A stretch of DNA of 64,000 bases, taken from NCBI GenBank assembly GCA_903887415.1, contig CAISPO010000037.1:1-64000 (forward strand). Reading direction: 5' to 3'. Each line of letters opens with the position of its first letter. The stretch's first letter is position 1. Origin of the DNA: an uncultured Bacteroidota bacterium. Lineage in GTDB: Bacteria > Bacteroidota > Bacteroidia > Chitinophagales > Chitinophagaceae. Under the pieces are notes generated by a model. That model was not told the origin of the DNA and made no database searches. It saw nothing but the letters and a program-made list of their open reading frames with translations. The position numbers were made by a program, and so were the translations under genes. Shown here piece after piece: positions 1-64,000 of the stretch.

Positions 1-12
1 TATAAAATTTTT

Positions 13-64
13 CACCCTGTGTGTCCTGCCTGCCCCCGCGGGGGCAGGCAGGACACACAGGGTG
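13..64. repeat. Perfect 52-bp GC-rich palindrome
   Basis: Two 26-base arms meet with no spacer and pair perfectly, centred between 38 and 39. The core is CCCCCGCGGGGG, flanked by CTGCCTG/CAGGCAG and TGTGTGTC/GACACACA. It is far more GC-rich than its surroundings. It could work as a bidirectional terminator for the plus-strand side or be a dispersed intergenic repeat; no T-run follows on either strand. The bases from 65 to 151 hold nothing I can recognise. Confidence 0.8.
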
Positions 65-151
65 GGTTGACACAGTTTAAAATACACTCCCTGAGCGTGG
101 CCCATCTAATTTTATGATGCCCGAATTTGATGTTTAAACGGTATAAACTGC

Positions 152-748
152 TTAATGCTTTACTACTATTTGCTGGTTAAAAACCTCTGTTCCCTGTTCG
201 GCATGGAATATATAGTTTCCCGCAGGTACATCAGCAACGTTGATATCTGCGGATTTTTTGCCGCTGAATTTCTTCACGATTGTTTTTTTTCCAGCCATAT
301 CCGTCATAGTAATAGTCATTGGTGCCGTACTTCTGAACTGGATATGAAGCGTCTGCGAAACGGGGTTAGGTGATATGGCAGTTATCGGAACTGCGGCGGT
401 TCCGTTAATCCCAGTGCCACCTACCACAGTGAAAGATCCTATCATTCCCATAGAAACATGAATATTACATTGGTAATTATAAGTGCCGGCAACTGTTGGT
501 ACATAAATAAATGTGGTTGACGTGGAATTCATATTATTATTCCACGTTGCGGCCCCGGCAGGAATACTGGTGCTGGTGGTGGTATGTGTACCGTTTAGCC
601 ATATCCACATGATCGTATCTCCCAAAGGAACACTTGATATTGAGCTGGGTGTAAAGACATGATTCTGCACAGTTACAGTGTCTGTAGTTGCATAGGAATT
701 AAAGGAAACGCAAAAGATAGCGGCAAATAAGAATAGTTTTGTTTTCAT
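152..748 (-). CDS. Secreted plastocyanin-like copper protein with T9SS sorting domain
   Basis: Predicted 198-residue secreted protein. The start at 748 is preferred over an upstream in-frame ATG (814) because it begins a clean signal peptide ending near Ala20. Residues 22-110 look like a cupredoxin fold: His55 and the block Cys94-x2-His97-x4-Met102 give the four type 1 copper ligands in plastocyanin spacing. After a short linker, residues 125-198 look like a T9SS type A sorting domain (SPNPVSQ, PAGNYIF, basic end), so the protein is expected to reach the cell surface. It lies 100 bases downstream of the B12 operon on the same strand; whether they share a transcript is unclear. Role inferred: surface electron transfer or copper binding. 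Confidence 0.8.
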   Translation of the reverse strand: MKTKLFLFAAIFCVSFNSYATTDTVTVQNHVFTPSSISSVPLGDTIMWIWLNGTHTTTSTSIPAGAATWNNNMNSTSTTFIYVPTVAGTYNYQCNIHVSMGMIGSFTVVGGTGINGTAAVPITAISPNPVSQTLHIQFRSTAPMTITMTDMAGKKTIVKKFSGKKSADINVADVPAGNYIFHAEQGTEVFNQQIVVKH

Positions 749-854
749 AAAATTGATTTTTGGGCGCGATGAAAAATGTTGTTGAATTGAAAATTGATAC
801 GTGTATATATACACGTATCAAAGGTAAGGATGAATGAAATACAAAAGCGATATG

Positions 855-2813
855 TTAAAACAAATCAGCGTTAAATGCTGCGAGCCAGTTTGTGCCCGGC
901 ATTGGGCGGGACGCAACGACCTGGTATTGTTCGTTCCATATGTTATTGCACTGGGCCGTAAACTGCCACTTACGCCTGTGAACAGACAGGGTGTACATTA
1001 ACTGTACATTGCCCGTCTGATACGGCTGCAAGTAAGAGGATTCATCGGTGGTGGTGAAGCGGTAGCCGGTATAGGTATGGTTGTAATTAAACGAAAAGCG
1101 TCTGTAGTTAAAGCTTATGTTCATCTGTCCGTTATATCTTGGGGTATAAGGTATTTGTTTGCCTACGCTGCCATCATTGTAGATATAGCTGGAAACGGTT
1201 GTGGCCAGCACATAGGCTGTGTTAACCCCGAAGTGGAGCTTCCATTTGCCTATTGAGTAAGTGAGATCATTTGCGGTTTCCACACCTCTGCTATGCACTT
1301 CCGCAATGTTGTGCGGCGTCCAGATAGCACCACCCAGCCATAGGATCCAGTCGTGAATATCGCGGCTAAAAACAGAGAGGTCATGGTACAGAGCAAAATT
1401 TCCAATTTTCGCTTTTACCGTATAACCGGCATCCTCGCTCCATCCTTGCTCCGGCCTCAGGCTGGCATTGCCGCCGGGGTTGAAATACAATTCATTGAGC
1501 GTTGGCGCGCGGTAACTGCGTTGTGCGTTTGCACGGACTGTTAGCCAGTTAAAAATAATAAAAGAGGCGTCAACGCCTGGCAAGAAAACATTCCGGCGCT
1601 GAACGGAGTCTCCCTGTCCGATGATCTGCTCAACTCTTGCGTTCGCGGCAACATCAAGCCGGTTATTGAACTGTTTGTAATCGTATGCTCCCGCCAGCGC
1701 TATTTTGTCCTGCTGCATTGCTTTATTGCTGTCGGGCAAGGGCAGCCAGGCTATTTGTACCGGGATGAACAAAAGCAGTTGGCCGTACTGGTCAAATTGT
1801 TTCTTCCATCCTGCTTCCTGGTAATACTGGTAAACAATATCATCTGTATGAAGCTGAACGGCTTCATAGCTGTAGGTTACCTCATCACGGATGAAGGATG
1901 ATCTGGCATACCATGTACTGCTTGTGGTCTGTTTGTTCCAGTCGAGCACCAGCCTTAAAGAGCGGTCTGTTTCTATTTTGTCGGAATAGGTTTCAAATAA
2001 AGCGGGCGGAATATCCCTGTCGTTCTGCTGATACCAGGCAGAAAGGGAAATGGTGTTCTTATCAGCAATTTTATATGCAGCACGTAATATGCCTGATGCA
2101 CCATGTATGGTATCGTGAGGCATAAGCATGTGGGTGCCCTGCAGGGTTGTGTAGTTAAAATTGTCAGCACCAAACTGCCCAAACCCACTTGCGGAAAAAT
2201 ACCACCTGCTGTCGCATGTACTGGCTTTGAAGCCGCCCATGTACTGGCTAAAGCTGCCCCCGCCAATGCTTAAAGAGAGATGCGTATTATCATTGCCTGC
2301 GTTGCGAAAAACAGGTGTATCATCTTCCAGCAGTAATGCCCCGCCTACATTGCCGCTGCCCAGCAGCGCAGATGAACCGCCATAAACTATATTCACCTTG
2401 TTCATAAGCATGACGGGAAGCGAGGAAACATCAGCGATACCAAGCGCGGCATTTTGAATGGGAATGCCATTCCACATCACTTGTGACTGCGCGGCCGATG
2501 AGCCCCGGAAATTCAGTGTTGCCAAGCCGTTCATGCCGTAGGATTTCACAAAGACAGGCTCCTGCTGCGATAACAGGTTAGCGATATTCTGAAGCTGGTA
2601 TTGCTGTAATGTTGCGGAATCAATGGAGATTACTTTCTGACCCGGGGAAAATTCGTTGATCTTCGTATCGTTGGAGGTTTTGTGCTTGCCGTGTACTTTT
2701 ACTTCGTTTAAAGTATCGTTACTGGTTTGGGCTATCGTGTTGCCAGCAAAAGAAAACAAAACCATTATCAATAATAGTGCGCGGATACTTGTTATGTAGC
2801 GTTCTAAGTTCAA
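855..2813 (-). CDS. btuB: TonB-dependent outer-membrane receptor, BtuB-like (cobalamin uptake)
   Basis: A 652-residue TonB-dependent receptor. The signal peptide ends around Ala28-Gln29. The plug domain covers roughly residues 40-170 (FRGSSAAQSQVMWNGIPIQ, GSGNVGG), and the rest is a beta-barrel rich in alternating aromatic residues ending in the terminal Phe expected of outer-membrane proteins. At 652 residues it is in the size range of BtuB rather than the much longer SusC proteins, and it lacks the SusC carboxypeptidase-like N-terminal domain. It is the last gene of an operon behind a cobalamin riboswitch and lies 6 bases after the BtuG-like gene. Corrinoid uptake is inferred mainly from that context; the barrel alone does not fix the ligand. 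Confidence 0.82.
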   Translation of the reverse strand: MNLERYITSIRALLLIMVLFSFAGNTIAQTSNDTLNEVKVHGKHKTSNDTKINEFSPGQKVISIDSATLQQYQLQNIANLLSQQEPVFVKSYGMNGLATLNFRGSSAAQSQVMWNGIPIQNAALGIADVSSLPVMLMNKVNIVYGGSSALLGSGNVGGALLLEDDTPVFRNAGNDNTHLSLSIGGGSFSQYMGGFKASTCDSRWYFSASGFGQFGADNFNYTTLQGTHMLMPHDTIHGASGILRAAYKIADKNTISLSAWYQQNDRDIPPALFETYSDKIETDRSLRLVLDWNKQTTSSTWYARSSFIRDEVTYSYEAVQLHTDDIVYQYYQEAGWKKQFDQYGQLLLFIPVQIAWLPLPDSNKAMQQDKIALAGAYDYKQFNNRLDVAANARVEQIIGQGDSVQRRNVFLPGVDASFIIFNWLTVRANAQRSYRAPTLNELYFNPGGNASLRPEQGWSEDAGYTVKAKIGNFALYHDLSVFSRDIHDWILWLGGAIWTPHNIAEVHSRGVETANDLTYSIGKWKLHFGVNTAYVLATTVSSYIYNDGSVGKQIPYTPRYNGQMNISFNYRRFSFNYNHTYTGYRFTTTDESSYLQPYQTGNVQLMYTLSVHRRKWQFTAQCNNIWNEQYQVVASRPMPGTNWLAAFNADLF

Positions 2814-2819
2814 AATAAT

Positions 2820-3893
2820 TTACTCATCAAAATAAAAATGCCCCGGCCCCAAGCCTACATTAAAACTCCTTACCAGCGTGGCATCCGGGCGATAAATATA
2901 AACGCTGCCTTTCTGGATAAACCCTTTTGGGTCGCCTACATAAATATCGTTGCTTACGTGGTCAACGCCGAGCGCCCAAAAATATTGATACTGCTTTGCC
3001 GCGATAAAGGCTTGTGCCGGCAATGCGGCATCGTGTATGCCCATGCGGTATATGCCATTGTCGGCAGTGCCGCCATTCTGGTTAGCTTCAATAAAGTAGA
3101 GGGTATCCTTTGTTTTGTTGAACACAGGCCTTACCGTGTTTGCATCTGCCGGGAAAGTATATGACATCAATATTTCCCCAGTGGAGGGATCAATACGCGT
3201 CCATGTTGCCGTTTTACCAGCGTACTGTTCCCCCGCCAGTACCCACAGCATCTGCTCCTTGTCTATCAATGCTTCCTGCGGGGCGTAGCCGGCTACCTTA
3301 ATGGTTTGTATCAGCTTGTCACTAGTAATGTCTATCTTATAAACAGAGTTGCCTGCTGTATCCCATGTACAGATAATGGCGGTATTGTTGTACAGGCACA
3401 TTCCCTCAGGGTTCTGATTTGGCAGTGTGATGGTGTCTGTCACTGTTAGCGTTTGAGGATTGATGACGTACAACTTGTTGTCATACAGTGAAGATACATA
3501 GGCTTTTGTGGCGCTTATGGATAAAATATATCGTGGTTTGGGAATACTGATCACGCCTGCAAGGTTCCAATTGGTGGCATTGACTACAGCTATTTTATCA
3601 GAATTATTAACGCAGAGAAAGAGCTTATCGCCTATGCGCTGCATACTCTGGAACACATCGCCAAGCGGCTGGCCATTGGCAATGGCGTATAGATCGCCAT
3701 AAATGCTGTCGGTGGCCGGTGAAAAAGCATATAAGGTAGCATCTCCGTTACCGAAGTTTCCCTCGCAGACGATATATACATTGCCGGTAGCTCCTGGCAC
3801 ACTATTAGTTGCCGCATCCGGCTTGTCTTTTTTGCAGGAAGCCGTTAAGCAGCATAGTGCAACGATCAGCGTTTTGTAACCTTTTCCACCCAT
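2820..3893 (-). CDS. BtuG-like beta-propeller surface lipoprotein (YncE/DUF5074 type)
   Basis: A 357-residue lipoprotein. A short hydrophobic signal ends in TASC, so Cys20 is the likely lipidated residue, followed by the charged KKDKPD tail. The body is a run of beta-propeller blades of YncE type (VYIVCEGNFGNGDATLY, KLFLCVNNSDKIAVVNA, LYVINPQTLTVTDTI, DIYVGDPKGF). In gut Bacteroides, propeller lipoproteins of this kind next to BtuB (BtuG) capture vitamin B12 at the surface and hand it to the receptor. The start overlaps the end of the upstream gene by 28 bases and the stop is 6 bases before btuB, so translation is probably coupled. The assignment rests on fold, lipobox and the riboswitch operon. 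Confidence 0.75.
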   Translation of the reverse strand: MGGKGYKTLIVALCCLTASCKKDKPDAATNSVPGATGNVYIVCEGNFGNGDATLYAFSPATDSIYGDLYAIANGQPLGDVFQSMQRIGDKLFLCVNNSDKIAVVNATNWNLAGVISIPKPRYILSISATKAYVSSLYDNKLYVINPQTLTVTDTITLPNQNPEGMCLYNNTAIICTWDTAGNSVYKIDITSDKLIQTIKVAGYAPQEALIDKEQMLWVLAGEQYAGKTATWTRIDPSTGEILMSYTFPADANTVRPVFNKTKDTLYFIEANQNGGTADNGIYRMGIHDAALPAQAFIAAKQYQYFWALGVDHVSNDIYVGDPKGFIQKGSVYIYRPDATLVRSFNVGLGPGHFYFDE

Positions 3894-4864
3894 TTGTCTC
3901 CGTTGGCATCACTTAATACAAGGTAGTACATTCCGGCAGGGAATTGCTCCATACCCAGTGTGTTGTTGTTTTGCGTTAGTTGGTATTGCCGCTGCACACT
4001 ACCTGTTATATTGGTCAGTGTTGCTGTCAAACCAATTGGCAAAGTTCCATTAACCGAAACAACGAACTTATCGGTCGCGGGGTTTGGGAATATTGACACA
4101 GTTACATCATCCTGTAAGGAATGAACCGCTGTTATCCCTACTTCATTTAACAAGCCGACCGCATCCAGGTCGAAGCCACAAGACGGGAACGCAGTAGGAT
4201 AAGGATCGTTGATGATCCTGCCGAGGTTATCGCGCGATGAATGCCCAGTTATGGAGCCCACTACATCAATAATGCGCACATGGGTTACATTGTTTACATC
4301 AAGCCCCGGGTTTCCTGCCAGCTCTTCAAGGTCGAATGGCGTACCGTACATTGCGATATATTTCCCCGCGAGGTTGTTGAGGTTGCTTGCGTTGAGATAA
4401 TCGGGATTACCTATTTGTACATTATCAGGTGTTAATGATGTTGCCGGAAACCTGAAATAGTTAATTCCATCTGAACTTACCTCTACAAACGCAAGCTCCA
4501 GGAATGCCTGCGAATCGTTCGAAGCATTTATAAAACCGTTTTCGAAAACTGCAAAATCAGGCCCATCGCCGTTATAAATGGAGTGGGGAAAAGTGAGTAC
4601 AGCAACGCCACTATCGCCGAGGCTTACCACACCCAGATCAGCAGGCCCTATAGCCATGCTGCTATCTCCTGTTGAGGCATAGCCCAGCGAAGGATTTGCG
4701 ATGTCCATAAATCCCCGGTAAACGGTACATTGGCTGGCCCAGCCTACCAACAGGTTGCTGGATGCGCTTATTGCAGTGCTGCCGGGCAGGCCAGCCTGGG
4801 GCGCATACTGGGCGTATGCGCTATTGACGAAGAGATAAAATATAAAAAATAAAAAGCTCCTCAT
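3866..4864 (-). CDS. T9SS surface protein of the B12 operon
   Basis: A 332-residue secreted protein. The start at 4864 gives a signal peptide ending in YAQ; an upstream in-frame ATG at 4909 lies inside a hairpin and is rejected. The body (about 25-250) matches the cell-surface protein type often found in Bacteroidota cobalamin loci (GDGPDFAVFENGF, ELAFVEVSSDG, FDLEELAG, SCGFDLDAVGLLNE), and residues 258-332 look like a T9SS type A sorting domain (SIFPNPATDKF, FPAGMYYLVL). The ELAFVEVSSDGINYFRF segment resembles discoidin-like sugar-binding folds, but I cannot assign a ligand. It is the second gene of the operon, after the DUF4465 gene, and overlaps the BtuG-like gene. A role in corrinoid capture is inferred from the operon only. 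Confidence 0.75.
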   Translation of the reverse strand: MRSFLFFIFYLFVNSAYAQYAPQAGLPGSTAISASSNLLVGWASQCTVYRGFMDIANPSLGYASTGDSSMAIGPADLGVVSLGDSGVAVLTFPHSIYNGDGPDFAVFENGFINASNDSQAFLELAFVEVSSDGINYFRFPATSLTPDNVQIGNPDYLNASNLNNLAGKYIAMYGTPFDLEELAGNPGLDVNNVTHVRIIDVVGSITGHSSRDNLGRIINDPYPTAFPSCGFDLDAVGLLNEVGITAVHSLQDDVTVSIFPNPATDKFVVSVNGTLPIGLTATLTNITGSVQRQYQLTQNNNTLGMEQFPAGMYYLVLSDANGDKWVEKVTKR

Positions 4865-4881
4865 ACTGTTTCTTTTTTTAA

Positions 4882-4909
4882 GTGTGCCGCACCCCAACGT
4901 GCGGCACAC
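4882..4909 (-). other. Intercistronic hairpin in the B12 operon
   Basis: Two perfect 11-base arms (GTGTGCCGCAC and its complement) flank a six-base loop. It occupies the gap between the stop of the DUF4465 gene (4916) and the start of the next gene (4864). On the transcribed minus strand it is followed by A-rich sequence, not a U-run, so it is not an intrinsic terminator. It could stabilise the upstream mRNA segment or set the relative yield of the two proteins. Confidence 0.7.
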
Positions 4910-4915
4910 CCAACT

Positions 4916-5902
4916 TTACTTCTTTACAAACTTTATGGTTGCTGTTTTTCCGCCGCCGGACAGTTGCAGCATATATACGCCAGCAGCAAAAGCTGAGGTA
5001 TTTATTTCAAAATGCTTTGCTGCGACCCGCGCTGTATTCACTACATTACCTGCCATATCAACAACAGCCCATTCCTGCACGGTATTGTCTGTAAGATCTA
5101 CGTACAGACCAGTGGTTGCCGGGTTAGGATACACTTTTGCAGCATAGGATGGCTGAACATTTTGAACGCCCAGGCTACCGGGATTTGTAGTAAAGTTGTC
5201 CATGCAGAAGAATGCAGGTGTGTTCATGCCAAATCCTCCTGCCGTGTCAGAAGAGTTGAGGTGAAACTGAAGACTATCCACGTTGCCGAGCGATGTCAGG
5301 TCAACCCATTCCCATGTCTTTAAAATATACCTTGCCGCGCTGTCTGCCGACCTGAAATCAGCGAGATAAAAATTGACACTATCTGCTGTCAGGGTTCCAC
5401 CGTTATAGCCTTTGATAGTGAGTAAAAACCATGACCCGCTATCGAATGCGGTGGCTGTGAAATAACCATCCCGTATTGCGTTATAGGCATATGTGCTGTT
5501 GGTAACATAAAAACCGCTTACCGGTTTGTTTACAGCTGGTCCGGTCAATATGACGCGGGTGTAAAATGCAAATGTTACAGGATCGCTGCAATAAACTGCG
5601 GCATAATTTGCAGAGCCACCGTACCCGATTGCCGTTTTGGCTGAATATTCGTTGCCGTAGCCGCTATGTACGCTATCTACCTTATCGGAGTAAGCAAAAC
5701 CTCCCTGCCAGCCGTAAGCGCTGTCATACACACAAGGGAAATGGGCGTTGCCGTCGTGGAAGCCAACATCTGTGCCGGTAGCTACGTAATTCACATAGGC
5801 AGTGTCTGCTGCCAAAACCTGGTCATCAAAAGTCGCCACTGTCTGGGCGTGAGCTGCTGTACCCAGTACAAGAGCTGAAAACAATAATGTAATTGTGCGC
5901 AT
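4916..5902 (-). CDS. DUF4465 protein with T9SS sorting domain (BtuH-like)
   Basis: A 328-residue secreted protein and first gene of the B12 operon. The signal peptide ends in AHAQ (residue 20). Residues 20-245 carry the DUF4465 signature: SGSWFLLTIKGYN, FYLADFRS, a WEWVDLTSLGNVDSLQF block and SSDTAGGFGMNTPAFFCMDN. Residues 255-328 are a T9SS sorting domain (VYPNPATTGLYVDL, FAAGVYMLQL). DUF4465-type proteins occur in Bacteroidota corrinoid loci, and my recollection is that one such family was described as the B12-binding lipoprotein BtuH; here the N-terminus has no lipobox Cys, so the surface anchor would be T9SS instead. The 5' leader contains a cobalamin riboswitch. Confidence 0.8.
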   Translation of the reverse strand: MRTITLLFSALVLGTAAHAQTVATFDDQVLAADTAYVNYVATGTDVGFHDGNAHFPCVYDSAYGWQGGFAYSDKVDSVHSGYGNEYSAKTAIGYGGSANYAAVYCSDPVTFAFYTRVILTGPAVNKPVSGFYVTNSTYAYNAIRDGYFTATAFDSGSWFLLTIKGYNGGTLTADSVNFYLADFRSADSAARYILKTWEWVDLTSLGNVDSLQFHLNSSDTAGGFGMNTPAFFCMDNFTTNPGSLGVQNVQPSYAAKVYPNPATTGLYVDLTDNTVQEWAVVDMAGNVVNTARVAAKHFEINTSAFAAGVYMLQLSGGGKTATIKFVKK

Positions 5903-5962
5903 ATATCAATTGGTTTTTAAAAACAATTTATATCATGCAGCAATTGGGTAAAATCAGATACA

Positions 5963-5986
5963 GAAAAAAACGGGGATACCCCTGCC
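5963..5986 (-). terminator. Possible attenuator terminator after the B12 riboswitch
   Basis: On the minus strand a short GC stem (GGGG-TAT-CCCC) is followed by G and seven T. It lies between the riboswitch aptamer and the start codon at 5902, where a transcription attenuator would be. The stem is only four base pairs with a three-base loop, so it is weak by itself; the longer hairpin at 6028-6054 may be the antiterminator or kissing-loop partner. Confidence 0.4.
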
Positions 5987-6027
5987 TTTATCTCATCTGC
6001 GCTTTTCATCCCGAAAGCAGCGATAAG

Positions 6028-6235
6028 CTTTCCTTCCGCCGGGCGAAAGGAAATTTTACAGAGGCAGGTCTTCTGACTTACTCCACTTTTTTGCGGCCTT
6101 CCCGTCTGGTAGGACAGTGGCTATTTAGGAAGCAAAAAAGCATTTAGCGGAGCTAACAGCATCGGGTAATGTCCAGGATTCACACCTGGTTCCCTTTTCA
6201 TCCTCCCGCCATGGGCGGAAGAAACCTTTGTAAGT
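6028..6235 (-). promoter_or_regulatory. Cobalamin (B12) riboswitch
   Basis: Read on the minus strand, the segment has the cobalamin aptamer landmarks in order: ACAAAGGTT at the 5' edge, AAAGGGAACCAGGTGTGAA with TCCTGG, then GCCACTG, GGGAAGG, and the B12 box AAGTCAGAAGACCTGCC at about 6063-6079. A downstream hairpin (6028-6054, arms TTTCCTTTCGCC/GGCGGAAGGAAA) is probably the regulatory stem. The leader then runs to the ATG at 5902. High cobalamin is expected to shut off the whole DUF4465-to-btuB operon. Exact edges are estimated. Confidence 0.93.
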
Positions 6236-6236
6236 G

Positions 6237-6244
6237 CAAAAGTA
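6237..6244 (-). promoter_or_regulatory. -7 promoter box of the B12 operon
   Basis: TACTTTTG on the minus strand matches the Bacteroidota -7 consensus TAnnTTTG. Transcription would start at about 6232, exactly where the riboswitch aptamer begins, which supports both calls. I see no good -33 TTG at the usual distance. Confidence 0.6.
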
Positions 6245-6291
6245 TAAAGTAAAATCTTAAATGAGCAGTTTTTTTTGCCCGAGAAAAAAGA

Positions 6292-6747
6292 TCAGTCTGT
6301 ATTTCTCATTTTTTCGAGTAGTTCGCTGAGCAGGGTTGCTTCACTATCATCCAGACCGCTAATTCTTTTTTGCATAGCATCAACAAGTATATTGGAGCTT
6401 TCTACCTGTTTCAAGCCATTGTCAGTGAGTGATATTAGTGTTTCCCGCTTATCTTCTCTTGAGGGCGTACGTTTTACCAGTTTTTTTATAAGCAACCTGT
6501 CTATTATCCGGGGAACGTTTGAGCTTTTTTCGATCATCCTCGAACCAATGTCTTTTACACACATTTGCTCCGGATGCTTGCCTTTCAGTATCCGCAGTAC
6601 GTTAAACTGTTCTATCGTCAAACCATTTTCTTTCAGCACAGTGTTCAGATGTGTTTTCATCCAATAGCTGGTGTACATAAGGTTGACCGATGCCTTATGC
6701 GCAGGATCCGTAAACCGATTTGATTTTATGGCTTCTTCCAGTTTCAT
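6292..6747 (-). CDS. MarR-family winged-helix transcriptional regulator
   Basis: A 151-residue protein of usual MarR length. Residues 24-50 form the dimerisation helix region; residues 45-110 are the winged helix-turn-helix, including FNVLRILKGKHPEQMCVKDIG, MIEKSSNVPRIIDRL (recognition helix) and the wing RTPSREDKRETLISLTDNG, the DxR-type wing of the family; a C-terminal helix follows. It sits alone between the B12 riboswitch and the exopolysaccharide operon, on the same strand as both. Its -7 box is only four bases before the ATG, so the mRNA is probably leaderless. The ligand and targets cannot be read from sequence. Confidence 0.9.
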   Translation of the reverse strand: MKLEEAIKSNRFTDPAHKASVNLMYTSYWMKTHLNTVLKENGLTIEQFNVLRILKGKHPEQMCVKDIGSRMIEKSSNVPRIIDRLLIKKLVKRTPSREDKRETLISLTDNGLKQVESSNILVDAMQKRISGLDDSEATLLSELLEKMRNTD

Positions 6748-6751
6748 AGTG

Positions 6752-6759
6752 CAAATATA
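6752..6759 (-). promoter_or_regulatory. -7 box of the marR gene, abutting the ATG
   Basis: TATATTTG on the minus strand fits TAnnTTTG exactly. Only CACT separates it from the ATG at 6747, which predicts a start of transcription at or within a base of the start codon. Confidence 0.55.
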
Positions 6760-6837
6760 TGGAGGTACATATGGTGAGGGGGGGATTTTATTTTATAGTG
6801 CTACAGGAATATTGTTCGCAACATTTATGCCAGAATA

Positions 6838-9087
6838 TCACTGCACGTATATTTCATCGCAAGCTATCATCGGCTTTTTATTATCACGGTAGCGCCATTC
6901 CGGGAGACTGGTTAGGTTGTTTGCAGTCACCCTGATATATCTTACGTTATCGGCTTTAGGTGCGTTAAATTCTTTTAGAGACAGGTTATAATGCTCCTCA
7001 GGGCCAGAATTTTTAATATCCCCTATCGAATGATAGTTCATGCCATCAGACGAAGCCTCTACTGTTATCTTTTCCGGAAGGAAGATCCAGTGCCTTGGAT
7101 CATCGAGGAAGTGCATTTTTACGTTGCTTATGTTTATTACTTTTCCCAGGTCAATGGTCGCCACCATAGGCACGCCATAAAAGCACAGCCAATTGTAGCT
7201 AAAATCGTTGTAGCCCGGTGTGCCATCTACGAGTGTGCGGTTGCCTTTGGCTGGATAATCTGGCGCGAATGGGTATTGCAATGTAACGGTGGCATCTGTT
7301 GCTTTTGTTGGTGTTACCCCAGCCTTTAAGATGGCATCCCATTCGGTTTGGTACTGGTCCGGGCTAAGGCCGCCTTCCGACAGTTCGGTAACGCCTGCTT
7401 TTTTACAATTAGTTACGAACCTGGTTATTTTGTCTGCCAGTTTGGGCTTCACTGCCCAGTCTCCGGACCGTTCTTTCACAAATACCCCAAACTTCTCAAT
7501 GCCATAAAAGCGGGCCTGCTGCAGCACGGTATATTCCAGCGGCAATCTTGCCCTTATTACCCGATCCAGCAATGTCGCATTGGTCTCTACTGCGGCCTCC
7601 GCATTGTCAAGGATCACGCTGTATTGATCCAGCAACTCCGGTGTGAGGTAGGAGTTCCATTCATTTACGGGGTTACCATAGATGTCGAGTTTGCGATGGG
7701 AGGCCAGCATTTTTTCCTCCAGCAGATCTTTATATTGCTGCATATAGATGGCAGCCGGGCCATAATAAGCAGCCAAAAAATCGGTGGTTAGCTGATTCAC
7801 ATTTGCTTTATCGTTTGCTAACAACTTCGCAGTAAGGTAGCTCCGCAGCTCAGCCCATTCGCTATAGGTGTCACCGCTGCCCTGTGCAAACACGCCCTTC
7901 ACGCCGTTCTCTATGAAGAACTGCATGTTGGGTTGCAGTGTCCGGAAATTGGGGAATGGCGCCAGGTAATTTGTGAACTCGGTAATATAGTCCCATACAA
8001 ACAAGTTGGGAGTAAGAGCGCCCCACGCTTTCACATCATTTCTAAAAGCGCCTGCCGAGCCTTCAGTAAGCAATGGCTTATCGCGATATGCATCAATATC
8101 ACTGAGGAAAATATAGACATTGGATGCAGGCTTTAAGTTTTTTGGCGCACGGTGGGTGAAGCCGTAGGCGAGGGTAGTGATCGTCTTCTCGGGGAATGCT
8201 TCGGCCACACGGTTTACAAACTGTATCAGTGAGCCGGAGGGGCTGCCCTGAGCATCGTTTGCAGCTTTACATTTATCACATTCACAATAGCCAATATCAT
8301 CATTAGGGCTTACCGACCAGTAAACGGCATCAGGATTGGCTGCCATTCTTGTTTTAAGGCCGTCAACCACTATTTTATACACGTCCTCGTTTGACAGACA
8401 GAGCTGTGTTGGTTGCCTTGTGCCCTTTACCAGCGCATAATATTCGGGATGAGGTTTAAAGTAGGTTTTCGCTGGTACTAATTTATCGTAAGAATGGCCC
8501 CATAGCCCCCAGAGGTCTTCAAATTGCTGCAATTGGTTCCACTCTATGTATTCGGCATCATGGCTTGCAGGATAGTACACTTCCCGATAGATGAGCTGTG
8601 GTTTGCTTTCCTCGTGCAGATGGCCGGGGACCACTATCGTTTTAGAGACAGCGACTATTGCGGGATCGCTGCTTATCTTCCTGCAATGCAGGTATTTTTC
8701 TATAAAGCCATACACACCATAAATAAGCCCCTTCCCGCTGCCACCATAAAAAACGAGGTCTTTGCCATCAGTGATCAACAGGCTGCCTTCTGCAGGTATT
8801 TTGCCGGGGATTATTTTTTTCTCTTTTACTGTATGGCCTATGTATATGGCAGGTGCAGCGATAACGGTGTGGTCGTCTGATACGGCCAGTTGCACACCGG
8901 ATACCCGCTGCACATAATCCTGCAGCACCTGGGCGGCATGTTTTTCCAGCTTAGTTGCAGTAACCGGGATAATGATCTTGTACTCGGAATTATTGTTATC
9001 CGCTAAAACAAGTTCCTGCGCACTACCATTGCAGGCATTAAGTGTGATCAGCGCGATAAAGCACCCATATAGCCATGCTTTAGCCAT
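6838..9087 (-). CDS. DUF4838 glycan-active lipoprotein with C-terminal discoidin domain
   Basis: A 749-residue lipoprotein: the signal ends in LNAC, so Cys19 is the lipidated residue. Residues about 45-150 resemble the alpha-glucuronidase N-terminal domain (KLEKHAAQVLQDYVQRVSGV, GGSGKGLIYGVYGFIEKYL). Residues 170-450 are the DUF4838 glycoside-hydrolase-like core with the typical SPNDDIGYCECDKCKA block near residue 268. Residues about 600-749 are an F5/8 type C (discoidin, CBM32-like) carbohydrate-binding domain (VATIDLGKVINISNVKMHFL, EASSDGMNY, RYIRVTANN). It is the last gene of the exopolysaccharide operon, 10 bases after the TPR/barrel exporter. By position it may take the place that PgaB holds in pga operons, trimming or modifying the exported polymer. 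The enzymatic activity of DUF4838 is not established by sequence. Confidence 0.82.
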   Translation of the reverse strand: MAKAWLYGCFIALITLNACNGSAQELVLADNNNSEYKIIIPVTATKLEKHAAQVLQDYVQRVSGVQLAVSDDHTVIAAPAIYIGHTVKEKKIIPGKIPAEGSLLITDGKDLVFYGGSGKGLIYGVYGFIEKYLHCRKISSDPAIVAVSKTIVVPGHLHEESKPQLIYREVYYPASHDAEYIEWNQLQQFEDLWGLWGHSYDKLVPAKTYFKPHPEYYALVKGTRQPTQLCLSNEDVYKIVVDGLKTRMAANPDAVYWSVSPNDDIGYCECDKCKAANDAQGSPSGSLIQFVNRVAEAFPEKTITTLAYGFTHRAPKNLKPASNVYIFLSDIDAYRDKPLLTEGSAGAFRNDVKAWGALTPNLFVWDYITEFTNYLAPFPNFRTLQPNMQFFIENGVKGVFAQGSGDTYSEWAELRSYLTAKLLANDKANVNQLTTDFLAAYYGPAAIYMQQYKDLLEEKMLASHRKLDIYGNPVNEWNSYLTPELLDQYSVILDNAEAAVETNATLLDRVIRARLPLEYTVLQQARFYGIEKFGVFVKERSGDWAVKPKLADKITRFVTNCKKAGVTELSEGGLSPDQYQTEWDAILKAGVTPTKATDATVTLQYPFAPDYPAKGNRTLVDGTPGYNDFSYNWLCFYGVPMVATIDLGKVINISNVKMHFLDDPRHWIFLPEKITVEASSDGMNYHSIGDIKNSGPEEHYNLSLKEFNAPKADNVRYIRVTANNLTSLPEWRYRDNKKPMIACDEIYVQ

Positions 9088-9097
9088 CTGTTCTATT

Positions 9098-12010
9098 TTA
9101 GAATCTCCGCAGCAGGCCTACGCTCACATCGTACTGGTTCAGGAAATAATTCGTATAAGACTGCAGGTTAGACCATGCAACATTGACCAGGATCGTTGTA
9201 CGGTAAAATACTTGCCTTTGATAGCCGGCGCCTACCGTTACCGTATTATATGCATTTAATGCAAAAGCGCTAAAGTCATGAATTATATCATCAGGAGCGT
9301 TGCCATACCCGGCAATGAATGAAAAGAATTCGGTGTGGTTTTCTCTCAGGTAATATTTTGAGGTAAAGCTAACCGCAAAATAATCCTTGTTAGCAATACC
9401 GGTATAATTCACGAAGATCGGTGAACCACGCAGGCTCAGGTAAAAATCGTTCAATTCTTTGGATATACCTATTACCGGCGATATATAAGTAGCGTTGTTA
9501 AACAGGGAGATGTACATATACCTTATCCCGAGCTCGCCGGTATAGCCGTGCTTAAAACTATGGAATAGGGAATAGCCCAGGCGGAGGTCGGGAAACTCAG
9601 TAGGGTCGGGTGAGTAGCCTGCCATACCCCACGAGTACCAGTTCTTCTTATGATTGATATTCGCTTCCGCTTCAAACTCATAACCAGTGCCATTAAACCT
9701 GCCGGCATAGTTAATGCGGCCTGTGATGGAACCGCCATCCCACCTGCGGGTATATTGTGCAGTTGCGATGCTTGTTAAGTTACGTTTTCCTGTAGAGTCA
9801 GTTAGCAGGGAATGCAGATAAAATAAGCCGATCTCATTTTTCAGCGTGTGGCTATACAGATACTGGTCATAGTCAGCTACTTTCGGGTCAAACGGATTCA
9901 TTTTAAGCAGGGTATCTTCAGATAGCCATGCATCATACCATTTCTTCTCGCTCTCCAGTATCAATGCCCTTTTTGACAGGAAATAAGGATTTCCCGGATA
10001 AAAGAAACGGCCATGGTCTATCAGCACCAATGCGCTGTCGTATTGGCCCATCTGGTTAAGCAGGTTGATGGTGTAATATAATGGTATAGTATCGGACGGC
10101 GCTTCAGCAAGCGCCCTTTTAAATTCAATGAGCGCGCTGTCCGTATTGCTGTTTTCGAGGTATTGTTTTCCGGAACCAATGAGCTGATCGACATACGCAG
10201 TTTTAAAGCGGGTGTTGTAGGGATAGTTGGCATACAACTGACCGGATATAGCGTAAGCCGCCTGGTAGTTCTTCGCCTCTGCATTCACTACAGATTTCTT
10301 AAACAGGAAGTCAGTGGATTCAGGGTAATAACGTAAAGCCTGGTCAACAAACTGGAGGGCGGCAGGATACTGCTTCAGCGCCATCTGTATATTGATCATG
10401 TAGTTAAGGGCGTCAACATTGTCGGGCTGGGCGTCCAGCACTTCTTTCAGTATCTTGAGTGTGTTGTAATAATCATCGTATTGCATGGACTGCCGGCCGG
10501 CTGCGAGCGACTGCTCCACGAGGCTCACGAGATACTGACGGTTATCATGGTGTTTCTGCAGCAGCCTGCCGGATATGGCGGCAGCGTCTTCATAACGCTG
10601 GCTGGTTTCCAGTATGCCCGCTTTTTTGAACAGCATCTGTTCATCATCCGGGTTATGTTCCAGCGCCTGATCTATTACCTGCAAAGCGTCATCATAGCGC
10701 TTTTCTGCAAGGTAACTGTTGATCAGGTAGTTCATGGCGGTCACGTTGTTGTGATCATAATACAGCACTACTTTCAGTGCCTTTGCTGCACTATCGTATG
10801 CCTGGTCGTTCATGAACATTTTTGCACTTTGCAGCTTCAGTTCTATAAATTCATCTTTTGCCGCCTGTGAACGATTATCCTTATACAGCCGCTCCGCAAT
10901 CATAGAGGCTTGTCCATAATTTTTCAATGACTCGAGTATGCCTAATTTTTTCTTCAGCAGCTCGTGGTCATTGGGTGAATTTTTCAGGCCGTAATTTACC
11001 CATCTCAGCGCTTCTGTCAGCAATCCTCTGCTAAAGGCTATGTTGATACAATAGTTCAGTGCTTCCGTATTGCCGGGATCCTTGTCCAGCACCGCCTGGA
11101 ACTGGGTATATGGATCGGTATTCAGGAAGAACCTTCCGGCTTCCATGCGTATGTAAACATTGAGCTTGTGTACTTCCGGGTTACCCTTGTAGAGCTTTGA
11201 CAATTTTTCCACTACCTCGATCGCTTCCAGGTAACGGGACATCGCATCGAGTATAGCAATTTTTTTCATGAGAAACTCATAAGAGTTTGGTGTAGCGGTG
11301 AGCGCCCGGTTTACATACTCCAGGGAGCTTTCATAATTACCAGACCTAACATCAAGGGCATAGATTGCCTGTAGCGCTTCTTTGTTCATCGGGTCCTGTT
11401 CCAATACAGATTCATATGCCCGCTTGGCTATTTCTATATACCCACGGTGGGAATACTGGCGCGCGAGGTTGAGCTTAAAGTCCAGGAACACGCTTCTTAT
11501 GTACGCATCGGTTGAGAACCTTTCATAGAGGTAATCGGCCATTTTGTTCGCTTCCATCCAGTCACCCTCCTTCAGGTAAATATCCAGTTTCTTCAAAAGG
11601 ATGTCACGGTCATCAGGGAAGTATTTAAGCCCCATGCCAGCATACTCCAGCGCCTGGAGATAGTTACAAGCGGTTGCCTCCAGGTTTATAAGGTAGATAT
11701 AGGCATCACGGTATTTCGGATTTTTTTCAATAACGAAATTTAACTCATAACGGGCGCTATCGATCTTACCGGCCAGCGAAAATGCGCGACCTAATAACAA
11801 ATGAATGTCCAGGTTATGGGGCGAAATATCCTTCGCCTTATTGCAGAGATTAATGGCTTTCTGGTAATGCTTTAAGTCTATCTCCCTTTTTGCATCCTTG
11901 TACAAATTGTCGGACGACTCTATCATTTTGAGCCATTGGGCGTTTGCGCCCAGGCTCAATAAGACAAGTATTGCCAGAATTACCAACCTTGGGGTTGATC
12001 TTATTTTCAT
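9098..12010 (-). CDS. TPR protein with C-terminal outer-membrane beta-barrel (PgaA/YaiO-like exporter)
   Basis: A 970-residue protein. The signal peptide ends in GANAQ (residue 25). Residues 30-700 are about eighteen TPR helical pairs, with many copies of the pattern ALNYxINxxxxxxxYxxALxxVDQAL. Residues about 740-970 are a beta-barrel of YaiO type, with repeated antiparallel strands such as WYSWGMAGYSPD and NATYISPVIGISKEL, and a terminal Phe. This is the PgaA layout: a periplasmic TPR superhelix that guides polymer to an outer-membrane pore. It follows the two synthase genes by 21 bases and precedes the DUF4838 gene by 10, so all are probably one transcript. Export of the product of the GT2 pair is inferred from architecture and operon. 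Confidence 0.85.
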   Translation of the reverse strand: MKIRSTPRLVILAILVLLSLGANAQWLKMIESSDNLYKDAKREIDLKHYQKAINLCNKAKDISPHNLDIHLLLGRAFSLAGKIDSARYELNFVIEKNPKYRDAYIYLINLEATACNYLQALEYAGMGLKYFPDDRDILLKKLDIYLKEGDWMEANKMADYLYERFSTDAYIRSVFLDFKLNLARQYSHRGYIEIAKRAYESVLEQDPMNKEALQAIYALDVRSGNYESSLEYVNRALTATPNSYEFLMKKIAILDAMSRYLEAIEVVEKLSKLYKGNPEVHKLNVYIRMEAGRFFLNTDPYTQFQAVLDKDPGNTEALNYCINIAFSRGLLTEALRWVNYGLKNSPNDHELLKKKLGILESLKNYGQASMIAERLYKDNRSQAAKDEFIELKLQSAKMFMNDQAYDSAAKALKVVLYYDHNNVTAMNYLINSYLAEKRYDDALQVIDQALEHNPDDEQMLFKKAGILETSQRYEDAAAISGRLLQKHHDNRQYLVSLVEQSLAAGRQSMQYDDYYNTLKILKEVLDAQPDNVDALNYMINIQMALKQYPAALQFVDQALRYYPESTDFLFKKSVVNAEAKNYQAAYAISGQLYANYPYNTRFKTAYVDQLIGSGKQYLENSNTDSALIEFKRALAEAPSDTIPLYYTINLLNQMGQYDSALVLIDHGRFFYPGNPYFLSKRALILESEKKWYDAWLSEDTLLKMNPFDPKVADYDQYLYSHTLKNEIGLFYLHSLLTDSTGKRNLTSIATAQYTRRWDGGSITGRINYAGRFNGTGYEFEAEANINHKKNWYSWGMAGYSPDPTEFPDLRLGYSLFHSFKHGYTGELGIRYMYISLFNNATYISPVIGISKELNDFYLSLRGSPIFVNYTGIANKDYFAVSFTSKYYLRENHTEFFSFIAGYGNAPDDIIHDFSAFALNAYNTVTVGAGYQRQVFYRTTILVNVAWSNLQSYTNYFLNQYDVSVGLLRRF

Positions 12011-12031
12011 GTTATACTTTTAAAGGTTAAA

Positions 12032-13579
12032 CTAGCCTGCTTTAACAGCACTTTTTCTTCTCTGGCCTCCAAACCCTTGCCGCTGCATATTCCCCCACAC
12101 ATGTTTACGGCCTGTGACAAAATTAAAATACCCTTTCAGCGCAAAGAACATGATCAGCGGGTGATAAACGAACGGCTCAATAAAAGCCATCAAACACAGT
12201 CCTATCGTTTCGCCCCAAGTCTTATAATATTTAAAAGTTATCTGGTCCCACAACAAGGCCAAAGTGGTGATCATTACAGAATAGGTATAAACAAATACCA
12301 GGAGAATGATCGCAAATGGCCAGTTGATCTGCTTTGTCAATATCAGGTAAATGTAAAAAAGAATACCCGTAAATTCTATTAGCGGCGCCCAAAGCTCAAA
12401 CAGGAAATTGTAAGGGAATACGATAAGCCCGAGCCTGCCATAGCGAGGATTGAAGATGACCTTTCGGTGAATACTCATGATCTGCGCCAAGCCGCGTCCC
12501 CAGCGGCTGCGCTGGCGGCCAAACACTTTAAGGGTAGAGGGCCCTTCCGTCCAGCAAAGCGTGATGGGTACGTACTTAACGGAGTATTTACGTTTGTTAT
12601 CCTTCATCAGGCAGCACATACGCGTGATGAGGTCCATATCTTCACCGAAAGACTTAGAGTCATAGCCTCCGGCTTTCACAGCAATCTCTTTATCGAACAT
12701 TCCAAGGCCGCCAGATACGTTTGGGACGGCATTGATCAGGTCCCAGCCCATTTTGCCGAGCACGAATGCCCTGATGTATTCCATTTCCTGGAACCGGGGC
12801 AGGAACTTCACAGGAGGGCGCACTCTTATCATCAATCCTTCATCCACATCGCATGAGTTTACCATGCGCAGGGTAGCACCTGTAGCTATTACTTTTCTGT
12901 AATCTTCTTTTACATGCACATAGCCGCATTCCGGGCAAGGTGTGCCGATCTCTTTTATTTTGGTGATCTCCTCATCCATAAATGGCTTGATGAGCTTGAT
13001 GAGGGTGTCCTTGTCAAGGATGCAATCCACGTCCGTACAAAGGAAGTATTCGTATGATGATATGTTGATACCGGCATTCGACGCATCAGCTTTACTCTTG
13101 CCATTTATCTTGTCAACTACTATCAGCTTGTCATAAGCGCGGTTTGTGGACTTAAATATTCTTTTGATCGGCTCGCTGTTCAGTTTTTCTATGAATGCAT
13201 ATTCCACATGAACAAGGTCAAATTCGCGGATGAGTTTCTCCAGTGTATCATCTGTACTACCATCATTAATAATGATCACTTCAAACTTCGGGTAGTTGAA
13301 CGTAAGCAGCGACCGCACATTCGATATGATCGTCACTCCTTCGTTATATGCTGGCGCAATTACTGATATACCGGGCGCCAGTGGAGATTCAACGATGATA
13401 TTATAATCAACCGAAGCATTTTTTTTCATGTACCTCCTGATGGAGATGAGCGACATGATGGCAAGCGAGGCATATGCCATAAGCAGTGTGGTGCCGTAAA
13501 CGAATACGCCAGACTGGTAATAGCTACCAAGATTCTCCCAAAATACCCCCTTGTTGAAAAACTCTAATATCGCCCTCAT
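12032..13579 (-). CDS. Membrane GT2 polysaccharide synthase (second of tandem pair)
   Basis: A 515-residue processive GT2 glycosyltransferase. One transmembrane helix lies at residues 24-47 and three or four follow after about 385. The cytosolic domain (70-370) has PAYNE (77-80), NDGSTDD (105-111), the DVD metal-binding motif (183-185), GED (312-314) and QRSRW (356-360), the QxxRW signature of processive synthases of the PgaC, cellulose and hyaluronan type. Residues about 205-228 are an insertion absent from its tandem paralogue and carry CPEC (215-218), which could hold a metal or form a disulfide. It follows the paralogue by 18 bases. The substrate cannot be read; poly-GlcNAc or a related polymer is plausible from the pga-like setting. 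Confidence 0.88.
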   Translation of the reverse strand: MRAILEFFNKGVFWENLGSYYQSGVFVYGTTLLMAYASLAIMSLISIRRYMKKNASVDYNIIVESPLAPGISVIAPAYNEGVTIISNVRSLLTFNYPKFEVIIINDGSTDDTLEKLIREFDLVHVEYAFIEKLNSEPIKRIFKSTNRAYDKLIVVDKINGKSKADASNAGINISSYEYFLCTDVDCILDKDTLIKLIKPFMDEEITKIKEIGTPCPECGYVHVKEDYRKVIATGATLRMVNSCDVDEGLMIRVRPPVKFLPRFQEMEYIRAFVLGKMGWDLINAVPNVSGGLGMFDKEIAVKAGGYDSKSFGEDMDLITRMCCLMKDNKRKYSVKYVPITLCWTEGPSTLKVFGRQRSRWGRGLAQIMSIHRKVIFNPRYGRLGLIVFPYNFLFELWAPLIEFTGILFYIYLILTKQINWPFAIILLVFVYTYSVMITTLALLWDQITFKYYKTWGETIGLCLMAFIEPFVYHPLIMFFALKGYFNFVTGRKHVWGNMQRQGFGGQRRKSAVKAG

Positions 13580-13597
13580 TGTATTTCCAATAAATAA

Positions 13598-15055
13598 TTA
13601 AGTTGCAGCGGTTGTACTTGCTGCAGAACTTGGTTTGAAACCCCTCCGCTGCATATTCCCCCAGGAATGCTTCCTGTTGAAAATATGGAAAAAATATCCT
13701 CTCAGCGCAAACACCACGATCAGCGGATGATACAAGATCATTTCTACAAATACCATCACGGCTATCCTTGCCACATCTGTCCACGTTTTGTAATACTGGA
13801 AGGTCAACTGGTCCCAGAGCACAGCAAGTGTAGAGATCATTATGGCAAAAGAGTAAACAAATATCAGCAGTATGATTGCATAGGGCCAGTTGGCCAGGCC
13901 AAATACTGCAAGCAGGATATAATAAATGATGCCTACAGATTCAACGAACGGCGCCATGAGCTCAAACAGGAAATTGTATGGAAACATGATCATGCCCACC
14001 CTGCCATAGCGCGGGTTAAACAGCATTTTGCGGTGGGTAACCATCAATTGAAACAGGCCGCGTCCCCATCTTGTGCGCTGCCTCATGAATACCTTTAACG
14101 AGGTCGGCCCTTCCGTCCAGCAAAGTGTTACCGGTATGTAACGGACAGCAGCCTTAATTTTATTGTCATGGACATAGCGGTTCATGCGCATCAGCAGTTC
14201 CATGTCCTCACCGAAAGAAGCGGGGTCATATCCCCCGGCCTTAATTGCAATCTCCTTATCAAACATACCGAGGCCGCCCGACACGTTGGGCACACAGTTG
14301 ATCTGGCTCCAGCCCATTTTGCCGAGCACAAATGAGCGGATATACTCCAGTTCCTGGAAGCGGGCCAGCAATGGCCGCGGAGCTTTCACCTTAATAATTA
14401 CACCTTTATCTATTTCGCACGAATTCGCCATTCTAAGAGTAGCCCCGGTGGCTATGACGCGGGCGTTTTCCTCCTCCATTATAGGCCTTATCAGCTTCTG
14501 CAGCGTTTGCTCATGGAGTATGCAGTCCACGTCCGTACACAAAAAGTATGGAAATGAAGCAATATTGATACCAGCATTCGTTGCATCTGCTTTCGACTTG
14601 CCATTTTCTTTATCCACGATCACCAGCTTCGCATACGCATCATCGGTTGATTTGTAGATACCCCGTATTGGCTTTGATACAATTTTAATATCGAAAGCAA
14701 AATCGATCTTCACCAGCGAAAACTCCTTGATCACTTTTTCCAAAGTATCATCGGTACTGCCGTCATTGATTATGATCACTTCATACTTGGGATAGTCGAA
14801 CGTAAGCAGGGACCTTACATTGCTGATGATGGTAAGCCCTTCATTAAAAGCCGGCGCAATAACAGATACGCCGGGTGCAAGCTCAGAGCCTACAATGACT
14901 TTATAATCAGTATAGCTTTCTTTTCTTAAGAACCTCCGTACACTGTAAAAAGAAAAAAGCGCCAGGCAAGCATATATAATAAGCAAGGTAACACCGTACA
15001 CAAATACGGTCTTTTCGAAAATCAGCTGTAAGTGCTCTAATAAAGTTCTTATCAT
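13598..15055 (-). CDS. Membrane GT2 polysaccharide synthase (first of tandem pair)
   Basis: A 485-residue GT2 synthase closely similar to its downstream neighbour. The start at 15055 is chosen because its ATG overlaps the TGA of the HEAT-repeat gene (TGATG), a sign of translational coupling, and because it aligns with the start of the paralogue; an in-frame codon at 15082 is possible but would lie inside that gene. It has an N-terminal membrane helix (16-38), NDGSTDD (97-103), DVD (175-177), GED (282-284), QRTRW (326-330) and three or four C-terminal helices. Tandem synthases suggest either a heterodimer or a polymer of two sugars, with the copies diverged in a 20-residue insertion. Confidence 0.88.
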   Translation of the reverse strand: MIRTLLEHLQLIFEKTVFVYGVTLLIIYACLALFSFYSVRRFLRKESYTDYKVIVGSELAPGVSVIAPAFNEGLTIISNVRSLLTFDYPKYEVIIINDGSTDDTLEKVIKEFSLVKIDFAFDIKIVSKPIRGIYKSTDDAYAKLVIVDKENGKSKADATNAGINIASFPYFLCTDVDCILHEQTLQKLIRPIMEEENARVIATGATLRMANSCEIDKGVIIKVKAPRPLLARFQELEYIRSFVLGKMGWSQINCVPNVSGGLGMFDKEIAIKAGGYDPASFGEDMELLMRMNRYVHDNKIKAAVRYIPVTLCWTEGPTSLKVFMRQRTRWGRGLFQLMVTHRKMLFNPRYGRVGMIMFPYNFLFELMAPFVESVGIIYYILLAVFGLANWPYAIILLIFVYSFAIMISTLAVLWDQLTFQYYKTWTDVARIAVMVFVEMILYHPLIVVFALRGYFFHIFNRKHSWGNMQRRGFKPSSAASTTAAT

Positions 15056-16209
15056 CAATACTTGATTAGTGGATTCAGGCAATGCTTAATTATCAACTGG
15101 TTTTCCTCATGTGTCATTTCCATCAGTTCTTCAACCATCAGCCGTGAGTTCTGTGTGTTGTGCCTGATGATGGAACGGGCAGCATTCATGCGGATATCAA
15201 AGTTGGAAGAGTATAGAAATTCTGACTTGAGGAACTCCAGGTGTTTGCCCGAAGCTATACGGCCCAATGCTTTTAATATCTCTATCTGGCAATTAAGCGG
15301 CTGGTTGTTGTATATTTTCACCAGTTTGTCTTCGGCTACCTCTGCGGATAGTTTGCCGAGGCAATTGATTGCATCTGCCCTGAAATAGTGATCCTTATTT
15401 GAGAGCAGTTCCATTACCGCCGGTATGGTGCTTTGCTGGTCATAGTGGGCGATGAGCTTCAGGCAGAAGGAAACAATGCTCTTGTTGGTTGAATAGCTTA
15501 CCCAGCGGGAGAAATTGGGTATCGCGATGTCTTTGGTAGTTGTTATGATCTTGAACATCTCCAACTGGTCCCATGGCAGCAATGGCTCTGTGGCTATGTC
15601 AAAGAATTTGAAAGGTTCGTTTTTACTTAGCTGGATATAGGCGTTCCTTGCTGCCGCACGCAACGCGGGAATACCGCTGTTGGTTAATGGCAATATAGTT
15701 ACGTCCGATATCGGGATATCCATCTGTGTCAGTTCTACTACTGCCTTTATTTTCCGCTCCCAGCGCAACGTTTTCATTTTAGCGAATGAGTCTTTATCGA
15801 GGCCCATGTCGATATACAATTTGCGCAGGAGCTCGCCCACCTCACCCCTGAAGTTTTTGCGGTATTGTATCAGTGTGTCTATCAGCATTTGCCGCACAAA
15901 GGGTTTGCGGTATATCTTGTCGCCAAGCGCATTCGGATCGAACTCGATACTTTCCAGCGGAATGTCATAGCCAAGATTGGGGTTGAGCAACACCTGCTCG
16001 GTGATCATGTCTTCTATCTTAGGGCTGATAAAAGCCATCCTTTTCTCATAGACATAAGCGCGGTAGCGCTTATGCAATATGGCGCCGTAAGCAATGAGTG
16101 TGGACAGGATAGCAAGGAATATAAAAGCCAGTGCTATTTCTATGAAAAGAGGTAACAGGCTGTATTGCTCGTAGGCCTGAAATAAGAGGTCTGCCAGATC
16201 TTTCCACAT
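15055..16209 (-). CDS. Membrane-anchored HEAT-repeat protein
   Basis: A 384-residue protein. Residues 15-45 form a single hydrophobic helix (IEIALAFIFLAILSTLIAYG), followed by a basic stretch, so the body is probably cytosolic. Residues 160-384 contain HEAT-like helical pairs (TIPAVMELLSNKDHYFRADA, INCLGKLSAEVAEDKLVKIY, EILKALGRIASGKHLEFLKS, FDIRMNAARSIIRHN). HEAT solenoids bind proteins, so a scaffold for the synthases or a receptor for the response regulator is plausible. The gene starts 9 bases after the response regulator gene and its stop overlaps the start of the first GT2. No catalytic motif is seen. Confidence 0.8.
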   Translation of the reverse strand: MWKDLADLLFQAYEQYSLLPLFIEIALAFIFLAILSTLIAYGAILHKRYRAYVYEKRMAFISPKIEDMITEQVLLNPNLGYDIPLESIEFDPNALGDKIYRKPFVRQMLIDTLIQYRKNFRGEVGELLRKLYIDMGLDKDSFAKMKTLRWERKIKAVVELTQMDIPISDVTILPLTNSGIPALRAAARNAYIQLSKNEPFKFFDIATEPLLPWDQLEMFKIITTTKDIAIPNFSRWVSYSTNKSIVSFCLKLIAHYDQQSTIPAVMELLSNKDHYFRADAINCLGKLSAEVAEDKLVKIYNNQPLNCQIEILKALGRIASGKHLEFLKSEFLYSSNFDIRMNAARSIIRHNTQNSRLMVEELMEMTHEENQLIIKHCLNPLIKY

Positions 16210-16218
16210 GGATGTCTA

Positions 16219-16620
16219 TTATTTTTTTTTCGTGACTAGCTGTGATGTACTGTTCTTGTTTGATAGCAGTTTCCTGATACGTATGAGCAGTTCTCCTGCC
16301 ATAATAGGTTTCTTCAGGTAGTCGTCGGCGCCCAATCTGAAAGCCTCTGTGATCGTTTCTTCATTGCCAACCGACGAAATGACGATAATACCTACATTCC
16401 TCTTGGTTTCGTCACTCCTCAGCCGGCTCACTACTTCCAGGCCGTTTGCATATGGCATCATGAGGTCTGTAACCACGACCTCATAGTCGGCATTTTCCAG
16501 CTTTTCAAAAGCCTCCTTACCGTCTTTTGCTGTAATAACCACATAGCCATCCTTACCCAGGATATTTCTGATGGCTTTAAGCATTATATCATCATCTTCA
16601 ATTACAAGTATGTTGGGCAT
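16219..16620 (-). CDS. CheY-like single-domain response regulator
   Basis: A 133-residue receiver domain without output domain. The acidic pocket is Asp9-Asp10, the phosphoacceptor is Asp52 in VVVTDLMMP, Ser82/Ser83 takes the switch Thr/Ser position, and Lys104-Pro105 (YLKKP) is the conserved lysine turn. The protein ends in a short basic tail. It is the first gene of the exopolysaccharide operon and lies 200 bases after the TPR histidine kinase gene, so the two are a likely signalling pair that acts on polymer synthesis, perhaps through the HEAT protein, rather than on DNA. That last step is inference. Confidence 0.9.
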   Translation of the reverse strand: MPNILVIEDDDIMLKAIRNILGKDGYVVITAKDGKEAFEKLENADYEVVVTDLMMPYANGLEVVSRLRSDETKRNVGIIVISSVGNEETITEAFRLGADDYLKKPIMAGELLIRIRKLLSNKNSTSQLVTKKK

Positions 16621-16713
16621 GGTGTTAAGATAACTATAAAACTGTGCCAGTTACCCGGCAAATTAACAAATGTGTTATTATTAATAAGGCAACAAATATC
16701 TGCTTTTTTGCAC

Positions 16714-16721
16714 CAAATATA
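16714..16721 (-). promoter_or_regulatory. -7 box upstream of the response regulator operon
   Basis: TATATTTG on the minus strand matches TAnnTTTG. It lies about 94 bases before the ATG at 16620 in an AT-rich gap. A TTG occurs 25 bases upstream (16747-16749), slightly farther than the usual -33 spacing. It would drive the six-gene exopolysaccharide operon separately from the kinase gene. Confidence 0.4.
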
Positions 16722-16820
16722 GTGCATTTGCTATACATTAACTAATCAATATGCAAGCACTGTTAATAATTGCCGCACATGAAATATCTAAATGATTGAT
16801 CGTTAATTATTTGAATAACC

Positions 16821-18149
16821 CTAGACCGTTATTTTTGTCGGAAATTCAAAATGGAATGTAGTTCCTTTACCTTCTTCCGAGTCAAACCAGATATTTCCCT
16901 GGTGTGCGCGGGCGATCTGAAGGGATATAGACAGGCCCAGCCCAAACGGCACTTCGCCAGATGTGCCGGGTATTTTGGCCTGCGTGAACATATCAAATAC
17001 AAAGGGCCTGTTTTTTTCCGGTATGCCCACTCCTGAATCTTTCACGTCAATATGAACCATGCCATCTTTCAATTCGAGGCTCACCAGTATCTCTGAGTTC
17101 TCGTAACTGAATTTTATGGCGTTTGCGATCAGGTTATTAATAACGCGCCATATTTTTTCTTTATTTACAAATGCCAATATATCTCCGGCGCCTATGGATG
17201 TTTTTATCTGCTGGTGCTTGGCATGTGCCCTGAAATTCAGCAGCTCAGCACAGTTGGCCACCAGTTTTTTCATGTCCACCCATTCTTTGCCCATATTGCC
17301 CTCGTCTATGTCCATAGCCGCTTCAAGGATATTCTTACTTAAGTTGAGCGAGTTTTTGCATGCTTCTTTTATGAGGTTCAGTATTTCCTTGCTCTCATCA
17401 GAATAGTTGGCAGAATCCTGCTCCAGGATATCTGCCAGCGCTATGATCGAAGCAATGGGGTTCATCACATCATGCGCCACCGACCTCAGGATTCTCGTTT
17501 TATCCTTTTCCTTTTGGTTCAGTTGGGCAATTGCCTTTTCCAGCTTGTCTTTTTGTTCGTTTACCTGGTTGTTCAGCCGTTTCAGCATCACCACATTTTC
17601 ACGCGACCTGATAACGTTTCTCAGGGTGAGGATTATTATGATCAACGCCATAACTGCGACAAGCGTCAGCACCCATACGTATATTCGTTCCTGCACGGCA
17701 TTTTTATTGAGCAGGTCTATTTTGTAATCGCGCTCTATATTTTTTATGCGCCCGTCAATATCAGACGCCATCAGGTTTTTATTTTTTGCAATGGCTGAAT
17801 CATTGAGCGCCGTATAAGCGAGGTAGTATTTATACGCCTGGGCAGAATCCTTTTCATGCTCATTGTATTGCCACATCAGCTTATTCCACGAAAGCGCTGT
17901 ATTTTTATTAGGTATCGTATCCAGCTCGGCCTTGATAAGCTGCAGCACTTCTTTCATCTCACCGATATGGCCGGTTCTGAAATACAAGGTTGCAAGCTTC
18001 ACCTGCGTCAGCAATGCGTCTTCGTTTTCGTAGCCTTTTTGCAGGTTAATTTCTATGCTCTTTTTAAAAAGCGATTTTGCAGTATCATATTGTTTCAGTG
18101 CGATAAAAACATCGGCAACATTGCCCAGCACTACTGCCCGTGCGCTCAA
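16821..18149 (-). CDS. Sensor histidine kinase, C-terminal part (frameshifted from 18146-18880)
   Basis: Reads from a TTG at 18149 but is better seen as the second half of a kinase whose first half ends at 18146. Residues 1-60 complete a TPR begun in the other frame (LGNVADVFIALKQYDTAKSLFKKSIEI); a transmembrane helix lies near 156-177; a coiled coil leads to the HisKA box RSVAHDVMNPIASI (His near 225); the ATPase domain has NLIANAIKFS (N box), DVKDSGVGIP (G1) and GLGLSIS (G2). Adding one T to the T6 run at 18148-18153 joins both halves into about 687 residues. It is the likely partner of the response regulator 200 bases downstream. Sequencing error, decay or frameshifting are all possible. 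Confidence 0.8.
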   Translation of the reverse strand: MSARAVVLGNVADVFIALKQYDTAKSLFKKSIEINLQKGYENEDALLTQVKLATLYFRTGHIGEMKEVLQLIKAELDTIPNKNTALSWNKLMWQYNEHEKDSAQAYKYYLAYTALNDSAIAKNKNLMASDIDGRIKNIERDYKIDLLNKNAVQERIYVWVLTLVAVMALIIIILTLRNVIRSRENVVMLKRLNNQVNEQKDKLEKAIAQLNQKEKDKTRILRSVAHDVMNPIASIIALADILEQDSANYSDESKEILNLIKEACKNSLNLSKNILEAAMDIDEGNMGKEWVDMKKLVANCAELLNFRAHAKHQQIKTSIGAGDILAFVNKEKIWRVINNLIANAIKFSYENSEILVSLELKDGMVHIDVKDSGVGIPEKNRPFVFDMFTQAKIPGTSGEVPFGLGLSISLQIARAHQGNIWFDSEEGKGTTFHFEFPTKITV

Positions 18150-18880
18150 AAAACGTTGGCGGGCTTGTTAAAGCGCATGAAGTTGGAGTCAATATATTTT
18201 ATTGCTTTGTCGTAGTACGACAGCGCCCTGTCATAACGCTGGCTCTTGTAGTAGCAAAGGCCAATATTATCCAGCAGTTCCTGTCTGTGATAAAAAAAAG
18301 CGAAAATATCCTGGCATTGTTCTGCCTCACGATAAGATTCAATAAAATAATTGGCGCTGTTTAGATAATTCTGTTGCCGGTACAGCGCCATTCCAAGGCT
18401 GTAGCTATACTTGCTCATAGAGCAACTGTCCCCATTTTCATTAGCCATGGTTTTGGCGCGGTAATAGTAGTCGTAAGATTCATTATACAGCTCTTTGGCA
18501 AATAGCGCATCAGCCTTCATGTTATATACCTGCACATATTTTCCTTTGAGGGTTTTACCATATTTACTATTGTCCAGTACGCGTATCATACTGTCGCTGT
18601 ATGCAATACATTTATCATAGTCATCCAGGTCCTTTTTATAGATATCCCAGCAATAGAAATAATAATTCAGATCGTCGATCAAAGTGAGGTTTGATGCATG
18701 GCTATGTGTGGATACCACAAGCGCCAGGGCATCTGGTTTATTGCCGGCGTCATATAATTGCTCTGCTTTTTTTATTACATTATCAAAATAAGGAGTGCTC
18801 ACGGGTGGCTTTTCGCTCCTGTAAGAACACGAATAGAAGAAAAAAGAAGATATTAAAAGAATAAAAGCCGTTCCCCTCAA
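18146..18880 (-). CDS. Sensor histidine kinase, N-terminal TPR part (frameshifted)
   Basis: A 244-residue open frame with a TTG start at 18880; no ATG or GTG is available before the signal peptide. The N-terminus is lipoprotein-like (ISSFFFYSC, then SYRSEK). Residues 30-240 are TPR helices (NKPDALALV, AKELYNESYDYYYRAKTMA, SQRYDRALSYYDKAIKYI). The frame ends at TGA inside GTT-TTT-TGA, in the middle of a TPR that continues in the -1 frame. TPR-plus-kinase sensors of this layout are common in Bacteroidota. With the second half it would be a periplasmic TPR sensor, one membrane helix and a cytoplasmic kinase. Confidence 0.75.
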   Translation of the reverse strand: MRGTAFILLISSFFFYSCSYRSEKPPVSTPYFDNVIKKAEQLYDAGNKPDALALVVSTHSHASNLTLIDDLNYYFYCWDIYKKDLDDYDKCIAYSDSMIRVLDNSKYGKTLKGKYVQVYNMKADALFAKELYNESYDYYYRAKTMANENGDSCSMSKYSYSLGMALYRQQNYLNSANYFIESYREAEQCQDIFAFFYHRQELLDNIGLCYYKSQRYDRALSYYDKAIKYIDSNFMRFNKPANVF

Positions 18881-19189
18881 AGTGAAAAGAGTTTGTTATT
18901 TGTTATTAGACCGTGAATATATACTGTATATACATCTACACAAAACATTTAAGTTGAAATAATGAAGCTGATATATACAAAGGTTTGTCGGATATAGTTT
19001 AAGATATTTTTATATCTTCAAAATAGTTAACGAAAATAAGGAAAACTTTTGTTAGTCGGCTTTCATTAACAAAAAAATCAACCAACAGCTAATAAAAAGA
19101 AAATCAAGGTAAAAACTTTTCCTTTATTCGGTGAATATGTTATTTTTACACAAACTAATTCTATCCGCTCAACTGATGAGTGGCTTAAA
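18881..19189. other. Divergent intergenic region
   Basis: A 309-base AT-rich gap between the kinase gene (minus) and the Ig-repeat surface protein (plus). It should hold both promoters. I find no exact TAnnTTTG box on either strand, no hairpin with a T-run, and no coding potential. Confidence 0.5.
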
Positions 19190-20842
19190 ATGTTATTTAT
19201 GCTACGTAAATTTATCCTTTTGTTTTTGTTGTGTATAGGTTTGTATGGCGCCGCAGATGCGCAGGTCATAGATTCCGTGAGCATATACCTTCCTTATGGC
19301 ACTGATACAACCTGTCCGGGCATACAGCTTACTTTTACTGCTGTTCAGAGTAATGATACGTTTTCTACCACACAATACCGCTGGTACACGGATAATGTTT
19401 TCACGGGAGTTGTTATAGACACTTTTTACACCACTGCGCTTGTTGATGGTGATAGTGTTTATTGCGAAATACTGTACACTAATAGCCTTGGTGCATTAGA
19501 CAGCTTCAAATCGAATGTGATCATTGTGCACCGCAGCAACACGATACCTCCGCGGGTGCTTATTTCACTTACTGAGGGCAGTAATCCGGGTTGCGGCGCT
19601 ACGCCGCTTACCTTTACCGCTTATCCTGTAAATGGCGGCACGGCACCTACATACCAATGGATGGTAAATGGTGCGCCTTTGCCGGGTGAGGATAGTATCG
19701 CGATCACAAGTTATTTCAGTGCAGGAGACACGGTTTCCTGTATGATGGTTTCCAATTCGCCGTGCGCATTCCCCACAGATACGGCTTACTCTTCGAAAGT
19801 GCCGATAATTCATGATTCGCTTACTGCTACAGATAGCATCTGGGCCACCAGGAACCCGATCTGCTTTGGCACACTCGACACATTCACTGCAATAGTTTAT
19901 GCCCCTGGCCTTTCAGGTTATTCTATCGAGTGGTATGTGGATACAGCGAGTTTCCCAAGTGCGGTAGGCCCTGTTTTTATTACAGACAGCCTGCATGATG
20001 GGTCAGACGTTTATTGTATTCTCACGGATATGGAGCCTTGTGTAGTAAATCACACAACGGTCTCTAATGTTATTAAAATCACCTCTATACCGTTGCAGAG
20101 CCCTTCGCTTAGTGTGCTTTTGACGGAGGGCGCCAACCCCGGATGCCTTGATTCCGCAGTGACTTTTACCGGAACCTACACGAATTTTGGTACTGCCCCG
20201 GATCTTACCTGGTTTGTAAACGGGGTGGAAACCGCAACGAATACCGCGACCTTTACGCATGTTTACAGTAATGGCGACATAATGACCTTCCAGGTGGCAA
20301 CTACCGACAATGGCTGTTATTACACAGATACGGTTAACAGCCCTGCGGTAATACTCATTCGCGACAGTACGCCGGTGGCCCCGCTGATATCACTTATCGG
20401 GGACCTCCTTGTGGCAAATAATGCCGGTGCTTATACCTGGTATTATAACGGCAATATTATTCCCGGCGCTATCGGGCAAACCTATCATCCGCTTGTGCTC
20501 GGGTATTATTATGCTATCAGGGATAGCGCCAATTGTCCTTCGGCACCTTCAAATACGCTCTATATCTCTCTTGTAGGTGTTGACAATATCAATCATGGGG
20601 AAAGTGTAAAACTATATCCGAACCCTACAACCGGGGTGATCGATATAGATTTCGGAGGGCAGGCCGCGACACTGAAGATGGATGTATTTAACATTTACGG
20701 GCAGGGCATGCTGCATGAAGATATCGAGAACGCATATCATTATGAGGCCGATCTGTCGTACCTGCCGGAAGGCAACTACTTTGTAGTGCTACGAGATGCA
20801 GATGGCAGTAAAGAGACATTTAAGATACAGATCAGAAAATAG
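19190..20842 (+). CDS. T9SS surface protein with Ig-like repeats
   Basis: A 550-residue secreted protein. The signal peptide ends in ADAQ (about residue 25); an ATG three codons downstream (19199) is an equally good start. The body has about four Ig/PKD-like repeats of 85-95 residues (YRWYTDNVFTG, YQWMVNGAPLPG, IEWYVDTASFPS, LTWFVNGVETA), each with the motif WxVNG and a Cys pair, then YTWYYNGNIIPG before the end. Residues about 470-550 are a T9SS type A domain (KLYPNPTTGVIDIDF, LPEGNYFVVL, KIQIRK). Adhesin or structural surface role inferred. It is a single-gene unit closed by a terminator. Confidence 0.83.
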   Translation: MLFMLRKFILLFLLCIGLYGAADAQVIDSVSIYLPYGTDTTCPGIQLTFTAVQSNDTFSTTQYRWYTDNVFTGVVIDTFYTTALVDGDSVYCEILYTNSLGALDSFKSNVIIVHRSNTIPPRVLISLTEGSNPGCGATPLTFTAYPVNGGTAPTYQWMVNGAPLPGEDSIAITSYFSAGDTVSCMMVSNSPCAFPTDTAYSSKVPIIHDSLTATDSIWATRNPICFGTLDTFTAIVYAPGLSGYSIEWYVDTASFPSAVGPVFITDSLHDGSDVYCILTDMEPCVVNHTTVSNVIKITSIPLQSPSLSVLLTEGANPGCLDSAVTFTGTYTNFGTAPDLTWFVNGVETATNTATFTHVYSNGDIMTFQVATTDNGCYYTDTVNSPAVILIRDSTPVAPLISLIGDLLVANNAGAYTWYYNGNIIPGAIGQTYHPLVLGYYYAIRDSANCPSAPSNTLYISLVGVDNINHGESVKLYPNPTTGVIDIDFGGQAATLKMDVFNIYGQGMLHEDIENAYHYEADLSYLPEGNYFVVLRDADGSKETFKIQIRK

Positions 20843-20862
20843 ACAGCCATTTATGTTATTTC

Positions 20863-20899
20863 AGGAGGATGTTTCAAAAGAGCATCCTTCTTGATTTTT
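20863..20899 (+). terminator. Intrinsic terminator after the Ig-repeat protein
   Basis: AGGAGGATG pairs with CATCCTTCT (nine pairs, one G-T) around an 11-base loop, followed by TTGATTTTTA. It starts 20 bases after the stop codon. Confidence 0.75.
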
Positions 20900-21216
20900 A
20901 GCCAGTATTACAGAACGTGCTTTATGTTTTTTAAACGGCTGAAAATATTTTTTCCTTTTTCCCAACGTTTGGCTCCTTTTTCTCGTCTTATTATTAATGA
21001 CGGGTTAAAAATTTGGTAAAAAACCGGAAATTATATTTGGAGAAACCAACTTTTTTAACTTTTTTGCACTCAATTATACTCAAAAACTACTGCATATAAG
21101 AAAAACTTCTACTAAAAACCGCGGGACCTTTTTTAAAGGATCAAAGGATGTTCACGATTTACATCCCCAAAAGCCAGAAAGAGACCGGAGCGTTCAAACC
21201 CCAAAAAGTAGAAGTT

Positions 21217-21795
21217 ATGCAGCTAATCCAACAAACAGATGCCCAGCTGATCCATGCATTTATGCAAGGACACGAAACTGCCCTTGAGGTACTTATTAAC
21301 AGGTATAAAGACAAGGTATATACCTCCGTATATATGCTCGTAAAGGACAAATACCTGGCGGAAGACATTTTCCAGGATGCCTTCCTGAAAATAATAAAAA
21401 CCATAAAGGAAGGACGCTATGCGGAACAGGGAAAATTTTTGCCCTGGGCTATAAGGGTAGCGCACAACCTGTGTATGGACCACTTCCGCCGTACGAGGCA
21501 CCAGGTGCCGATAACGTTGCCGGACGGCCAGGATATATCCAACCTGTTTGGCGCAGGCGATATGGTGGCTGATGGCATTGAAAAACGCCAGGTGCATGAC
21601 AGTGTGCGCAAGCTGGTAGAAGAGCTGCCCGAAGAGCAGCGTGAGGTAGTGGTACTGCGCATATATGCCGATCTGAGCTTTAAAGAAATATCTGACGTAA
21701 CGGGAGTGAGCATAAATACCGCGCTTGGCCGCATGAGGTATGCACTCATCAACCTCAGGAAACTGATAACGGATAAGCAAATGGTACTGCGTTGA
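21217..21795 (+). CDS. ECF-type RNA polymerase sigma factor
   Basis: A 192-residue sigma-70 family factor of ECF size. The ATG at 21217 begins just before the conserved QTDAQLIHAFMQGHE; an in-frame ATG at 21148 would add 23 residues. Region 2 contains LAEDIFQDAFLKI and FLPWAIRVAHNLCMDHFRR; region 4 contains LPEEQREVVVLRIYADLSFKEISDVTGVSINTALGRMRYAL, a helix-turn-helix for the -35 element. No anti-sigma gene (FecR type) lies beside it; the next gene is rsmE, 34 bases downstream. Targets unknown. Confidence 0.9.
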   Translation: MQLIQQTDAQLIHAFMQGHETALEVLINRYKDKVYTSVYMLVKDKYLAEDIFQDAFLKIIKTIKEGRYAEQGKFLPWAIRVAHNLCMDHFRRTRHQVPITLPDGQDISNLFGAGDMVADGIEKRQVHDSVRKLVEELPEEQREVVVLRIYADLSFKEISDVTGVSINTALGRMRYALINLRKLITDKQMVLR

Positions 21796-21829
21796 TAATT
21801 TCGTGTTATTTTTATACTTTGTCCAACCA

Positions 21830-22555
21830 ATGTCTAACCTGCACCGCTTTTTTTATGCTGGCCCTATTGCCGGAAACAGTATCGTAGCCCTTGACACAGA
21901 TACCGCAAAACATATCTGGCAGGTATTGCGAATGAAAGAAGGGGACCATATTCTCCTGACCGATGGTAAAGGGACTATTGCTGAGGGTGAAATACATACT
22001 GCTGAGCGCCACAGGTGCAATGTGTCTGTAACGAACGTTTCTTTCACACCGCGCACCGGAAAGGTGTTGCACCTATGTGTCGCCTTTACGAAGAACAACA
22101 GCCGCAATGAATGGCTGCTGGAGAAGGCAACCGAACTGGGCGTTGGCTCCATTATCCCTATGACCACAAGCCGTTCTGAAAAAGCGCATGTCCGCGTGGA
22201 CAGATGGGAAAAAATACTGCAATCTGCCATACTGCAATCACAGCAAAACTACCTGCCCTATCTTGCCAAGCTCACGGCTTTGCCACAGGTTTTAAAGCAA
22301 TATGCCGATATTCCCCAGAAATTCGTGGCACATTGTATAGATTCGAAAAGATCAAGCATTGCCGAAATGTTAAAACCGGAAGGCGATACCATTTTATTGA
22401 TAGGCCCGGAAGGGGATTTTACACAGGAAGAAGTAAATTTGTGCGTAGGAAGCGGGTTTCAGCCCGTGTCGCTGGGAAAGCAAAGGCTGCGCACAGAAAC
22501 GGCAGCGATAGCGGCAGCGGCTTATTTTAATGTAATGAGTGATGAGCAGGATTAA
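21830..22555 (+). CDS. rsmE: 16S rRNA (uracil-1498-N3)-methyltransferase RsmE
   Basis: A 241-residue SPOUT-class methyltransferase that methylates U1498 of 16S rRNA. The start at 21830 gives the usual N-terminus MSNLHRFFY. An N-terminal PUA-like domain (HIWQVLRMKEGDHILLTDGKG) is followed by the knotted domain with EKATELGVGSIIPMTTSRS, LLIGPEGDFTQEEV (SAM site) and SLGKQRLRTETAAI, all family signatures. The last 14 bases overlap the DUF4159 gene. A near-consensus TATACTTTG lies just upstream of the start. Housekeeping gene; confident. Confidence 0.96.
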   Translation: MSNLHRFFYAGPIAGNSIVALDTDTAKHIWQVLRMKEGDHILLTDGKGTIAEGEIHTAERHRCNVSVTNVSFTPRTGKVLHLCVAFTKNNSRNEWLLEKATELGVGSIIPMTTSRSEKAHVRVDRWEKILQSAILQSQQNYLPYLAKLTALPQVLKQYADIPQKFVAHCIDSKRSSIAEMLKPEGDTILLIGPEGDFTQEEVNLCVGSGFQPVSLGKQRLRTETAAIAAAAYFNVMSDEQD

Positions 22556-23225
22556 GCGTTTATTAGCAGCAATATTTCTTTTTGGAGTTATTAACTGTCC
22601 TTCCGCTATACAGGCGCAGGGAATGAAACTGGGCTTGCTGGTCTATAATGGCGGCGGCGACTGGTATGCCAATCCTACCTCGTTGAAGAACCTGGCCTTG
22701 TTTTGCAACGAGCAGCTGCATACTAATTTTGACCCCACAGAGGCACATGTGGAAGTAGGCAGCCCGGATATTTTCAATTATCCTTTTATACACATGACCG
22801 GCCATGGGCGCTGGGCGCTTAGCGATGCCGAAGCGCAAAACCTGCGCAAATACCTGGAAGGCGGTGGCTTTCTGCATGTAGATGATAATTATGGACTGGA
22901 TGTATATGTGCGCCCGGCGCTTAAGAAAGTGTTTCCCGAACTTGAGTTAGTGGAGTTGCCATTTTCATATCCCATCTATCATCAGAAATACAATTTTCCC
23001 AATGGCCTGCCTAAGATACATGAGCATGATGGCGGGCCACCAAAAGGGTGGGGGCTGATCTATAAGGGGCGGCTGGTTTGCTTTTATAGTTTTGATACAG
23101 ACCTTGGCGATGGCTGGGAAGACTTTGATGTCCATCGCGATCCGCCCGAAAAACACCAGGCCGCGCTACAGATGGGGGCTAACCTCATACAATATGTGTT
23201 TACGAATAACCCCGTAACGCCTTAG
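22542..23225 (+). CDS. Exported DUF4159 protein
   Basis: A 227-residue exported protein. The ATG at 22542 (a GTG one codon earlier is also open) opens a signal peptide ending in IQAQ. The body matches DUF4159 of the glutamine-amidotransferase-like superfamily: LVYNGGGDWYANPTSLKNL, FIHMTGHGRWALSDAEAQNLRKYLEGGGFLHVDDNYG and DTDLGDGWED. No catalytic Cys is apparent where class I amidotransferases have it, so it is probably a binding rather than catalytic version. It overlaps rsmE by 14 bases, so the two are probably co-transcribed. Function unknown. Confidence 0.85.
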   Translation: MSRIKRLLAAIFLFGVINCPSAIQAQGMKLGLLVYNGGGDWYANPTSLKNLALFCNEQLHTNFDPTEAHVEVGSPDIFNYPFIHMTGHGRWALSDAEAQNLRKYLEGGGFLHVDDNYGLDVYVRPALKKVFPELELVELPFSYPIYHQKYNFPNGLPKIHEHDGGPPKGWGLIYKGRLVCFYSFDTDLGDGWEDFDVHRDPPEKHQAALQMGANLIQYVFTNNPVTP

Positions 23226-23255
23226 AAATACCAAAGTCGAAATTCCAGGGCCAGG

Positions 23256-24176
23256 TTAATATTTTAATCTCGCCTCTACCTTGCGTAAATAGTCAAGTGT
23301 TTTATTGCTCACGGTATGCCGCTTTTCTTTAAAAGGTATGGCTGCAATTTGCCACAACGAAACAAAGAATGTCCCCCAATGGCCTTTGGACATGCGCAGA
23401 TAGTAAATGGCCCAACCTACTGAAGTGGTGACAAAATATTTGAACGGAAGATAACGCCAAGCTACTTTGCTTTTGTTGATCCACTGCATCTGTAGTTTTT
23501 CGTAATTGGGTGCGCGGCCCAGCGCTGATTCTTTATGGGCAATGGTCACACTGTTATCAAACCCAATAGTATAGCCCGCATCCAGAATGCGATAAGCGAG
23601 ATCATATTCTTCCATGCCATAGTGAAAATCGGTAGGGTAGAGGCCGGTTTTCTTCATTACCTCTGCGCGCGTGATATTAGCGCCCCCAGCAAAGTAAGCG
23701 GTTAAAAAGCGGGGGTAAGACTTATATTTCTCATACATCTTATGCGGGAAAGCGGTTACCTGCACTTCTTTGTTTTCGTAGTATATAACACGGAAGGTGA
23801 TGACTCCTGTATTTGCATCTTTAAAGAATGGTTCATCAAATAATGCCGCTAAACGTTGAAGGTCGTTTGGCGCGGTGAAGGCCATGTCATCATCAATATT
23901 GAGGAGCAGGCTGCCTGTAGCTATTTGCATCAGTTTGTTGCGCCCCTTAGCAACACCAAGATTGGTGTCTGATAAAATGTACTTTGCATTTAGATCAGGA
24001 TGTGCATTTACGTAGCTCACGACCTCATCATAAGATTCGGTAGATGCATTATTCAGGATCAGTATTTCTTCCAGTACTTCATCAAGGCCGGATTGTCCTC
24101 CCAGGTTTATTAATAGCTCCAGCAGGTCCGCCGGGCGGTTGTAGGTAATAATAAGTATGGAGATCCGTTCGGCCAT
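23256..24176 (-). CDS. GT2 family glycosyltransferase
   Basis: A 306-residue non-processive GT-A glycosyltransferase. The start at 24176 gives MAERISILIITYNRP; an ATG 33 bases upstream is less likely. Motifs: ILNNASTESYDEV, DTNLGVAKGRN, the metal-binding LLNIDDDMAF (DDD near residue 95), and YGMEEYDLAYRILDAGYTI, the acceptor-side acidic motif. The C-terminus (about 235-290) has a hydrophobic amphipathic stretch. It converges with the DUF4159 gene and is not part of a sugar cluster, so the target glycan cannot be guessed. Confidence 0.88.
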   Translation of the reverse strand: MAERISILIITYNRPADLLELLINLGGQSGLDEVLEEILILNNASTESYDEVVSYVNAHPDLNAKYILSDTNLGVAKGRNKLMQIATGSLLLNIDDDMAFTAPNDLQRLAALFDEPFFKDANTGVITFRVIYYENKEVQVTAFPHKMYEKYKSYPRFLTAYFAGGANITRAEVMKKTGLYPTDFHYGMEEYDLAYRILDAGYTIGFDNSVTIAHKESALGRAPNYEKLQMQWINKSKVAWRYLPFKYFVTTSVGWAIYYLRMSKGHWGTFFVSLWQIAAIPFKEKRHTVSNKTLDYLRKVEARLKY

Positions 24177-24280
24177 GTAGCGGGGTAAATTTACATAATT
24201 ATGCAGCAAAGGACATTATCGCCATCGTTTATTCCACGTATATTTTGCACATTTGCACATCTTACAATTTGCATATTGAA

Positions 24281-25414
24281 ATGTTTAGTTACTGGGAACA
24301 GCAGAGTTTTTCACATTATGACCATATAGTGGTGGGTGCCGGCATAGTAGGCCTGTGCGTGGCTATTGGGCTGCGAGAGCGTTATCCGCAATCCAGTGTA
24401 TTAGTATTGGAAAGAGGTTTATTGCCTACGGGTGCAAGCACCCGGAACGCAGGTTTTGCCTGCATGGGCAGCGCTACGGAACTGCTCGATGACCTGCAAT
24501 ATGCGAGCGAGGCAGAGGTGGTGGGTCTGTTCGCTGCGAGGAAGAAAGGGCTGGAACGGCTCAGAAATATGCTTGGCGATAGCAGGATAGGTTACCGTGA
24601 AAACGGAGGCTACGAACTCATTAGCGAACAGGAAGCAGGGGCGCTGGATAAACTCGGCTATCTCAACTCGCTGCTCAAACCAACTACCGGGAAAGATGCT
24701 TTCAAACCAGCCAATGAGCGGATAAAAGAATTTGGCTTTGCGGGTATATATTCGAAAGCGCTGATTGAAAATACCTGCGAAGGAGAGATCAACAGCGGCA
24801 TGATGATGCGCGCATTGCTGAATATGGCCGCACGATGCGGTGTTGAGGTAAAGACCGGTGCAGAGATAGTAGGCTTCGAGGAGGACGGAAAGCAGGTGTT
24901 TGTGCGGGTCAAAGATCCCTTCCGCGGGGAGGTATGGTTGCTAACCTGCAATACATTCAGTATTTGCACCAATGCATTTACCAAACAATTGCTCCCGGAT
25001 GTGGACGTAACGCCTGGCCGTGGGCAGGTGCTCGTAACACAACCCATACCCGGCCTGAAGTTTAAGGGTATATATCATTTCGATAAAGGCTACTATTATT
25101 TCCGAGAAATAGATGGTCGGGTATTATTTGGAGGCGGCAGGAACATAGATTTCGAAACCGAAAACACTACAGATTTTTCTCTGAACTCACTGATACAAAT
25201 AGACCTGGAGCAAAAGCTGGCAGATATTATCCTGCCGGGTATGCAGTTCCAGGTGGAACAGCGCTGGGCGGGCATTATGGCGTTCGGGGCCAATAAGCAC
25301 CCTATAGTAAAAGCATTTTCTCCGCATGTATTTGGCGCATTCCGTATGGGCGGTATGGGTGTTGCGCTGGGCAGCGAGACAGCGGCGCAGCTTGTGCAAT
25401 TGATAAGTGGTTAA
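24281..25414 (+). CDS. FAD-dependent oxidoreductase (DAO family)
   Basis: A 377-residue flavoprotein of the glycine/D-amino-acid oxidase (DAO) family. The start at 24281 places the nucleotide-binding GAGIVG (19-24) at the usual distance; the ATG at 24245 is less likely. Other features: a glutamate-ending strand LVLERG (about 45), STRNAGFACMGS, a central substrate domain, TPGRGQVLVTQ, and a C-terminal GGGRNIDF and FRMGGMGVALGSETA that close the FAD site. The substrate is unknown. It is a single gene between two convergent or divergent neighbours. Confidence 0.88.
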   Translation: MFSYWEQQSFSHYDHIVVGAGIVGLCVAIGLRERYPQSSVLVLERGLLPTGASTRNAGFACMGSATELLDDLQYASEAEVVGLFAARKKGLERLRNMLGDSRIGYRENGGYELISEQEAGALDKLGYLNSLLKPTTGKDAFKPANERIKEFGFAGIYSKALIENTCEGEINSGMMMRALLNMAARCGVEVKTGAEIVGFEEDGKQVFVRVKDPFRGEVWLLTCNTFSICTNAFTKQLLPDVDVTPGRGQVLVTQPIPGLKFKGIYHFDKGYYYFREIDGRVLFGGGRNIDFETENTTDFSLNSLIQIDLEQKLADIILPGMQFQVEQRWAGIMAFGANKHPIVKAFSPHVFGAFRMGGMGVALGSETAAQLVQLISG

Positions 25415-25495
25415 GAAGTTAAAAAGTTAAGATGGCTAAAGGTTAAATCGTTTTTATCGGCAGCATATTTCCTGTAAACCAATTAACCCTTTAAC

Positions 25496-26065
25496 CTATT
25501 GCCCTGTTAACTCTTTCAGCCGGATGCACACTTCTCCAATCGGCAGCCCCATTACGTTGTAGTAATCCCCATTTATTTTTTCAATTCCGGTTACTCCTAT
25601 CCATTCCTGTATAGCGTATGCGCCGGCCTTGTCGAAGGGCTTGTAATGCGAGACATAGTGTTCTATCTGTGCATCCGTAAGGCTTCGGAAATAGACCTCT
25701 GTAGTTGTTGAAAAACAAATTTCCTTATTTTCCTTCCGGATACAGACACCGGTAACAACAGTATGCATCCTGCCGGATAGTTGTTTTAATATTTCTATTG
25801 CGTGCGCTGCATCTTTCGGTTTGCCCAATATATGCTCATCCAGCAGCACCAGCGTATCTGCTGCTATCACAATGGCATCATTTACCCAAAGCGACACTGC
25901 ATCGGCCTTTTTACGGGCCAGGTGTTCCGGTACCTGTGCTGCAGGCATACCGGGTGGATTTGTTTCATCCACATCCGCTATGAGTACTTCAAATTGCAGT
26001 TCAGCCATTTCCATGAGCTGCTTGCGGCGTGGGGATTGCGAGGCGAGGATTATTTTATGTTGCAC
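25496..26065 (-). CDS. maf: Maf-family nucleotide pyrophosphatase
   Basis: A 189-residue nucleoside triphosphate pyrophosphatase that hydrolyses non-canonical or pyrimidine NTPs (dTTP/UTP type). The start is a GTG at 26065: the family begins with ILASQSPRRK, and no ATG lies nearby; the open frame upstream only covers the neighbouring gene. Motifs: SQSPRRKQL, EHLARKKADAV, ADTLVLLDEHILGKPKD, FSGRMH-like SGRMHTVVTG, and PFDKAGAYAIQE. It overlaps the end of the UbiA-type gene by 11 bases, so it is probably translated from the same mRNA. Confidence 0.93.
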   Translation of the reverse strand: MQHKIILASQSPRRKQLMEMAELQFEVLIADVDETNPPGMPAAQVPEHLARKKADAVSLWVNDAIVIAADTLVLLDEHILGKPKDAAHAIEILKQLSGRMHTVVTGVCIRKENKEICFSTTTEVYFRSLTDAQIEHYVSHYKPFDKAGAYAIQEWIGVTGIEKINGDYYNVMGLPIGEVCIRLKELTGQ

Positions 26066-27002
26066 GGTCCAGATATAGTTGTAAGTAGTAAATAATGAAT
26101 GAGCAAATGCCAAGCACCATGATCGCTTTAAGGTGTTGGCTGGCGCTATGATAGTGCTGTTGTGTGTTTCGCCTGTACAGAAATATTGTCCACGCAATGA
26201 GCGAGCATGCCAACAGGAACACATACAAGGACATGGATACATAGTGGTGCGCAAACAGGGCAAAGGAGCCTGTGCACAATGGTACGGTCACCAGTAAAGA
26301 TAAAGCGGTGATGAACTTCCGGGAAAATTCAAGGCCCTTTTTTATAGGCATAGTTATGCAGCCCCCGGCCTGGTCTCCTTTCAGGTCTTCCATATCTTTT
26401 ACTATTTCGCGCATCCAGGTAAGCATGAAAGCAAAATAAGCATAAGTGCCCAGTATCCATACTGGTAATGACGTTCTGTGATTGCCTGAAATTTTTGTTA
26501 CCAACGGGAAATGCATGTACTGTTGTAATTCCGGTTCATAAACTATGAGCACAACTATTGTCAATGACGCCAGCAAAGCGACTGCAAGATTGCCCGTAAT
26601 GTACTGTCGCTTAAAATTAGTGGAATAGAACCACAGAAGAAGGGTACAGCCAAGTTGCAATAGCATCCATTCGGGATGGCCTGCCGGTATAGCCACAAAG
26701 GCCGCAAGGCAGAGCGCGATAACATTGAGAACAGAGTGGGCGACAATAGCCTGTTTTCGGGGTATCACGTGCTCCAGTACCACTTTTTGCGGCTTATTCT
26801 GCAAGTCTATCTTAATGTCAAAGTAGTCGTTAATTATATAGCCCGCAGCGGCTATCAATATAGTGGACAGGGAAAGCATGAGGAATTGCGCTGGGCGAAG
26901 CACGGAGGGCTCTTCAAATAAAATAATGCACCACCACGCAAGCAACTGCGTGAGAAATATGATGAGCAGGTTTTTCCAGCGTATGAGATGAAGCCAGGGC
27001 AT
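26055..27002 (-). CDS. UbiA-type prenyltransferase (geranylgeranylglycerol-phosphate geranylgeranyltransferase-like)
   Basis: A 315-residue integral membrane protein with about eight or nine helices. The two aspartate-rich motifs that bind prenyl diphosphate through magnesium are NDYFDIKID (about residue 58) and DMEDLKGD (about 203). The Bacteroidota members of this branch are usually annotated as geranylgeranylglycerol-phosphate geranylgeranyltransferases. The gene precedes maf with an 11-base overlap. The acceptor molecule is inferred from family annotation only; a quinone or other polyprenyl acceptor cannot be excluded. Confidence 0.82.
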   Translation of the reverse strand: MPWLHLIRWKNLLIIFLTQLLAWWCIILFEEPSVLRPAQFLMLSLSTILIAAAGYIINDYFDIKIDLQNKPQKVVLEHVIPRKQAIVAHSVLNVIALCLAAFVAIPAGHPEWMLLQLGCTLLLWFYSTNFKRQYITGNLAVALLASLTIVVLIVYEPELQQYMHFPLVTKISGNHRTSLPVWILGTYAYFAFMLTWMREIVKDMEDLKGDQAGGCITMPIKKGLEFSRKFITALSLLVTVPLCTGSFALFAHHYVSMSLYVFLLACSLIAWTIFLYRRNTQQHYHSASQHLKAIMVLGICSFIIYYLQLYLDRAT

Positions 27003-27088
27003 TTCAGGAAGCAGTTAGCAGTTGCAGTTGGCAGCTTACTGCAAATTAGTAAAATCGGATGGTAGTCTTATTACTGAATTGTTAGATT

Positions 27089-28204
27089 CTACTCCCAATC
27101 GGGGTATTCGCCATTCCAGTGTATCTTTTCGCCTACCTGGTTCAGGCCAAAAAGCTTATTGAGCGCCATTGTGATGCTGAACTCGTTATACGCACCGGAA
27201 ACATAGTAGTAAGTACGGGCGTAATGAATCTGGAATTTGGTGAGATTAAGCCCTGCGCCAAATGAGAACCCCGCCAGGCCCGGCATGGTCTGCAGCGCAA
27301 GTTCCTGGCGCTGCAAGTCGTTGTAGGAAGCGGTAATGGTAACACGTTTCGCGAGTGTAAGCTCCGCTCCAAAAATAAAATGTCGGAACAACTTATCACC
27401 AAAATGCGAGCCATTGTCTTTTACTGTGTCCGTAGTGCCCAGGCTGTTTGTACCGGTAAGATCAGCGGGATTATCATAGCGGATATCCCACTCATACAGA
27501 TGCTGCACTGTTGTAAAGAGGCGAAGCGGCAGGTGTTTGAATTTTTTCGATGCGCCCAGTTGCAGGTCGAAAGGAACTGGTTCTGACGGGTTTGAAGTGT
27601 TATATTTTTGCACCATCACGCCCATGTTTTTAGCCACAATACCAAAATCCCATAGTGTAGATGTGTCGAAATAATTGATGCCTACGTCCATCAGCACCGC
27701 AGACCCCTTGTATTGGTACAAGGAGGAATTAGCCAGCTTAATATCAGCCCCATAGCGCCAGTGCTCCAGGTAAGAGCGCGATGCGCCAAGTGTGACCGCA
27801 TAATCCACTGCATGAAACTCGCCGATCACATTCCCGATATTATTCGTCTGGTCGAAAGCACCGTAATTCAAGTATTGCATACCAAAGAAAAAGGAAGTAT
27901 TGATCTTGGGGATATAGTAGCCATACTGCAGGTTGCCGATGTTGATACCGGCAAAAAAGTTGTTATAAACAAGCTGCAGCTCATTGTGCATGCCCGGCCG
28001 CATCATAGCCGGGTTTTGCAGCGCCAGTGCAATGTCATTATCCGGATCTGCCACACTGATGCCGCCCAATGCGGAAACATGCGGTGAGTTCGACAAATTG
28101 AGGTATTGAAAGGCAGACTGGCCTCCGTTTACCTGGGCCGTGACACCACCGCCTGCCATCACAAAACAAACAATGAGAAAAATAATGCGTATTCTAAGGG
28201 GCAT
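27089..28204 (-). CDS. porQ: Type IX secretion system protein PorQ
   Basis: A 371-residue outer-membrane barrel protein. The signal peptide ends in GVTAQ (residue 24). The N-terminus of the mature protein, GGQSAFQYLNLSNSPHVSALGG followed by DNDIALALQNPA, is the PorQ/PorV signature, and the rest is a predicted 14-strand barrel (FFGMQYLNYGAFD, YAVTLGASRSY, FSFGAGLNLTKFQIHYARTYY). PorQ works with PorU, PorV and PorZ in attaching T9SS cargo to the cell surface. It is not next to other por genes, which is usual in Bacteroidota. It is followed downstream by the UbiA/maf pair on the same strand, 86 bases on. Confidence 0.87.
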   Translation of the reverse strand: MPLRIRIIFLIVCFVMAGGGVTAQVNGGQSAFQYLNLSNSPHVSALGGISVADPDNDIALALQNPAMMRPGMHNELQLVYNNFFAGINIGNLQYGYYIPKINTSFFFGMQYLNYGAFDQTNNIGNVIGEFHAVDYAVTLGASRSYLEHWRYGADIKLANSSLYQYKGSAVLMDVGINYFDTSTLWDFGIVAKNMGVMVQKYNTSNPSEPVPFDLQLGASKKFKHLPLRLFTTVQHLYEWDIRYDNPADLTGTNSLGTTDTVKDNGSHFGDKLFRHFIFGAELTLAKRVTITASYNDLQRQELALQTMPGLAGFSFGAGLNLTKFQIHYARTYYYVSGAYNEFSITMALNKLFGLNQVGEKIHWNGEYPDWE

Positions 28205-28240
28205 AACTCTGCTATAACGTACCGATACTTTAATTATTGT

Positions 28241-29062
28241 TTATTGAGCGCCCTTCTGCATTTCTTCCACTATCGCTGTACTTACGCCGGTATTGGAGAA
28301 ACCACCATCGTGGAAGAGGTTTTGCATGGTTACCATACGTGTATAATCACTGAATAGCATTACACAATAGTTGGCGCAATCCTCGGCGCTGGCGTTGCCC
28401 AACGGTGACATTTTTTCGGCATAATGGAAGAATACATCGAAGCCGGCTACACCTGATCCTGCGGTTGTAACTGTAGGTGACTGTGAGATCGTATTCACGC
28501 GTACCTTCTTTGCAAAACCGTAGTGATAACCAAAGCTGCGGGCAATACTTTCCAGCAGGGCCTTGGCATCAGCCATATCGTTATAACCAGGGAAGGTGCG
28601 CTGTGCCGCTATGTAGCTCAGACCAAGTATCGAGCCCCATTCCTTCATCGCATCAGCCTTCATCGCTGCCTGGCACACCCTGTGCAGTGATAACGCAGAT
28701 ATATCCAGCGTTTTCAGGAAGTTTTCGTAGCTCGTGTTTGTGTACTCAATATTCTTGCGCACATTTGGCGACATACCAATACTATGCAGGATAAAGTCCA
28801 TTTTACCGCCCAGCAATTCCATGCTTTTCTGCATCAGGTTGTCAAGGTCTGCAGTAGATGTAGCATCTGCGGGTATTACCTGTGCATTGCACAATTTTGC
28901 CAGTTCGTTTATTTTGCCCATGCGCAGGGCTATAGGTGCATTGGTGAGCACTATCTCCGCACCTTCTGCCACGGCAGCCAGCGCAGTTTTCCAGGCAATG
29001 GAGCGCTCATCCAGCGCGCCGAAAATGATCCCTTTTTTCCCTTTCAGTAATTGGTTTGGCAT
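28241..29062 (-). CDS. fabI: Enoyl-[acyl-carrier-protein] reductase FabI
   Basis: A 273-residue short-chain dehydrogenase that performs the last reduction of fatty-acid elongation using NADH. Motifs: GIIFGALDERSIAW (the FabI form of the nucleotide-binding loop), a DFILHSIGMSP strand, SLGLSYIAAQRTFPGYNDMADAKALLE-type active site with the Tyr-x6-Lys pair (GYNDMADAK), and SQSPTVTTAGSGVAGF, the substrate loop. Length is normal. It is upstream of porQ by 36 bases on the same strand, so a shared transcript is possible. TACTTTTA lies upstream of the start, one base from the -7 consensus. Confidence 0.96.
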   Translation of the reverse strand: MPNQLLKGKKGIIFGALDERSIAWKTALAAVAEGAEIVLTNAPIALRMGKINELAKLCNAQVIPADATSTADLDNLMQKSMELLGGKMDFILHSIGMSPNVRKNIEYTNTSYENFLKTLDISALSLHRVCQAAMKADAMKEWGSILGLSYIAAQRTFPGYNDMADAKALLESIARSFGYHYGFAKKVRVNTISQSPTVTTAGSGVAGFDVFFHYAEKMSPLGNASAEDCANYCVMLFSDYTRMVTMQNLFHDGGFSNTGVSTAIVEEMQKGAQ

Positions 29063-29233
29063 GTGTGTTATTTATATAGACGGTAAAAGTAGAAAAAAAG
29101 AGGCAGTTATGTTGTTTTATTGGCCTTTTGCCCAACGATGCAGTTTATTTGCCTGTCTTCTTTGTAACGCGTCCCCGTACAAACCATATAAAGAGCAGAT
29201 TTTTAGTTATATTTAAACCAAATAACATAACCC

Positions 29234-29956
29234 ATGAAGTTTCTTTCTACCACTATTCTTTGTTTTTGCAGCACCGTTCTCTTTGCGCAAAATGGTTTTT
29301 TCCTGCAGCCTGAGATTGCCGGAGGAGTGAGTAATTCACATTTTACATCTGCCCAACCTTCACCCGAGTATGGAAGTGTTCAGCACAATATTTTTTCATT
29401 TCAAGTGATGTTAGATGTTGGTTATAAAACCGGGAAATGGGAATTTACTACCGGTCTGGGATATTTCAGAACAGGTTATGCCGGGAGATCTGGAGAGCCC
29501 TTGACCTATTCGATTTACAATACCACTGGCATTATCGGGATTAATACCGACGATTATCTTTCGCTTGGAACGTTCACAGTTTACAATACCCATATTATTT
29601 TGCCTATAAAGGTCGGGTATCAATTATTTCATCTGAACGAGAGATTAACGTTCGCACCATACTTGGGAGCGGAGTTTGCTTACAATATGCCACGAATATA
29701 TATGATAGGGGGTCCCAAAACAGAGCTGATGGAAGATTTTAACTCAAGTTGCTATCAATATGGCGTCTTTGGACTGGCAGAGTTGAAAATCGAGTACCAA
29801 GCCAGTAAACGTACCGAGATTACTGGAGGTGTATCTGATCATTATGACCTCACGCCGCTTATCCGCGGCAACCAGGAGTATGATCATGCAATACTTGTCA
29901 ACCTCGGCATGAGGTATAACTTCACGCATAAAACAGTAAGTAAGACCATGCTATAG
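29234..29956 (+). CDS. Outer-membrane beta-barrel protein
   Basis: A 240-residue secreted protein with signal peptide ending in LFAQ (residue 19). The mature part alternates short amphipathic strands and polar turns (FSFQVMLDVGYKTGKWEFTTGLGYF, IILPIKVGYQLFHLNERLTFAPYLGAEFAY, YGVFGLAELKIEYQASKRTEITGGV, AILVNLGMRYNF), typical of an eight- or ten-strand OmpW/PorT-like barrel. Its only distinct feature is an acidic, tyrosine-rich extracellular loop region. It converges with the PorE-like gene, with a small palindrome between them. Function unknown. Confidence 0.75.
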   Translation: MKFLSTTILCFCSTVLFAQNGFFLQPEIAGGVSNSHFTSAQPSPEYGSVQHNIFSFQVMLDVGYKTGKWEFTTGLGYFRTGYAGRSGEPLTYSIYNTTGIIGINTDDYLSLGTFTVYNTHIILPIKVGYQLFHLNERLTFAPYLGAEFAYNMPRIYMIGGPKTELMEDFNSSCYQYGVFGLAELKIEYQASKRTEITGGVSDHYDLTPLIRGNQEYDHAILVNLGMRYNFTHKTVSKTML

Positions 29957-29975
29957 CGAGGTACTTGATCTCACA

Positions 29976-29990
29976 CTCTCCTTTGGAGAG
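29976..29990. repeat. Small intergenic palindrome between convergent genes
   Basis: CTCTCC-TTT-GGAGAG forms a six-pair hairpin, followed by GGCCGGGGAG. This sequence type is common between Bacteroidota genes and may act as a weak two-way terminator for the convergent genes ending at 29956 and 30004. No T-run follows. Confidence 0.5.
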
Positions 29991-30003
29991 GGCCGGGGAG
30001 AAG

Positions 30004-31896
30004 TCACTTTCTTACAATTATTTCAACCCGCCGGTTCTTTCGTTGCCCCTCTTCGGTATCATTGGGCGCTATCATTTTGGCTTCACCCCAGCCCTTGGCC
30101 TGTATCTGGGCATCATCTATTCCAAAACCACCGATAACCTTCGATACCATGCCCGCCCGTTTGTAGGATAGTTCTTCGTTGATCATCGGTGTGCCGGTAT
30201 TGTCCGTATAAGCATTTACGAATACCACCATGGCCTTGTTATTGAGCAGTGGCTCCAGGGCAGTGCGTAGTGTGTTTACATCTGAGTCGGCCAGCTCTAC
30301 CCGGTTCACATCAAAGTGGATAGTAGCTACCAGGCTGTCATAGACCGGTTTGTACTCTTTGTAGTTCGATGGGAGCATCACCACATTATGTATGAGCGGC
30401 TTATGCAGGTAAGAGGTATCAAAGTCCAGTGTGTCATGCACCTGCGAGTATTCTACATGCCAGCTATGTATCGCATATTTTTTGCCCACTGCCAGCGATA
30501 TCAGGAAACTGGCGTCGCCCCGATTGCTCTGGAACTGGTATAGTGTATCGCCGGTTACTGCATTGCATACAAACATCACGGTATAGTTCAGGCGCTGCTG
30601 TGTGAGGCTGTCATATACATAGCCCTCAATGTTGCCGGTAGGGATAGGCTGCAGGAAGGGTGGGAGTGAGACCTGGTACAGGTCGAAATTTCCCGGAGGG
30701 CCATTGCGGTCAGATGCGAAGTACATTTTTCTGCCGTCCATGGTCACATACTGGCTTTTTTCATCGCTGGCGGTGTTGATGGGGTAGCCAAGGTTGCGGG
30801 CTTTGTCCCACGTATGCTCATCGATGCGCTTGCTCGTAAATATATCTGCGCCGCCCATGCCGGGCCATCCATCGCTGGCAAAGAAAAGTGTGCGGTTGTC
30901 CACCGAAATGAAGGGAGCAGTTTCATTGCCCGCAGTGTTTATACTAGGCCCGGCATTTACCGGCAGTTGCCACAGTCCGTTATCAAAGCGGGATATCCAT
31001 ATATCCATACCCCCATAGCCACCGGGCCGGTCGCTTACAAAATAAAGCTCCCTGTTGTCAGGAGAGAGTGACGGCTGTCCTTCATAAGCTGGGGTATTTA
31101 TCGTGGCGCCAAACGGTTGTGGTATTGTCCATTCACTGTCCCTGGCTATGCGGTAAGCCATCAGCAGGTCGCAGCCGCCCTCGGTAAAAGCATCCCAACT
31201 ACGGTTATCGCAGCGGGTGAAGAACATATAGTGCCCATCGGTAGAAATAAACTGTGCTGATTCCGGGTCAGGCGTATTGATGCTGCCTAAATTTCGTCCG
31301 GAACACCAGTCGCCACAGGTATCCATGGCGCTGCAATACAGGTCTTCATCCATATTGTTGATACGGCGGGTGTAGTAAAGCAAACCTGTATCTGCTGACA
31401 TACACGGATACAATTCTGGATCAGGTGTGTTTATCCTTACCAGGTTTTCCGGCCATGTATGCGACTGGTTAATAAGCGCTGACCTTACGAATTCCGCTTG
31501 TGCTTTCAGCTTCCGCCATTCCGGGTCATCGAGGTGGGAATTGATGGTTTGCAATGCCTCGTCCGCATAGCCGCAGGCTATCAGGCTTTTTACGAGCGGC
31601 TTGCCAAACCGCTGCTTGCCGTTACCACACCTGGCAACGGCCTTACGGAATACGTCAGCAGCCTGGGGGTACTTACGGGCTTCGAAGTACCATTGCCCCA
31701 GTTGTGCATAAGCGTCAGAATAGGAATGTGCCTTAGCTATGGCATGCGACATTTTTTTACACGCCTTGTCTGGTTTTTTAGCCGCACGGTCTCGTAATGC
31801 CGCCTCATAGCAGCGGTCGGCCCGTTTGGAGACTTGAGCTGCTACGATAAAGCATGAAAACAAGCAGTAAAAGAAAAATAATATTTTCCGCCGCAT
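30004..31896 (-). CDS. OmpA-family protein with TPR, PD40 propeller and carboxypeptidase-like domain (PorE-like)
   Basis: A 630-residue periplasmic or outer-membrane protein. Order of parts: signal peptide to FIVAAQ (about residue 21); TPR helices (25-130); five or six WD40-like Tol (PD40) blades (about 150-410; SADTGLLYYTRRIN, SPDNRELYFVSDRPGGYGGMDIW, SVDNRTLFFASDG, TMDGRKMYFASDRNGPPGNFD); a carboxypeptidase-regulatory-like beta domain (GNIEGYVYDSLTQQRLNY, 420-500); and a C-terminal OmpA domain (530-630) with NAYTDNTG and NRRVEIIVRK for peptidoglycan binding. This is the domain order of PorE of the T9SS. Paralogues with the same order exist, so the exact role is uncertain. It stands alone on the minus strand. 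Confidence 0.82.
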   Translation of the reverse strand: MRRKILFFFYCLFSCFIVAAQVSKRADRCYEAALRDRAAKKPDKACKKMSHAIAKAHSYSDAYAQLGQWYFEARKYPQAADVFRKAVARCGNGKQRFGKPLVKSLIACGYADEALQTINSHLDDPEWRKLKAQAEFVRSALINQSHTWPENLVRINTPDPELYPCMSADTGLLYYTRRINNMDEDLYCSAMDTCGDWCSGRNLGSINTPDPESAQFISTDGHYMFFTRCDNRSWDAFTEGGCDLLMAYRIARDSEWTIPQPFGATINTPAYEGQPSLSPDNRELYFVSDRPGGYGGMDIWISRFDNGLWQLPVNAGPSINTAGNETAPFISVDNRTLFFASDGWPGMGGADIFTSKRIDEHTWDKARNLGYPINTASDEKSQYVTMDGRKMYFASDRNGPPGNFDLYQVSLPPFLQPIPTGNIEGYVYDSLTQQRLNYTVMFVCNAVTGDTLYQFQSNRGDASFLISLAVGKKYAIHSWHVEYSQVHDTLDFDTSYLHKPLIHNVVMLPSNYKEYKPVYDSLVATIHFDVNRVELADSDVNTLRTALEPLLNNKAMVVFVNAYTDNTGTPMINEELSYKRAGMVSKVIGGFGIDDAQIQAKGWGEAKMIAPNDTEEGQRKNRRVEIIVRK

Positions 31897-31974
31897 CAGT
31901 TGCGAAAAGTACGGAAAAAATGCAGAAACATGTTCCCTCCAGCTTAAGATAGTTCTATAATACCTGCATCCGGT

Positions 31975-34185
31975 TTACGCCTTGATAACACTCAGGATTT
32001 GAACATGTCCATCATCTATATAACGTACAAAATATACTCCGGGATGTAATGTTTTCATATCCACAATCTGCGTACTTCCAGTTACACTCATCGATGCAAC
32101 GTGCTTACCCGCAACATCTGTTAAGATTAGCTGCGCGTTATTTCCCGTTTTTCCGTTGATCTGAATAGTGAGCATATCGTCAACAGGGTTAGGGAAGGCT
32201 GTGATCTTCAGTCTCCCCGCAACCTGTCCGACGCCAGTACTGGAGGATAGGGTTGAAAAAGGTACAGTTACCCATGCGGACAGGTTTCCTGCACCGCAGC
32301 TATCAAGCACATGTGCATAATAGCTCTGGCCGGCCAGCAGGCCCAATACCGGTATGCTGGTCGCAGTAGTTTGTGTGCCTGGCGTTGTTGGGGCAGCAGC
32401 GCTTGTATTCACGATGTATTCATACCCTAAAGTGCCTGCAACAGCAGTCCAGCTAACGGTTGCACTTGTGCTGGTGATTGAAGACACGGAAAGCCCCGTA
32501 ACAGTATCGCAGGCGGTAACTGAAGGAGTTGAAAAAGGTACAGTTACCCATGCAGACAGGTTTCCTGCACCGCAGCTGTCAAGTACATGGCCGTAATAAT
32601 TTTGGCCTGGTATCAGGCCTGTCACAGTTACTGTGCTAGCTGCAACATACGTGCCTGGCGACGAAGGTGAAGCTGCGCTCATATCCACAGTATATTCATA
32701 CCCTAAAGACCCGGTAACTGCCGTCCAGCTAAGATTTGCGCTTGTGCTGGTAATTGACGATACTGCAAGGCCGGTAACCGCATCACAGGGCGAAATAGGG
32801 AGTGTTGGGAAAGGAACAGTCGCCCATCCAGATAGATTTCCGGCGCCGCAACTGTCCAGGACATGTGCGTAATAATTTTGGCCGGGCGGCAAACCGCTTA
32901 CCGATGCAGTTGTAGCACCAGTAAAGGTACCCGGCACAGCGGGTGATGCTGAACTTAGATCAACAACATACCAATAGCCCGAAGACCCGGTAATTGCAGT
33001 CCAGCTAAGGTTTGCGCTGGTGCTGGTAATTGAAGACACTGAAAGCCCGGTAACGGTATCGCAGGTGATGGTAAGCGGGCTGTTGAACGTACGTATCCGG
33101 CTGTTGTTCCAATCTACAAAATATACATTATTGTAATAATCCACTGCTACATCCACAGGTTGGTTTAGCTCTGCGGCCGTGGCAGGCCCCCAGTCGCCGC
33201 TATAGCCTGCTGTTCCGGTTCCGGCTACACTAGAGATGATCCCGGTAAAAGCATCGATCCGCCGGATGCGGTTGTTGTAACAATCGCAAATAAAAATATT
33301 TCCCTGCCGGTCTATAGCTATGCCGCCAGGGTAGTTTAGCTCAGCGGCAGTAGCTGGTCCGCCATCGCCGCTTGATCCGAGCGTTCCGTTTCCCGCGATC
33401 GTATTGATGATGCCAAAGGCATCTACTTTCCGTATCCGGTGATGCCCATTATCTGTAATATACAAATTACCAACGGAGTCCATCCGCACATAGTTAGGAA
33501 GAGATATATCCGCAGCCGTTGCCGGACCCAGGTCGCCGCTAAAGCCACTGGTGCCTGTACCAACAACCGTGGAAATAGTGCCGGTCGCACTGATCATGCG
33601 TATCCGGTTATTGTGCTGGTCGGCTACAAACAGATTGCCAAGAGAATCTACAGTAATACCAAGGGGATAGTTAAATTTAGCCGCGCTAGCAGGGCCGCCA
33701 TCTCCTAAGAAGCCCGCTACGCCCGGGGTTCCTGCGATGGTAGTTATTATGCCCGATCCATCTACCTTCCGCACAACGTGATTGTCGTAATCGCAAAAAT
33801 AAACATTGTTATGCTTATCTACGGCCACCCCGCCCGGTATGCTTATTTCAGCTGCGGTTGCAGGACCGCTATCTCCGTAAAAACCATTCGTGCCATCTCC
33901 TGCTTTAGTAAATATGATACCGCCTGGTCCTAGCTTCAGTTGTCTTACCCTATAGTTTAGCCGGTCTCCAATGAACAGGCTGCCATAGCCCGATCCGCCG
34001 AAAGAAAGAAAACCCGGGAAGTTTATTTCAGCAAGCGTATCTGGTCCTCCGTCCCCTGAATAGCCCGCAGTTCCATTCCCACATGTGGTATGGATGTTTT
34101 GGCCTTGTGAGAAATGGCTGGTGAAAAGCAAAGCGATGATTATTAGCCCAGTACTTATTTGTTTCGTGCAAAATGCATTTTTCAT
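31975..34185 (-). CDS. NHL-propeller, fibronectin III, T9SS surface protein
   Basis: A 736-residue secreted protein. The signal peptide ends in FSQGQ (about residue 29). Residues 30-370 are six NHL-type blades (GTAGYSGDGGPDTLAEINFPG and similar, with IRKVDxFGIINTIAGNGT joins), forming a propeller. Residues 375-655 are three FN3 domains of about 92 residues, so alike that they recur at DNA level. Residues 665-736 are a T9SS sorting domain (ITAFPNPVDDMLTIQ, LHPGVYFVRY). Single gene between porE-like and DUF2130 genes. A role in surface binding is likely; ligand unknown. Confidence 0.85.
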   Translation of the reverse strand: MKNAFCTKQISTGLIIIALLFTSHFSQGQNIHTTCGNGTAGYSGDGGPDTLAEINFPGFLSFGGSGYGSLFIGDRLNYRVRQLKLGPGGIIFTKAGDGTNGFYGDSGPATAAEISIPGGVAVDKHNNVYFCDYDNHVVRKVDGSGIITTIAGTPGVAGFLGDGGPASAAKFNYPLGITVDSLGNLFVADQHNNRIRMISATGTISTVVGTGTSGFSGDLGPATAADISLPNYVRMDSVGNLYITDNGHHRIRKVDAFGIINTIAGNGTLGSSGDGGPATAAELNYPGGIAIDRQGNIFICDCYNNRIRRIDAFTGIISSVAGTGTAGYSGDWGPATAAELNQPVDVAVDYYNNVYFVDWNNSRIRTFNSPLTITCDTVTGLSVSSITSTSANLSWTAITGSSGYWYVVDLSSASPAVPGTFTGATTASVSGLPPGQNYYAHVLDSCGAGNLSGWATVPFPTLPISPCDAVTGLAVSSITSTSANLSWTAVTGSLGYEYTVDMSAASPSSPGTYVAASTVTVTGLIPGQNYYGHVLDSCGAGNLSAWVTVPFSTPSVTACDTVTGLSVSSITSTSATVSWTAVAGTLGYEYIVNTSAAAPTTPGTQTTATSIPVLGLLAGQSYYAHVLDSCGAGNLSAWVTVPFSTLSSSTGVGQVAGRLKITAFPNPVDDMLTIQINGKTGNNAQLILTDVAGKHVASMSVTGSTQIVDMKTLHPGVYFVRYIDDGHVQILSVIKA
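32260..33060 (-). repeat. Three tandem FN3-coding repeats
   Basis: Three consecutive copies of about 270 bases inside the NHL/FN3 gene. Each encodes CDxVTGLxVSSITSTSA, a YEY/YWY core with AxxxPGT, and the ending GQxYYxHVLDSCGAGNLSxW. Their DNA is still similar enough to recombine, so copy number may vary between strains. Confidence 0.8.
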
Positions 34186-34303
34186 TTATTGAGGATTTAT
34201 GTAAAATTATCAGTCAAATATATATTGTTCTTTCGTAAAACATAGACATTTTTCAACGTGGAAAGGTGAAAATCCCTTTCTCACCTGCTGATTCAAAATG
34301 ACA

Positions 34304-34311
34304 TAATTTTG
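34304..34311 (+). promoter_or_regulatory. -7 box of the DUF2130 gene
   Basis: TAATTTTG fits TAnnTTTG, 29 bases before the ATG at 34341. No convincing -33 TTG is present. Confidence 0.45.
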
Positions 34312-34340
34312 TACCTTCCAAATCACATCCAACAATCTAC

Positions 34341-35624
34341 ATGTCCACAATAGTAGTATGCCCCAACTGTAAAACGGAATTTGAACCCACCGCTGCTATT
34401 GCTCAGTCGGTAAGAGATGATATGGCAAAGGAGTATAACCAGAAATGGGTAGAGAACTCTAGGCAAAAAGAAGAGCAATTCAAAAAAGAAAGGGAACAAT
34501 TGCTGAAGCAGCAACAGGAGAAAGAACAGCAATGGCAGCAACAGCAGCAGGACCTGGCGAACAAAGCAAGCGAAGAAAAAAAAGCCATGGAAGCGCAACT
34601 GAAAAAAGAACTGGAACAAAAGGTAGGTGCCGATTTTGAAAACAAACTGAAACTGCTGGAAGACGCCAACAAAACCAACCAGGCAAAACTAGCTGAGGCA
34701 AGAGAAAAGGAAATGGATTTCCTGAAAAAAATGCAGGAGCTCCAGACCCGTGAGCAAGAGATGGAAATACAGATGCAGCGCCGCCTACTGGACGAACGCA
34801 ATAAGCTTGCGGAGCAGGTAAAGAAAGAAGAGGAAGAAAAAAATAAGTTGCGCGATACTGAATTTGAAATGAAACTCAAAGAACGTGACAAGCAACTGGA
34901 CGACCAGCGCAAGCTGATAGAAGAAATGAAGCGTAAGAGCGAGCAAGGTTCTATGCAACTACAAGGCGAGGTGCAGGAACTGGCGCTGGAGCATATGCTG
35001 CGCTACGCATTTCCCTTCGATCTCGTGAGTGAAGTGGGCAAGGGCGTAAGAGGTGCCGATTGCATACAAACCGTGCGCAACAGCTTTGGGCAGGAATGCG
35101 GCAAGATCATCTTTGAGAGCAAGCGCACCAAGGATTTCAGCGAAGACTGGGTAGAGAAGCTGAAAGCAGATATGCGTGTGCTGGGCGCTGATGTGGCTGT
35201 GATCGTAACGCAGGCAATGCCTAAGGACATGCCTGGCTTTGGGGAGCGGAATGGGGTATGGATATGCACTTTCGGTGAGGCGAGATCACTGGTGCATGTG
35301 CTGCGCGATGCGGTGATAAAAGTATATAACGCAGCCAAGAGCCAGGAAGGCAAGGGTGACAAGATGGCCCTGCTCTATCACTACCTGGTAAGTACCGAAT
35401 TCTCAGAGCAGTGGAGCGCTATACGCGAGGGTTTTATGGGCATGAAAATATCCATCCAGAAAGAGCGTGATGCCATGGAAAAACTATGGAAGGCCCGCGA
35501 AAAACAACTGGAAAAAGTGCTGCTCAATGCAGCCCACATAAAGGGTTCAATCGAAGGTATAGCAGGTATGGACGTGGATCTGAACCTTTTGTCGGAGGGG
35601 GATAATGGATATTTGCTGGAGTAA
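34341..35624 (+). CDS. DUF2130 coiled-coil protein
   Basis: A 427-residue protein. It starts with a CPNCKTEFEP zinc-ribbon-like pair (Cys8, Cys11), followed by a long highly charged coiled coil (about residues 25-215, rich in K, E and Q with heptads) and a globular C-terminal DUF2130 domain (about 220-415) with LEHMLRYAFPFDLVSEVGKGVRGADCIQTVRN-type restriction-nuclease-like motifs and GKIIFESKRTKDF, VAVIVTQAMPKD. The C-terminal domain resembles the PD-(D/E)xK fold (an acidic residue before an ExK-like ESKRTK), an inference. The sequence reads through an A8 run at 34576-34583 intact. A relic of a second DUF2130 3' end lies at 36357-36392. Confidence 0.85.
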   Translation: MSTIVVCPNCKTEFEPTAAIAQSVRDDMAKEYNQKWVENSRQKEEQFKKEREQLLKQQQEKEQQWQQQQQDLANKASEEKKAMEAQLKKELEQKVGADFENKLKLLEDANKTNQAKLAEAREKEMDFLKKMQELQTREQEMEIQMQRRLLDERNKLAEQVKKEEEEKNKLRDTEFEMKLKERDKQLDDQRKLIEEMKRKSEQGSMQLQGEVQELALEHMLRYAFPFDLVSEVGKGVRGADCIQTVRNSFGQECGKIIFESKRTKDFSEDWVEKLKADMRVLGADVAVIVTQAMPKDMPGFGERNGVWICTFGEARSLVHVLRDAVIKVYNAAKSQEGKGDKMALLYHYLVSTEFSEQWSAIREGFMGMKISIQKERDAMEKLWKAREKQLEKVLLNAAHIKGSIEGIAGMDVDLNLLSEGDNGYLLE

Positions 35625-35665
35625 GTTCATTCAGATAACAAACGATTTTTTAATTATTTTACATC

Positions 35666-35863
35666 GTGGAACAGAAATTTCGTTTAGACAGAACCGCTTT
35701 TAAGGCAACAACTGCCGCAGCTGCTGATGATCACGTGAGCGATTGGGAAGACAAAACGTACAAAGAACGGCTTGAAGCGGCCTGGTTCCTGATAAACCAC
35801 GCTTACGGTACAACTGCCGAAACAAGACTTGACCGAACTGTTTTTTCCAAAAGAAAAGGATAA
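35666..35863 (+). CDS. Small partner protein of the nucleotidyltransferase (possible antitoxin)
   Basis: A 65-residue protein with a GTG start. Its pattern is fixed: QKFRLDRTAFKATT at the front, SDWEDKTYKERLEAAWFLINHAYG in the middle and RLDRTVFSKRKG at the end; I know this type as a conserved small Bacteroidota protein beside a nucleotidyltransferase. It is rich in Lys/Arg, with a helical centre and two RLDRTxF motifs at both ends. Its TAA overlaps the ATG of the next gene (TAATG). By analogy with other nucleotidyltransferase modules it might be an antitoxin or regulatory partner. This is not established. Confidence 0.7.
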   Translation: MEQKFRLDRTAFKATTAAAADDHVSDWEDKTYKERLEAAWFLINHAYGTTAETRLDRTVFSKRKG

Positions 35864-36324
35864 TGGGGAATATGTTCAATCCTGATTTTAGTGAGTTTAT
35901 TAACTGCTTCAACAAAAATGAAGTAGAATATGTGCTTGTCGGAGGTATGGCGGTGATCTTAAATGGCTATGTTCGCACTACGGGTGATATGGATGTTTGG
36001 GTAAAGAAAACTACAGACAATTACAATAATATTCTACTGGCGTTTAATGATTTTGGTATGCCAGTATTTGATATGACCGAAGATAAATTCCTCGGCACCG
36101 AATTTGACGTATGGAGTTTTGGCAGAGACCCTGTAAGGATAGATTTGATGACGAATGTCAAGGGACTTGATTTCCATACGGCCTTCAGCCAAGCACAATA
36201 TTTCACCGAAGACGATGTTTCATTTCGTTTTCTGCACATAAATACGTTGATACAAGCTAAGAAAGCGTCTGGCAGGCACAGGGATATAGATGATATCGAG
36301 CAACTGGAAAAGAAGAAAAAATGA
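35863..36324 (+). CDS. Nucleotidyltransferase-fold protein (DUF6036-like)
   Basis: A 153-residue protein of the nucleotidyltransferase superfamily. The core motif is VEYVLVGGMAVILNGYVRTTGDMDVWVKKT: the GG turn followed by the DMD carboxylate pair, and a third acid in VRIDLMTNVKG (about residue 90). Residues 110-150 form a helical tail (LIQAKKASGRHRDIDDIEQLE), the typical C-terminal helix-turn of this family. Translation is coupled to the small gene upstream (TAATG). Families of this kind include antitoxin- and toxin-like enzymes (MNT/HEPN, AbiEii). I consider a two-gene toxin-antitoxin-like module plausible but unproven. Confidence 0.8.
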   Translation: MGNMFNPDFSEFINCFNKNEVEYVLVGGMAVILNGYVRTTGDMDVWVKKTTDNYNNILLAFNDFGMPVFDMTEDKFLGTEFDVWSFGRDPVRIDLMTNVKGLDFHTAFSQAQYFTEDDVSFRFLHINTLIQAKKASGRHRDIDDIEQLEKKKK

Positions 36325-36356
36325 GCTTTATCATAAGCGATAGATTTATTTGCCTG

Positions 36357-36392
36357 TTGCCCGAAGGTGATGGTGGATATTTGCTTGAGTAA
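36357..36392 (+). pseudogene. Relic of the 3' end of a second DUF2130 gene
   Basis: Thirty-six bases encode LLPEGDGGYLLE and stop, matching the last residues of the DUF2130 gene (LLSEGDNGYLLE plus stop, 35589-35624). Twenty-nine of 36 bases agree and several of the differences are synonymous. There is no open frame leading into it. It lies just after the nucleotidyltransferase gene, so the two-gene module is bracketed by two copies of the DUF2130 end. Confidence 0.6.
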
Positions 36393-36433
36393 CTGAGACC
36401 AGGCGGTTTTTACTTTCCGATAACTTAAAATCT

Positions 36434-36441
36434 TAACTTTG
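36434..36441 (+). promoter_or_regulatory. -7 box of the UPF0175 gene, abutting the ATG
   Basis: TAACTTTG fits TAnnTTTG and is followed by TAAC and the ATG at 36446, so transcription would start at or next to the start codon. Confidence 0.5.
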
Positions 36442-36445
36442 TAAC

Positions 36446-36673
36446 ATGAAAACGCTAAATCTGAAAGTGCCGATAAAATCGGGTGCGGATCAAAACGATG
36501 TAGTGAAGTTTTTAGCTGCAAAGTTGTATGAGTCCGGAAGATTAACCTTGGGTCAGGCCGCCGATATGATAGGGATGCGCACGGTGGAATTTGCTGATAT
36601 TTTGTCCCAATATGGTGTTTCGTTTATTAATTATCCTGCATCTGATATTAAACAAGTTGTAGCAAATGCTTAG
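36446..36673 (+). CDS. UPF0175 family small DNA-binding-like protein
   Basis: A 75-residue protein. After a beta-strand start (MKTLNLKVPIKSG), residues 22-60 carry the UPF0175 core: LAAKLYESGRLTLGQAADMIGMRTVEFADILSQYGVSFINY, a helix-turn-helix like that of ParD/antitoxin-type regulators. UPF0175 genes are often paired with a PIN toxin (DUF3368); here no such gene follows. Instead the reading frame of a small membrane protein begins 8 bases before its stop. It has its own -7 box four bases before the ATG. Confidence 0.85.
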   Translation: MKTLNLKVPIKSGADQNDVVKFLAAKLYESGRLTLGQAADMIGMRTVEFADILSQYGVSFINYPASDIKQVVANA

Positions 36674-36809
36674 TATGATTTTTCTCCTTCTATTGCTGAT
36701 CAGTATCGCAGTTCCCATAATGCTGGATGGCGTAATAAGGAAGAAAATAGAAAGTATTGTAATTAGACGGATAGTAGAAATAGCTATTGGATTAATCATT
36801 CTTTTTTAA
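36666..36809 (+). CDS. Small membrane protein, N-terminal part (frameshifted)
   Basis: A 47-residue open frame overlapping the UPF0175 stop by 8 bases. It encodes a hydrophobic helix (MIFLLLLLISIAVPIML), a basic turn (RKKIESIVIRR) and the start of a second helix (IVEIAIGLIILF), and ends at TAA inside CTT-TTT-TAA. With one more T in the run at 36802-36807 the frame continues as LIPTLIIAAFVGDM and joins the downstream frame, giving a protein of about 168 residues with two helices. Not recognised; no homologue known to me. Confidence 0.5.
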   Translation: MLSMIFLLLLLISIAVPIMLDGVIRKKIESIVIRRIVEIAIGLIILF

Positions 36810-36817
36810 TTCCTACA

Positions 36818-37168
36818 TTGATTATCGCGGCATTTGTTGGAGATATGAGTAACTACCCACTTGTCACAAAGACAATCAATTCGCAATATTATTTTAGTCA
36901 GCAAGAATATGGGATGGCTTGGACAATGCCTGGTAAGGATTTGATCGTTTACAAAAAGAGAAAATTCTGGTTTGACAAGACCCTCGCGAAAATTCGATTG
37001 ATGATAGTTACGGAAGATTTGGATGCTCAAATAAAACAAACAAACAACCCCGAAAGCTTCGAACTTGTCGTGACTGGCAAAGTTAGCCATACGGTATTGG
37101 ATACTGTGTTGAACTCAGGAAAGTCATATGATTTCGCATACTTCCGCCCCATGCACGAATCAAATTAA
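36818..37168 (+). CDS. Small membrane protein, C-terminal part (frameshifted)
   Basis: A 116-residue frame that begins at TTG 36818 (or ATG at 36845) and follows in the -1 frame of the piece above. It starts with the end of a hydrophobic helix (LIIAAFVGD) and continues as a soluble alpha/beta domain (NSQYYFSQQEYGMAW, KFWFDKTLAKIRLMIVTED, ESFELVVTGKVSHTVLD, SYDFAYFRPMHESN). The hydrophobic end makes best sense as the second transmembrane helix of the joined protein. No family recognised. It lies just before the convergent thiolase gene. Confidence 0.5.
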   Translation: MIIAAFVGDMSNYPLVTKTINSQYYFSQQEYGMAWTMPGKDLIVYKKRKFWFDKTLAKIRLMIVTEDLDAQIKQTNNPESFELVVTGKVSHTVLDTVLNSGKSYDFAYFRPMHESN

Positions 37169-37198
37169 TCAAACAAATCAGGAAAATCAAGGTTCAGA

Positions 37199-38404
37199 CT
37201 ACACCCGCTCCAATATTACCGCGTACCCCTGCCCAAGGCCAATACACATCGTAGCAAGCGCGTACTTCTTTTGCTGTTTGTGTAATTCGAGTGCGGCTGA
37301 ATAAATGATTCGCGCCCCGGACATACCCAGCGGATGCCCAATAGCAATAGCCCCGCCATTTGGGTTAATACGCGGATCATTATCGGCCATACCAAGCTGG
37401 CGTATGCAGGCCAGGCTTTGGGCTGCAAAGGCTTCATTCAGCTCTATCACATCTATATCGTTCAGTGTGAGCCCCGCTTTTGCCAGTGCTTTGTTAGTAG
37501 CCCCCACCGGGCCTATACCCATGATGCGCGGTTCTACGCCCACTACGGCAGAGCTTACTATTCGTGCTTTAGGAGTAACATTATAATTCTTCACCGCATC
37601 GCCAGAAGCTATGTACAGCGCTGCAGCCCCATCATTTAAGCCAGATGAATTGCCTGCGGTAACGGTGCCGTTTTTCTTGAAGGCAGTTTTTAGCTGCGCT
37701 AGTTTTTCTATTTTGGTACCCGGTTTCAGAAATTCGTCTTTGTCCATGACATGCATTTCGCCCTTCTTGCCCGGTATCTCTACAGCCGTTATTTCTTCTG
37801 CCAGCCTGCCTGAGTATTGCGCATCGGCAGCCTTCATTTGCGAGTGGTAAGCAAATGCATCCTGGTCTTCCCTGCTGATGTTATACATTTCAGCAAGGTT
37901 CTCTGCAGTCATGCCCATGGCGTCTGTGCCATACAGTTCATGCATCTTGGGGTTTATGAAGCGCCAGCCGAAACTTGAATCAAACATTTGCGCATCTTGC
38001 CCAAATGGCTGAGATGTTTTGGAGATCACCCATGGTCCACGCGTCATATGCTCTACGCCGCCGGCTATAAATACGTCGCCGTTCCCAGCTTTTATAGCCT
38101 GTGCCGCGTTGATCACTGCCGACATTCCCGATGCACAAAGCCTGTTTATTGTTTCACCCGGCACTGTGTATGGTATGCCCGCCAGCAGCAGGGCCATTCG
38201 CGATACATTCCTGTTGTCTTCTCCGGCCTGGTTGGCACAGCCAAAGATCACGTCATCTATCACACCACCTGGTATAAGCGGATTTCTTTCCACCAGCTTC
38301 CGCATTACCAGCGCTGCCAGGTCGTCCGTGCGCATATTCGATAACGCGCCCCTGAAATTTCCAATCGGTGTACGGATACCATCAATTATGAATGCTTCTT
38401 TCAT
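37199..38404 (-). CDS. pcaF: 3-oxoadipyl-CoA thiolase-like acyltransferase
   Basis: A 401-residue thiolase. The N-terminus MKEAFIIDGIRTPIGNFRG and the block VFIAGGVEHMTRGPWVISK with SSFGWRFINPKM are typical of 3-oxoadipyl-CoA thiolases (PcaF/PaaJ), which split 3-oxoadipyl-CoA into succinyl-CoA and acetyl-CoA at the end of aromatic degradation. Catalytic residues: Cys90 (NRLCASGM), His357 (GHPLGMSG) and Cys387 (CIGLGQG). No other aromatic-degradation genes are in the window, so a general beta-ketothiolase in fatty-acid oxidation cannot be ruled out. It converges with the membrane protein gene upstream in coordinates. Confidence 0.85.
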   Translation of the reverse strand: MKEAFIIDGIRTPIGNFRGALSNMRTDDLAALVMRKLVERNPLIPGGVIDDVIFGCANQAGEDNRNVSRMALLLAGIPYTVPGETINRLCASGMSAVINAAQAIKAGNGDVFIAGGVEHMTRGPWVISKTSQPFGQDAQMFDSSFGWRFINPKMHELYGTDAMGMTAENLAEMYNISREDQDAFAYHSQMKAADAQYSGRLAEEITAVEIPGKKGEMHVMDKDEFLKPGTKIEKLAQLKTAFKKNGTVTAGNSSGLNDGAAALYIASGDAVKNYNVTPKARIVSSAVVGVEPRIMGIGPVGATNKALAKAGLTLNDIDVIELNEAFAAQSLACIRQLGMADNDPRINPNGGAIAIGHPLGMSGARIIYSAALELHKQQKKYALATMCIGLGQGYAVILERV

Positions 38405-38541
38405 GATGTAAAATTAGGTTTTTAATCGGGGCAAAAAAGGGTATCATGAGCTGAAAAGCAATTGATTCTGCACATGGCTGGATTATTATAACTAATGCGA
38501 TTGCGCTGTTAACTGCGAACTGTAATCTGCCGACTAAAAAA

Positions 38542-39243
38542 CTACCCCTCCAGGTGGATGGAAATAACGATCATACGCGTGTGCAGTGTATTTATGGCGT
38601 TGGTAAGCTGCAGGCCATGGTCAGGGTATAGCTGGTTGGTAAGCCCCTGGCTCAGCTTGATCTCCGGTGAGAAAATGAATTGAGGATTAAAGAATTCAAA
38701 CCCTACACCTAATTCATACCCGAAATCAGTTGGGCTCACCTTCAGAAACTCATCCGGGCGGTGGGAGCGGGCATTTGCGGCGAGATCGTAGTCGAACTTA
38801 AAGCCGGTAATTTCGTAGAAGCGGAAATTTTTTATGCGGTCGCTTTTGAACTTCAGTTGCAGCGGCAAATGCATATATATCGATTCGATGGTCTTATTCA
38901 CCACACTGTCAGTTGGGTAGCCATATTCATACTCCAGGTTTTTAGAGGCAAATGCTAGCGATGGCACAAAGCGTAGGTCAATAAAGCGGGAAAGCCTCAG
39001 GTTTCCCACAAGGCCAAGATTAAATCCCGGCTGCCAATGAGGCTGTATCCGTTTAAAGGTATCTGTGTTTGCAAACGAAGAAGTATAACTGATCTGGTAA
39101 ACCGACTCATTAAAGCCAAAAGTGATGCCGAAGTAATAAGGTTTATCATCATGCTCAGGCATGTTAAGCAGCGGGCGTTGAGCTAATGCAGGCTTCGCAA
39201 ATAACAATAAAAAAAAAGTAATAACTGAAAAGCCTTTTTGCAT
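38542..39243 (-). CDS. porT: Type IX secretion system protein PorT
   Basis: A 233-residue outer-membrane barrel. The signal peptide ends in PALAQ (residue 22). The family pattern runs through the mature part: HDDKPYYFGITFGFN, PGFNLGLVGNLRLSRFIDLRFVPSLAFASKNLEYEY, IYMHLPLQLKFKSDRIKNFRFYEITGFKFDYDLAANA, DFGYELGVGFEFFNPQFIFSPEIKLSQGLTN. PorT is needed for T9SS function and gliding; it is an integral outer-membrane barrel. The gene stands alone in its neighbourhood. Together with porQ and the PorE-like gene it fits the T9SS cargo in this window. Confidence 0.87.
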   Translation of the reverse strand: MQKGFSVITFFLLLFAKPALAQRPLLNMPEHDDKPYYFGITFGFNESVYQISYTSSFANTDTFKRIQPHWQPGFNLGLVGNLRLSRFIDLRFVPSLAFASKNLEYEYGYPTDSVVNKTIESIYMHLPLQLKFKSDRIKNFRFYEITGFKFDYDLAANARSHRPDEFLKVSPTDFGYELGVGFEFFNPQFIFSPEIKLSQGLTNQLYPDHGLQLTNAINTLHTRMIVISIHLEG

Positions 39244-39356
39244 GTGCTATTAACGTGAAATGCGAAGATACAGTATGTTGTTTGTTCGCAGTTTGGTTTC
39301 AGCATGTTAAAATGTGAATCTTTTAAAAAAAGAGCTTATAATAACCTGTAAATCCC

Positions 39357-39364
39357 TAAATTTG
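39357..39364 (+). promoter_or_regulatory. -7 box upstream of a candidate small RNA
   Basis: TAAATTTG fits TAnnTTTG. There is no gene start nearby; a terminator follows 59 bases later. This is the main support for the small transcript proposed at 39371-39450. Confidence 0.4.
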
Positions 39365-39370
39365 TTCGGT

Positions 39371-39450
39371 CAAGAGACTTCTCCCACTCAAAGATATCCC
39401 CCTAACCCCGTGAGAACTAACCAGCCCGGCATCCTATGCAGGGCTTTTTT
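39371..39450 (+). ncRNA. Candidate small non-coding RNA
   Basis: The interval from the start site predicted by a -7 box (39357-39364) to the end of a strong intrinsic terminator. It has no meaningful open frame; the one frame that spans it (39314-39517) runs through the terminator hairpin and lacks protein-like composition. CTCA at about 39390 may pair with TGAG at about 39413. I do not recognise a known RNA family. Call is based on promoter and terminator only. Confidence 0.35.
39423..39450 (+). terminator. Intrinsic terminator without an upstream gene
   Basis: AGCCC and GCAT pair with ATGC and GGGCT around a CCT loop with one G/A mismatch, followed by TTTTTT. It is on the plus strand 207 bases after the start of the divergent porT gene and 230 bases before the EGF-like lipoprotein, so it must end a transcript from the intergenic gap. 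Confidence 0.7.
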
Positions 39451-39632
39451 ATTTGCACAAGGCGAAGATGATTTTTTATCCGCTGGTCAGAAAATTGCAT
39501 TATACCCCTGCAGTTAATGAAATCCGGAGCCTCATCAACCGCTGTGGCATAACTGCTGATTTCTGAATAGTTTGATATTGTCTATCCAGCTATCCTGAAA
39601 AATATTTGTGTACAAATTTGCCCTTCAAAAGT

Positions 39633-39640
39633 TATCTTTG
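39633..39640 (+). promoter_or_regulatory. -7 box of the EGF-like lipoprotein gene
   Basis: TATCTTTG fits TAnnTTTG, with TTTG elements at 39605-39608 and 39617-39620 near the -33 position and the ATG at 39679. The rest of the 435-base gap (39244-39678) holds the candidate small RNA and nothing else I can see. Confidence 0.5.
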
Positions 39641-39678
39641 ACCAAACATTTGATATATTAGCCCTTTAAATTTTGTTT

Positions 39679-40197
39679 ATGAAACACATGCGCCTGGTAT
39701 TGCTTGCCTCTTTTCTTATTGCTGTATGCTTGGCAGCAGTTACTTACACTGCCTGTAACAAAGATAAGTGCCACAATGTACTTTGCCTGAACAAGGGTAC
39801 TTGTAATGGCGGCATATGCGAGTGCCCGGTAGGCTACGAAGGCCTGAGGTGCGATACCCTGAGCCGTGATAAATTCGTTTTCACTTACAATGGCGGAGAC
39901 ACCTGCAGCAACTACCTGGGCCATTATCACCAGTATTCCATTCAATTGCTGGCCATAGCCTCCAATCCCTTTGAGCTGACCATGAAAAATTTCATTGGCA
40001 ATCTGCAGGACAGCGCCATCTGCACTATACAATCCACTGATTCATTTACATTTATTGGCGCAAACAATGGTACTACCTATACAGGCTGGGGCAAATTAAG
40101 CAATGACAGCTTGTGGATGGCCTATAGCGTAGAGCACGATACATCTTCTTATTCCTGCACTTACTTTGGGCAAAGCTTGAGGGTAGGAGGGCATTAA
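39679..40197 (+). CDS. EGF-like domain lipoprotein
   Basis: A 172-residue lipoprotein. The start at 39679 precedes a hydrophobic segment ending TYTAC, so Cys26 is probably lipidated. Residues 31-58 are a compact EGF-like domain with six cysteines (31, 36, 42, 47, 49, 58), including GICECPVGYEGLRC. The rest (65-172) is a beta-rich domain with three further cysteines and no known motif, containing NSYQYSIQLL-like strands and HDTSSYSCTYFG. It is a single gene. Such lipoproteins are found on Bacteroidota cell surfaces, but role is unknown. Confidence 0.8.
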   Translation: MKHMRLVLLASFLIAVCLAAVTYTACNKDKCHNVLCLNKGTCNGGICECPVGYEGLRCDTLSRDKFVFTYNGGDTCSNYLGHYHQYSIQLLAIASNPFELTMKNFIGNLQDSAICTIQSTDSFTFIGANNGTTYTGWGKLSNDSLWMAYSVEHDTSSYSCTYFGQSLRVGGH

Positions 40198-40660
40198 TTA
40201 ATTAAAAGGATCGGAACGCTTGCGCCCTCTGTAAAGAGAGCTCCGTATCATTTTGGGCTTGCGATAATCTTTATCAGAGAAAATTGAAGGTAAGAGTACG
40301 TGCGTAAATAGGGACAATTGTTTTCAGGGTAGTGTAAAACATTCAGGAGATTTCCGGCAAAGCATTTTTAAAAAATTATCCCGTACCTGACTTCGAAAAT
40401 AATTGTTTAAACGCATCTCCTGAGATCGATTTTTTTCTGCTGGTTCTTGCATCAACGATGTTATTTCCTACAGTTGGCGTGGGTCTAACCCATCAATGAT
40501 TTTCTATTGTCGCTGCGTTTATAACACACCAACGTTTCTTCCAGCATTTACAGGTTTGTTAATTTGTAATACTGTTTATCTGGCTTATTGGTAAAGCCCG
40601 CCTGAGCTAAATTCATGGTTACAATTTTATGTAAGGTTACCGGATGTACAGTTATTTATA
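40198..40660. other. Intergenic region without genes
   Basis: About 460 bases between the EGF-like lipoprotein and the terminator of the giant adhesin. A 9-base inverted repeat (TCAGGAGAT near 40352 and ATCTCCTGA near 40417) brackets an AT-rich stretch; no promoter box, T-run hairpin or open frame stands out. Confidence 0.5.
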
Positions 40661-40704
40661 TTAAAACAAACAGGGGCTGCATTTCGCGGCCCCTGTTTGT
40701 TTTA
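40661..40704. terminator. Strong intrinsic terminator of the giant adhesin
   Basis: Two arms of about 20 bases (AAAACAAACAGGGGCTGC side and complement, one G-T pair) surround a five-base loop; T-rich sequence flanks both sides, so it can end transcription on either strand. It lies 15 bases beyond the stop of the adhesin gene (40719, minus strand). Confidence 0.85.
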
Positions 40705-40718
40705 ATATTCTATTTCCA

Positions 40719-43700
40719 TTAGTTCGTGGCTTTCACCAGCTTGTCGATCTTTATCTTATCGCCGTTAGCATCGTAGATCACGATCATGTAAACGCCATCT
40801 GGAAGGCTGCTGATCTCGATGTCTTTAGCATCAGCAATGTCCATTATCGTCCTGCCATCTATAGTGCTTATAACCGCGCGCACCTGCATTGCGGCTTCCA
40901 CATGCACCATTGTTTGCGCAGGATTTGGATATATACTCACACCACCTTTGTTCACGCTTTGTACACCGGTAGTACCGCCGCCATTGCTGAACACATAAGC
41001 ATCAGAGAACGACTGGCAGCCGTTAGTATCAGTTACCTGTACTTTGTAGTTACCATAGCCTGTTGACGGTGTGCGGTAAGATGTAGCGCCGGTTATTGCC
41101 ACCAGGTCTTTAAACCACTGGTAGGTAACATAATATGGAGCGGTAGAGAACATTCCCGAAGCATACGATACGATCGGGTTTGGCAGCGGGAACTCGGTTA
41201 CCGTCAAAGCAATGGTCGTCATTGTACAGCCCCCAGCAATGGTTATCTGTACGCTGTAATCGCCCGGTACTGTGGCGTTGTATAAGCCGCTTACAGCACC
41301 CGGTATTACTACGCCGTTCAGCATCCATACATAGGTTACGGTGCCTGCGGCGCCGGTAACATTCGTTGACAGCAGCGAGCTGCTGCCCCAGCAATAAGAT
41401 GCTGTAGTTATCGGCACTACAACCGCCTCACTGATCACGGTTACTACTGTATCTGCATGTGTCTCATCTGAACAGCCGGTCACGGGGTTTGTTACCTGTA
41501 CCCTGTATCCCCCGCTGACAGTAGCGAGGTACGAGGATGTAGTGGCTCCGGTTATTGCAGAGCCGCCAACATACCACTGATAAGTATATCCTGCAACTGC
41601 CGCGGCATTCAGTGTAACGCTACCGCCTGAGCACAGCAATGTGGAACCTGACGGAGTAATGGCCACATTCGGCAGCGGATTGGCAACCACATTCGTTATT
41701 ACAGATGAAGTGCTGCAGCCATAGCCGTTAGTCACAGTTACGTAATAACCGCCGGTCGCTGTTGCTGTATAAGATGATGTATTTGCACTGCTGATTGCAC
41801 CGGCAGCATCATACCACTGGTAGCTGTAGCCGGCAGAGTCAATAGTTGACATCGTAACACTGCCGCCCTGGCAGAATGTGATAGGCCCGGACAATGCAAT
41901 GTTTGCAGTGGGGGAAGGATTAATGGATACCGTGAGCACAGTGGAGGTTGCGGAACAACCGGTGGCGTTGGTCACGATCACGGAGTAATCGCCCGCATTT
42001 GATGTGGTGTAAGTGCTGCTTACCGCGCCGGATATAGCCGCACCGCCCAGCAGCCATTGGTAGGTGAGCCCTACGCCGGTGTTGGCGTCAATTGTCAGGC
42101 TGGCGCCAGAGCAGATGGTTGCTGTTGAGCCGGTGGGGCTGGTGATCACGGCATTAGCCGTATCGGAAGTCACTAATACAGCAGCAGCCGTGCCGGTACA
42201 GCCGAAGGTATTCGTTTCGACTACCTCGTAACTGCCGGTACTGCTGGCGATATACTCTGATGTTATTGCACCTGTTATTGCCACAAGGTTATCCAGCCAC
42301 TGGTACGTAAGTCCTGCACCGACATTTGCAGTAAGCACAACGAACCCGCCGGGGCAGAAAGTAAGGCTGCCAAGCGGAGTGATCACTGAAGCAGGGGCAG
42401 GGTTCACCGTGATTGTCTTGAAGACGTTGCAACCCGTGCCAAGCGTAAATGTAATATTGGCGGTACCTGCAGCCACGCCGGTCACAATACCGGTTGCTGC
42501 GCCTACGGTGGCTACAGTTAAGTTGCTGCTGGTCCATGTGCCAACACCCGCAGCATCGCTTAGGGTAATGGTTGCGCCAGGGCATACCACGCTTGCGCCG
42601 CTGATACCTGAAGGCAACGGATTAACCGTCATTACCATCGTCATGATACAGCCTGTGTTCAGCGTGTAAGTAATTGTTGCCGTACCGGCTGTAACGCCTG
42701 TTACTACACCAGTGCCGGAAATAAATGCCACGAATGGGTTGCTGCTGCTCCACGTACCGCCGCCGGTAGCATCGCTCAAAGTTACTGTTGAGCCCACACA
42801 CACCTGGCTGCTGCCGCTGATAGCCGCAGGCAGCGGATTGATAGTTACGATTGTTGTAACTGTACACCCGGTGCCAATGGTGTAAGTAATAACGTCAGTG
42901 CCGGCAGTAACGCCTGTTACTAATCCTACACCGCTGATCGTCGCGTTGCCATTGCTGGCGCTCCATGTGCCGCCGCCTGTGGCATCAGACAAGCTGGTGG
43001 TAAGGCCGACACATACAGTCTTTGTTCCCGAAATGGCTACCGGTAAAGGCTCCACAGTTACGATCGCTGTCGCCGCACAGGATCCTATGGTGTAAGATAT
43101 CGTTGCAGTGCCTACCGCAACGCCATTCACAAGGCCTGTGCCGCTGATCGTAGCTATGGTCACCGGGACGCTGGTCCAGGCGCCGCCTGCATCAGCATCG
43201 GTAAGCTGGGTGGTAAGGCCCTGGCAAACAGAAAGGACACCATTTATTGCCCCCGGCTGCAGATTAACGGTTACTACTGCAGTTGCTGCGCAACCGCTGA
43301 TGTCGTAAGAGATAGTAGCCGTGCCTACGCCGGTGCCGGTTACGAGCCCGGTGCCGCTTATTGTGGCTATGCCCGGAGGCGGTGCAACGCTCCATGTGCC
43401 GCCAGCGGTAGCATCAGTGAGCTGGGTAGTTAAGGTGTTACATACCGAAAGCGTCCCGGTTATGGCCACTGGCTGGGTATTCACCGTTACTATCGCCGTT
43501 GCCACGCAACTGCCTATTGTATAAGATATGGTCGTTGTGCCGAGGCCAACAGATGTTACCAGGCCCGTACCATCAACTGTGCCGACTGTTGTAACTGTGC
43601 TTGTCCAGGTGCCGCCGGCCACATCATCGCTGAGCTGGGTAGTAAAGCCATTGCAAACACCTAAATTTCCTGTAATAGCATCAGGCTGTATGTTTACGGT

Positions 43701-46700
43701 TACTACAGCCGTAGCCGCGCATCCGCTGATAGAATAAGATATAGTTGCAGTACCTACGCCGGTGCCGGTTACGAGGCCGGTGCCGCTGATGGTGGCTATG
43801 CCCGGAGGCGGAGCTACACTCCATGCGCCGCCGGCTGTGGCATCAGTGAGCTGCGTGGTTAATGTGTTACATACGCTGAGCGTACCGGTTATGGCTACCG
43901 GTTGGGTATTTACGGTTACTACAGCAGTTGCTGCGCAGCCGGCAATAGTGTAAGATATGGTTGTAGTACCCAGGCCAATGCCGTTTACCAGGCCGGTACC
44001 GTCCACAGTGCCGACTGTAACCGTTACACTTGTCCAGGTACCGCCAGTGGAAACATCAGAAAGCTGCGTGGTAAAGCCCTGGCATACGCCAAGGTTGCCG
44101 GTAATTGCCGCAGGTTGAAGGCTCACCGTTACGATAGTGGTAACAGCACAACTGCCGATTGCATAAGAAACAACCGTTGTGCCCACGCCTACCCCGGTTA
44201 CGAGGCCAGTGCCGCTGATCGTGGCAACTGTGCCGGTAACACTTGTCCATGTGCCGCCGCCGGTAGCGTCAGATAATTGCATAGTAAACGTCTGGCATAC
44301 TGGCCCGACATTGCCGGTGATAGCGGCAGGTTCCGTATTTACGGTAACAACCTGTGTAGCTGCGCATGTGCCTAATGTGTATGATATTGTTGTAGTGCCA
44401 GCAGTTATGCCGGTTACATTACCTGATCCGTCCACAGCGCCTACGGCCCCGCTCACGCTTGTCCAGGTACCGCCGCTGATGGCGTCTGTAAGTGCGGTGG
44501 TAAAGCCTACACATACGTTTGGTGTGCCGGTTATTGCAGAAGGCTGGGTGTTTACAGTTACTATTGCTGTTGACGCGCAACTGCCGATGGTATAAGATAC
44601 CACTGTAGTGCCTGCCAGTACACCGGTAACCAGGCCGCCTGCTGAAATAGTGGCGACAGTGCCCGTAACGCTGCTCCACACACCGCCCGCAGGGCTGTCG
44701 GACAAGAGTGTAGTAAATGTTTCACAAACCGTAAGTGTGCCAAGTATAGCGCCTGGCTGTGTATTCACGGTCACTATTTGTGTAGCCGCGCAGGTGCCGA
44801 TGGTATAAGATATGACTGTTGTGCCAGCAGTTATACCGGTTACATTACCTGATCCGTCCACAGCGCCAACGGCCCCGCTCACGCTGATCCAGGTGCCGCC
44901 GGGAGGGGTGTCGGTAAGCGCGGTCACAGATCCTACGCACACGCTTGCGGTACCGGTTATTGCCCCGGGTTGCGTATTCACGGTTACTATTGCTGTGGAT
45001 ACGCAGCCGCCCAGGTTGTAAGAGATAAGCGATGTACCTGCTGATACGCCGGTAACAAGGCCGGCGCCCGAAATCGTTGCTACACCGCCGCTCACGCTGG
45101 TCCAGGTGCCGCCTGTAGGGCTGTCGGATAAGGAACTGGTGAAGGTTGCGCAAAGTGCAAGTGTACCCAGTATCGCGCCCGGCTGTGCATTCACAGTTAC
45201 AACTTGTGTAACTGCGCAACTGCCAAGTGTATAAGATATGATAGTAGTCCCCGGGCCAACACCGGTTACATTGCCGGAGCCGTCCACAGTGCCAACGGCC
45301 GGTATCACACTGCTCCAGGTGCCGCCCGCCGTAGCGTCTGTAAGGCTGGTCACCGAGCCCACACATACAGATGCTGTGCCGGTAATGGCTGCCGGAGTGG
45401 GGTTAACGGTGATGATGGTGGTGACATAACAGCCCGATCCGTTGCTATAAGTAATTATGGCTGTGCCGCCCGTGCCCATGCCCGTGACAATACCTGTGCC
45501 CGCGCCCACCGTAGCTACGCCAGTGGCGCTGCTGCTCCAGGTGCCGCCCCCTGTAAGGTCGCTAAGGGTAATTGTCGAGCCCACACAAACATTGTTAGCG
45601 CCCAGGATAGCTGTTGGCGTTGCATTTACCGTAACGATTGCCGTGATGCTGCAGCCTGTGGGCAGCGTATAAGTAACTATTGAGGTGCCTGCGGATACGC
45701 CCGTGACAACGCCTGTGCCGGTTATTGTGGCACTGCCGACAGAGCCGCTGAACGTGCCGCCGCCGCTGGCATCAGATAAAGTGGTGGTTGCCCCCACACA
45801 AACGGTAAGCGAGCCCAGAATGGCCGATGGCAGTGGGTTTACGGTTACAACGGCGACTGTATAGCACCCTGTCGCGTTTGTAAAGGTGATGTTGGAGGTG
45901 CCCGCAGATACGCCGTTAACTATGCCAGTTGTTGCGCCTATAGTGGCTACAGTCGTAGTGCTGCTGCCCCAGGTACCAGTGCTTGCATCGGTAAGCGTTG
46001 TTGTTGCGCCTATGCATACAGACCTGTTACCGTTAATTACTCCAGGCAATGGGTTTACAGTAACAACAGAAACCGTATAACAGCCTGTGGAGCTTGTATA
46101 ACTGATGATTGAAGTACCAGCAGAAACACCCGTAACAACACCACTAGTACTGCCAATGGTAGCCACAGATGTTGTGTTACTGGCCCATGTACCGCCGGTA
46201 ATAGCATCGCTCAGATTAGTTGTTGACCCTACGCAAACTATGGCTGTGCCAGTGATAGTACCACCGCTGCATGGACTCCATCTGTAAACCTGGTTGGTAG
46301 CCGGCTGGCCAGTAAGGAACCTGCTTTCGGTTGTCATACTAGGGACAGGCCCAGTGCCAGTATTAGGTAATGACCAGTAGGGAACAGTTCCGGTAACTGA
46401 AGCGCCGGAACCACCTGTTATCCCGATACCACAGAGTCCGCTTTCAGCATATGTGCCCGCGGATATATAGTTATAAACGAAGTCGATGATGTTGCTCCCT
46501 TCATACAAGATTAGTTGGATGCTCTCGTGCGGTGTTGTAGATGCAAAGAAACCAGCGTTATTCCACTGAACGGTAAAAGTCCTGGTTGGGGCAATGCCGG
46601 CTGTTTTGTAGCTTATTTGAGTACCTGTACTGTAGTAAAGATCCGTCCATAAAGGAGCGAGGATAGGGCGTGGCAGATGAAACCCTGCGCCGTCTGACAA

Positions 46701-47003
46701 GTCATCTTCATACGTGGTACCAGTTCCCGTAATTGACTGCCCGAGCACCACCCAGCCATTCCAACTAATTGACAGCGTTGTATATGCAACACTGCAGTAT
46801 GTGAAAGTAAACCCTATAGGTATAGTATTACTGTAAGCGTCATCGGTAGCCGATCCTCCTGATATCGGTGCCGTAGTTCCCGCAATACTGGTATATGTTC
46901 CCGGCGGTGTTGAAAAAGCATATGCGGATAATGGCTGCGCAACGCTTTTGATAGCGAAACAAGAAAACACTACGAATAAATAGAGTAAAAATAGTTTTTT
47001 CAT
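40719..47003 (-). CDS. Giant multi-domain T9SS adhesin-like protein
   Basis: A 2094-residue secreted protein. The signal peptide ends in KSVAQ (residue 23). Residues 24-245 form a beta-rich N-terminal domain (TFTYCSVAYTTLSISWNGWVVLG, QLILYEGSNIIDFVYNYIS). Residues about 248-1534 are 18 BIG2-like repeats of about 71 residues with the pattern VCxGxTTxLxDAxxGGTWxS, VATIxGxGxVTGVxAGT, ISYTxxxCxAxxxVTVNxxP. Residues about 1535-2005 are six Ig-like domains (YQWxxxxxxIxGA). The end (about 2010-2094) is a T9SS sorting domain (IYPNPAQTMVHVE, LPDGVYMIVI). It is transcribed away from a smaller relative at 47395. A role as a surface adhesin is inferred. Confidence 0.88.
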   Translation of the reverse strand: MKKLFLLYLFVVFSCFAIKSVAQPLSAYAFSTPPGTYTSIAGTTAPISGGSATDDAYSNTIPIGFTFTYCSVAYTTLSISWNGWVVLGQSITGTGTTYEDDLSDGAGFHLPRPILAPLWTDLYYSTGTQISYKTAGIAPTRTFTVQWNNAGFFASTTPHESIQLILYEGSNIIDFVYNYISAGTYAESGLCGIGITGGSGASVTGTVPYWSLPNTGTGPVPSMTTESRFLTGQPATNQVYRWSPCSGGTITGTAIVCVGSTTNLSDAITGGTWASNTTSVATIGSTSGVVTGVSAGTSIISYTSSTGCYTVSVVTVNPLPGVINGNRSVCIGATTTLTDASTGTWGSSTTTVATIGATTGIVNGVSAGTSNITFTNATGCYTVAVVTVNPLPSAILGSLTVCVGATTTLSDASGGGTFSGSVGSATITGTGVVTGVSAGTSIVTYTLPTGCSITAIVTVNATPTAILGANNVCVGSTITLSDLTGGGTWSSSATGVATVGAGTGIVTGMGTGGTAIITYSNGSGCYVTTIITVNPTPAAITGTASVCVGSVTSLTDATAGGTWSSVIPAVGTVDGSGNVTGVGPGTTIISYTLGSCAVTQVVTVNAQPGAILGTLALCATFTSSLSDSPTGGTWTSVSGGVATISGAGLVTGVSAGTSLISYNLGGCVSTAIVTVNTQPGAITGTASVCVGSVTALTDTPPGGTWISVSGAVGAVDGSGNVTGITAGTTVISYTIGTCAATQIVTVNTQPGAILGTLTVCETFTTLLSDSPAGGVWSSVTGTVATISAGGLVTGVLAGTTVVSYTIGSCASTAIVTVNTQPSAITGTPNVCVGFTTALTDAISGGTWTSVSGAVGAVDGSGNVTGITAGTTTISYTLGTCAATQVVTVNTEPAAITGNVGPVCQTFTMQLSDATGGGTWTSVTGTVATISGTGLVTGVGVGTTVVSYAIGSCAVTTIVTVSLQPAAITGNLGVCQGFTTQLSDVSTGGTWTSVTVTVGTVDGTGLVNGIGLGTTTISYTIAGCAATAVVTVNTQPVAITGTLSVCNTLTTQLTDATAGGAWSVAPPPGIATISGTGLVTGTGVGTATISYSISGCAATAVVTVNIQPDAITGNLGVCNGFTTQLSDDVAGGTWTSTVTTVGTVDGTGLVTSVGLGTTTISYTIGSCVATAIVTVNTQPVAITGTLSVCNTLTTQLTDATAGGTWSVAPPPGIATISGTGLVTGTGVGTATISYDISGCAATAVVTVNLQPGAINGVLSVCQGLTTQLTDADAGGAWTSVPVTIATISGTGLVNGVAVGTATISYTIGSCAATAIVTVEPLPVAISGTKTVCVGLTTSLSDATGGGTWSASNGNATISGVGLVTGVTAGTDVITYTIGTGCTVTTIVTINPLPAAISGSSQVCVGSTVTLSDATGGGTWSSSNPFVAFISGTGVVTGVTAGTATITYTLNTGCIMTMVMTVNPLPSGISGASVVCPGATITLSDAAGVGTWTSSNLTVATVGAATGIVTGVAAGTANITFTLGTGCNVFKTITVNPAPASVITPLGSLTFCPGGFVVLTANVGAGLTYQWLDNLVAITGAITSEYIASSTGSYEVVETNTFGCTGTAAAVLVTSDTANAVITSPTGSTATICSGASLTIDANTGVGLTYQWLLGGAAISGAVSSTYTTSNAGDYSVIVTNATGCSATSTVLTVSINPSPTANIALSGPITFCQGGSVTMSTIDSAGYSYQWYDAAGAISSANTSSYTATATGGYYVTVTNGYGCSTSSVITNVVANPLPNVAITPSGSTLLCSGGSVTLNAAAVAGYTYQWYVGGSAITGATTSSYLATVSGGYRVQVTNPVTGCSDETHADTVVTVISEAVVVPITTASYCWGSSSLLSTNVTGAAGTVTYVWMLNGVVIPGAVSGLYNATVPGDYSVQITIAGGCTMTTIALTVTEFPLPNPIVSYASGMFSTAPYYVTYQWFKDLVAITGATSYRTPSTGYGNYKVQVTDTNGCQSFSDAYVFSNGGGTTGVQSVNKGGVSIYPNPAQTMVHVEAAMQVRAVISTIDGRTIMDIADAKDIEISSLPDGVYMIVIYDANGDKIKIDKLVKATN
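42400..46260 (-). repeat. Eighteen tandem BIG2-like coding repeats
   Basis: Eighteen units of about 210 bases in the giant adhesin. From unit 5 to 14 they alternate between two kinds: one has VDGSGNVTG or VDGTGLVxx, the other ATISGxGLVTG. Units 12 and 14 (near 43321 and 43741) share the rare PPPGIATISG motif and differ in only three residues, yet their DNA has many silent changes, so the dimer unit was duplicated some time ago. Confidence 0.85.
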
Positions 47004-47394
47004 CTTTTGAACTATTAATGTGGTTACCTTAAGATTTTGTAAAATAAAAAAGACGCTCTTTTTCAGGGCGTAAAAGTCTAATACGTACCGCTAAGATACG
47101 TTTTTTAGGATAAAAATAACCTTTAGATAATTTTTTCGGAAAAAGCAACTTTTTTCGTACGGGAAAAACACCAAGTTTTGAGTCAACTCTTATCCCATCT
47201 TTGCCGTAAGCTAATTTCTCACCTTAAATCAATGCCTATGGCCAAAAACAAAAATGAATTCGCAGGCAAAGCGACGTTTATTTGCTAATTCACTTGCATT
47301 GTTTTCTCAGTAATGCATGTGCACACCATAACAGCCCCAACCAGTTACTTTTTAAAAACAATTATTTTAAATTTTTCCAAATAAAGCAAATAAC
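47004..47394. other. Divergent promoter region of the two adhesins
   Basis: A 391-base AT-rich gap. On the plus strand CATCTTTG (47196-47203, one base off TAnnTTTG) follows a TTTTG at 47176-47180, a weak candidate promoter. I find no exact box for the minus-strand giant, and no coding potential. Confidence 0.45.
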
Positions 47395-49749
47395 ATGAAA
47401 AGCAAATTGATCCTCTTTATTTTTCTTTGCCTGCTCAATATCCGCAGCATTGCACAGATTTCCGGCACCCTTACTGTTTGCGTTAATTCTACAACTGTAC
47501 TTAGTGATGCCTCAGCAGGAGGTACCTGGAGTAGCGGCAATACAAGCGTTGCTACAGTGGATGCAGCAACAGGTATTGTCACAGGAGTGGCTAACGGCAC
47601 AGCAACGATTTCCTATAATTATTCTCCCGGGGGGCCTGATTTGGCTATAGTGACCGTAAACCCGCTGCCGGCAAGTATTTCGGGCAGCACCGCTGTTATT
47701 TGCCTGAATGCAACAAGATCGCTGAGCGATGCTACTTCGGGTGGCACCTGGAGCAGCAGCAACGCTGCAATAGCCTCAGTAAATACCAGTGGTACGGTTA
47801 CCGGCAATGACGGCGGTATGGCTACCATTTCCTATGCTTTATCCACGGGTTGTGCGGTTACCGTCGCACTTACAGTTGCGCCATCACCTATTACCGGTAT
47901 ATTTACGGTATGCAATGGGTCAACTTCGGCTTTAGCTGATGCTACTCCAGGCGGCACTTGGTCGAGTAGTTATACCGTAGCCGTAAGTGTAAATACGACG
48001 ACCGGTGTGATAACTGGGGCTGCTTCATCCGGAACCTCCACCATTACTTATAAAGTAGGCAGCTGCATAGCTACAATTATTGCGACAACAGAACCAGCGA
48101 CAGTGTCAATCTTAGGATCCAGCGTTGTGTGTATGGGATCAACATCAACTTTAAGTGACGCCAATACCGGCACCTGGTCAAGCAGTAACACCGCTGACGC
48201 TACTGTAGCCGCGGGGCCGGCTACGTCAACGACCGTAACTGCGGTAGCTCTGGGGAGTGTTACAATAACTTACACGAATTCTTTTGGATGCTTCAAGATA
48301 CACGCTGTAACCGTTGAGCCTATTCCTGCTGCCATATCAGGAGTCACATCTATGTGCCAGGGAGCCGCAACGGTGCACGTATCGGATGCTACCGCAGGGG
48401 GGTCATGGGGAAGTACGAACCATTCTGTGGCTACAATTGACGCGGCTGGAAACATTACCGGCGTATCAGGCGGTACTACGCTCATTACTTTTGCTTTGTC
48501 TGGTACAAATTGTTACACATCTATGGTGTTTACCGTAAATCCCCTACCCGCGGCTATCTCAGGTACGCTTACATTATGTACCGGCTCTACAACAACACTG
48601 ACCGACGCGGTAACAGGAGGCACATGGACGAGCGGTGCTCCTGGTGTTGCGACTGTAGGGGCAAGCACAGGGGTCGTTACAGGTGTGAGTACGGGAACAT
48701 CGAAGATTACCTACACTAATAGCTGCGGGTCGGTTACGGCTGTTGTAACAGTCTCTGCAATATCTGCTATAACCGGTACCCTAACAGTCTGCCAGGGATT
48801 AGTAACAACATTAAGCGATGCTACTGGCAGCGGCACATGGTCGAGCAGCGACGGCACCACGGCACCTGTGGATGGAACAGGAGATGTAAGCGGGGACGCT
48901 GTTGGTACTGCTACTATTACCTACGCAACAAGTGCTACTTGTTATGCAACTGCTGTTGTAACGGTGCTTACACAGCCCGCCGCAATTACTGGGGTCTCAG
49001 GCGACGGAATATTTTGTGCAGGTTCTGGCCTGGCACTTTCGGATGCTACTCCAGGAGGTACATGGAGCCTGAAGTACACTTCCAGTTGCATGTCCGTGGA
49101 TGGTTCTGGCAATGTTACGTCTTCCGCTCCGGGCTGTAATGACAAAATTGACTACACGCTAAGTGATGGATGTTATGCAGAAGTATCCGTTGAAGAAGTG
49201 CCTAATGTTGACCCAATAGCAGGCTCGTCACCTATTTGTGTATCAACTCCTGTTACTTTTACAGATCCCGATGCGGGAGGTGTTTGGAGCAGCGGGGATC
49301 CATCAACCGCCAGTGTAGACCCCTCGTCCGGTCTTGTAACAGCATTGATGACGGGCGCTACTAATATCACTTACACGGTCACAACCGATGCCTGTGTGAT
49401 GTATGCCATTTACCCAGTTACCACGGATGGTACTTGTAGAACGGTCAATCCTTCTACAGGTATTACTCAAACCACAAATAATGAAAATGGTCTGACGGTA
49501 CTGCCAAATCCTAATTCCGGTTCATTTACCATTGTCGGAACTATAGGCACCATTGACAATGCTAAAGAAGCAACAGTAGAAGTGATAGATATACTGGGAA
49601 AAACAGTATATAGTGATGTGGCGCCAATACCTGATAATGGCATCAATAAAACTATAATATTAGATAACAGTATTCCCGGTGGGGTTTATTTCATACGCAT
49701 TGTATGTAATAATTCAAGCCAGTCACTAAGGGTAACAATAAACAGGTAA
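47395..49749 (+). CDS. BIG2-repeat T9SS surface protein
   Basis: A 784-residue secreted protein. The signal peptide ends in RSIAQ (residue 22). About nine BIG2-like repeats follow (residues 22-695), of the same type as in the divergent giant: SGTLTVCVNSTTVLSDASAGGTWSS, VATVDAATGIVTGVANGT and so on. The last two units are more diverged. Residues about 705-784 form a T9SS sorting domain (TVLPNPNSGSFTIVG, IPGGVYFIRIV, LRVTINR). No other domain is seen, in contrast to the giant, which has an N-terminal domain and Ig-like units. Terminated by a strong hairpin. Probably a paralogue made by duplication and inversion. Confidence 0.86.
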   Translation: MKSKLILFIFLCLLNIRSIAQISGTLTVCVNSTTVLSDASAGGTWSSGNTSVATVDAATGIVTGVANGTATISYNYSPGGPDLAIVTVNPLPASISGSTAVICLNATRSLSDATSGGTWSSSNAAIASVNTSGTVTGNDGGMATISYALSTGCAVTVALTVAPSPITGIFTVCNGSTSALADATPGGTWSSSYTVAVSVNTTTGVITGAASSGTSTITYKVGSCIATIIATTEPATVSILGSSVVCMGSTSTLSDANTGTWSSSNTADATVAAGPATSTTVTAVALGSVTITYTNSFGCFKIHAVTVEPIPAAISGVTSMCQGAATVHVSDATAGGSWGSTNHSVATIDAAGNITGVSGGTTLITFALSGTNCYTSMVFTVNPLPAAISGTLTLCTGSTTTLTDAVTGGTWTSGAPGVATVGASTGVVTGVSTGTSKITYTNSCGSVTAVVTVSAISAITGTLTVCQGLVTTLSDATGSGTWSSSDGTTAPVDGTGDVSGDAVGTATITYATSATCYATAVVTVLTQPAAITGVSGDGIFCAGSGLALSDATPGGTWSLKYTSSCMSVDGSGNVTSSAPGCNDKIDYTLSDGCYAEVSVEEVPNVDPIAGSSPICVSTPVTFTDPDAGGVWSSGDPSTASVDPSSGLVTALMTGATNITYTVTTDACVMYAIYPVTTDGTCRTVNPSTGITQTTNNENGLTVLPNPNSGSFTIVGTIGTIDNAKEATVEVIDILGKTVYSDVAPIPDNGINKTIILDNSIPGGVYFIRIVCNNSSQSLRVTINR

Positions 49750-49764
49750 ATAATGTGTATATGT

Positions 49765-49801
49765 AAAAAGGGCTGCCTCAAAATATGGGGCAGCCTTTTT
49801 T
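49765..49801 (+). terminator. Intrinsic terminator after the 784-residue adhesin
   Basis: GGCTGCC pairs with GGCAGCC, extended by A5 against T6, around an 11-base loop, with a T-run right after. The same hairpin may also serve the minus-strand gene ending at 49819. Confidence 0.85.
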
Positions 49802-49818
49802 ATTTGCTTCCAGGCAGT

Positions 49819-50166
49819 TTATGCATGGTGCTCCAGGGCCTTTGATCGTGCCGCCACTATTTCCGCATTAGCGTGTGTCCAGGTGTAAATGTCTTCCTGG
49901 TGCAGGTCGTTCCTGTCCTGCGGAGAGCTTGCTATTACAATTACGTCGTACAGCAGCCCTTTATACTCATGGCTAAGCGCCGTTTCCGCATCATCGAACA
50001 AAAGATAAAAAATAGTAAACCTGTTCTTGCTGTTCTGATCGAACGGGGCAATGGCTACGCAGGATATTGTTGCATCGCTGTCTTTACCATAAGGCTTCCC
50101 CACCAGGTACTGGTACTCAGTACATAGCTTTTCTGCTTCAGGCAACGTATATGGGGCCGTTTTCAT
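49819..50166 (-). CDS. Hypothetical small cytosolic protein
   Basis: A 115-residue protein. The start at 50166 (MKTAPYTLPEAEKL) is preferred to an ATG 51 bases upstream. No signal or membrane helix; it reads as a mixed alpha/beta protein (LCTEYQYLVGKPYGKDSD, FTIFYLLFDDAETALSHEY, YDVIVIASSPQ). I do not recognise a family. Single gene between the adhesin terminator and a DUF4294 gene on the same strand. Confidence 0.6.
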   Translation of the reverse strand: MKTAPYTLPEAEKLCTEYQYLVGKPYGKDSDATISCVAIAPFDQNSKNRFTIFYLLFDDAETALSHEYKGLLYDVIVIASSPQDRNDLHQEDIYTWTHANAEIVAARSKALEHHA

Positions 50167-50271
50167 AATGGCTGAGATTTGCAACAGGCAATTTAGATTA
50201 TGTATAGAATCAAACAAAAAATAACGCTAAAATAACATTAGGTTAACTAATGAATGTTTATTAAGTATTTT

Positions 50272-50850
50272 TCACTGATTTTCAGCGTAGCTATCTGGAA
50301 GCGGATACCCAAGCTCCAGCATAATGTTCTCAAGATCAGGCTCTGATGAAGGATCGTAGGCCTTGTTTAAGTTCAGCCCGTTTAGCCTTGCCCATAGCTG
50401 CCACTTCATTGCGAGCATTGGGTTTTTGAATTTCGTTAACATATTGTAGATATTATAATTAGTCTGCCGGGCTATTAATTTCACTAATAACACGCCTTGT
50501 GTTACGTTCAGGTCTTTTATTTTATCCTCAAACTGTGTGCGCATTTCTTCTTCTTTGTCATAAAGGTATTTACGGCGCTCTTTTTTACTGATGCCTGGTT
50601 CGTTTGCTTGGGCATTTATATCGATAAATAATTTTGTAGCGGCATTTAAATAGGGAAGGATGGTGGTTACGTGAAACTTCATCTGGTTGTAATGATACCG
50701 GTCCGCTTCGGACCGCCATTTGGCTGTAACCTTTATGGTATTCATCTGCACATGGTATGCGGTGTCTGTCTTCAAGGTATCTGTAACCCCTTGTGCTGTG
50801 CAGGAAGCTGCAAGGAAAATAGAGAGCGCAATCAAAAGGGATTTCGTCAT
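50272..50850 (-). CDS. DUF4294 exported protein
   Basis: A 192-residue exported protein. The ATG at 50850 is preferred over the GTG at 50856. The signal peptide ends in LAASCTAQ; the Cys could be lipidated. Signature: IKVTAKWRSEADRYHYNQMKFHVTTILPYLNAATKLF, RRKYLYDKEEEMRTQFEDKIKDLNVTQGVLLVKLIARQTNYNIYNM, NPMLAMKWQLWARLNGLNLNKAYDP, which I take to be DUF4294. The body is helical and highly charged. Function unknown. Its promoter faces that of the hydrolase gene at 51149. Confidence 0.8.
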   Translation of the reverse strand: MTKSLLIALSIFLAASCTAQGVTDTLKTDTAYHVQMNTIKVTAKWRSEADRYHYNQMKFHVTTILPYLNAATKLFIDINAQANEPGISKKERRKYLYDKEEEMRTQFEDKIKDLNVTQGVLLVKLIARQTNYNIYNMLTKFKNPMLAMKWQLWARLNGLNLNKAYDPSSEPDLENIMLELGYPLPDSYAENQ

Positions 50851-50875
50851 AGACACTATAGATCAACATCTGTAC

Positions 50876-50883
50876 CAAATGTA
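50876..50883 (-). promoter_or_regulatory. -7 box of the DUF4294 gene
   Basis: TACATTTG on the minus strand fits TAnnTTTG; the leader to the ATG at 50850 would be about 20 bases. Confidence 0.45.
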
Positions 50884-51088
50884 CGTATCCTTAGGCTGGC
50901 ACTGTTGTTCAGGGATAATTTTAACACACTTAATTTCTGTTATTTTTTATTGTAGTTGGAAAGGTAATATAGTATTGCTGGTAAGACATCTTAGTCTCGC
51001 TTGGCGGCTTTAAAACGTGATGAGGAAAATAGCGAGCTTTGCGCCTTTGCGAGAAACCCAAACGGTATAATTTACCCCATGGCCGATA

Positions 51089-51096
51089 TAAGTTTG
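51089..51096 (+). promoter_or_regulatory. -7 box of the alpha/beta hydrolase gene
   Basis: TAAGTTTG fits TAnnTTTG; the ATG follows at 51149. Confidence 0.45.
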
Positions 51097-51148
51097 CATT
51101 TTTAAACCAAACAATAGTATTTTAGCAGAATTACTACACACTCTGTGA

Positions 51149-51907
51149 ATGGAATACGAAATAAAGCATTCTGGTAAATTTAAATATGTAGAAGAGGGAG
51201 CAGGGGAGCCATTGGTGTTGCTCCATGGCTTGTTTGGGGCATTGAGCAATTTTAAAGACCTGGTTGATGGCTTCAAAGATAAGTACAGGGTAATGATACC
51301 GATACTGCCTCTTTATGACCTGACACTCATAGAGACAAGCGTTTCGGGCCTTGCGAAATATGTGCAGAAATTTATAGAACACAAGAAACTAAGGGATATA
51401 CACTTGTTGGGTAACTCGCTCGGCGGCCATGTGGGGCTCGTATATACGCTCAAGCACCAGGAACTTATAAAAAGCATAACGCTGACTGGCAGCTCCGGTC
51501 TCTTTGAGAACGGTATGGGCGAGACTTACCCCAAGCGCGGTGATTATAACTATGTGCAGAAAAAGACGGAGCTAACTTTTTATGACCCGAAAGTGGCGAC
51601 GAAAGAGTTAGTGGACGAAGTGTTCGGCATAATCAACAACCGGATGAAAGCGCTGAAGATAATAGCGCTGGCGAGATCTGCGATAAGGCATAACCTGGGC
51701 GAAGAGCTACAGGAAATAAAGATACCTACCTGCCTCATCTGGGGCAAGAATGATACGATCACCCCACCCATGGTAGCGGAAGAATTTAAGAAGCTGCTGC
51801 CCAACTCTGAGCTTCACTGGATAGATAAATGCGGTCACGCGCCCATGATGGAGGTGCCGGCAGAATTTAACGCAATTTTATCTGCCTTCCTGGAAAAATG
51901 CAAGTGA
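51149..51907 (+). CDS. Alpha/beta hydrolase
   Basis: A 252-residue alpha/beta hydrolase without signal peptide. The catalytic triad can be seen: Ser90 in GNSLGGH (nucleophile elbow), Asp202 in WGKNDTITP and His230 in KCGHAPMMEVP; the oxyanion-hole motif LLHGLFGALSNF is at 24-35. The lid region (about 125-175) is charged and helical. Substrate unknown; esterase, lactonase or dienelactone-type activities are all possible. The next gene (CBS) begins 92 bases downstream on the same strand. Confidence 0.9.
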   Translation: MEYEIKHSGKFKYVEEGAGEPLVLLHGLFGALSNFKDLVDGFKDKYRVMIPILPLYDLTLIETSVSGLAKYVQKFIEHKKLRDIHLLGNSLGGHVGLVYTLKHQELIKSITLTGSSGLFENGMGETYPKRGDYNYVQKKTELTFYDPKVATKELVDEVFGIINNRMKALKIIALARSAIRHNLGEELQEIKIPTCLIWGKNDTITPPMVAEEFKKLLPNSELHWIDKCGHAPMMEVPAEFNAILSAFLEKCK

Positions 51908-51999
51908 TATTTGTAATGCATTTACCACTTTATGCAACGATAATACTAAATTGCACCAGTGTGCGTTTTGCACTATGATTCATAACATTTGAAGCCTAA

Positions 52000-52659
52000 A
52001 TGAATATTGACCAGTTAATATCTCCTCTCGTTCCTACGTTGCTGCCCGGCGATACCGGCAGCCACGCCCTGGAGCTGATGGATGACACTGCCTTGGCTGA
52101 ATTGCCGGTTGTATCGGAAGAAAGTTATATAGCGCTGGTGCAGGAACATGATATGCTGGAGTGGGATAAGCCGGAAGAAGCCTTGTCTGCATCCGCGTTC
52201 ATGAATTACCGGCCGGCAATTGCAGCATCCAGCCATCCGTTTGAAGGGTTGAGGATCATGCATCAAATGAATCTCTCTGTCCTGCCGGTAATAGACAATG
52301 AGCAAAAGTATGTGGGCTCTGTTACAAAAGACAAGCTGCTTGTTTACATGACCGAGAACAGCGGCATAGACAACCCCGGCGGCATCATAGTGCTGGAAAT
52401 ACCTCCCCGCAACTATACCCTTTACGAGATAGCCCGCATCTGCGAGAACGAAGATGTGATCATTCTGAATCTGCAAGTGCATACCAACGAGCTGGGCATG
52501 CTAGAGGTAACGCTAAAGCTAAACCGTTCCTCGCTTGATGCGGTGGTCTCGTCATTTGAAAGGCACAGCTATCGTGTGAAGGAAGTATATGGCGATGAAA
52601 ATAAAAAGGACGACCTCACAGACAAGTATAACCTGCTGATGAACTATTTGAATATGTGA
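52000..52659 (+). CDS. CBS-domain protein
   Basis: A 219-residue cytosolic protein with two CBS motifs that pair to bind an adenine nucleotide: residues 8-60 (LVPTLLPGDTGSHALELMDDTALAELPVVSEESYIALVQEHDML) and 65-115 (HPFEGLRIMHQMNLSVLPVIDNEQKYVGSVTKDKL). A C-terminal ferredoxin-like or ACT-like part follows (YTLYEIARICENEDVIILNLQVHTNELGMLEVTLKLNRSSL), a layout seen in AcuB-like proteins. Regulatory role inferred. Separated from the DUF3109 gene by a long AT-rich inverted repeat. Confidence 0.85.
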   Translation: MNIDQLISPLVPTLLPGDTGSHALELMDDTALAELPVVSEESYIALVQEHDMLEWDKPEEALSASAFMNYRPAIAASSHPFEGLRIMHQMNLSVLPVIDNEQKYVGSVTKDKLLVYMTENSGIDNPGGIIVLEIPPRNYTLYEIARICENEDVIILNLQVHTNELGMLEVTLKLNRSSLDAVVSSFERHSYRVKEVYGDENKKDDLTDKYNLLMNYLNM

Positions 52660-52666
52660 CGCCAAG

Positions 52667-52782
52667 TCAAAATTCAAAAGCCAAAATTCAAAAATTCCGG
52701 CATTACGAAGCAAAAGTTTGCCTGATTTTTTCAAAAAATTTTCCAGGCTTTTTGAATTTTGAATTTTAACTTTTGAATTTGA
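52667..52782. repeat. AT-rich inverted repeat with AAAATTCAAAA arms
   Basis: The left arm (about 52667-52697) and right arm (about 52748-52782) are near-complements, rich in the motif TCAAAATTCAAAAG and TTAAAATTCAAA, around a spacer of about 50 bases. Related sequence occurs at 58975-59006. Probably a family of dispersed intergenic elements rather than a terminator, since it lacks a GC stem. Confidence 0.6.
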
Positions 52783-52786
52783 AAGA

Positions 52787-53371
52787 ATGATTGCGATTGA
52801 TAACGTATTGCTGAGTGATGAAATAGTGCAGGAGCAGTTTGTGTGCGACCTGGACAAGTGCAAGGGCGGCTGCTGTGTGGACGGAGATTGCGGTGCGCCG
52901 CTTAGCGAAGAGGAAACAAAGATCATAGACGGCCTGTATCCGAAAATAAAATCAACGCTCACTCCGGAATACATTGCTGAAATAGAACGGCAGGGTACAC
53001 ACACTATAGACAACGAATACGGCTTTGTAACCCCGACTGTTAATGGCGGTATATGCGTGTATGGCATTACTGATGAAAAAGGCGTGGTGAAATGCGGCAT
53101 AGAAAAAGCATGGAAGGAAGGAAAAATAAATTTCCGCAAGCCGATCTCCTGCCACCTGTTCCCGATACGCATTATCTCCCACCCCGGCTATGAAGCAGTG
53201 AATTATGAGCCACGGGAAACGCTCTGCAAGCCCGCCTGCAAACTGGGCAAGTCGCTGAAAGTACCGGTATATGTTTTTCTAAAAGATGCCATCATCCGTA
53301 AGTATGGCGATGAGTTTTATGAAGCGCTGGATGCTGTTGCGGGGAAGATGAAACGTGATAATGGGAAGTAA
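52787..53371 (+). CDS. DUF3109 cysteine-rich protein
   Basis: A 194-residue protein of the DUF3109 family. The N-terminal cluster FVCDLDKCKGGCCVDGDCG (Cys20, 25, 29, 30, 35) and further cysteines (ICVYG, VVKCGIEKAW, SCHLFPIR, LCKPACKLGK) suggest a metal or Fe-S site, as in YkgJ-type zinc/iron-binding proteins. No signal peptide or membrane helix. It follows the CBS gene on the same strand after the AT-rich inverted repeat. Function not known. Confidence 0.85.
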   Translation: MIAIDNVLLSDEIVQEQFVCDLDKCKGGCCVDGDCGAPLSEEETKIIDGLYPKIKSTLTPEYIAEIERQGTHTIDNEYGFVTPTVNGGICVYGITDEKGVVKCGIEKAWKEGKINFRKPISCHLFPIRIISHPGYEAVNYEPRETLCKPACKLGKSLKVPVYVFLKDAIIRKYGDEFYEALDAVAGKMKRDNGK

Positions 53372-53384
53372 GAGCGGATAGATA

Positions 53385-53720
53385 TTATTGCCCGAATTCC
53401 GTGAAGCCTGATACGAGATGGTATAAAAACACCGACAAACCCCAAAACAAAAACATTATTAATGCGGTTCTAAACACAATCCTATTTTTCCGTTTAATAA
53501 ATCCAAAAGAGAGAATTACCAGTAGAATTAAAAAGACTATCCCGCTAGTAACGGCAAAAATCAGACCTTCTTTTTTTGGTAAAAACACATACAAGTCTGG
53601 ATTGTTGTTTTGAAAATTGCGGATTTCGCAATAGTTCATGTAACACAAAGCAGCGCACCATAACCCCATGAGCACAGAGAAAAAATAATAAATTTGTATT
53701 TTGACCGATTTGCCACTCAT
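53385..53720 (-). CDS. Hypothetical small membrane protein
   Basis: A 111-residue integral membrane protein with three predicted helices (YYFFSVLMGLWCAALCYMNY, LIFAVTSGIVFLILLVILSFG, TALIMFLFWGLSVFLYHLV) separated by a polar loop (residues 33-55) and a basic loop (KRKNR). Sequence is not recognised. It converges with the DUF3109 gene, its stop being 13 bases from that gene's stop, and is followed by asd on the same strand only in the sense that asd lies to the right and reads in the same direction. Confidence 0.65.
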   Translation of the reverse strand: MSGKSVKIQIYYFFSVLMGLWCAALCYMNYCEIRNFQNNNPDLYVFLPKKEGLIFAVTSGIVFLILLVILSFGFIKRKNRIVFRTALIMFLFWGLSVFLYHLVSGFTEFGQ

Positions 53721-53742
53721 TTAAATGTGTCTAAGTTATGAG

Positions 53743-54732
53743 CTAGATCCACCCGTTATTATAGAGCAGCTTGGCTATCTGCACCGCATTGGTAGCCGCA
53801 CCCTTCCGGAGGTTGTCTGAAACGATCCAGCAGTTGAGTGTGTTTTCCTGTGAATAATCCTTTCTTATCCGCCCCACAAAAACCTCGTCTTTTCCCTCTG
53901 CATTTATTGGCATAGGGTAACCATTCATGGCCGGATTATCCACCACTACTATTCCTGATTGGTTGGAGAGCAGTTCCTTAATATCAGATTCGTAAAAACT
54001 GCTTTTCAGTTCAATGTTCACGCTCTCACTGTGCCCGCCAATAACCGGCACACGCACTGTGGTAGCGGTAACACGTATGGTCTGATCGCCCATTATCTTG
54101 CAGGTCTCCTGCATCATTTTTATTTCTTCTTTGGTATAGCCATTTTCCTGGAAAATATCTATGTGTGGTATTACGTTCAGGTCTATCTGGTGCGGATATA
54201 TGTGATGTGCCATGTCTCCATTTCTTTGATCCATCAACTCTTTTACGGCTTTTTGCCCGGTACCACTCACAGACTGATACGTGCTGACCACAACCCGCTT
54301 TATACCATATTTCAAATGGATGGGGTTCAGCACCATTACCATTTGTATCGTGGAGCAGTTGGGGTTGGCGATGATCATATCAGCAGCAGTGAGCACATGG
54401 CCATTGACCTCGGGTACTACCAGCTTTATATCATTGTGCATGCGCCATGCAGAGGAATTATCAATGACCCGGCAGCCTGCGGCAGCAAACTTTGGTGCCA
54501 GTTCCAAAGACAACGCACCACCGGCAGAAAACAGCGCCAGTGAAGGCTTAATAGCAATGGCTGTATCTGCGCTTACCACCCTGTATTCGTTCCCTTTGAA
54601 AACAACTTTACTACCCACAGACTTTTCTGAAGCCACAGGAATTAATTCCGTCACCGGAAAATTTCTCTCTTCCAGTATTTTCAACATGGTGCTGCCCACA
54701 AGGCCCGTGGCTCCTACTACTGCTACTTTCAT
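53743..54732 (-). CDS. asd: Aspartate-semialdehyde dehydrogenase
   Basis: A 329-residue enzyme that reduces aspartyl phosphate to aspartate semialdehyde for lysine, methionine and threonine synthesis. Motifs: VGATGLVGSTMLKIL (NADP site), FSAGGALSLELAPKF, NSSAWRMHND, catalytic Cys126 in NPNCSTIQM and His234 in GGHSESVNI. Length and motifs are normal, so the gene is intact. TACTTTTA is near the start, one base from -7 consensus. It lies between a MITE-like element (right) and a hypothetical membrane protein (left). Confidence 0.96.
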   Translation of the reverse strand: MKVAVVGATGLVGSTMLKILEERNFPVTELIPVASEKSVGSKVVFKGNEYRVVSADTAIAIKPSLALFSAGGALSLELAPKFAAAGCRVIDNSSAWRMHNDIKLVVPEVNGHVLTAADMIIANPNCSTIQMVMVLNPIHLKYGIKRVVVSTYQSVSGTGQKAVKELMDQRNGDMAHHIYPHQIDLNVIPHIDIFQENGYTKEEIKMMQETCKIMGDQTIRVTATTVRVPVIGGHSESVNIELKSSFYESDIKELLSNQSGIVVVDNPAMNGYPMPINAEGKDEVFVGRIRKDYSQENTLNCWIVSDNLRKGAATNAVQIAKLLYNNGWI

Positions 54733-54835
54733 TGGGTAAAATTCGAAAGGTAAAAGTAAGGAATAAGAAACAGAGTGATGGATATTGCACTCCAGGGATG
54801 TATGATAAATTGCGCTTTTTAGGAAAATAGTTTTT

Positions 54836-54986
54836 AGTTGCCCTGGCCTTCAGGCCGGGGTATAGGAACAAAATAATTATTAGGCTTTAGCCAAAATAGA
54901 CTTTACGAGAGGCGCTGTTGCTGCATTTTGGCTAAAGCCTGCGAGTATCATTGCTTTTCATCCCCGACCTGAAGGTCGGGGCAACT
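54836..54986. mobile_element. MITE/REP-like element with nested inverted repeats
   Basis: Outer arms of 25 bases (54836-54860 and 54962-54986) are inverted copies, matching at 22 of 25 positions; each is itself a hairpin (GGCCTTCAGGCC on the left, ACCTGAAGGT on the right). Two of the differing positions are compensatory inside that hairpin. Inner arms of 16 bases (AGGCTTTAGCCAAAAT, 54882-54897 and 54925-54940) match perfectly around a 27-base loop. No transposase is present. Its right end forms the last 17-18 codons of the mazE-like frame. Confidence 0.7.
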
Positions 54987-55243
54987 GAATAGAACAGTGC
55001 AACCGGTATTATTTCATCATGAAAAACGTCTGGCATGACTAAGGCGTCATCTCCGTTTTCTGCCATTTCTTTAAAGGCTTTGGCCCAGCCTTTTCTTTTG
55101 TGTGCTGGAGTTGAAGCAGAAATGATAATGCTACGATCGTTTACTTCTATGAGTACGTCTTTCGTTATTTTACATTGTGCCAGCATATTTTGAGGCAGTA
55201 TTATTCCTTTTTGGAGTCCGATATTTACAAGGACAGTATTCAT
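54932..55243 (-). CDS. Orphan MazE/AbrB-type antitoxin-like protein with altered C-terminus
   Basis: A 103-residue frame. Residues 1-50 are a SpoVT/AbrB-type DNA-binding fold of MazE (VNIGLQKGIILPQNMLAQCKITKDVLIEVNDRSIII) and 51-77 the usual toxin-binding tail (KGWAKAFKEMAENGDDALVMPDVFHDE). The usual protein ends soon after this point, but here residues 86-103 are read from the right arm of the adjacent MITE-like element. No mazF toxin gene follows on the minus strand; 130 bases of element lie where it would be. The original end, and perhaps the toxin, may have been lost in the insertion or a later deletion. Confidence 0.75.
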   Translation of the reverse strand: MNTVLVNIGLQKGIILPQNMLAQCKITKDVLIEVNDRSIIISASTPAHKRKGWAKAFKEMAENGDDALVMPDVFHDEIIPVALFYSVAPTFRSGMKSNDTRRL

Positions 55244-55359
55244 ATTCCGAAGTTATTATTAAGTTTTAGTTTGGTCAAATTTATTCATTAGCAGAACCGA
55301 TATTCTCCAGCAAAGCCCCGGAACACGGTTCCGATTTTTATCGTGAGGCGTTTTGGGGT

Positions 55360-55367
55360 TATCTTTG
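55360..55367 (+). promoter_or_regulatory. -7 box of the ABC exporter gene, abutting the ATG
   Basis: TATCTTTG fits TAnnTTTG; GCGCCC and the ATG at 55374 follow. A start at or near the initiation codon is predicted. Confidence 0.5.
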
Positions 55368-55373
55368 CGCCCT

Positions 55374-57125
55374 ATGAAGAACCTGGGTTCGCTGAATAAA
55401 TACTTTCTTAAGTACAAATGGCGGTTATTGCTGGGTTTGCTGTTTGTGGCTATATCCAGCAAATTCGCGGAGATGCCAGGAAGTGTAGTAAGGGATATTC
55501 TTAACGAAGTACAGGTTGAGCTTAAAAACAAAACATTCAATACCAGTAGTTCCGCACTCATACATGATGTAGTGTTAGCAGGCCTTACCCTGCTGGGCCT
55601 TGCGTTGCTTCGCGGCCTGTTCATGTTCATGATGCGGCAGACCATCATTGTGATGTCGCGGCACATAGAATATGACCAGAAGAACGAGATATACAACCAC
55701 TACCAGGCGCTTAATACCCGCTTTTACAAAGAGCATTTTACCGGCGATCTGATGAACCGTATTTCGGAAGATGTATCACGGGTACGCATGTACACCGGGC
55801 CTTCGGTGATGTACTTTACTTCGGTGGTTTTCCTGGCCCTGTTTTGTATCATAGACATGCTTCGCGTAAATGTGATGCTTACGATCTGCGTGGTGGCACC
55901 GTTGCCGCTGCTCGCATTTTCGATCTATTATGTAAACAAGATCATTTTCAAAAAGAGTGGTAAGATACAGGCGCAGCTTTCCTTATTGACCACTACCGCA
56001 CAGGAGTCTTATTCCGGCGTGCGGGTGGTAAAATCTTTTGTGCAGGAAAAGAACATGATGCGGTTCTTCGGCACTAACTCTGAGGCGTACCGGCAAAGTT
56101 CCATCAACCTCTCGCTTACCGAGGCGGTGTATTTTCCAGCCATGAACCTGTTCATTGGCCTGAGCATGATAGGCACTGTGCTAATAGGCGGTTACTTTGC
56201 CATCAAAGGGCAGATCACCACCGGCAACATTGCTGAATTTGTCATTTACATCAACATACTTATGTTTCCCATCTCAAGCATAGGCATGGTGGCCAGCATG
56301 ACACAGCGTGCGGGTGCATCGCAAAAGCGGATAGATGAATTTCTGCATACTGAACCAGAGATCAAAACATCCCCCAACGCCGTAAATAAAGAACCGCTGG
56401 GTACTGTGTCATTTAACGATGTAACCTTTACTTATCCGCATACTGGCATAGCGGCGCTACAGCATTTTTCACTAAGCGTAAGGACAGGGCAGAAGGTCGC
56501 GATAATTGGCAAGACCGGTGCTGGTAAATCGACGATCGCGCAACTGCTGCTGCGCATGTATGATGTTACTTCGGGTGAATTGCTGCTGGATGGTGTCAAC
56601 ATCAAAAACTACGGGCTGCACCCACTGCGTACCGGTATAGCTTATGCACCACAGGAGGCCTATTTATTTTCAGATACCATTTTCAACAACATCCGATTCG
56701 GCAAAGACAACGCGACGCCTGAAGAAGTGAAGGAAGCCGCGCGCATGGCCGACCTGGATAAAGATATTATGTCGTTCCCCAAGGGATATGAAACCATGAT
56801 TGGTGAGCGGGGGGTAATGCTCTCTGGTGGGCAAAAGCAACGCATGGTGCTGGCGCGGGCCATACTGAAGAACAGCAACATATTGCTGCTGGATGAGTGC
56901 CTGTCTGCCGTGGATACCCAAACCGAAAAGACCATACTTGCCAACTTGCAGGATTTCCTGAAAGGTAAGACCACATTTGTTATCACCCACCGCATCTTCA
57001 CCAGTTGGACATTCGACCAGATCATTATCCTGGACAATGGCAGCATAGCCGAGCAAGGCACTCACGAAGAACTGATGGCACTCAATGGGAGGTATGCAAA
57101 GTTATACCGGCACCAGACCGGCTAG
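55374..57125 (+). CDS. ABC transporter permease/ATP-binding protein (lipid A/multidrug exporter type)
   Basis: A 583-residue half-transporter. The ATG at 55374 is preferred to one at 55353 because of the promoter box at 55360. Six membrane helices occupy residues 15-310; the ATPase domain (about 335-583) has Walker A GKTGAGKST, the Q-loop YAPQEAYLFSD, signature LSGGQKQRM, Walker B ILLLDECLSAVD and the switch His in VITHRIFT. MsbA-like or multidrug exporter; the substrate cannot be read. It overlaps no neighbour and is followed by the TMEM175-like gene 37 bases on. Confidence 0.9.
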   Translation: MKNLGSLNKYFLKYKWRLLLGLLFVAISSKFAEMPGSVVRDILNEVQVELKNKTFNTSSSALIHDVVLAGLTLLGLALLRGLFMFMMRQTIIVMSRHIEYDQKNEIYNHYQALNTRFYKEHFTGDLMNRISEDVSRVRMYTGPSVMYFTSVVFLALFCIIDMLRVNVMLTICVVAPLPLLAFSIYYVNKIIFKKSGKIQAQLSLLTTTAQESYSGVRVVKSFVQEKNMMRFFGTNSEAYRQSSINLSLTEAVYFPAMNLFIGLSMIGTVLIGGYFAIKGQITTGNIAEFVIYINILMFPISSIGMVASMTQRAGASQKRIDEFLHTEPEIKTSPNAVNKEPLGTVSFNDVTFTYPHTGIAALQHFSLSVRTGQKVAIIGKTGAGKSTIAQLLLRMYDVTSGELLLDGVNIKNYGLHPLRTGIAYAPQEAYLFSDTIFNNIRFGKDNATPEEVKEAARMADLDKDIMSFPKGYETMIGERGVMLSGGQKQRMVLARAILKNSNILLLDECLSAVDTQTEKTILANLQDFLKGKTTFVITHRIFTSWTFDQIIILDNGSIAEQGTHEELMALNGRYAKLYRHQTG

Positions 57126-57162
57126 TAATGTTAAAATTATTACTTTAGTGAAAACTACTGTT

Positions 57163-57915
57163 ATGATTTTCAGGCGGAATGGTGGAGAAAAGAAAACCAA
57201 AAAAGAACAAAAAGACATAATTGCCTGGCGGGGCCATGAAGTGACCCGCATAGAGGCTTTTAGCGATGCCGTATTTGGTTTTGCGATTACATTGCTTGTT
57301 GTTTCTCTTGAAGTGCCGAAAGATTTTGGAGAGCTGGTTCACGCTATGAAAGGTTTTATCCCATTTGCTGTATGCTTTGCATTGTTTTTCCAGGTGTGGT
57401 GTGCCCAAAACCTGTTCTTCCGGAGATTTGGGCTGCACGATGAGCGTACACTTACGCTAAATGCAATGCTGCTGTTTGCTGTGCTATTCTTTGTTTATCC
57501 GCTTAAATTTCTTTTTAGTGCATTCTTTGTTCCTCACGCTATTAAAGGCTATGAATGGGTAGAACTGATGTATGTTTATGGAGGAAGTTTTGCGGTTATA
57601 TACTTCCTTATCGCGCTTATGTATCACCATGCATATCGCAAGAGGGCCTCATTAAAACTTACACATAGCGAAGCCTTTGAAACGAAGACCTACATGTACC
57701 GGAATATCGGCGTAGGTATGGTAGGTTTGCTTTCAATTGCAATATCTTCCCTGGGGCCCGAATATGCGCCCTTGGGTGGATTGGCGTACTCACTGATAGG
57801 GATCGTAGTTGGTTTGACCCATTCCAAACGCGGCAAAATCCATAGAAAGAAATTCGAACATCAGCCTGAACTGGGAAACCAGGTGATGGATGATGTGCCT
57901 TTGGCAACTCATTAG
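57163..57915 (+). CDS. TMEM175-family potassium channel-like protein (DUF1211)
   Basis: A 250-residue membrane protein. The ATG at 57163 is preferred over 57085, which would overlap the ABC gene. It has six predicted helices; the first carries the family signature RIEAFSDAVFGFAITLL (residue about 27-45), in which the FSD motif forms the pore-lining part in TMEM175. It contains only one six-helix unit, so the channel would be a tetramer. The ends are basic and soluble. Converges with rsmI, whose stop lies 3 bases beyond. Confidence 0.87.
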   Translation: MIFRRNGGEKKTKKEQKDIIAWRGHEVTRIEAFSDAVFGFAITLLVVSLEVPKDFGELVHAMKGFIPFAVCFALFFQVWCAQNLFFRRFGLHDERTLTLNAMLLFAVLFFVYPLKFLFSAFFVPHAIKGYEWVELMYVYGGSFAVIYFLIALMYHHAYRKRASLKLTHSEAFETKTYMYRNIGVGMVGLLSIAISSLGPEYAPLGGLAYSLIGIVVGLTHSKRGKIHRKKFEHQPELGNQVMDDVPLATH

Positions 57916-57918
57916 CGC

Positions 57919-58620
57919 CTATTCTTCCTCCCGCTCCTTCTTGCCTTTTGTCGCTTCTTTGCCCTCAATCACGATGACTATCTCTCCTTTAGGCGGATGC
58001 TGTTCGTAATGGGCTGCCAGTGCGGCAACAGTATTATTATTTGTCTCTTCAAACATCTTGGTAAGCTCCCGGCATACGGCTGCCTGCCGTTCGGCGCCAA
58101 ACCAGGTGGCGAGTTCATTTAGTGTTTTTACCAGCCGGTGGGGAGATTCATAAAGTATCACAGTACGCTCTTCTTCTGCCAATATTTTCAGCATCGTTTG
58201 CCGGCCTTTCTTCAAGGGCAAAAAGCCTTCAAAAACAAAGCGGTTTGATGGGATTCCAGATTGTACTAACGCAGGTACGAAGGCTGTGGCTCCAGGCAGG
58301 CATTCCACGCGTATTTTTTGCCTGATACACTCGCGTACCAATAAAAATCCCGGATCTGAGATGCCAGGTGTTCCTGCGTCCGTTATCAGCGCAAAGGTTT
58401 TGCCGTCGGCAAGCTGTTCAACAAGGTGCGGGAGCACCTTATGCTCGTTGTGGGCATGGTAGGGGGTAAGCGGCTTCTGGATATCATAATGCCGCATCAG
58501 TACACTGCTGGTGCGGGTGTCTTCGCACAGTACCACATCCACCTGCCGCAGCACCTCTACAGCCCGGTAGGTGATGTCCCCTAGGTTGCCTATTGGTGAT
58601 GGTATAAGGTAAAGGCTCAT
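57919..58620 (-). CDS. rsmI: 16S rRNA (cytidine-1402-2'-O)-methyltransferase RsmI
   Basis: A 233-residue tetrapyrrole-methylase-fold enzyme that methylates C1402 of 16S rRNA. Motifs: LYLIPSPIGNLGDITYRAVEVL, CEDTRTSSVLMRHY, ALITDAGTPGISDPGFLLV, VECLPGATAFVPALVQSGIP, FEGFLPLKKGRQ, ILYESPHRLVKTL and AVCRELTKMFEE. The C-terminus is shorter than in E. coli and acidic. Its mRNA starts in a short AT-rich gap that also holds the purS gene upstream (to the right). Confidence 0.96.
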   Translation of the reverse strand: MSLYLIPSPIGNLGDITYRAVEVLRQVDVVLCEDTRTSSVLMRHYDIQKPLTPYHAHNEHKVLPHLVEQLADGKTFALITDAGTPGISDPGFLLVRECIRQKIRVECLPGATAFVPALVQSGIPSNRFVFEGFLPLKKGRQTMLKILAEEERTVILYESPHRLVKTLNELATWFGAERQAAVCRELTKMFEETNNNTVAALAAHYEQHPPKGEIVIVIEGKEATKGKKEREEE

Positions 58621-58722
58621 TACAATTTGAAAATTTGAAAATGATTGAATTTGAAAATGCTGAAAAAGTAGGGGTGCAAAACAATCCTAATTACAAATTC
58701 CCAACAACAAATTCCATCATTA

Positions 58723-58974
58723 TTACCCCTCCGCCAACATCACGTCAAAAGACTCCATCACCTGGTTAGCCAGCAGTTTTTTGCATGCTTCGCGCGCCAT
58801 TTTTTCGGCTTCGTCTTTTGTTGGGGCTTCCAGTTGCAGCGATATATGTTTGCCGATGCGAACTTCGTTAATGTTCGTCAGGCCCAGGTTATGCAGGCTG
58901 TTGTTTACTGCCTTGCCCTGTGGGTCCAGCAGCTCTTTTAGCGGCATTACATTGATGTGTGCAGTGTATTTCAT
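58723..58974 (-). CDS. purS: Phosphoribosylformylglycinamidine synthase subunit PurS
   Basis: An 83-residue protein, the small subunit of the three-part FGAM synthase (PurL, PurQ, PurS) that converts FGAR to FGAM in purine synthesis. The start at 58974 (MKYTAHINVMPL) is the usual one; an ATG five codons upstream is less likely. Motifs: PLKELLDPQGKAV, LGLTNINEVRIGKHISLQLEA, AREACKKLLANQVMESF. No purL or purQ gene is nearby. AT-rich repeat sequence lies just upstream. Confidence 0.9.
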   Translation of the reverse strand: MKYTAHINVMPLKELLDPQGKAVNNSLHNLGLTNINEVRIGKHISLQLEAPTKDEAEKMAREACKKLLANQVMESFDVMLAEG

Positions 58975-59006
58975 AAATTCAAAATTCAAAAGTTAAAATT
59001 CAAAAA
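58975..59006 (+). repeat. AT-rich intergenic repeat, copy of the 52667-52782 family
   Basis: TCAAAATTCAAAAG and TTAAAATTCAAAAAG on the plus strand match the complement of the right arm at 52748-52782 over more than 20 bases. It touches the purS start. Confidence 0.5.
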
Positions 59007-59022
59007 GGTGGTACTAAAGTAC

Positions 59023-59844
59023 TCACAAATTGCGCTCACTGATTACATCCTCTCCGGGTACAAGGCCATAAACTGCCGGCTGCTTATAAATAAATGACAG
59101 CAATACATACACTATAAAAGCAGCAGGTATAGCAGCTACCCCTAAAAAAGGTATCGAAACAGCACCACCTGCAAGCACAGTGAGCTGCGGCCATAAAGTG
59201 GCTAAGCTCCATTTTGACGGTATCATCTTAAAGAACTTAACACCAGATACCATCAGCCAGCAAAGCAAGCCTATGACCAGGTACAGCAGCCACTTGTTCT
59301 GAAAATAAGCAGCGATATTATGAGGATTGTACCACATGATAAGTGGGAAAGAGCCCACAAAAATACCAACAGCCGGCACCGGCATACCAATGAAATAATT
59401 TTTCTGGCTGTCGGCAGTGATATTGAACTTAGCCAGGCGCAGCGCTGCAAAGCAGGCTATCAGAAATGCCGGCGCCATACCGATCATGCTAACATCAAAA
59501 GCATTCTTTTCGCCCATCAATGAATCCCACAGCAGTTTAAAAAGAATGACAGATGGCGCCACGCCAAATGATACAACGTCTGCCAGCGAATCAAGGTCTT
59601 TCCCGATCGGTGAGAATACTTTCAATGCCCTTGCCGCCATGCCATCCAGCATATCACAAATTGCTGCTATGCCGATAAATATGCTGCCCAGGTACATTTG
59701 CTCGGCCCCATGCACCCAATGCCAGTTGGGCATGCCGCTTTGTATGCTTACACTGGTATAGGGCTGTGCAGTAAGTATGTATGCTATAGCAATGCAGCCG
59801 CAAAATAAATTGGCCAGCGTGAGCAGGTTTGGCAAATGTTTCAT
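59023..59844 (-). CDS. pssA: CDP-diacylglycerol-serine O-phosphatidyltransferase
   Basis: A 273-residue integral membrane enzyme of the CDP-alcohol phosphatidyltransferase family that makes phosphatidylserine, the precursor of phosphatidylethanolamine. The signature is complete: DMLDGMAARALKVFSPIGKDLDSLADVVSFG, with the D-G-x2-A-R-x8-G-x3-D-x3-D spacing. About eight helices. The -7 box TACTTTTG is 5 bases before the ATG. No psd gene is adjacent. Confidence 0.93.
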   Translation of the reverse strand: MKHLPNLLTLANLFCGCIAIAYILTAQPYTSVSIQSGMPNWHWVHGAEQMYLGSIFIGIAAICDMLDGMAARALKVFSPIGKDLDSLADVVSFGVAPSVILFKLLWDSLMGEKNAFDVSMIGMAPAFLIACFAALRLAKFNITADSQKNYFIGMPVPAVGIFVGSFPLIMWYNPHNIAAYFQNKWLLYLVIGLLCWLMVSGVKFFKMIPSKWSLATLWPQLTVLAGGAVSIPFLGVAAIPAAFIVYVLLSFIYKQPAVYGLVPGEDVISERNL

Positions 59845-59849
59845 TGCGC

Positions 59850-59857
59850 CAAAAGTA
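59850..59857 (-). promoter_or_regulatory. -7 box of pssA, abutting the ATG
   Basis: TACTTTTG on the minus strand fits TAnnTTTG; GCGCA separates it from the ATG at 59844, predicting a near-leaderless mRNA. Confidence 0.55.
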
Positions 59858-59964
59858 ATGATATTTTGGAGAATGGCTCAATCGCTCAATGACGAAAGGT
59901 TTCCATATCTGTCTGTTTCTCTGCCACCTGCAATCTGCTATCTGCCCCTGCCGACTGCTGCAAG

Positions 59965-61923
59965 CTACCGCTCCAAATCCGCCAGCATAGCCTTTGCCCG
60001 CTCGTTGCCCGGGTGCTTTTTGAGCAGGTGTTCCAGTTGCTTGCGGGCCAGTTCGGGCTTCTGGTTACTATGATACCATACAGCCATGTTGAGCAGGTTT
60101 TGTTCATAGTCCGGGTCCAGGCCATCTGCCCGTTTCAAGTAGTCGTAGGCCATCGTGTTGTTGCCCTGCTGCATGTAGATGTAGCCGAGATTAGTGTTCG
60201 CACTGATGTGGTTAGGGTTTTCGCTGGTTACGAACTCAAATACTTTTTGCGCTTCCGGTATCTTGTTCAGCGCCAGCAGGCATATGCCATACTTGTTTTC
60301 AAAATCGAGTGAGTACTTCCATATCTCGGTTGCCCGCTGGTACCAGGGCAGTGCTTGCTCCGGCTGCTGCAATTGGTAGTATGCTTCGCCTATCCGGTAT
60401 GCTGTCCATGCGTCGCTCAGGGCGATCGGCTCTAGTTGCGCGGCATAGCCAGTTACCTTCTGATAGTCTTTGAGCAGGTAGTAAACCCTGATGTAATCCC
60501 GGTTCTGCTTTTTTGTGGCTTCAATGTTATTCTGTCTGCCCAGGTATAGTAATGCGGAATCCAGGAGCTCCTTGGATGGGGCATAACGCTCATAGAACTC
60601 CAGGTAGCCGCGAGCCGTAGTAATGGCATCGGGGTTATTATTATTAAAACACTTCATGCCCAGGAAAGCGGTGATCTTTCTACTTACGGTATCTGCTCCT
60701 GGCCGCTTACGGATAAAGTGGTCTGTGACTGCCACGTGCGGTATATCTATGCTGCCGTTATGCGGCATATGGCAGGTGACACAGTCATTGTTTTTTGTGG
60801 CTCTAACCTGTGCCGACTCGGTGCATTGCAGTTGGCCAGCAACAGTTCCATGGCAGCTTTGACAGGCATTGATAAATTGTGATCTAGGGGTAAACTTTAC
60901 ACTCACATGCGGATTGTGGCAAGTGATGCAGCTCATCTTGCCGGATTCAATGAAACATCTGCTCTTCTTCATTCGTTCTAAATGCGATGCCATGATCATT
61001 TTATCCTGTGCGCCCTCATATTCCGGCATAAACACATTCATCACTTCAGAGAGCTTCATGCCTGGGTGAAAATCGAAAAACGACTTGCCGTCATTAAGCA
61101 CCGTGATGCCCTGTAGATGGCAGCGCTGGCACACATTGTTCTGCAATTCGGTGGACAATCGCCTTGGGTTAACAATCGAATAGTCCGGTCCTTTTGATGT
61201 ATCCACTTGTGCAGTTGTTTGCCGCTCCATTACGTGTATGCTGCCAGGGCCGTGGCAGCGCTCGCAGTCTATACCGGTTTTTAGCAGCGTGTATTTATTC
61301 TCACTGTTGGCCACAAAATCAGGATAGCCATTGTGGCAGCTCATGCACTCTATTTCTATCATCCGCTTGAAGCGGGTACTGGCGCCTTTTTCAAAGCCAG
61401 GTGCGAGGTCCCATCTGTGCTTCTGCGTATAAAAGGTGATAGGTGCCTGATACAGATAACCGTTTACACCAAAGATGTGTGAGTTGGTATGTTGTCCTGA
61501 ACCTACAACATAGTCCACCCGCTGTATGCGCTTATGCACGGTGTCGCCATCCTCTACCCGGAACTCCATAATGAAGAAAGAATCATTGTCCCAATAGGGT
61601 TTGTAATAATAATCGAGCGAGGAATCATAAACCAAAGCGTGTGAAGGTGAGAAATCAGCCGCGGATTTCTCCTTCGTTGCAAACCCGAATGACTGCCCCA
61701 TGCCAGTCTGGATAAACGTCTGGTATATTGGTTCGTGGCAGCCACGGCAGGTTTGCATACCTACATAACGAGCAGCCGTGTCATAAACATTCTTCCATTT
61801 GGAGGTCTCCTGTGCATCGCCATCTTCGTTTTTCACAGCAGGACTATTGCAAAAGAATACCGGCAGTGTTATTGCGAACAATGCAAGAGTAAGTAATATT
61901 TTGCGGAGGAGGCGGGAGGGCAT
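59965..61923 (-). CDS. Seven-heme cytochrome c with TPR domain
   Basis: A 652-residue exported protein. The N-terminal hydrophobic segment ends at VFFCNS, a possible lipobox (Cys25). Seven CxxCH heme sites lie in the first two thirds (CRGCH, CMSCH, CERCH, CQRCH, CITCH, CQSCH, CVTCH), with WDLAPGFEKGAS and PHVAVTDHFIRK typical of the cytochrome c554/c-family DUF4880-like multiheme proteins. From about residue 440 a TPR domain follows (AWTAYRIGEAYYQLQQPEQALPWYQRATEIW, ISANTNLGYIYMQQGNNTMAYDYLKRA). The combination suggests a surface or periplasmic electron carrier that docks to partner proteins. Confidence 0.87.
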   Translation of the reverse strand: MPSRLLRKILLTLALFAITLPVFFCNSPAVKNEDGDAQETSKWKNVYDTAARYVGMQTCRGCHEPIYQTFIQTGMGQSFGFATKEKSAADFSPSHALVYDSSLDYYYKPYWDNDSFFIMEFRVEDGDTVHKRIQRVDYVVGSGQHTNSHIFGVNGYLYQAPITFYTQKHRWDLAPGFEKGASTRFKRMIEIECMSCHNGYPDFVANSENKYTLLKTGIDCERCHGPGSIHVMERQTTAQVDTSKGPDYSIVNPRRLSTELQNNVCQRCHLQGITVLNDGKSFFDFHPGMKLSEVMNVFMPEYEGAQDKMIMASHLERMKKSRCFIESGKMSCITCHNPHVSVKFTPRSQFINACQSCHGTVAGQLQCTESAQVRATKNNDCVTCHMPHNGSIDIPHVAVTDHFIRKRPGADTVSRKITAFLGMKCFNNNNPDAITTARGYLEFYERYAPSKELLDSALLYLGRQNNIEATKKQNRDYIRVYYLLKDYQKVTGYAAQLEPIALSDAWTAYRIGEAYYQLQQPEQALPWYQRATEIWKYSLDFENKYGICLLALNKIPEAQKVFEFVTSENPNHISANTNLGYIYMQQGNNTMAYDYLKRADGLDPDYEQNLLNMAVWYHSNQKPELARKQLEHLLKKHPGNERAKAMLADLER

Positions 61924-61936
61924 TGGAGGGCAAAAT

Positions 61937-62311
61937 CTAGTGTAGTTTTATACCCGGAATAAATTTAAAATCCTTCTTGTTATACGTAAATAACGGCAGC
62001 CGGTATATAACACTCATTGCTCCAATTATTGCATCGGGGATTTGCAAATTATGTGACAGCTTGAAAGCATGTAACAGTTCAATTGCCTTTTCAGATACTT
62101 CGCTGTTAAAGTGAATGATATTATACTGCTTCACTTTTTTTTCCATTAACTGCAAATCTTTTTTATTTTCCATTCCCCTGTACAATTCCATTACAGAAAC
62201 TGAAGGCATGAGTACATTTCCATTACCTATTGTTTTCAATTCATCAACAGTGTGAGGCAGTTCTTTAAATAACGAGATAAATATGTTTGTATCGCAAATC
62301 ACTAAGCTCAT
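61937..62311 (-). CDS. PIN-domain toxin (VapC-like)
   Basis: A 124-residue PIN-domain ribonuclease. Acidic residues in the expected places: Asp7 (ICDTNIFISLF), Glu42 (VSVMELYRGM), Asp93 (IPDAIIGAM) and Asp114 (YNKKDF) with Asn111. It overlaps the antitoxin gene by four bases (ATGA), so translation is coupled, and is expected to cleave RNA (often tRNA) unless held by its partner. The gene lies 13 bases from the multiheme cytochrome start, on the same strand. Confidence 0.87.
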   Translation of the reverse strand: MSLVICDTNIFISLFKELPHTVDELKTIGNGNVLMPSVSVMELYRGMENKKDLQLMEKKVKQYNIIHFNSEVSEKAIELLHAFKLSHNLQIPDAIIGAMSVIYRLPLFTYNKKDFKFIPGIKLH

Positions 62312-62553
62312 AGCCTATTTCCCCACGCATTTTTACGAAGATCTTCCAATGAAATATCTCTTCCTTTCCAAATGCCGGCTAACGCAGTTACATCGGGTTT
62401 TTCAGCAAAAACTATTGGTAAAGAAGTGTCAATATTGCTTTTTGCTTTCTTTTTCGGCTTTGGAAGCTCAACAACAAAATCAAGGTATTTTGCAAAATCT
62501 TTTAGTGCCTCAAGCACTTTTGCATTTTTATATTTTATGATTACTTCAGGCAT
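62308..62553 (-). CDS. Antitoxin of the PIN-domain toxin
   Basis: An 81-residue protein. N-terminal beta-strand and helix (VIIKYKNAKVLEALKDFAKYLDF), a lysine-rich linker, and the C-terminal motif TALAGIWKGRDISLEDLRKNAWGNRL, which resembles the toxin-neutralising tail of VapB-type antitoxins with the WGxR ending. A -7 box lies 22 bases upstream. No classical DNA-binding fold is obvious; the N-terminus may form a small beta-alpha dimer. The order antitoxin-then-toxin with a 4-base overlap is usual for such operons. Confidence 0.8.
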   Translation of the reverse strand: MPEVIIKYKNAKVLEALKDFAKYLDFVVELPKPKKKAKSNIDTSLPIVFAEKPDVTALAGIWKGRDISLEDLRKNAWGNRL

Positions 62554-62575
62554 AGTTCATTCTATTATCTTAAGA

Positions 62576-62583
62576 CAAATATA
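62576..62583 (-). promoter_or_regulatory. -7 box of the antitoxin-toxin operon
   Basis: TATATTTG on the minus strand fits TAnnTTTG, 22 bases before the ATG at 62553. Direct repeats CTATTTGTGAAATG near 62619 and 62664 lie upstream and might be operator sites. Confidence 0.45.
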
Positions 62584-62711
62584 CCTGAAAATCTTCACTG
62601 ATTAGCGGGACGCGGTCCACTATTTGTGAAATGATAATGTGAAAGGTGGAAAAGTAGTTCCCCTATTTGTGAAATGCCCTAATGTGAATATTTAGACATT
62701 GTCTCAATTCC

Positions 62712-63989
62712 CTACCCAAACATCGCCAGTGTATAATCCTTTTTTCCCTTTTGCACGAGTATGTACTTATCATTAAGCAGGTGCTGCGACGTTATCTTAA
62801 AATCAAGCGCCGTCACCTTCTCTTTATTGATGCTTACGCCACCGTTTTGCAGCATTTTTTTTGCTTCACCTTTCGATGCGAATACCCCGCTTTCAGCTAG
62901 GAACGTGATCAGGTCAAGGCCCTCGGTAAGGGCAGACAATGAGCCGGTTACTTGCGATACACCATCCATCACTTCCAGCAGTTGCTGTTCACTTAGAGAG
63001 CGCAGCACCTCTACTGATGATTGGCCGAAGAGTATCTCTGATGCCTGCTTTGCGAACGCAAGGTCTTCTTCGCTATGCACCATTATGGTCATTTCATCGG
63101 CGATGGACTTTTGCAGTTTACGCTGGTGCGGTGCAATTTCGTGCTCTGCTATCAGCGCCTTGATTTCAGCAACCGGTTTGAAGGAAAATACCAGCGCCAT
63201 TTTCGCAGCATCAGTATCGGGCAGGTTGAGCCAGAACTGGTAGAACTTGTAGGGAGATGTCCGGTTCCTGTCGAGCCAAACATTGCCAGTCTCTGATTTG
63301 CCAAATTTACTACCATCGCTTTTTGTAATGAGTGTGCAGGTAAATGCAAATGCATCCGGCCCGCCTTTGCGGCGGATAAGCTCTGTGCCGGTCACAATAT
63401 TGCCCCATTGGTCGGCGCCGCCCATTTGCAGTTTTACATTATGATTGTTGCATAAATGGAAGAAGTCATAGCCCTGTATGAGCTGGTAGGTAAACTCCGT
63501 AAACGACATCCCCGTCTCGAGGCGCTTTTGTACAGAGTCTTTGGCCAGCATGTAGTTGATGGAAATATGCTTGCCTGCATCGCGTATGAAATCAAGAAAT
63601 GAAAAATCTTTGAACCAATCATAGTTATTTACCAGCACAGCGCCATTAGCATCATTGTCGCTGAAATCAAGGAAGCGTTCCAACTGGCTACGTATGCCAT
63701 CGCAATTTTTTCTTATGGTATCTACGTCCAGCAGGTTACGTTCCTGCGATTTACCAGATGGGTCACCGATCATACCGGTGGCGCCGCCTACCAGTGCATA
63801 GGGCTTATGCCCTGCACGCTGCAGGCGCATAAGCAGTGTTATTGGCAACAGGCTACCGACATGCAGGCTGTCGGCGGTAGGGTCAAAGCCGATATAGCCC
63901 GAGGTCATTTCCTTCATCAGTTGTTCTTCGGTGCCAGGCATTATGTCCTGCACCAGGTTCCTTTCTTGTAATTCAGCTATTAAATTCAT
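62712..63989 (-). CDS. tyrS: Tyrosyl-tRNA synthetase
   Basis: A 425-residue class I aminoacyl-tRNA synthetase. The HIGH motif is HVGS (43-46) and KMSKS is KFGKS (near residue 235); tyrosine specificity is shown by GYIGFDPTADSLHVGS, YQLIQGYDFFHL and QMGGADQWGNI. The C-terminal S4 domain binds tRNA (GVFASKGEAKKMLQNGGVSINKEKV). The gene is complete. Its ATG at 63989 is only 11 bases from the window end, with CTATATTTTG just upstream. Confidence 0.97.
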   Translation of the reverse strand: MNLIAELQERNLVQDIMPGTEEQLMKEMTSGYIGFDPTADSLHVGSLLPITLLMRLQRAGHKPYALVGGATGMIGDPSGKSQERNLLDVDTIRKNCDGIRSQLERFLDFSDNDANGAVLVNNYDWFKDFSFLDFIRDAGKHISINYMLAKDSVQKRLETGMSFTEFTYQLIQGYDFFHLCNNHNVKLQMGGADQWGNIVTGTELIRRKGGPDAFAFTCTLITKSDGSKFGKSETGNVWLDRNRTSPYKFYQFWLNLPDTDAAKMALVFSFKPVAEIKALIAEHEIAPHQRKLQKSIADEMTIMVHSEEDLAFAKQASEILFGQSSVEVLRSLSEQQLLEVMDGVSQVTGSLSALTEGLDLITFLAESGVFASKGEAKKMLQNGGVSINKEKVTALDFKITSQHLLNDKYILVQKGKKDYTLAMFG

Positions 63990-64000
63990 TCAAAATATAG

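Follow-up and report, generated by a model that had tools for sequence, protein, structure and literature searches.

What does a six-gene operon of a Chitinophagaceae bacterium build, and what would switch it on? The genes in question lie in the window analysed here, a 64,000-nt stretch of contig CAISPO010000037.1 (GCA_903887415.1) from an uncultured Bacteroidota bacterium of this family. According to the ORF list of the window they run, all on the minus strand, in the order receiver (RR), HEAT-repeat protein, two GT2 synthases (GTA and GTB), TPR-barrel protein and DUF4838 protein (Table 1). The initial annotation had described six same-strand genes separated by short gaps or a start-stop overlap, and this is what the coordinates give: 9 bases between RR and HEAT, a 1-base overlap (TGATG) between HEAT and GTA, 18 bases between GTA and GTB, 21 between GTB and the TPR-barrel gene, and 10 between the latter and the DUF4838 gene. 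The gene classes named there were likewise borne out by domain models, with PF00072 in the receiver, HEAT_2 in the second protein, PF00535/PF13641 in each of the two GT2s, TPR and PF19413 in the barrel protein and PF16126 in the lipoprotein, whose F5/8 type C match is sub-threshold (26.4 versus 28.2 bits). The first-listed reading frame of GTA comprises 494 aa from a TTG at 15082; judged from the sequences, the ATG at 15055, which overlaps the HEAT stop codon and is common to most relatives, appears the likelier start. A block like AAAGC-GATATTTG is seen upstream in several rows of an alignment of the window with 14 relatives.

Table 1. The operon and the neighbouring kinase ORFs, with positions in the window and the evidence for each assignment
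Feature	Positions	Strand	Evidence
Stand-alone receiver (RR), 133 aa; phospho-acceptor D52, acidic D9, switch S82, K104	16219..16620	(-)	PF00072 100 bits
Membrane-anchored HEAT solenoid, 384 aa; single TM near residues 21-39, remainder helical repeats	15055..16209	(-)	PF13646 (HEAT_2), hydropathy, AlphaFold
GT2 synthase A (GTA), 485 aa from ATG 15055	13598..15055	(-)	PF00535 68 bits, motifs, start-stop overlap with HEAT
GT2 synthase B (GTB), 515 aa	12032..13579	(-)	PF00535 67 bits, catalytic motifs, tree group apart from GTA
GTB-specific insertion, CPECGYxH (C215, C218), approximate borders	12902..12967	(-)	Alignment: distribution of the Cys pair
TPR + YaiO-family outer-membrane beta-barrel, 970 aa, presumed exporter	9098..12010	(-)	TPR_19 149 bits, PF19413 81 bits, TIGR04390
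DUF4838 + F5/8C-like lipoprotein, 749 aa, lipobox LNAC, glycosidase-like predicted fold	6838..9087	(-)	PF16126 318 bits, AlphaFold, Foldseek
Sensor kinase, C-terminal piece (TPR, TM, HisKA, HATPase_c), candidate RR kinase	16821..18149	(-)	PF02518, PF00512
Sensor kinase, N-terminal TPR piece, own ORF in the window	18146..18880	(-)	Alignment with the L083 kinase (residues 1-244)

Relatives of the operon were collected by a HEAT profile scan over one genome per species, and the best 80 of 109 confirmed relatives were kept. Their record titles name Flavipsychrobacter, Taibaiella, Chitinophaga, Chitinophagaceae, uncultured Bacteroidetes and similar organisms; one locus (L125), titled Beijerinckiaceae, may be misbinned. 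Within these best 80 of 109, an RR gene is located no more than 1.2 kb upstream of HEAT at all 79 loci that have at least 400 bases of flank. Sixty-five of the loci extend at least 9 kb downstream, and every one of these has a GT2 (at least two in 54), while a TPR-barrel homologue is present in 63 and a DUF4838 protein in 61, the last two being counted anywhere downstream of HEAT on the same strand and YaiO anywhere in the stretch. RR, GT2, TPR-barrel and DUF4838 are complete in 61/65, the exceptions being L109, L115, L119 and L154. Chance would not give such a recurrence, and the gene set that the initial annotation had proposed to look for in other Bacteroidota genomes does stay together there. 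Among 98 genomes of the family, 27 hold a close or distant HEAT match with an E-value of 1e-5 or lower; the close loci from family genomes, fetched up to 20 kb, carry RR, GT2, YaiO and DUF4838 in 10/10 cases, and one GT2 only is found in the family-genome loci L039, L040 and L047. A MarR gene at 6292-6747 was considered as a further member of the operon and rejected, since just two loci (L083 and L084) of the best 80 of 109 relatives have a related gene after the operon.

The HEAT protein has one TM segment by hydropathy, and its AlphaFold model (pLDDT 86.3, pTM 0.69) is all-helical. An assignment of function by fold was rejected, the matches in the PDB being generic alpha-solenoids only. Over 395 Bacteroidota genomes, a profile built from diverse HEAT sequences gave matches in 112 at E 1e-6, whose scores leave a gap from 78 down to 58 bits. 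Above the gap (78 bits upwards) the family occupies 61 places in 53 of the 395 genomes. Seven low-scoring places, fetched as generic HEAT controls, had no GT2, receiver, YaiO or DUF4838 neighbour (0/7). A set of 43 distant loci was hand-picked, made up of L048-L057 from the family-genome scan and of L193-L225, the latter being 33 of the 61 places above the gap. The set holds genomes G087, G430, G099, G362 and G464 twice, and some of those places also contributed rows to the models by which GT and RR were called. At these loci a GT2 lies directly downstream of HEAT in 42/43 (the exception being L212), an RR lies upstream in 28/43 and a YaiO barrel is found within the stretch in 32/43. A DUF4838-like protein is present in 8/43, none of these eight having an adjacent RR, and at 8 of the 15 loci without an upstream RR a short receiver gene is present in another part of the stretch. 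On these counts HEAT and GT2 form the constant core, with receiver, barrel and DUF4838 as frequent partners. To describe the HEAT protein as standing in place of small accessory proteins, as had been done at the outset, is therefore an understatement, HEAT-GT2 being the pair most constantly kept at the distant loci. In loci of the same family, a sulfatase-fold domain (PF00884) is fused to the GT2 (L050) or follows it (L048).

Both GTA and GTB have the features of a processive GT2 synthase, as the reading of two tandem QxxRW enzymes implied. The D, DxD, ED and QxxRW motifs are all kept in the two proteins, likewise in the aligned rows including 18 distant GT2s, gaps aside, and hydropathy gives each protein one N-terminal and about three C-terminal TM segments. 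In a tree of 68 of the 158 GT2 rows, obtained with a short search, GTA and GTB fall into separate groups (SH-aLRT 96 and 92, respectively), which suggests an old origin of the pair within the clade of close relatives. A distant row (L059) is placed on the GTB side, and the extra GT2 of L123 lies outside both groups. The labels themselves are best BLAST matches: the first-position GTs of L125, L138 and L162 were labelled GTB and group with GTA in the tree. With GTB as query, solved relatives matched too weakly to assign a donor sugar, the best being a chondroitin synthase at 37.5 bits.

A cysteine pair, CxxCG, distinguishes the two synthases, being found in 63/79 rows labelled GTB, 0/61 labelled GTA and none of the 18 distant GT2s. 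After seven of the 80 loci with less than 3.1 kb downstream had been dropped, the pair was traced on a HEAT tree of 74 rows, where it is present in 61/61 two-GT operons and 2/13 one-GT operons (absent from 11/13). GT number changes four times on this tree and the Cys pair twice; among independent pairs two agree, none opposes and two do not differ (p 0.5, sign test). With two informative independent pairs only, we do not regard a link between CxxCG and GTA as statistically shown, and the association, for which the pairs are too few for significance, serves as a lead that hints at GTA-GTB contact. It also bears on whether the two enzymes work together at all. They might not be joint synthases: GTB could be the polymerase and GTA a paralogue adding side sugars, or each could make a polymer of its own. 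Such a division of labour would suit the four changes in GT number if these are read as GTA losses with GTB kept, on a tree that cannot split gain from loss, and would also suit the identity of GTB to its relatives, which is the higher in most loci. The near-restriction of the CxxCG pair to two-GT operons argues the other way, hinting at a GTA-dependent role for GTB on the few independent pairs just given, and we hold separate functions to be somewhat unlikely. A decayed GTA in the one-GT loci was sought and rejected: tblastn of GTA against the 13 loci returned GTB, a weak distant GT2 (L119) and noise, with no GTA remnant between HEAT and GTB in any of them.

The exporter belongs to the YaiO family by both models, PF19413 (81 versus 23.9 bits, residues 724-908) and TIGR04390 (51.5 versus 32 bits), and begins with a signal-type hydrophobic segment. 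Among the matches listed, the literature on YaiO deals mostly with E. coli detection. In the lipoprotein, the lipobox cysteine C19 is nearly invariant. Its AlphaFold model (pLDDT 87.4, pTM 0.84) retrieved BT0459, GH115 alpha-glucuronidases, GH84 O-GlcNAcases and GH67 in Foldseek, and the predicted fold also resembles GH20-type glycosidases. The matches reach E 1.5e-25 with probability 1.00; TM-scores in the top 50 stay below 0.5 (0.29-0.48 by query length), so that they indicate resemblance of fold and are no evidence of activity. At the level of sequence, one solved structure matches clearly, beta-hexosaminidase 6q63 (44 bits, C-terminal part). All of 25/25 rows have the CxCxxC motif and D263; with regard to a catalytic acid pair, the residue beside D263 is acidic in 15/25 (D264 in 13/25). 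A predicted glycosidase acting on the exported chain would fit the role of hydrolases in other EPS operons.

The operon had been introduced as pga-like. Pga is laid out as an inner-membrane GT2, a TPR-plus-barrel exporter and a glycan-acting periplasmic or lipoprotein enzyme, and one could suppose that the present genes are a divergent but true pga operon, which would make poly-GlcNAc (PNAG) with PgaC-like synthases and a PgaA-like exporter. TIGR03937 (PgaC_IcaA) is indeed the best model for both GT2s, scoring 116.6 and 106.1 bits against GTA and GTB, and TIGR03939 (PgaA) matches the TPR part, and that part only, of the exporter at 45.6 bits. These scores are nevertheless far below the respective cut-offs of 422.3 and 366.65 bits, the barrel is of the YaiO type, and a polysaccharide deacetylase domain (PF01522) is found in none of the six proteins, the genome's matches lying elsewhere. 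No match named PgaD is among the matches listed for the six proteins (for the receiver, 25 of 102). Moreover, a GH18-deacetylase-GT2 fusion is encoded elsewhere in the genome and, from its domains, would be a stronger candidate for making PNAG or a chitin-type product. We rejected the identification as a PNAG operon on the low model scores and the missing deacetylase, and consider even a divergent version of it quite improbable. Of the original description, a polysaccharide operon of the synthase type stands, with a pair of GT2s and a receiver of its own; kinship with pga is not supported.

The RR is a single-domain response regulator, PF00072 alone being above cut-off in a protein without an output domain, and so it must act by binding. 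D9 and D52 are kept in 103/103 rows of the RR alignment and K104 in 102/103, the last row having a gap. Upstream of the RR, the sensor kinase of the window is split in two ORFs, where the near relative L083 has a single ORF of 686 aa. Among the best 80 of 109 relatives, the 4 kb upstream contain a kinase like that of the window on the same strand in 15/80 and on the opposite strand in 7/80; the other 58 loci have none within this distance, nine of them with a short flank, which speaks against a fixed kinase partner. The fragment upstream of the RR in L063 and L079 combines a receiver with Hpt, and that in L064 has a kinase end together with a receiver and an Hpt match below threshold. Each of these three fragments is cut by the locus end. 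By its order of domains, this arrangement is the predicted layout of a phosphorelay ending in a stand-alone receiver.

Synthase systems controlled by c-di-GMP include Bcs, Alg and Pga. Neither GGDEF nor PilZ has a match in the operon's own genome, which is 99.3% complete, and we rejected c-di-GMP control of the operon on the absence of both. GGDEF is found in 5/98 genomes of the family; G005 is the only one with a match among the 14 genomes that hold a close HEAT relative. A phosphorylated receiver might of course serve other ends. The RR could function solely in a phosphorelay to distant transcription factors, with HEAT as a constitutive assembly factor and no post-translational control of the synthase. 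HEAT-GT2 pairs without an adjacent upstream RR in 14/43 distant loci would be expected from this (L212, also without a GT2, is the fifteenth locus lacking the RR), and single-domain RRs can work in relays according to PMC12802240. However, the RR adjoins HEAT and not a transcription factor in 79/79 flanked close loci (best 80 of 109), and its place in L063 and L079, downstream of the receiver-Hpt fragment, is where a last phospho-acceptor would be expected. A role confined to such a relay is in our view unlikely.

Overall, the explanation that best covers the whole, and one that we think somewhat more likely than not, is that the operon encodes synthase-dependent polysaccharide biosynthesis and export with a synthase switched by receiver and HEAT. 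At the inner membrane, GTA and GTB would use nucleotide sugars to build a glycan polymer and deliver it to the periplasm. Its family and layout suggest that the TPR-YaiO protein takes the polymer across the outer membrane, and the DUF4838 lipoprotein, with its glycosidase-like predicted fold and carbohydrate-binding-type domain, may trim or modify the chain. HEAT, the neighbour of the synthase genes, would be the regular partner of the synthase at the membrane, presumably in contact with it. We propose that the adjacent kinase or a phosphorelay phosphorylates the RR, which would then bind, most simply to HEAT, and so switch the synthase, the job that c-di-GMP has in Pga, Bcs and Alg. Weighing against this explanation are the 15/43 distant loci with no RR upstream, the eight distant DUF4838 loci that all lack an adjacent RR, the 58/80 close loci with no kinase of this type, the split of the window's own kinase, and the modest TM-scores of the DUF4838 fold matches. 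A bolder version, which we regard as doubtful, would see a Bacteroidota-wide class of synthases with a membrane HEAT control subunit gated by a phospho-receiver, replacing c-di-GMP where this is missing; in Chitinophagaceae the GT2s would form a heteromer, with the Cys-pair insertion of GTB at or near the GTA interface, and make a polymer with a two-sugar repeat.

A description of this operon was not found in the literature searched (titles and abstract openings, subscription papers lying mostly outside reach); the part of PMC12419801 that was available mentions HEAT repeats for beta-catenin only. As far as genome sequences can tell, the operon is a real and widely conserved variant of synthase-dependent polysaccharide systems, undescribed in the literature searched, for which control by phospho-receiver and HEAT is predicted. 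The conserved receiver-HEAT-GT2 unit is a candidate switch of matrix synthesis for bacteria without GGDEF, a group to which 93 of the 98 family genomes belong by their lack of a match.

In comparison with PgaABCD, the operon shares a processive-type GT2, a TPR-barrel exporter and a glycan-acting enzyme or lipoprotein. It differs in having two GT2s, a YaiO-type barrel, no deacetylase and DUF4838 for PgaB, and in placing HEAT and a receiver where Pga has PgaD and c-di-GMP. With regard to YaiO-family genes, the exporter is a member by PF19413 and TIGR04390. The yaiO locus of E. coli has a GT2 and a deacetylase alongside; to our knowledge it has no HEAT or receiver, which the present operon adds. 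The c-di-GMP-controlled synthases Bcs, Alg and Pga resemble the proposed system in that a synthase has a non-catalytic partner as its control point, and differ in their input, which in the operon would be a phospho-receiver in a genome without a GGDEF or PilZ match. PMC12802240 describes the non-catalytic partner of c-di-GMP-controlled synthases as a control point and c-di-GMP control as frequent in synthase-dependent EPS pathways; a receiver-HEAT route would for this reason be a new mode of control for such a pathway. The same source reports that EpsW, a single-domain RR of Myxococcus xanthus, stimulates the EPS-initiating enzyme EpsZ through interaction, a post-translational control of EPS by protein contact like the one proposed here. 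The target of EpsW is a phosphoglycosyl transferase of a Wzx/Wzy pathway (PMC12802240), whereas the operon belongs to a GT2 synthase pathway and would interpose HEAT between receiver and enzyme. If the proposal is true, control of the EpsW type would extend to the synthase pathway.

Elsewhere in the family, genomes other than the window's own carry the unit of receiver, HEAT protein and GT2 glycosyltransferase with a sulfatase-fold domain (PF00884), which is either fused to the GT2 or placed immediately after it (distant loci L050 and L048, respectively). This arrangement suggests that the polymer is decorated by a transferase of the sulfatase fold. Among the hand-picked distant Bacteroidota loci, a HEAT-GT2 pair with a DUF4838-like protein is also found without an adjacent receiver (L195, L198, L199, L200, L201, L203, L209 and L224), and this constitutes a second architecture. 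The HEAT protein frames of L060, L061, L062, L063, L066, L069 and L078 are longer, at ~520–935 aa, and a Pfam scan of the extensions in L060, L062, L069 and L078 gave no matches above the cut-off. The close locus L125 bears a Chitinophagaceae-type operon under a record title of Beijerinckiaceae, and is probably a misbinned contig.

Upstream of the receiver gene, the window and several relatives share the block AAAGC-GATATTTG and, on its kinase side, TATATTTG. Judged against the Bacteroidota promoter consensus, these elements could possibly form a promoter of that type. The upstream TPR sensor kinase is divided into two ORFs with a 4-base overlap; in the near relative L083 it is a single intact 686-aa ORF. 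The split means that the kinase gene is disrupted or that the sequence contains an error.

Coordinates of the features described
Feature	Sequence	Position
Shared block upstream of receiver gene	window	~16690–16725
TPR sensor kinase	window	16821–18880
PF00884 with receiver-HEAT-GT2 unit	L050	6845–10390
PF00884 with receiver-HEAT-GT2 unit	L048	9974–13485
GH18-like/deacetylase/GT2 frame	G000:C16 (L001 913–3495)	~15770–17098

Elsewhere in the window's own genome (G000), a single long frame combines GH18-like, polysaccharide deacetylase and GT2 domains. This fusion is a candidate PNAG or chitin-type synthase, separate from the six-gene operon.
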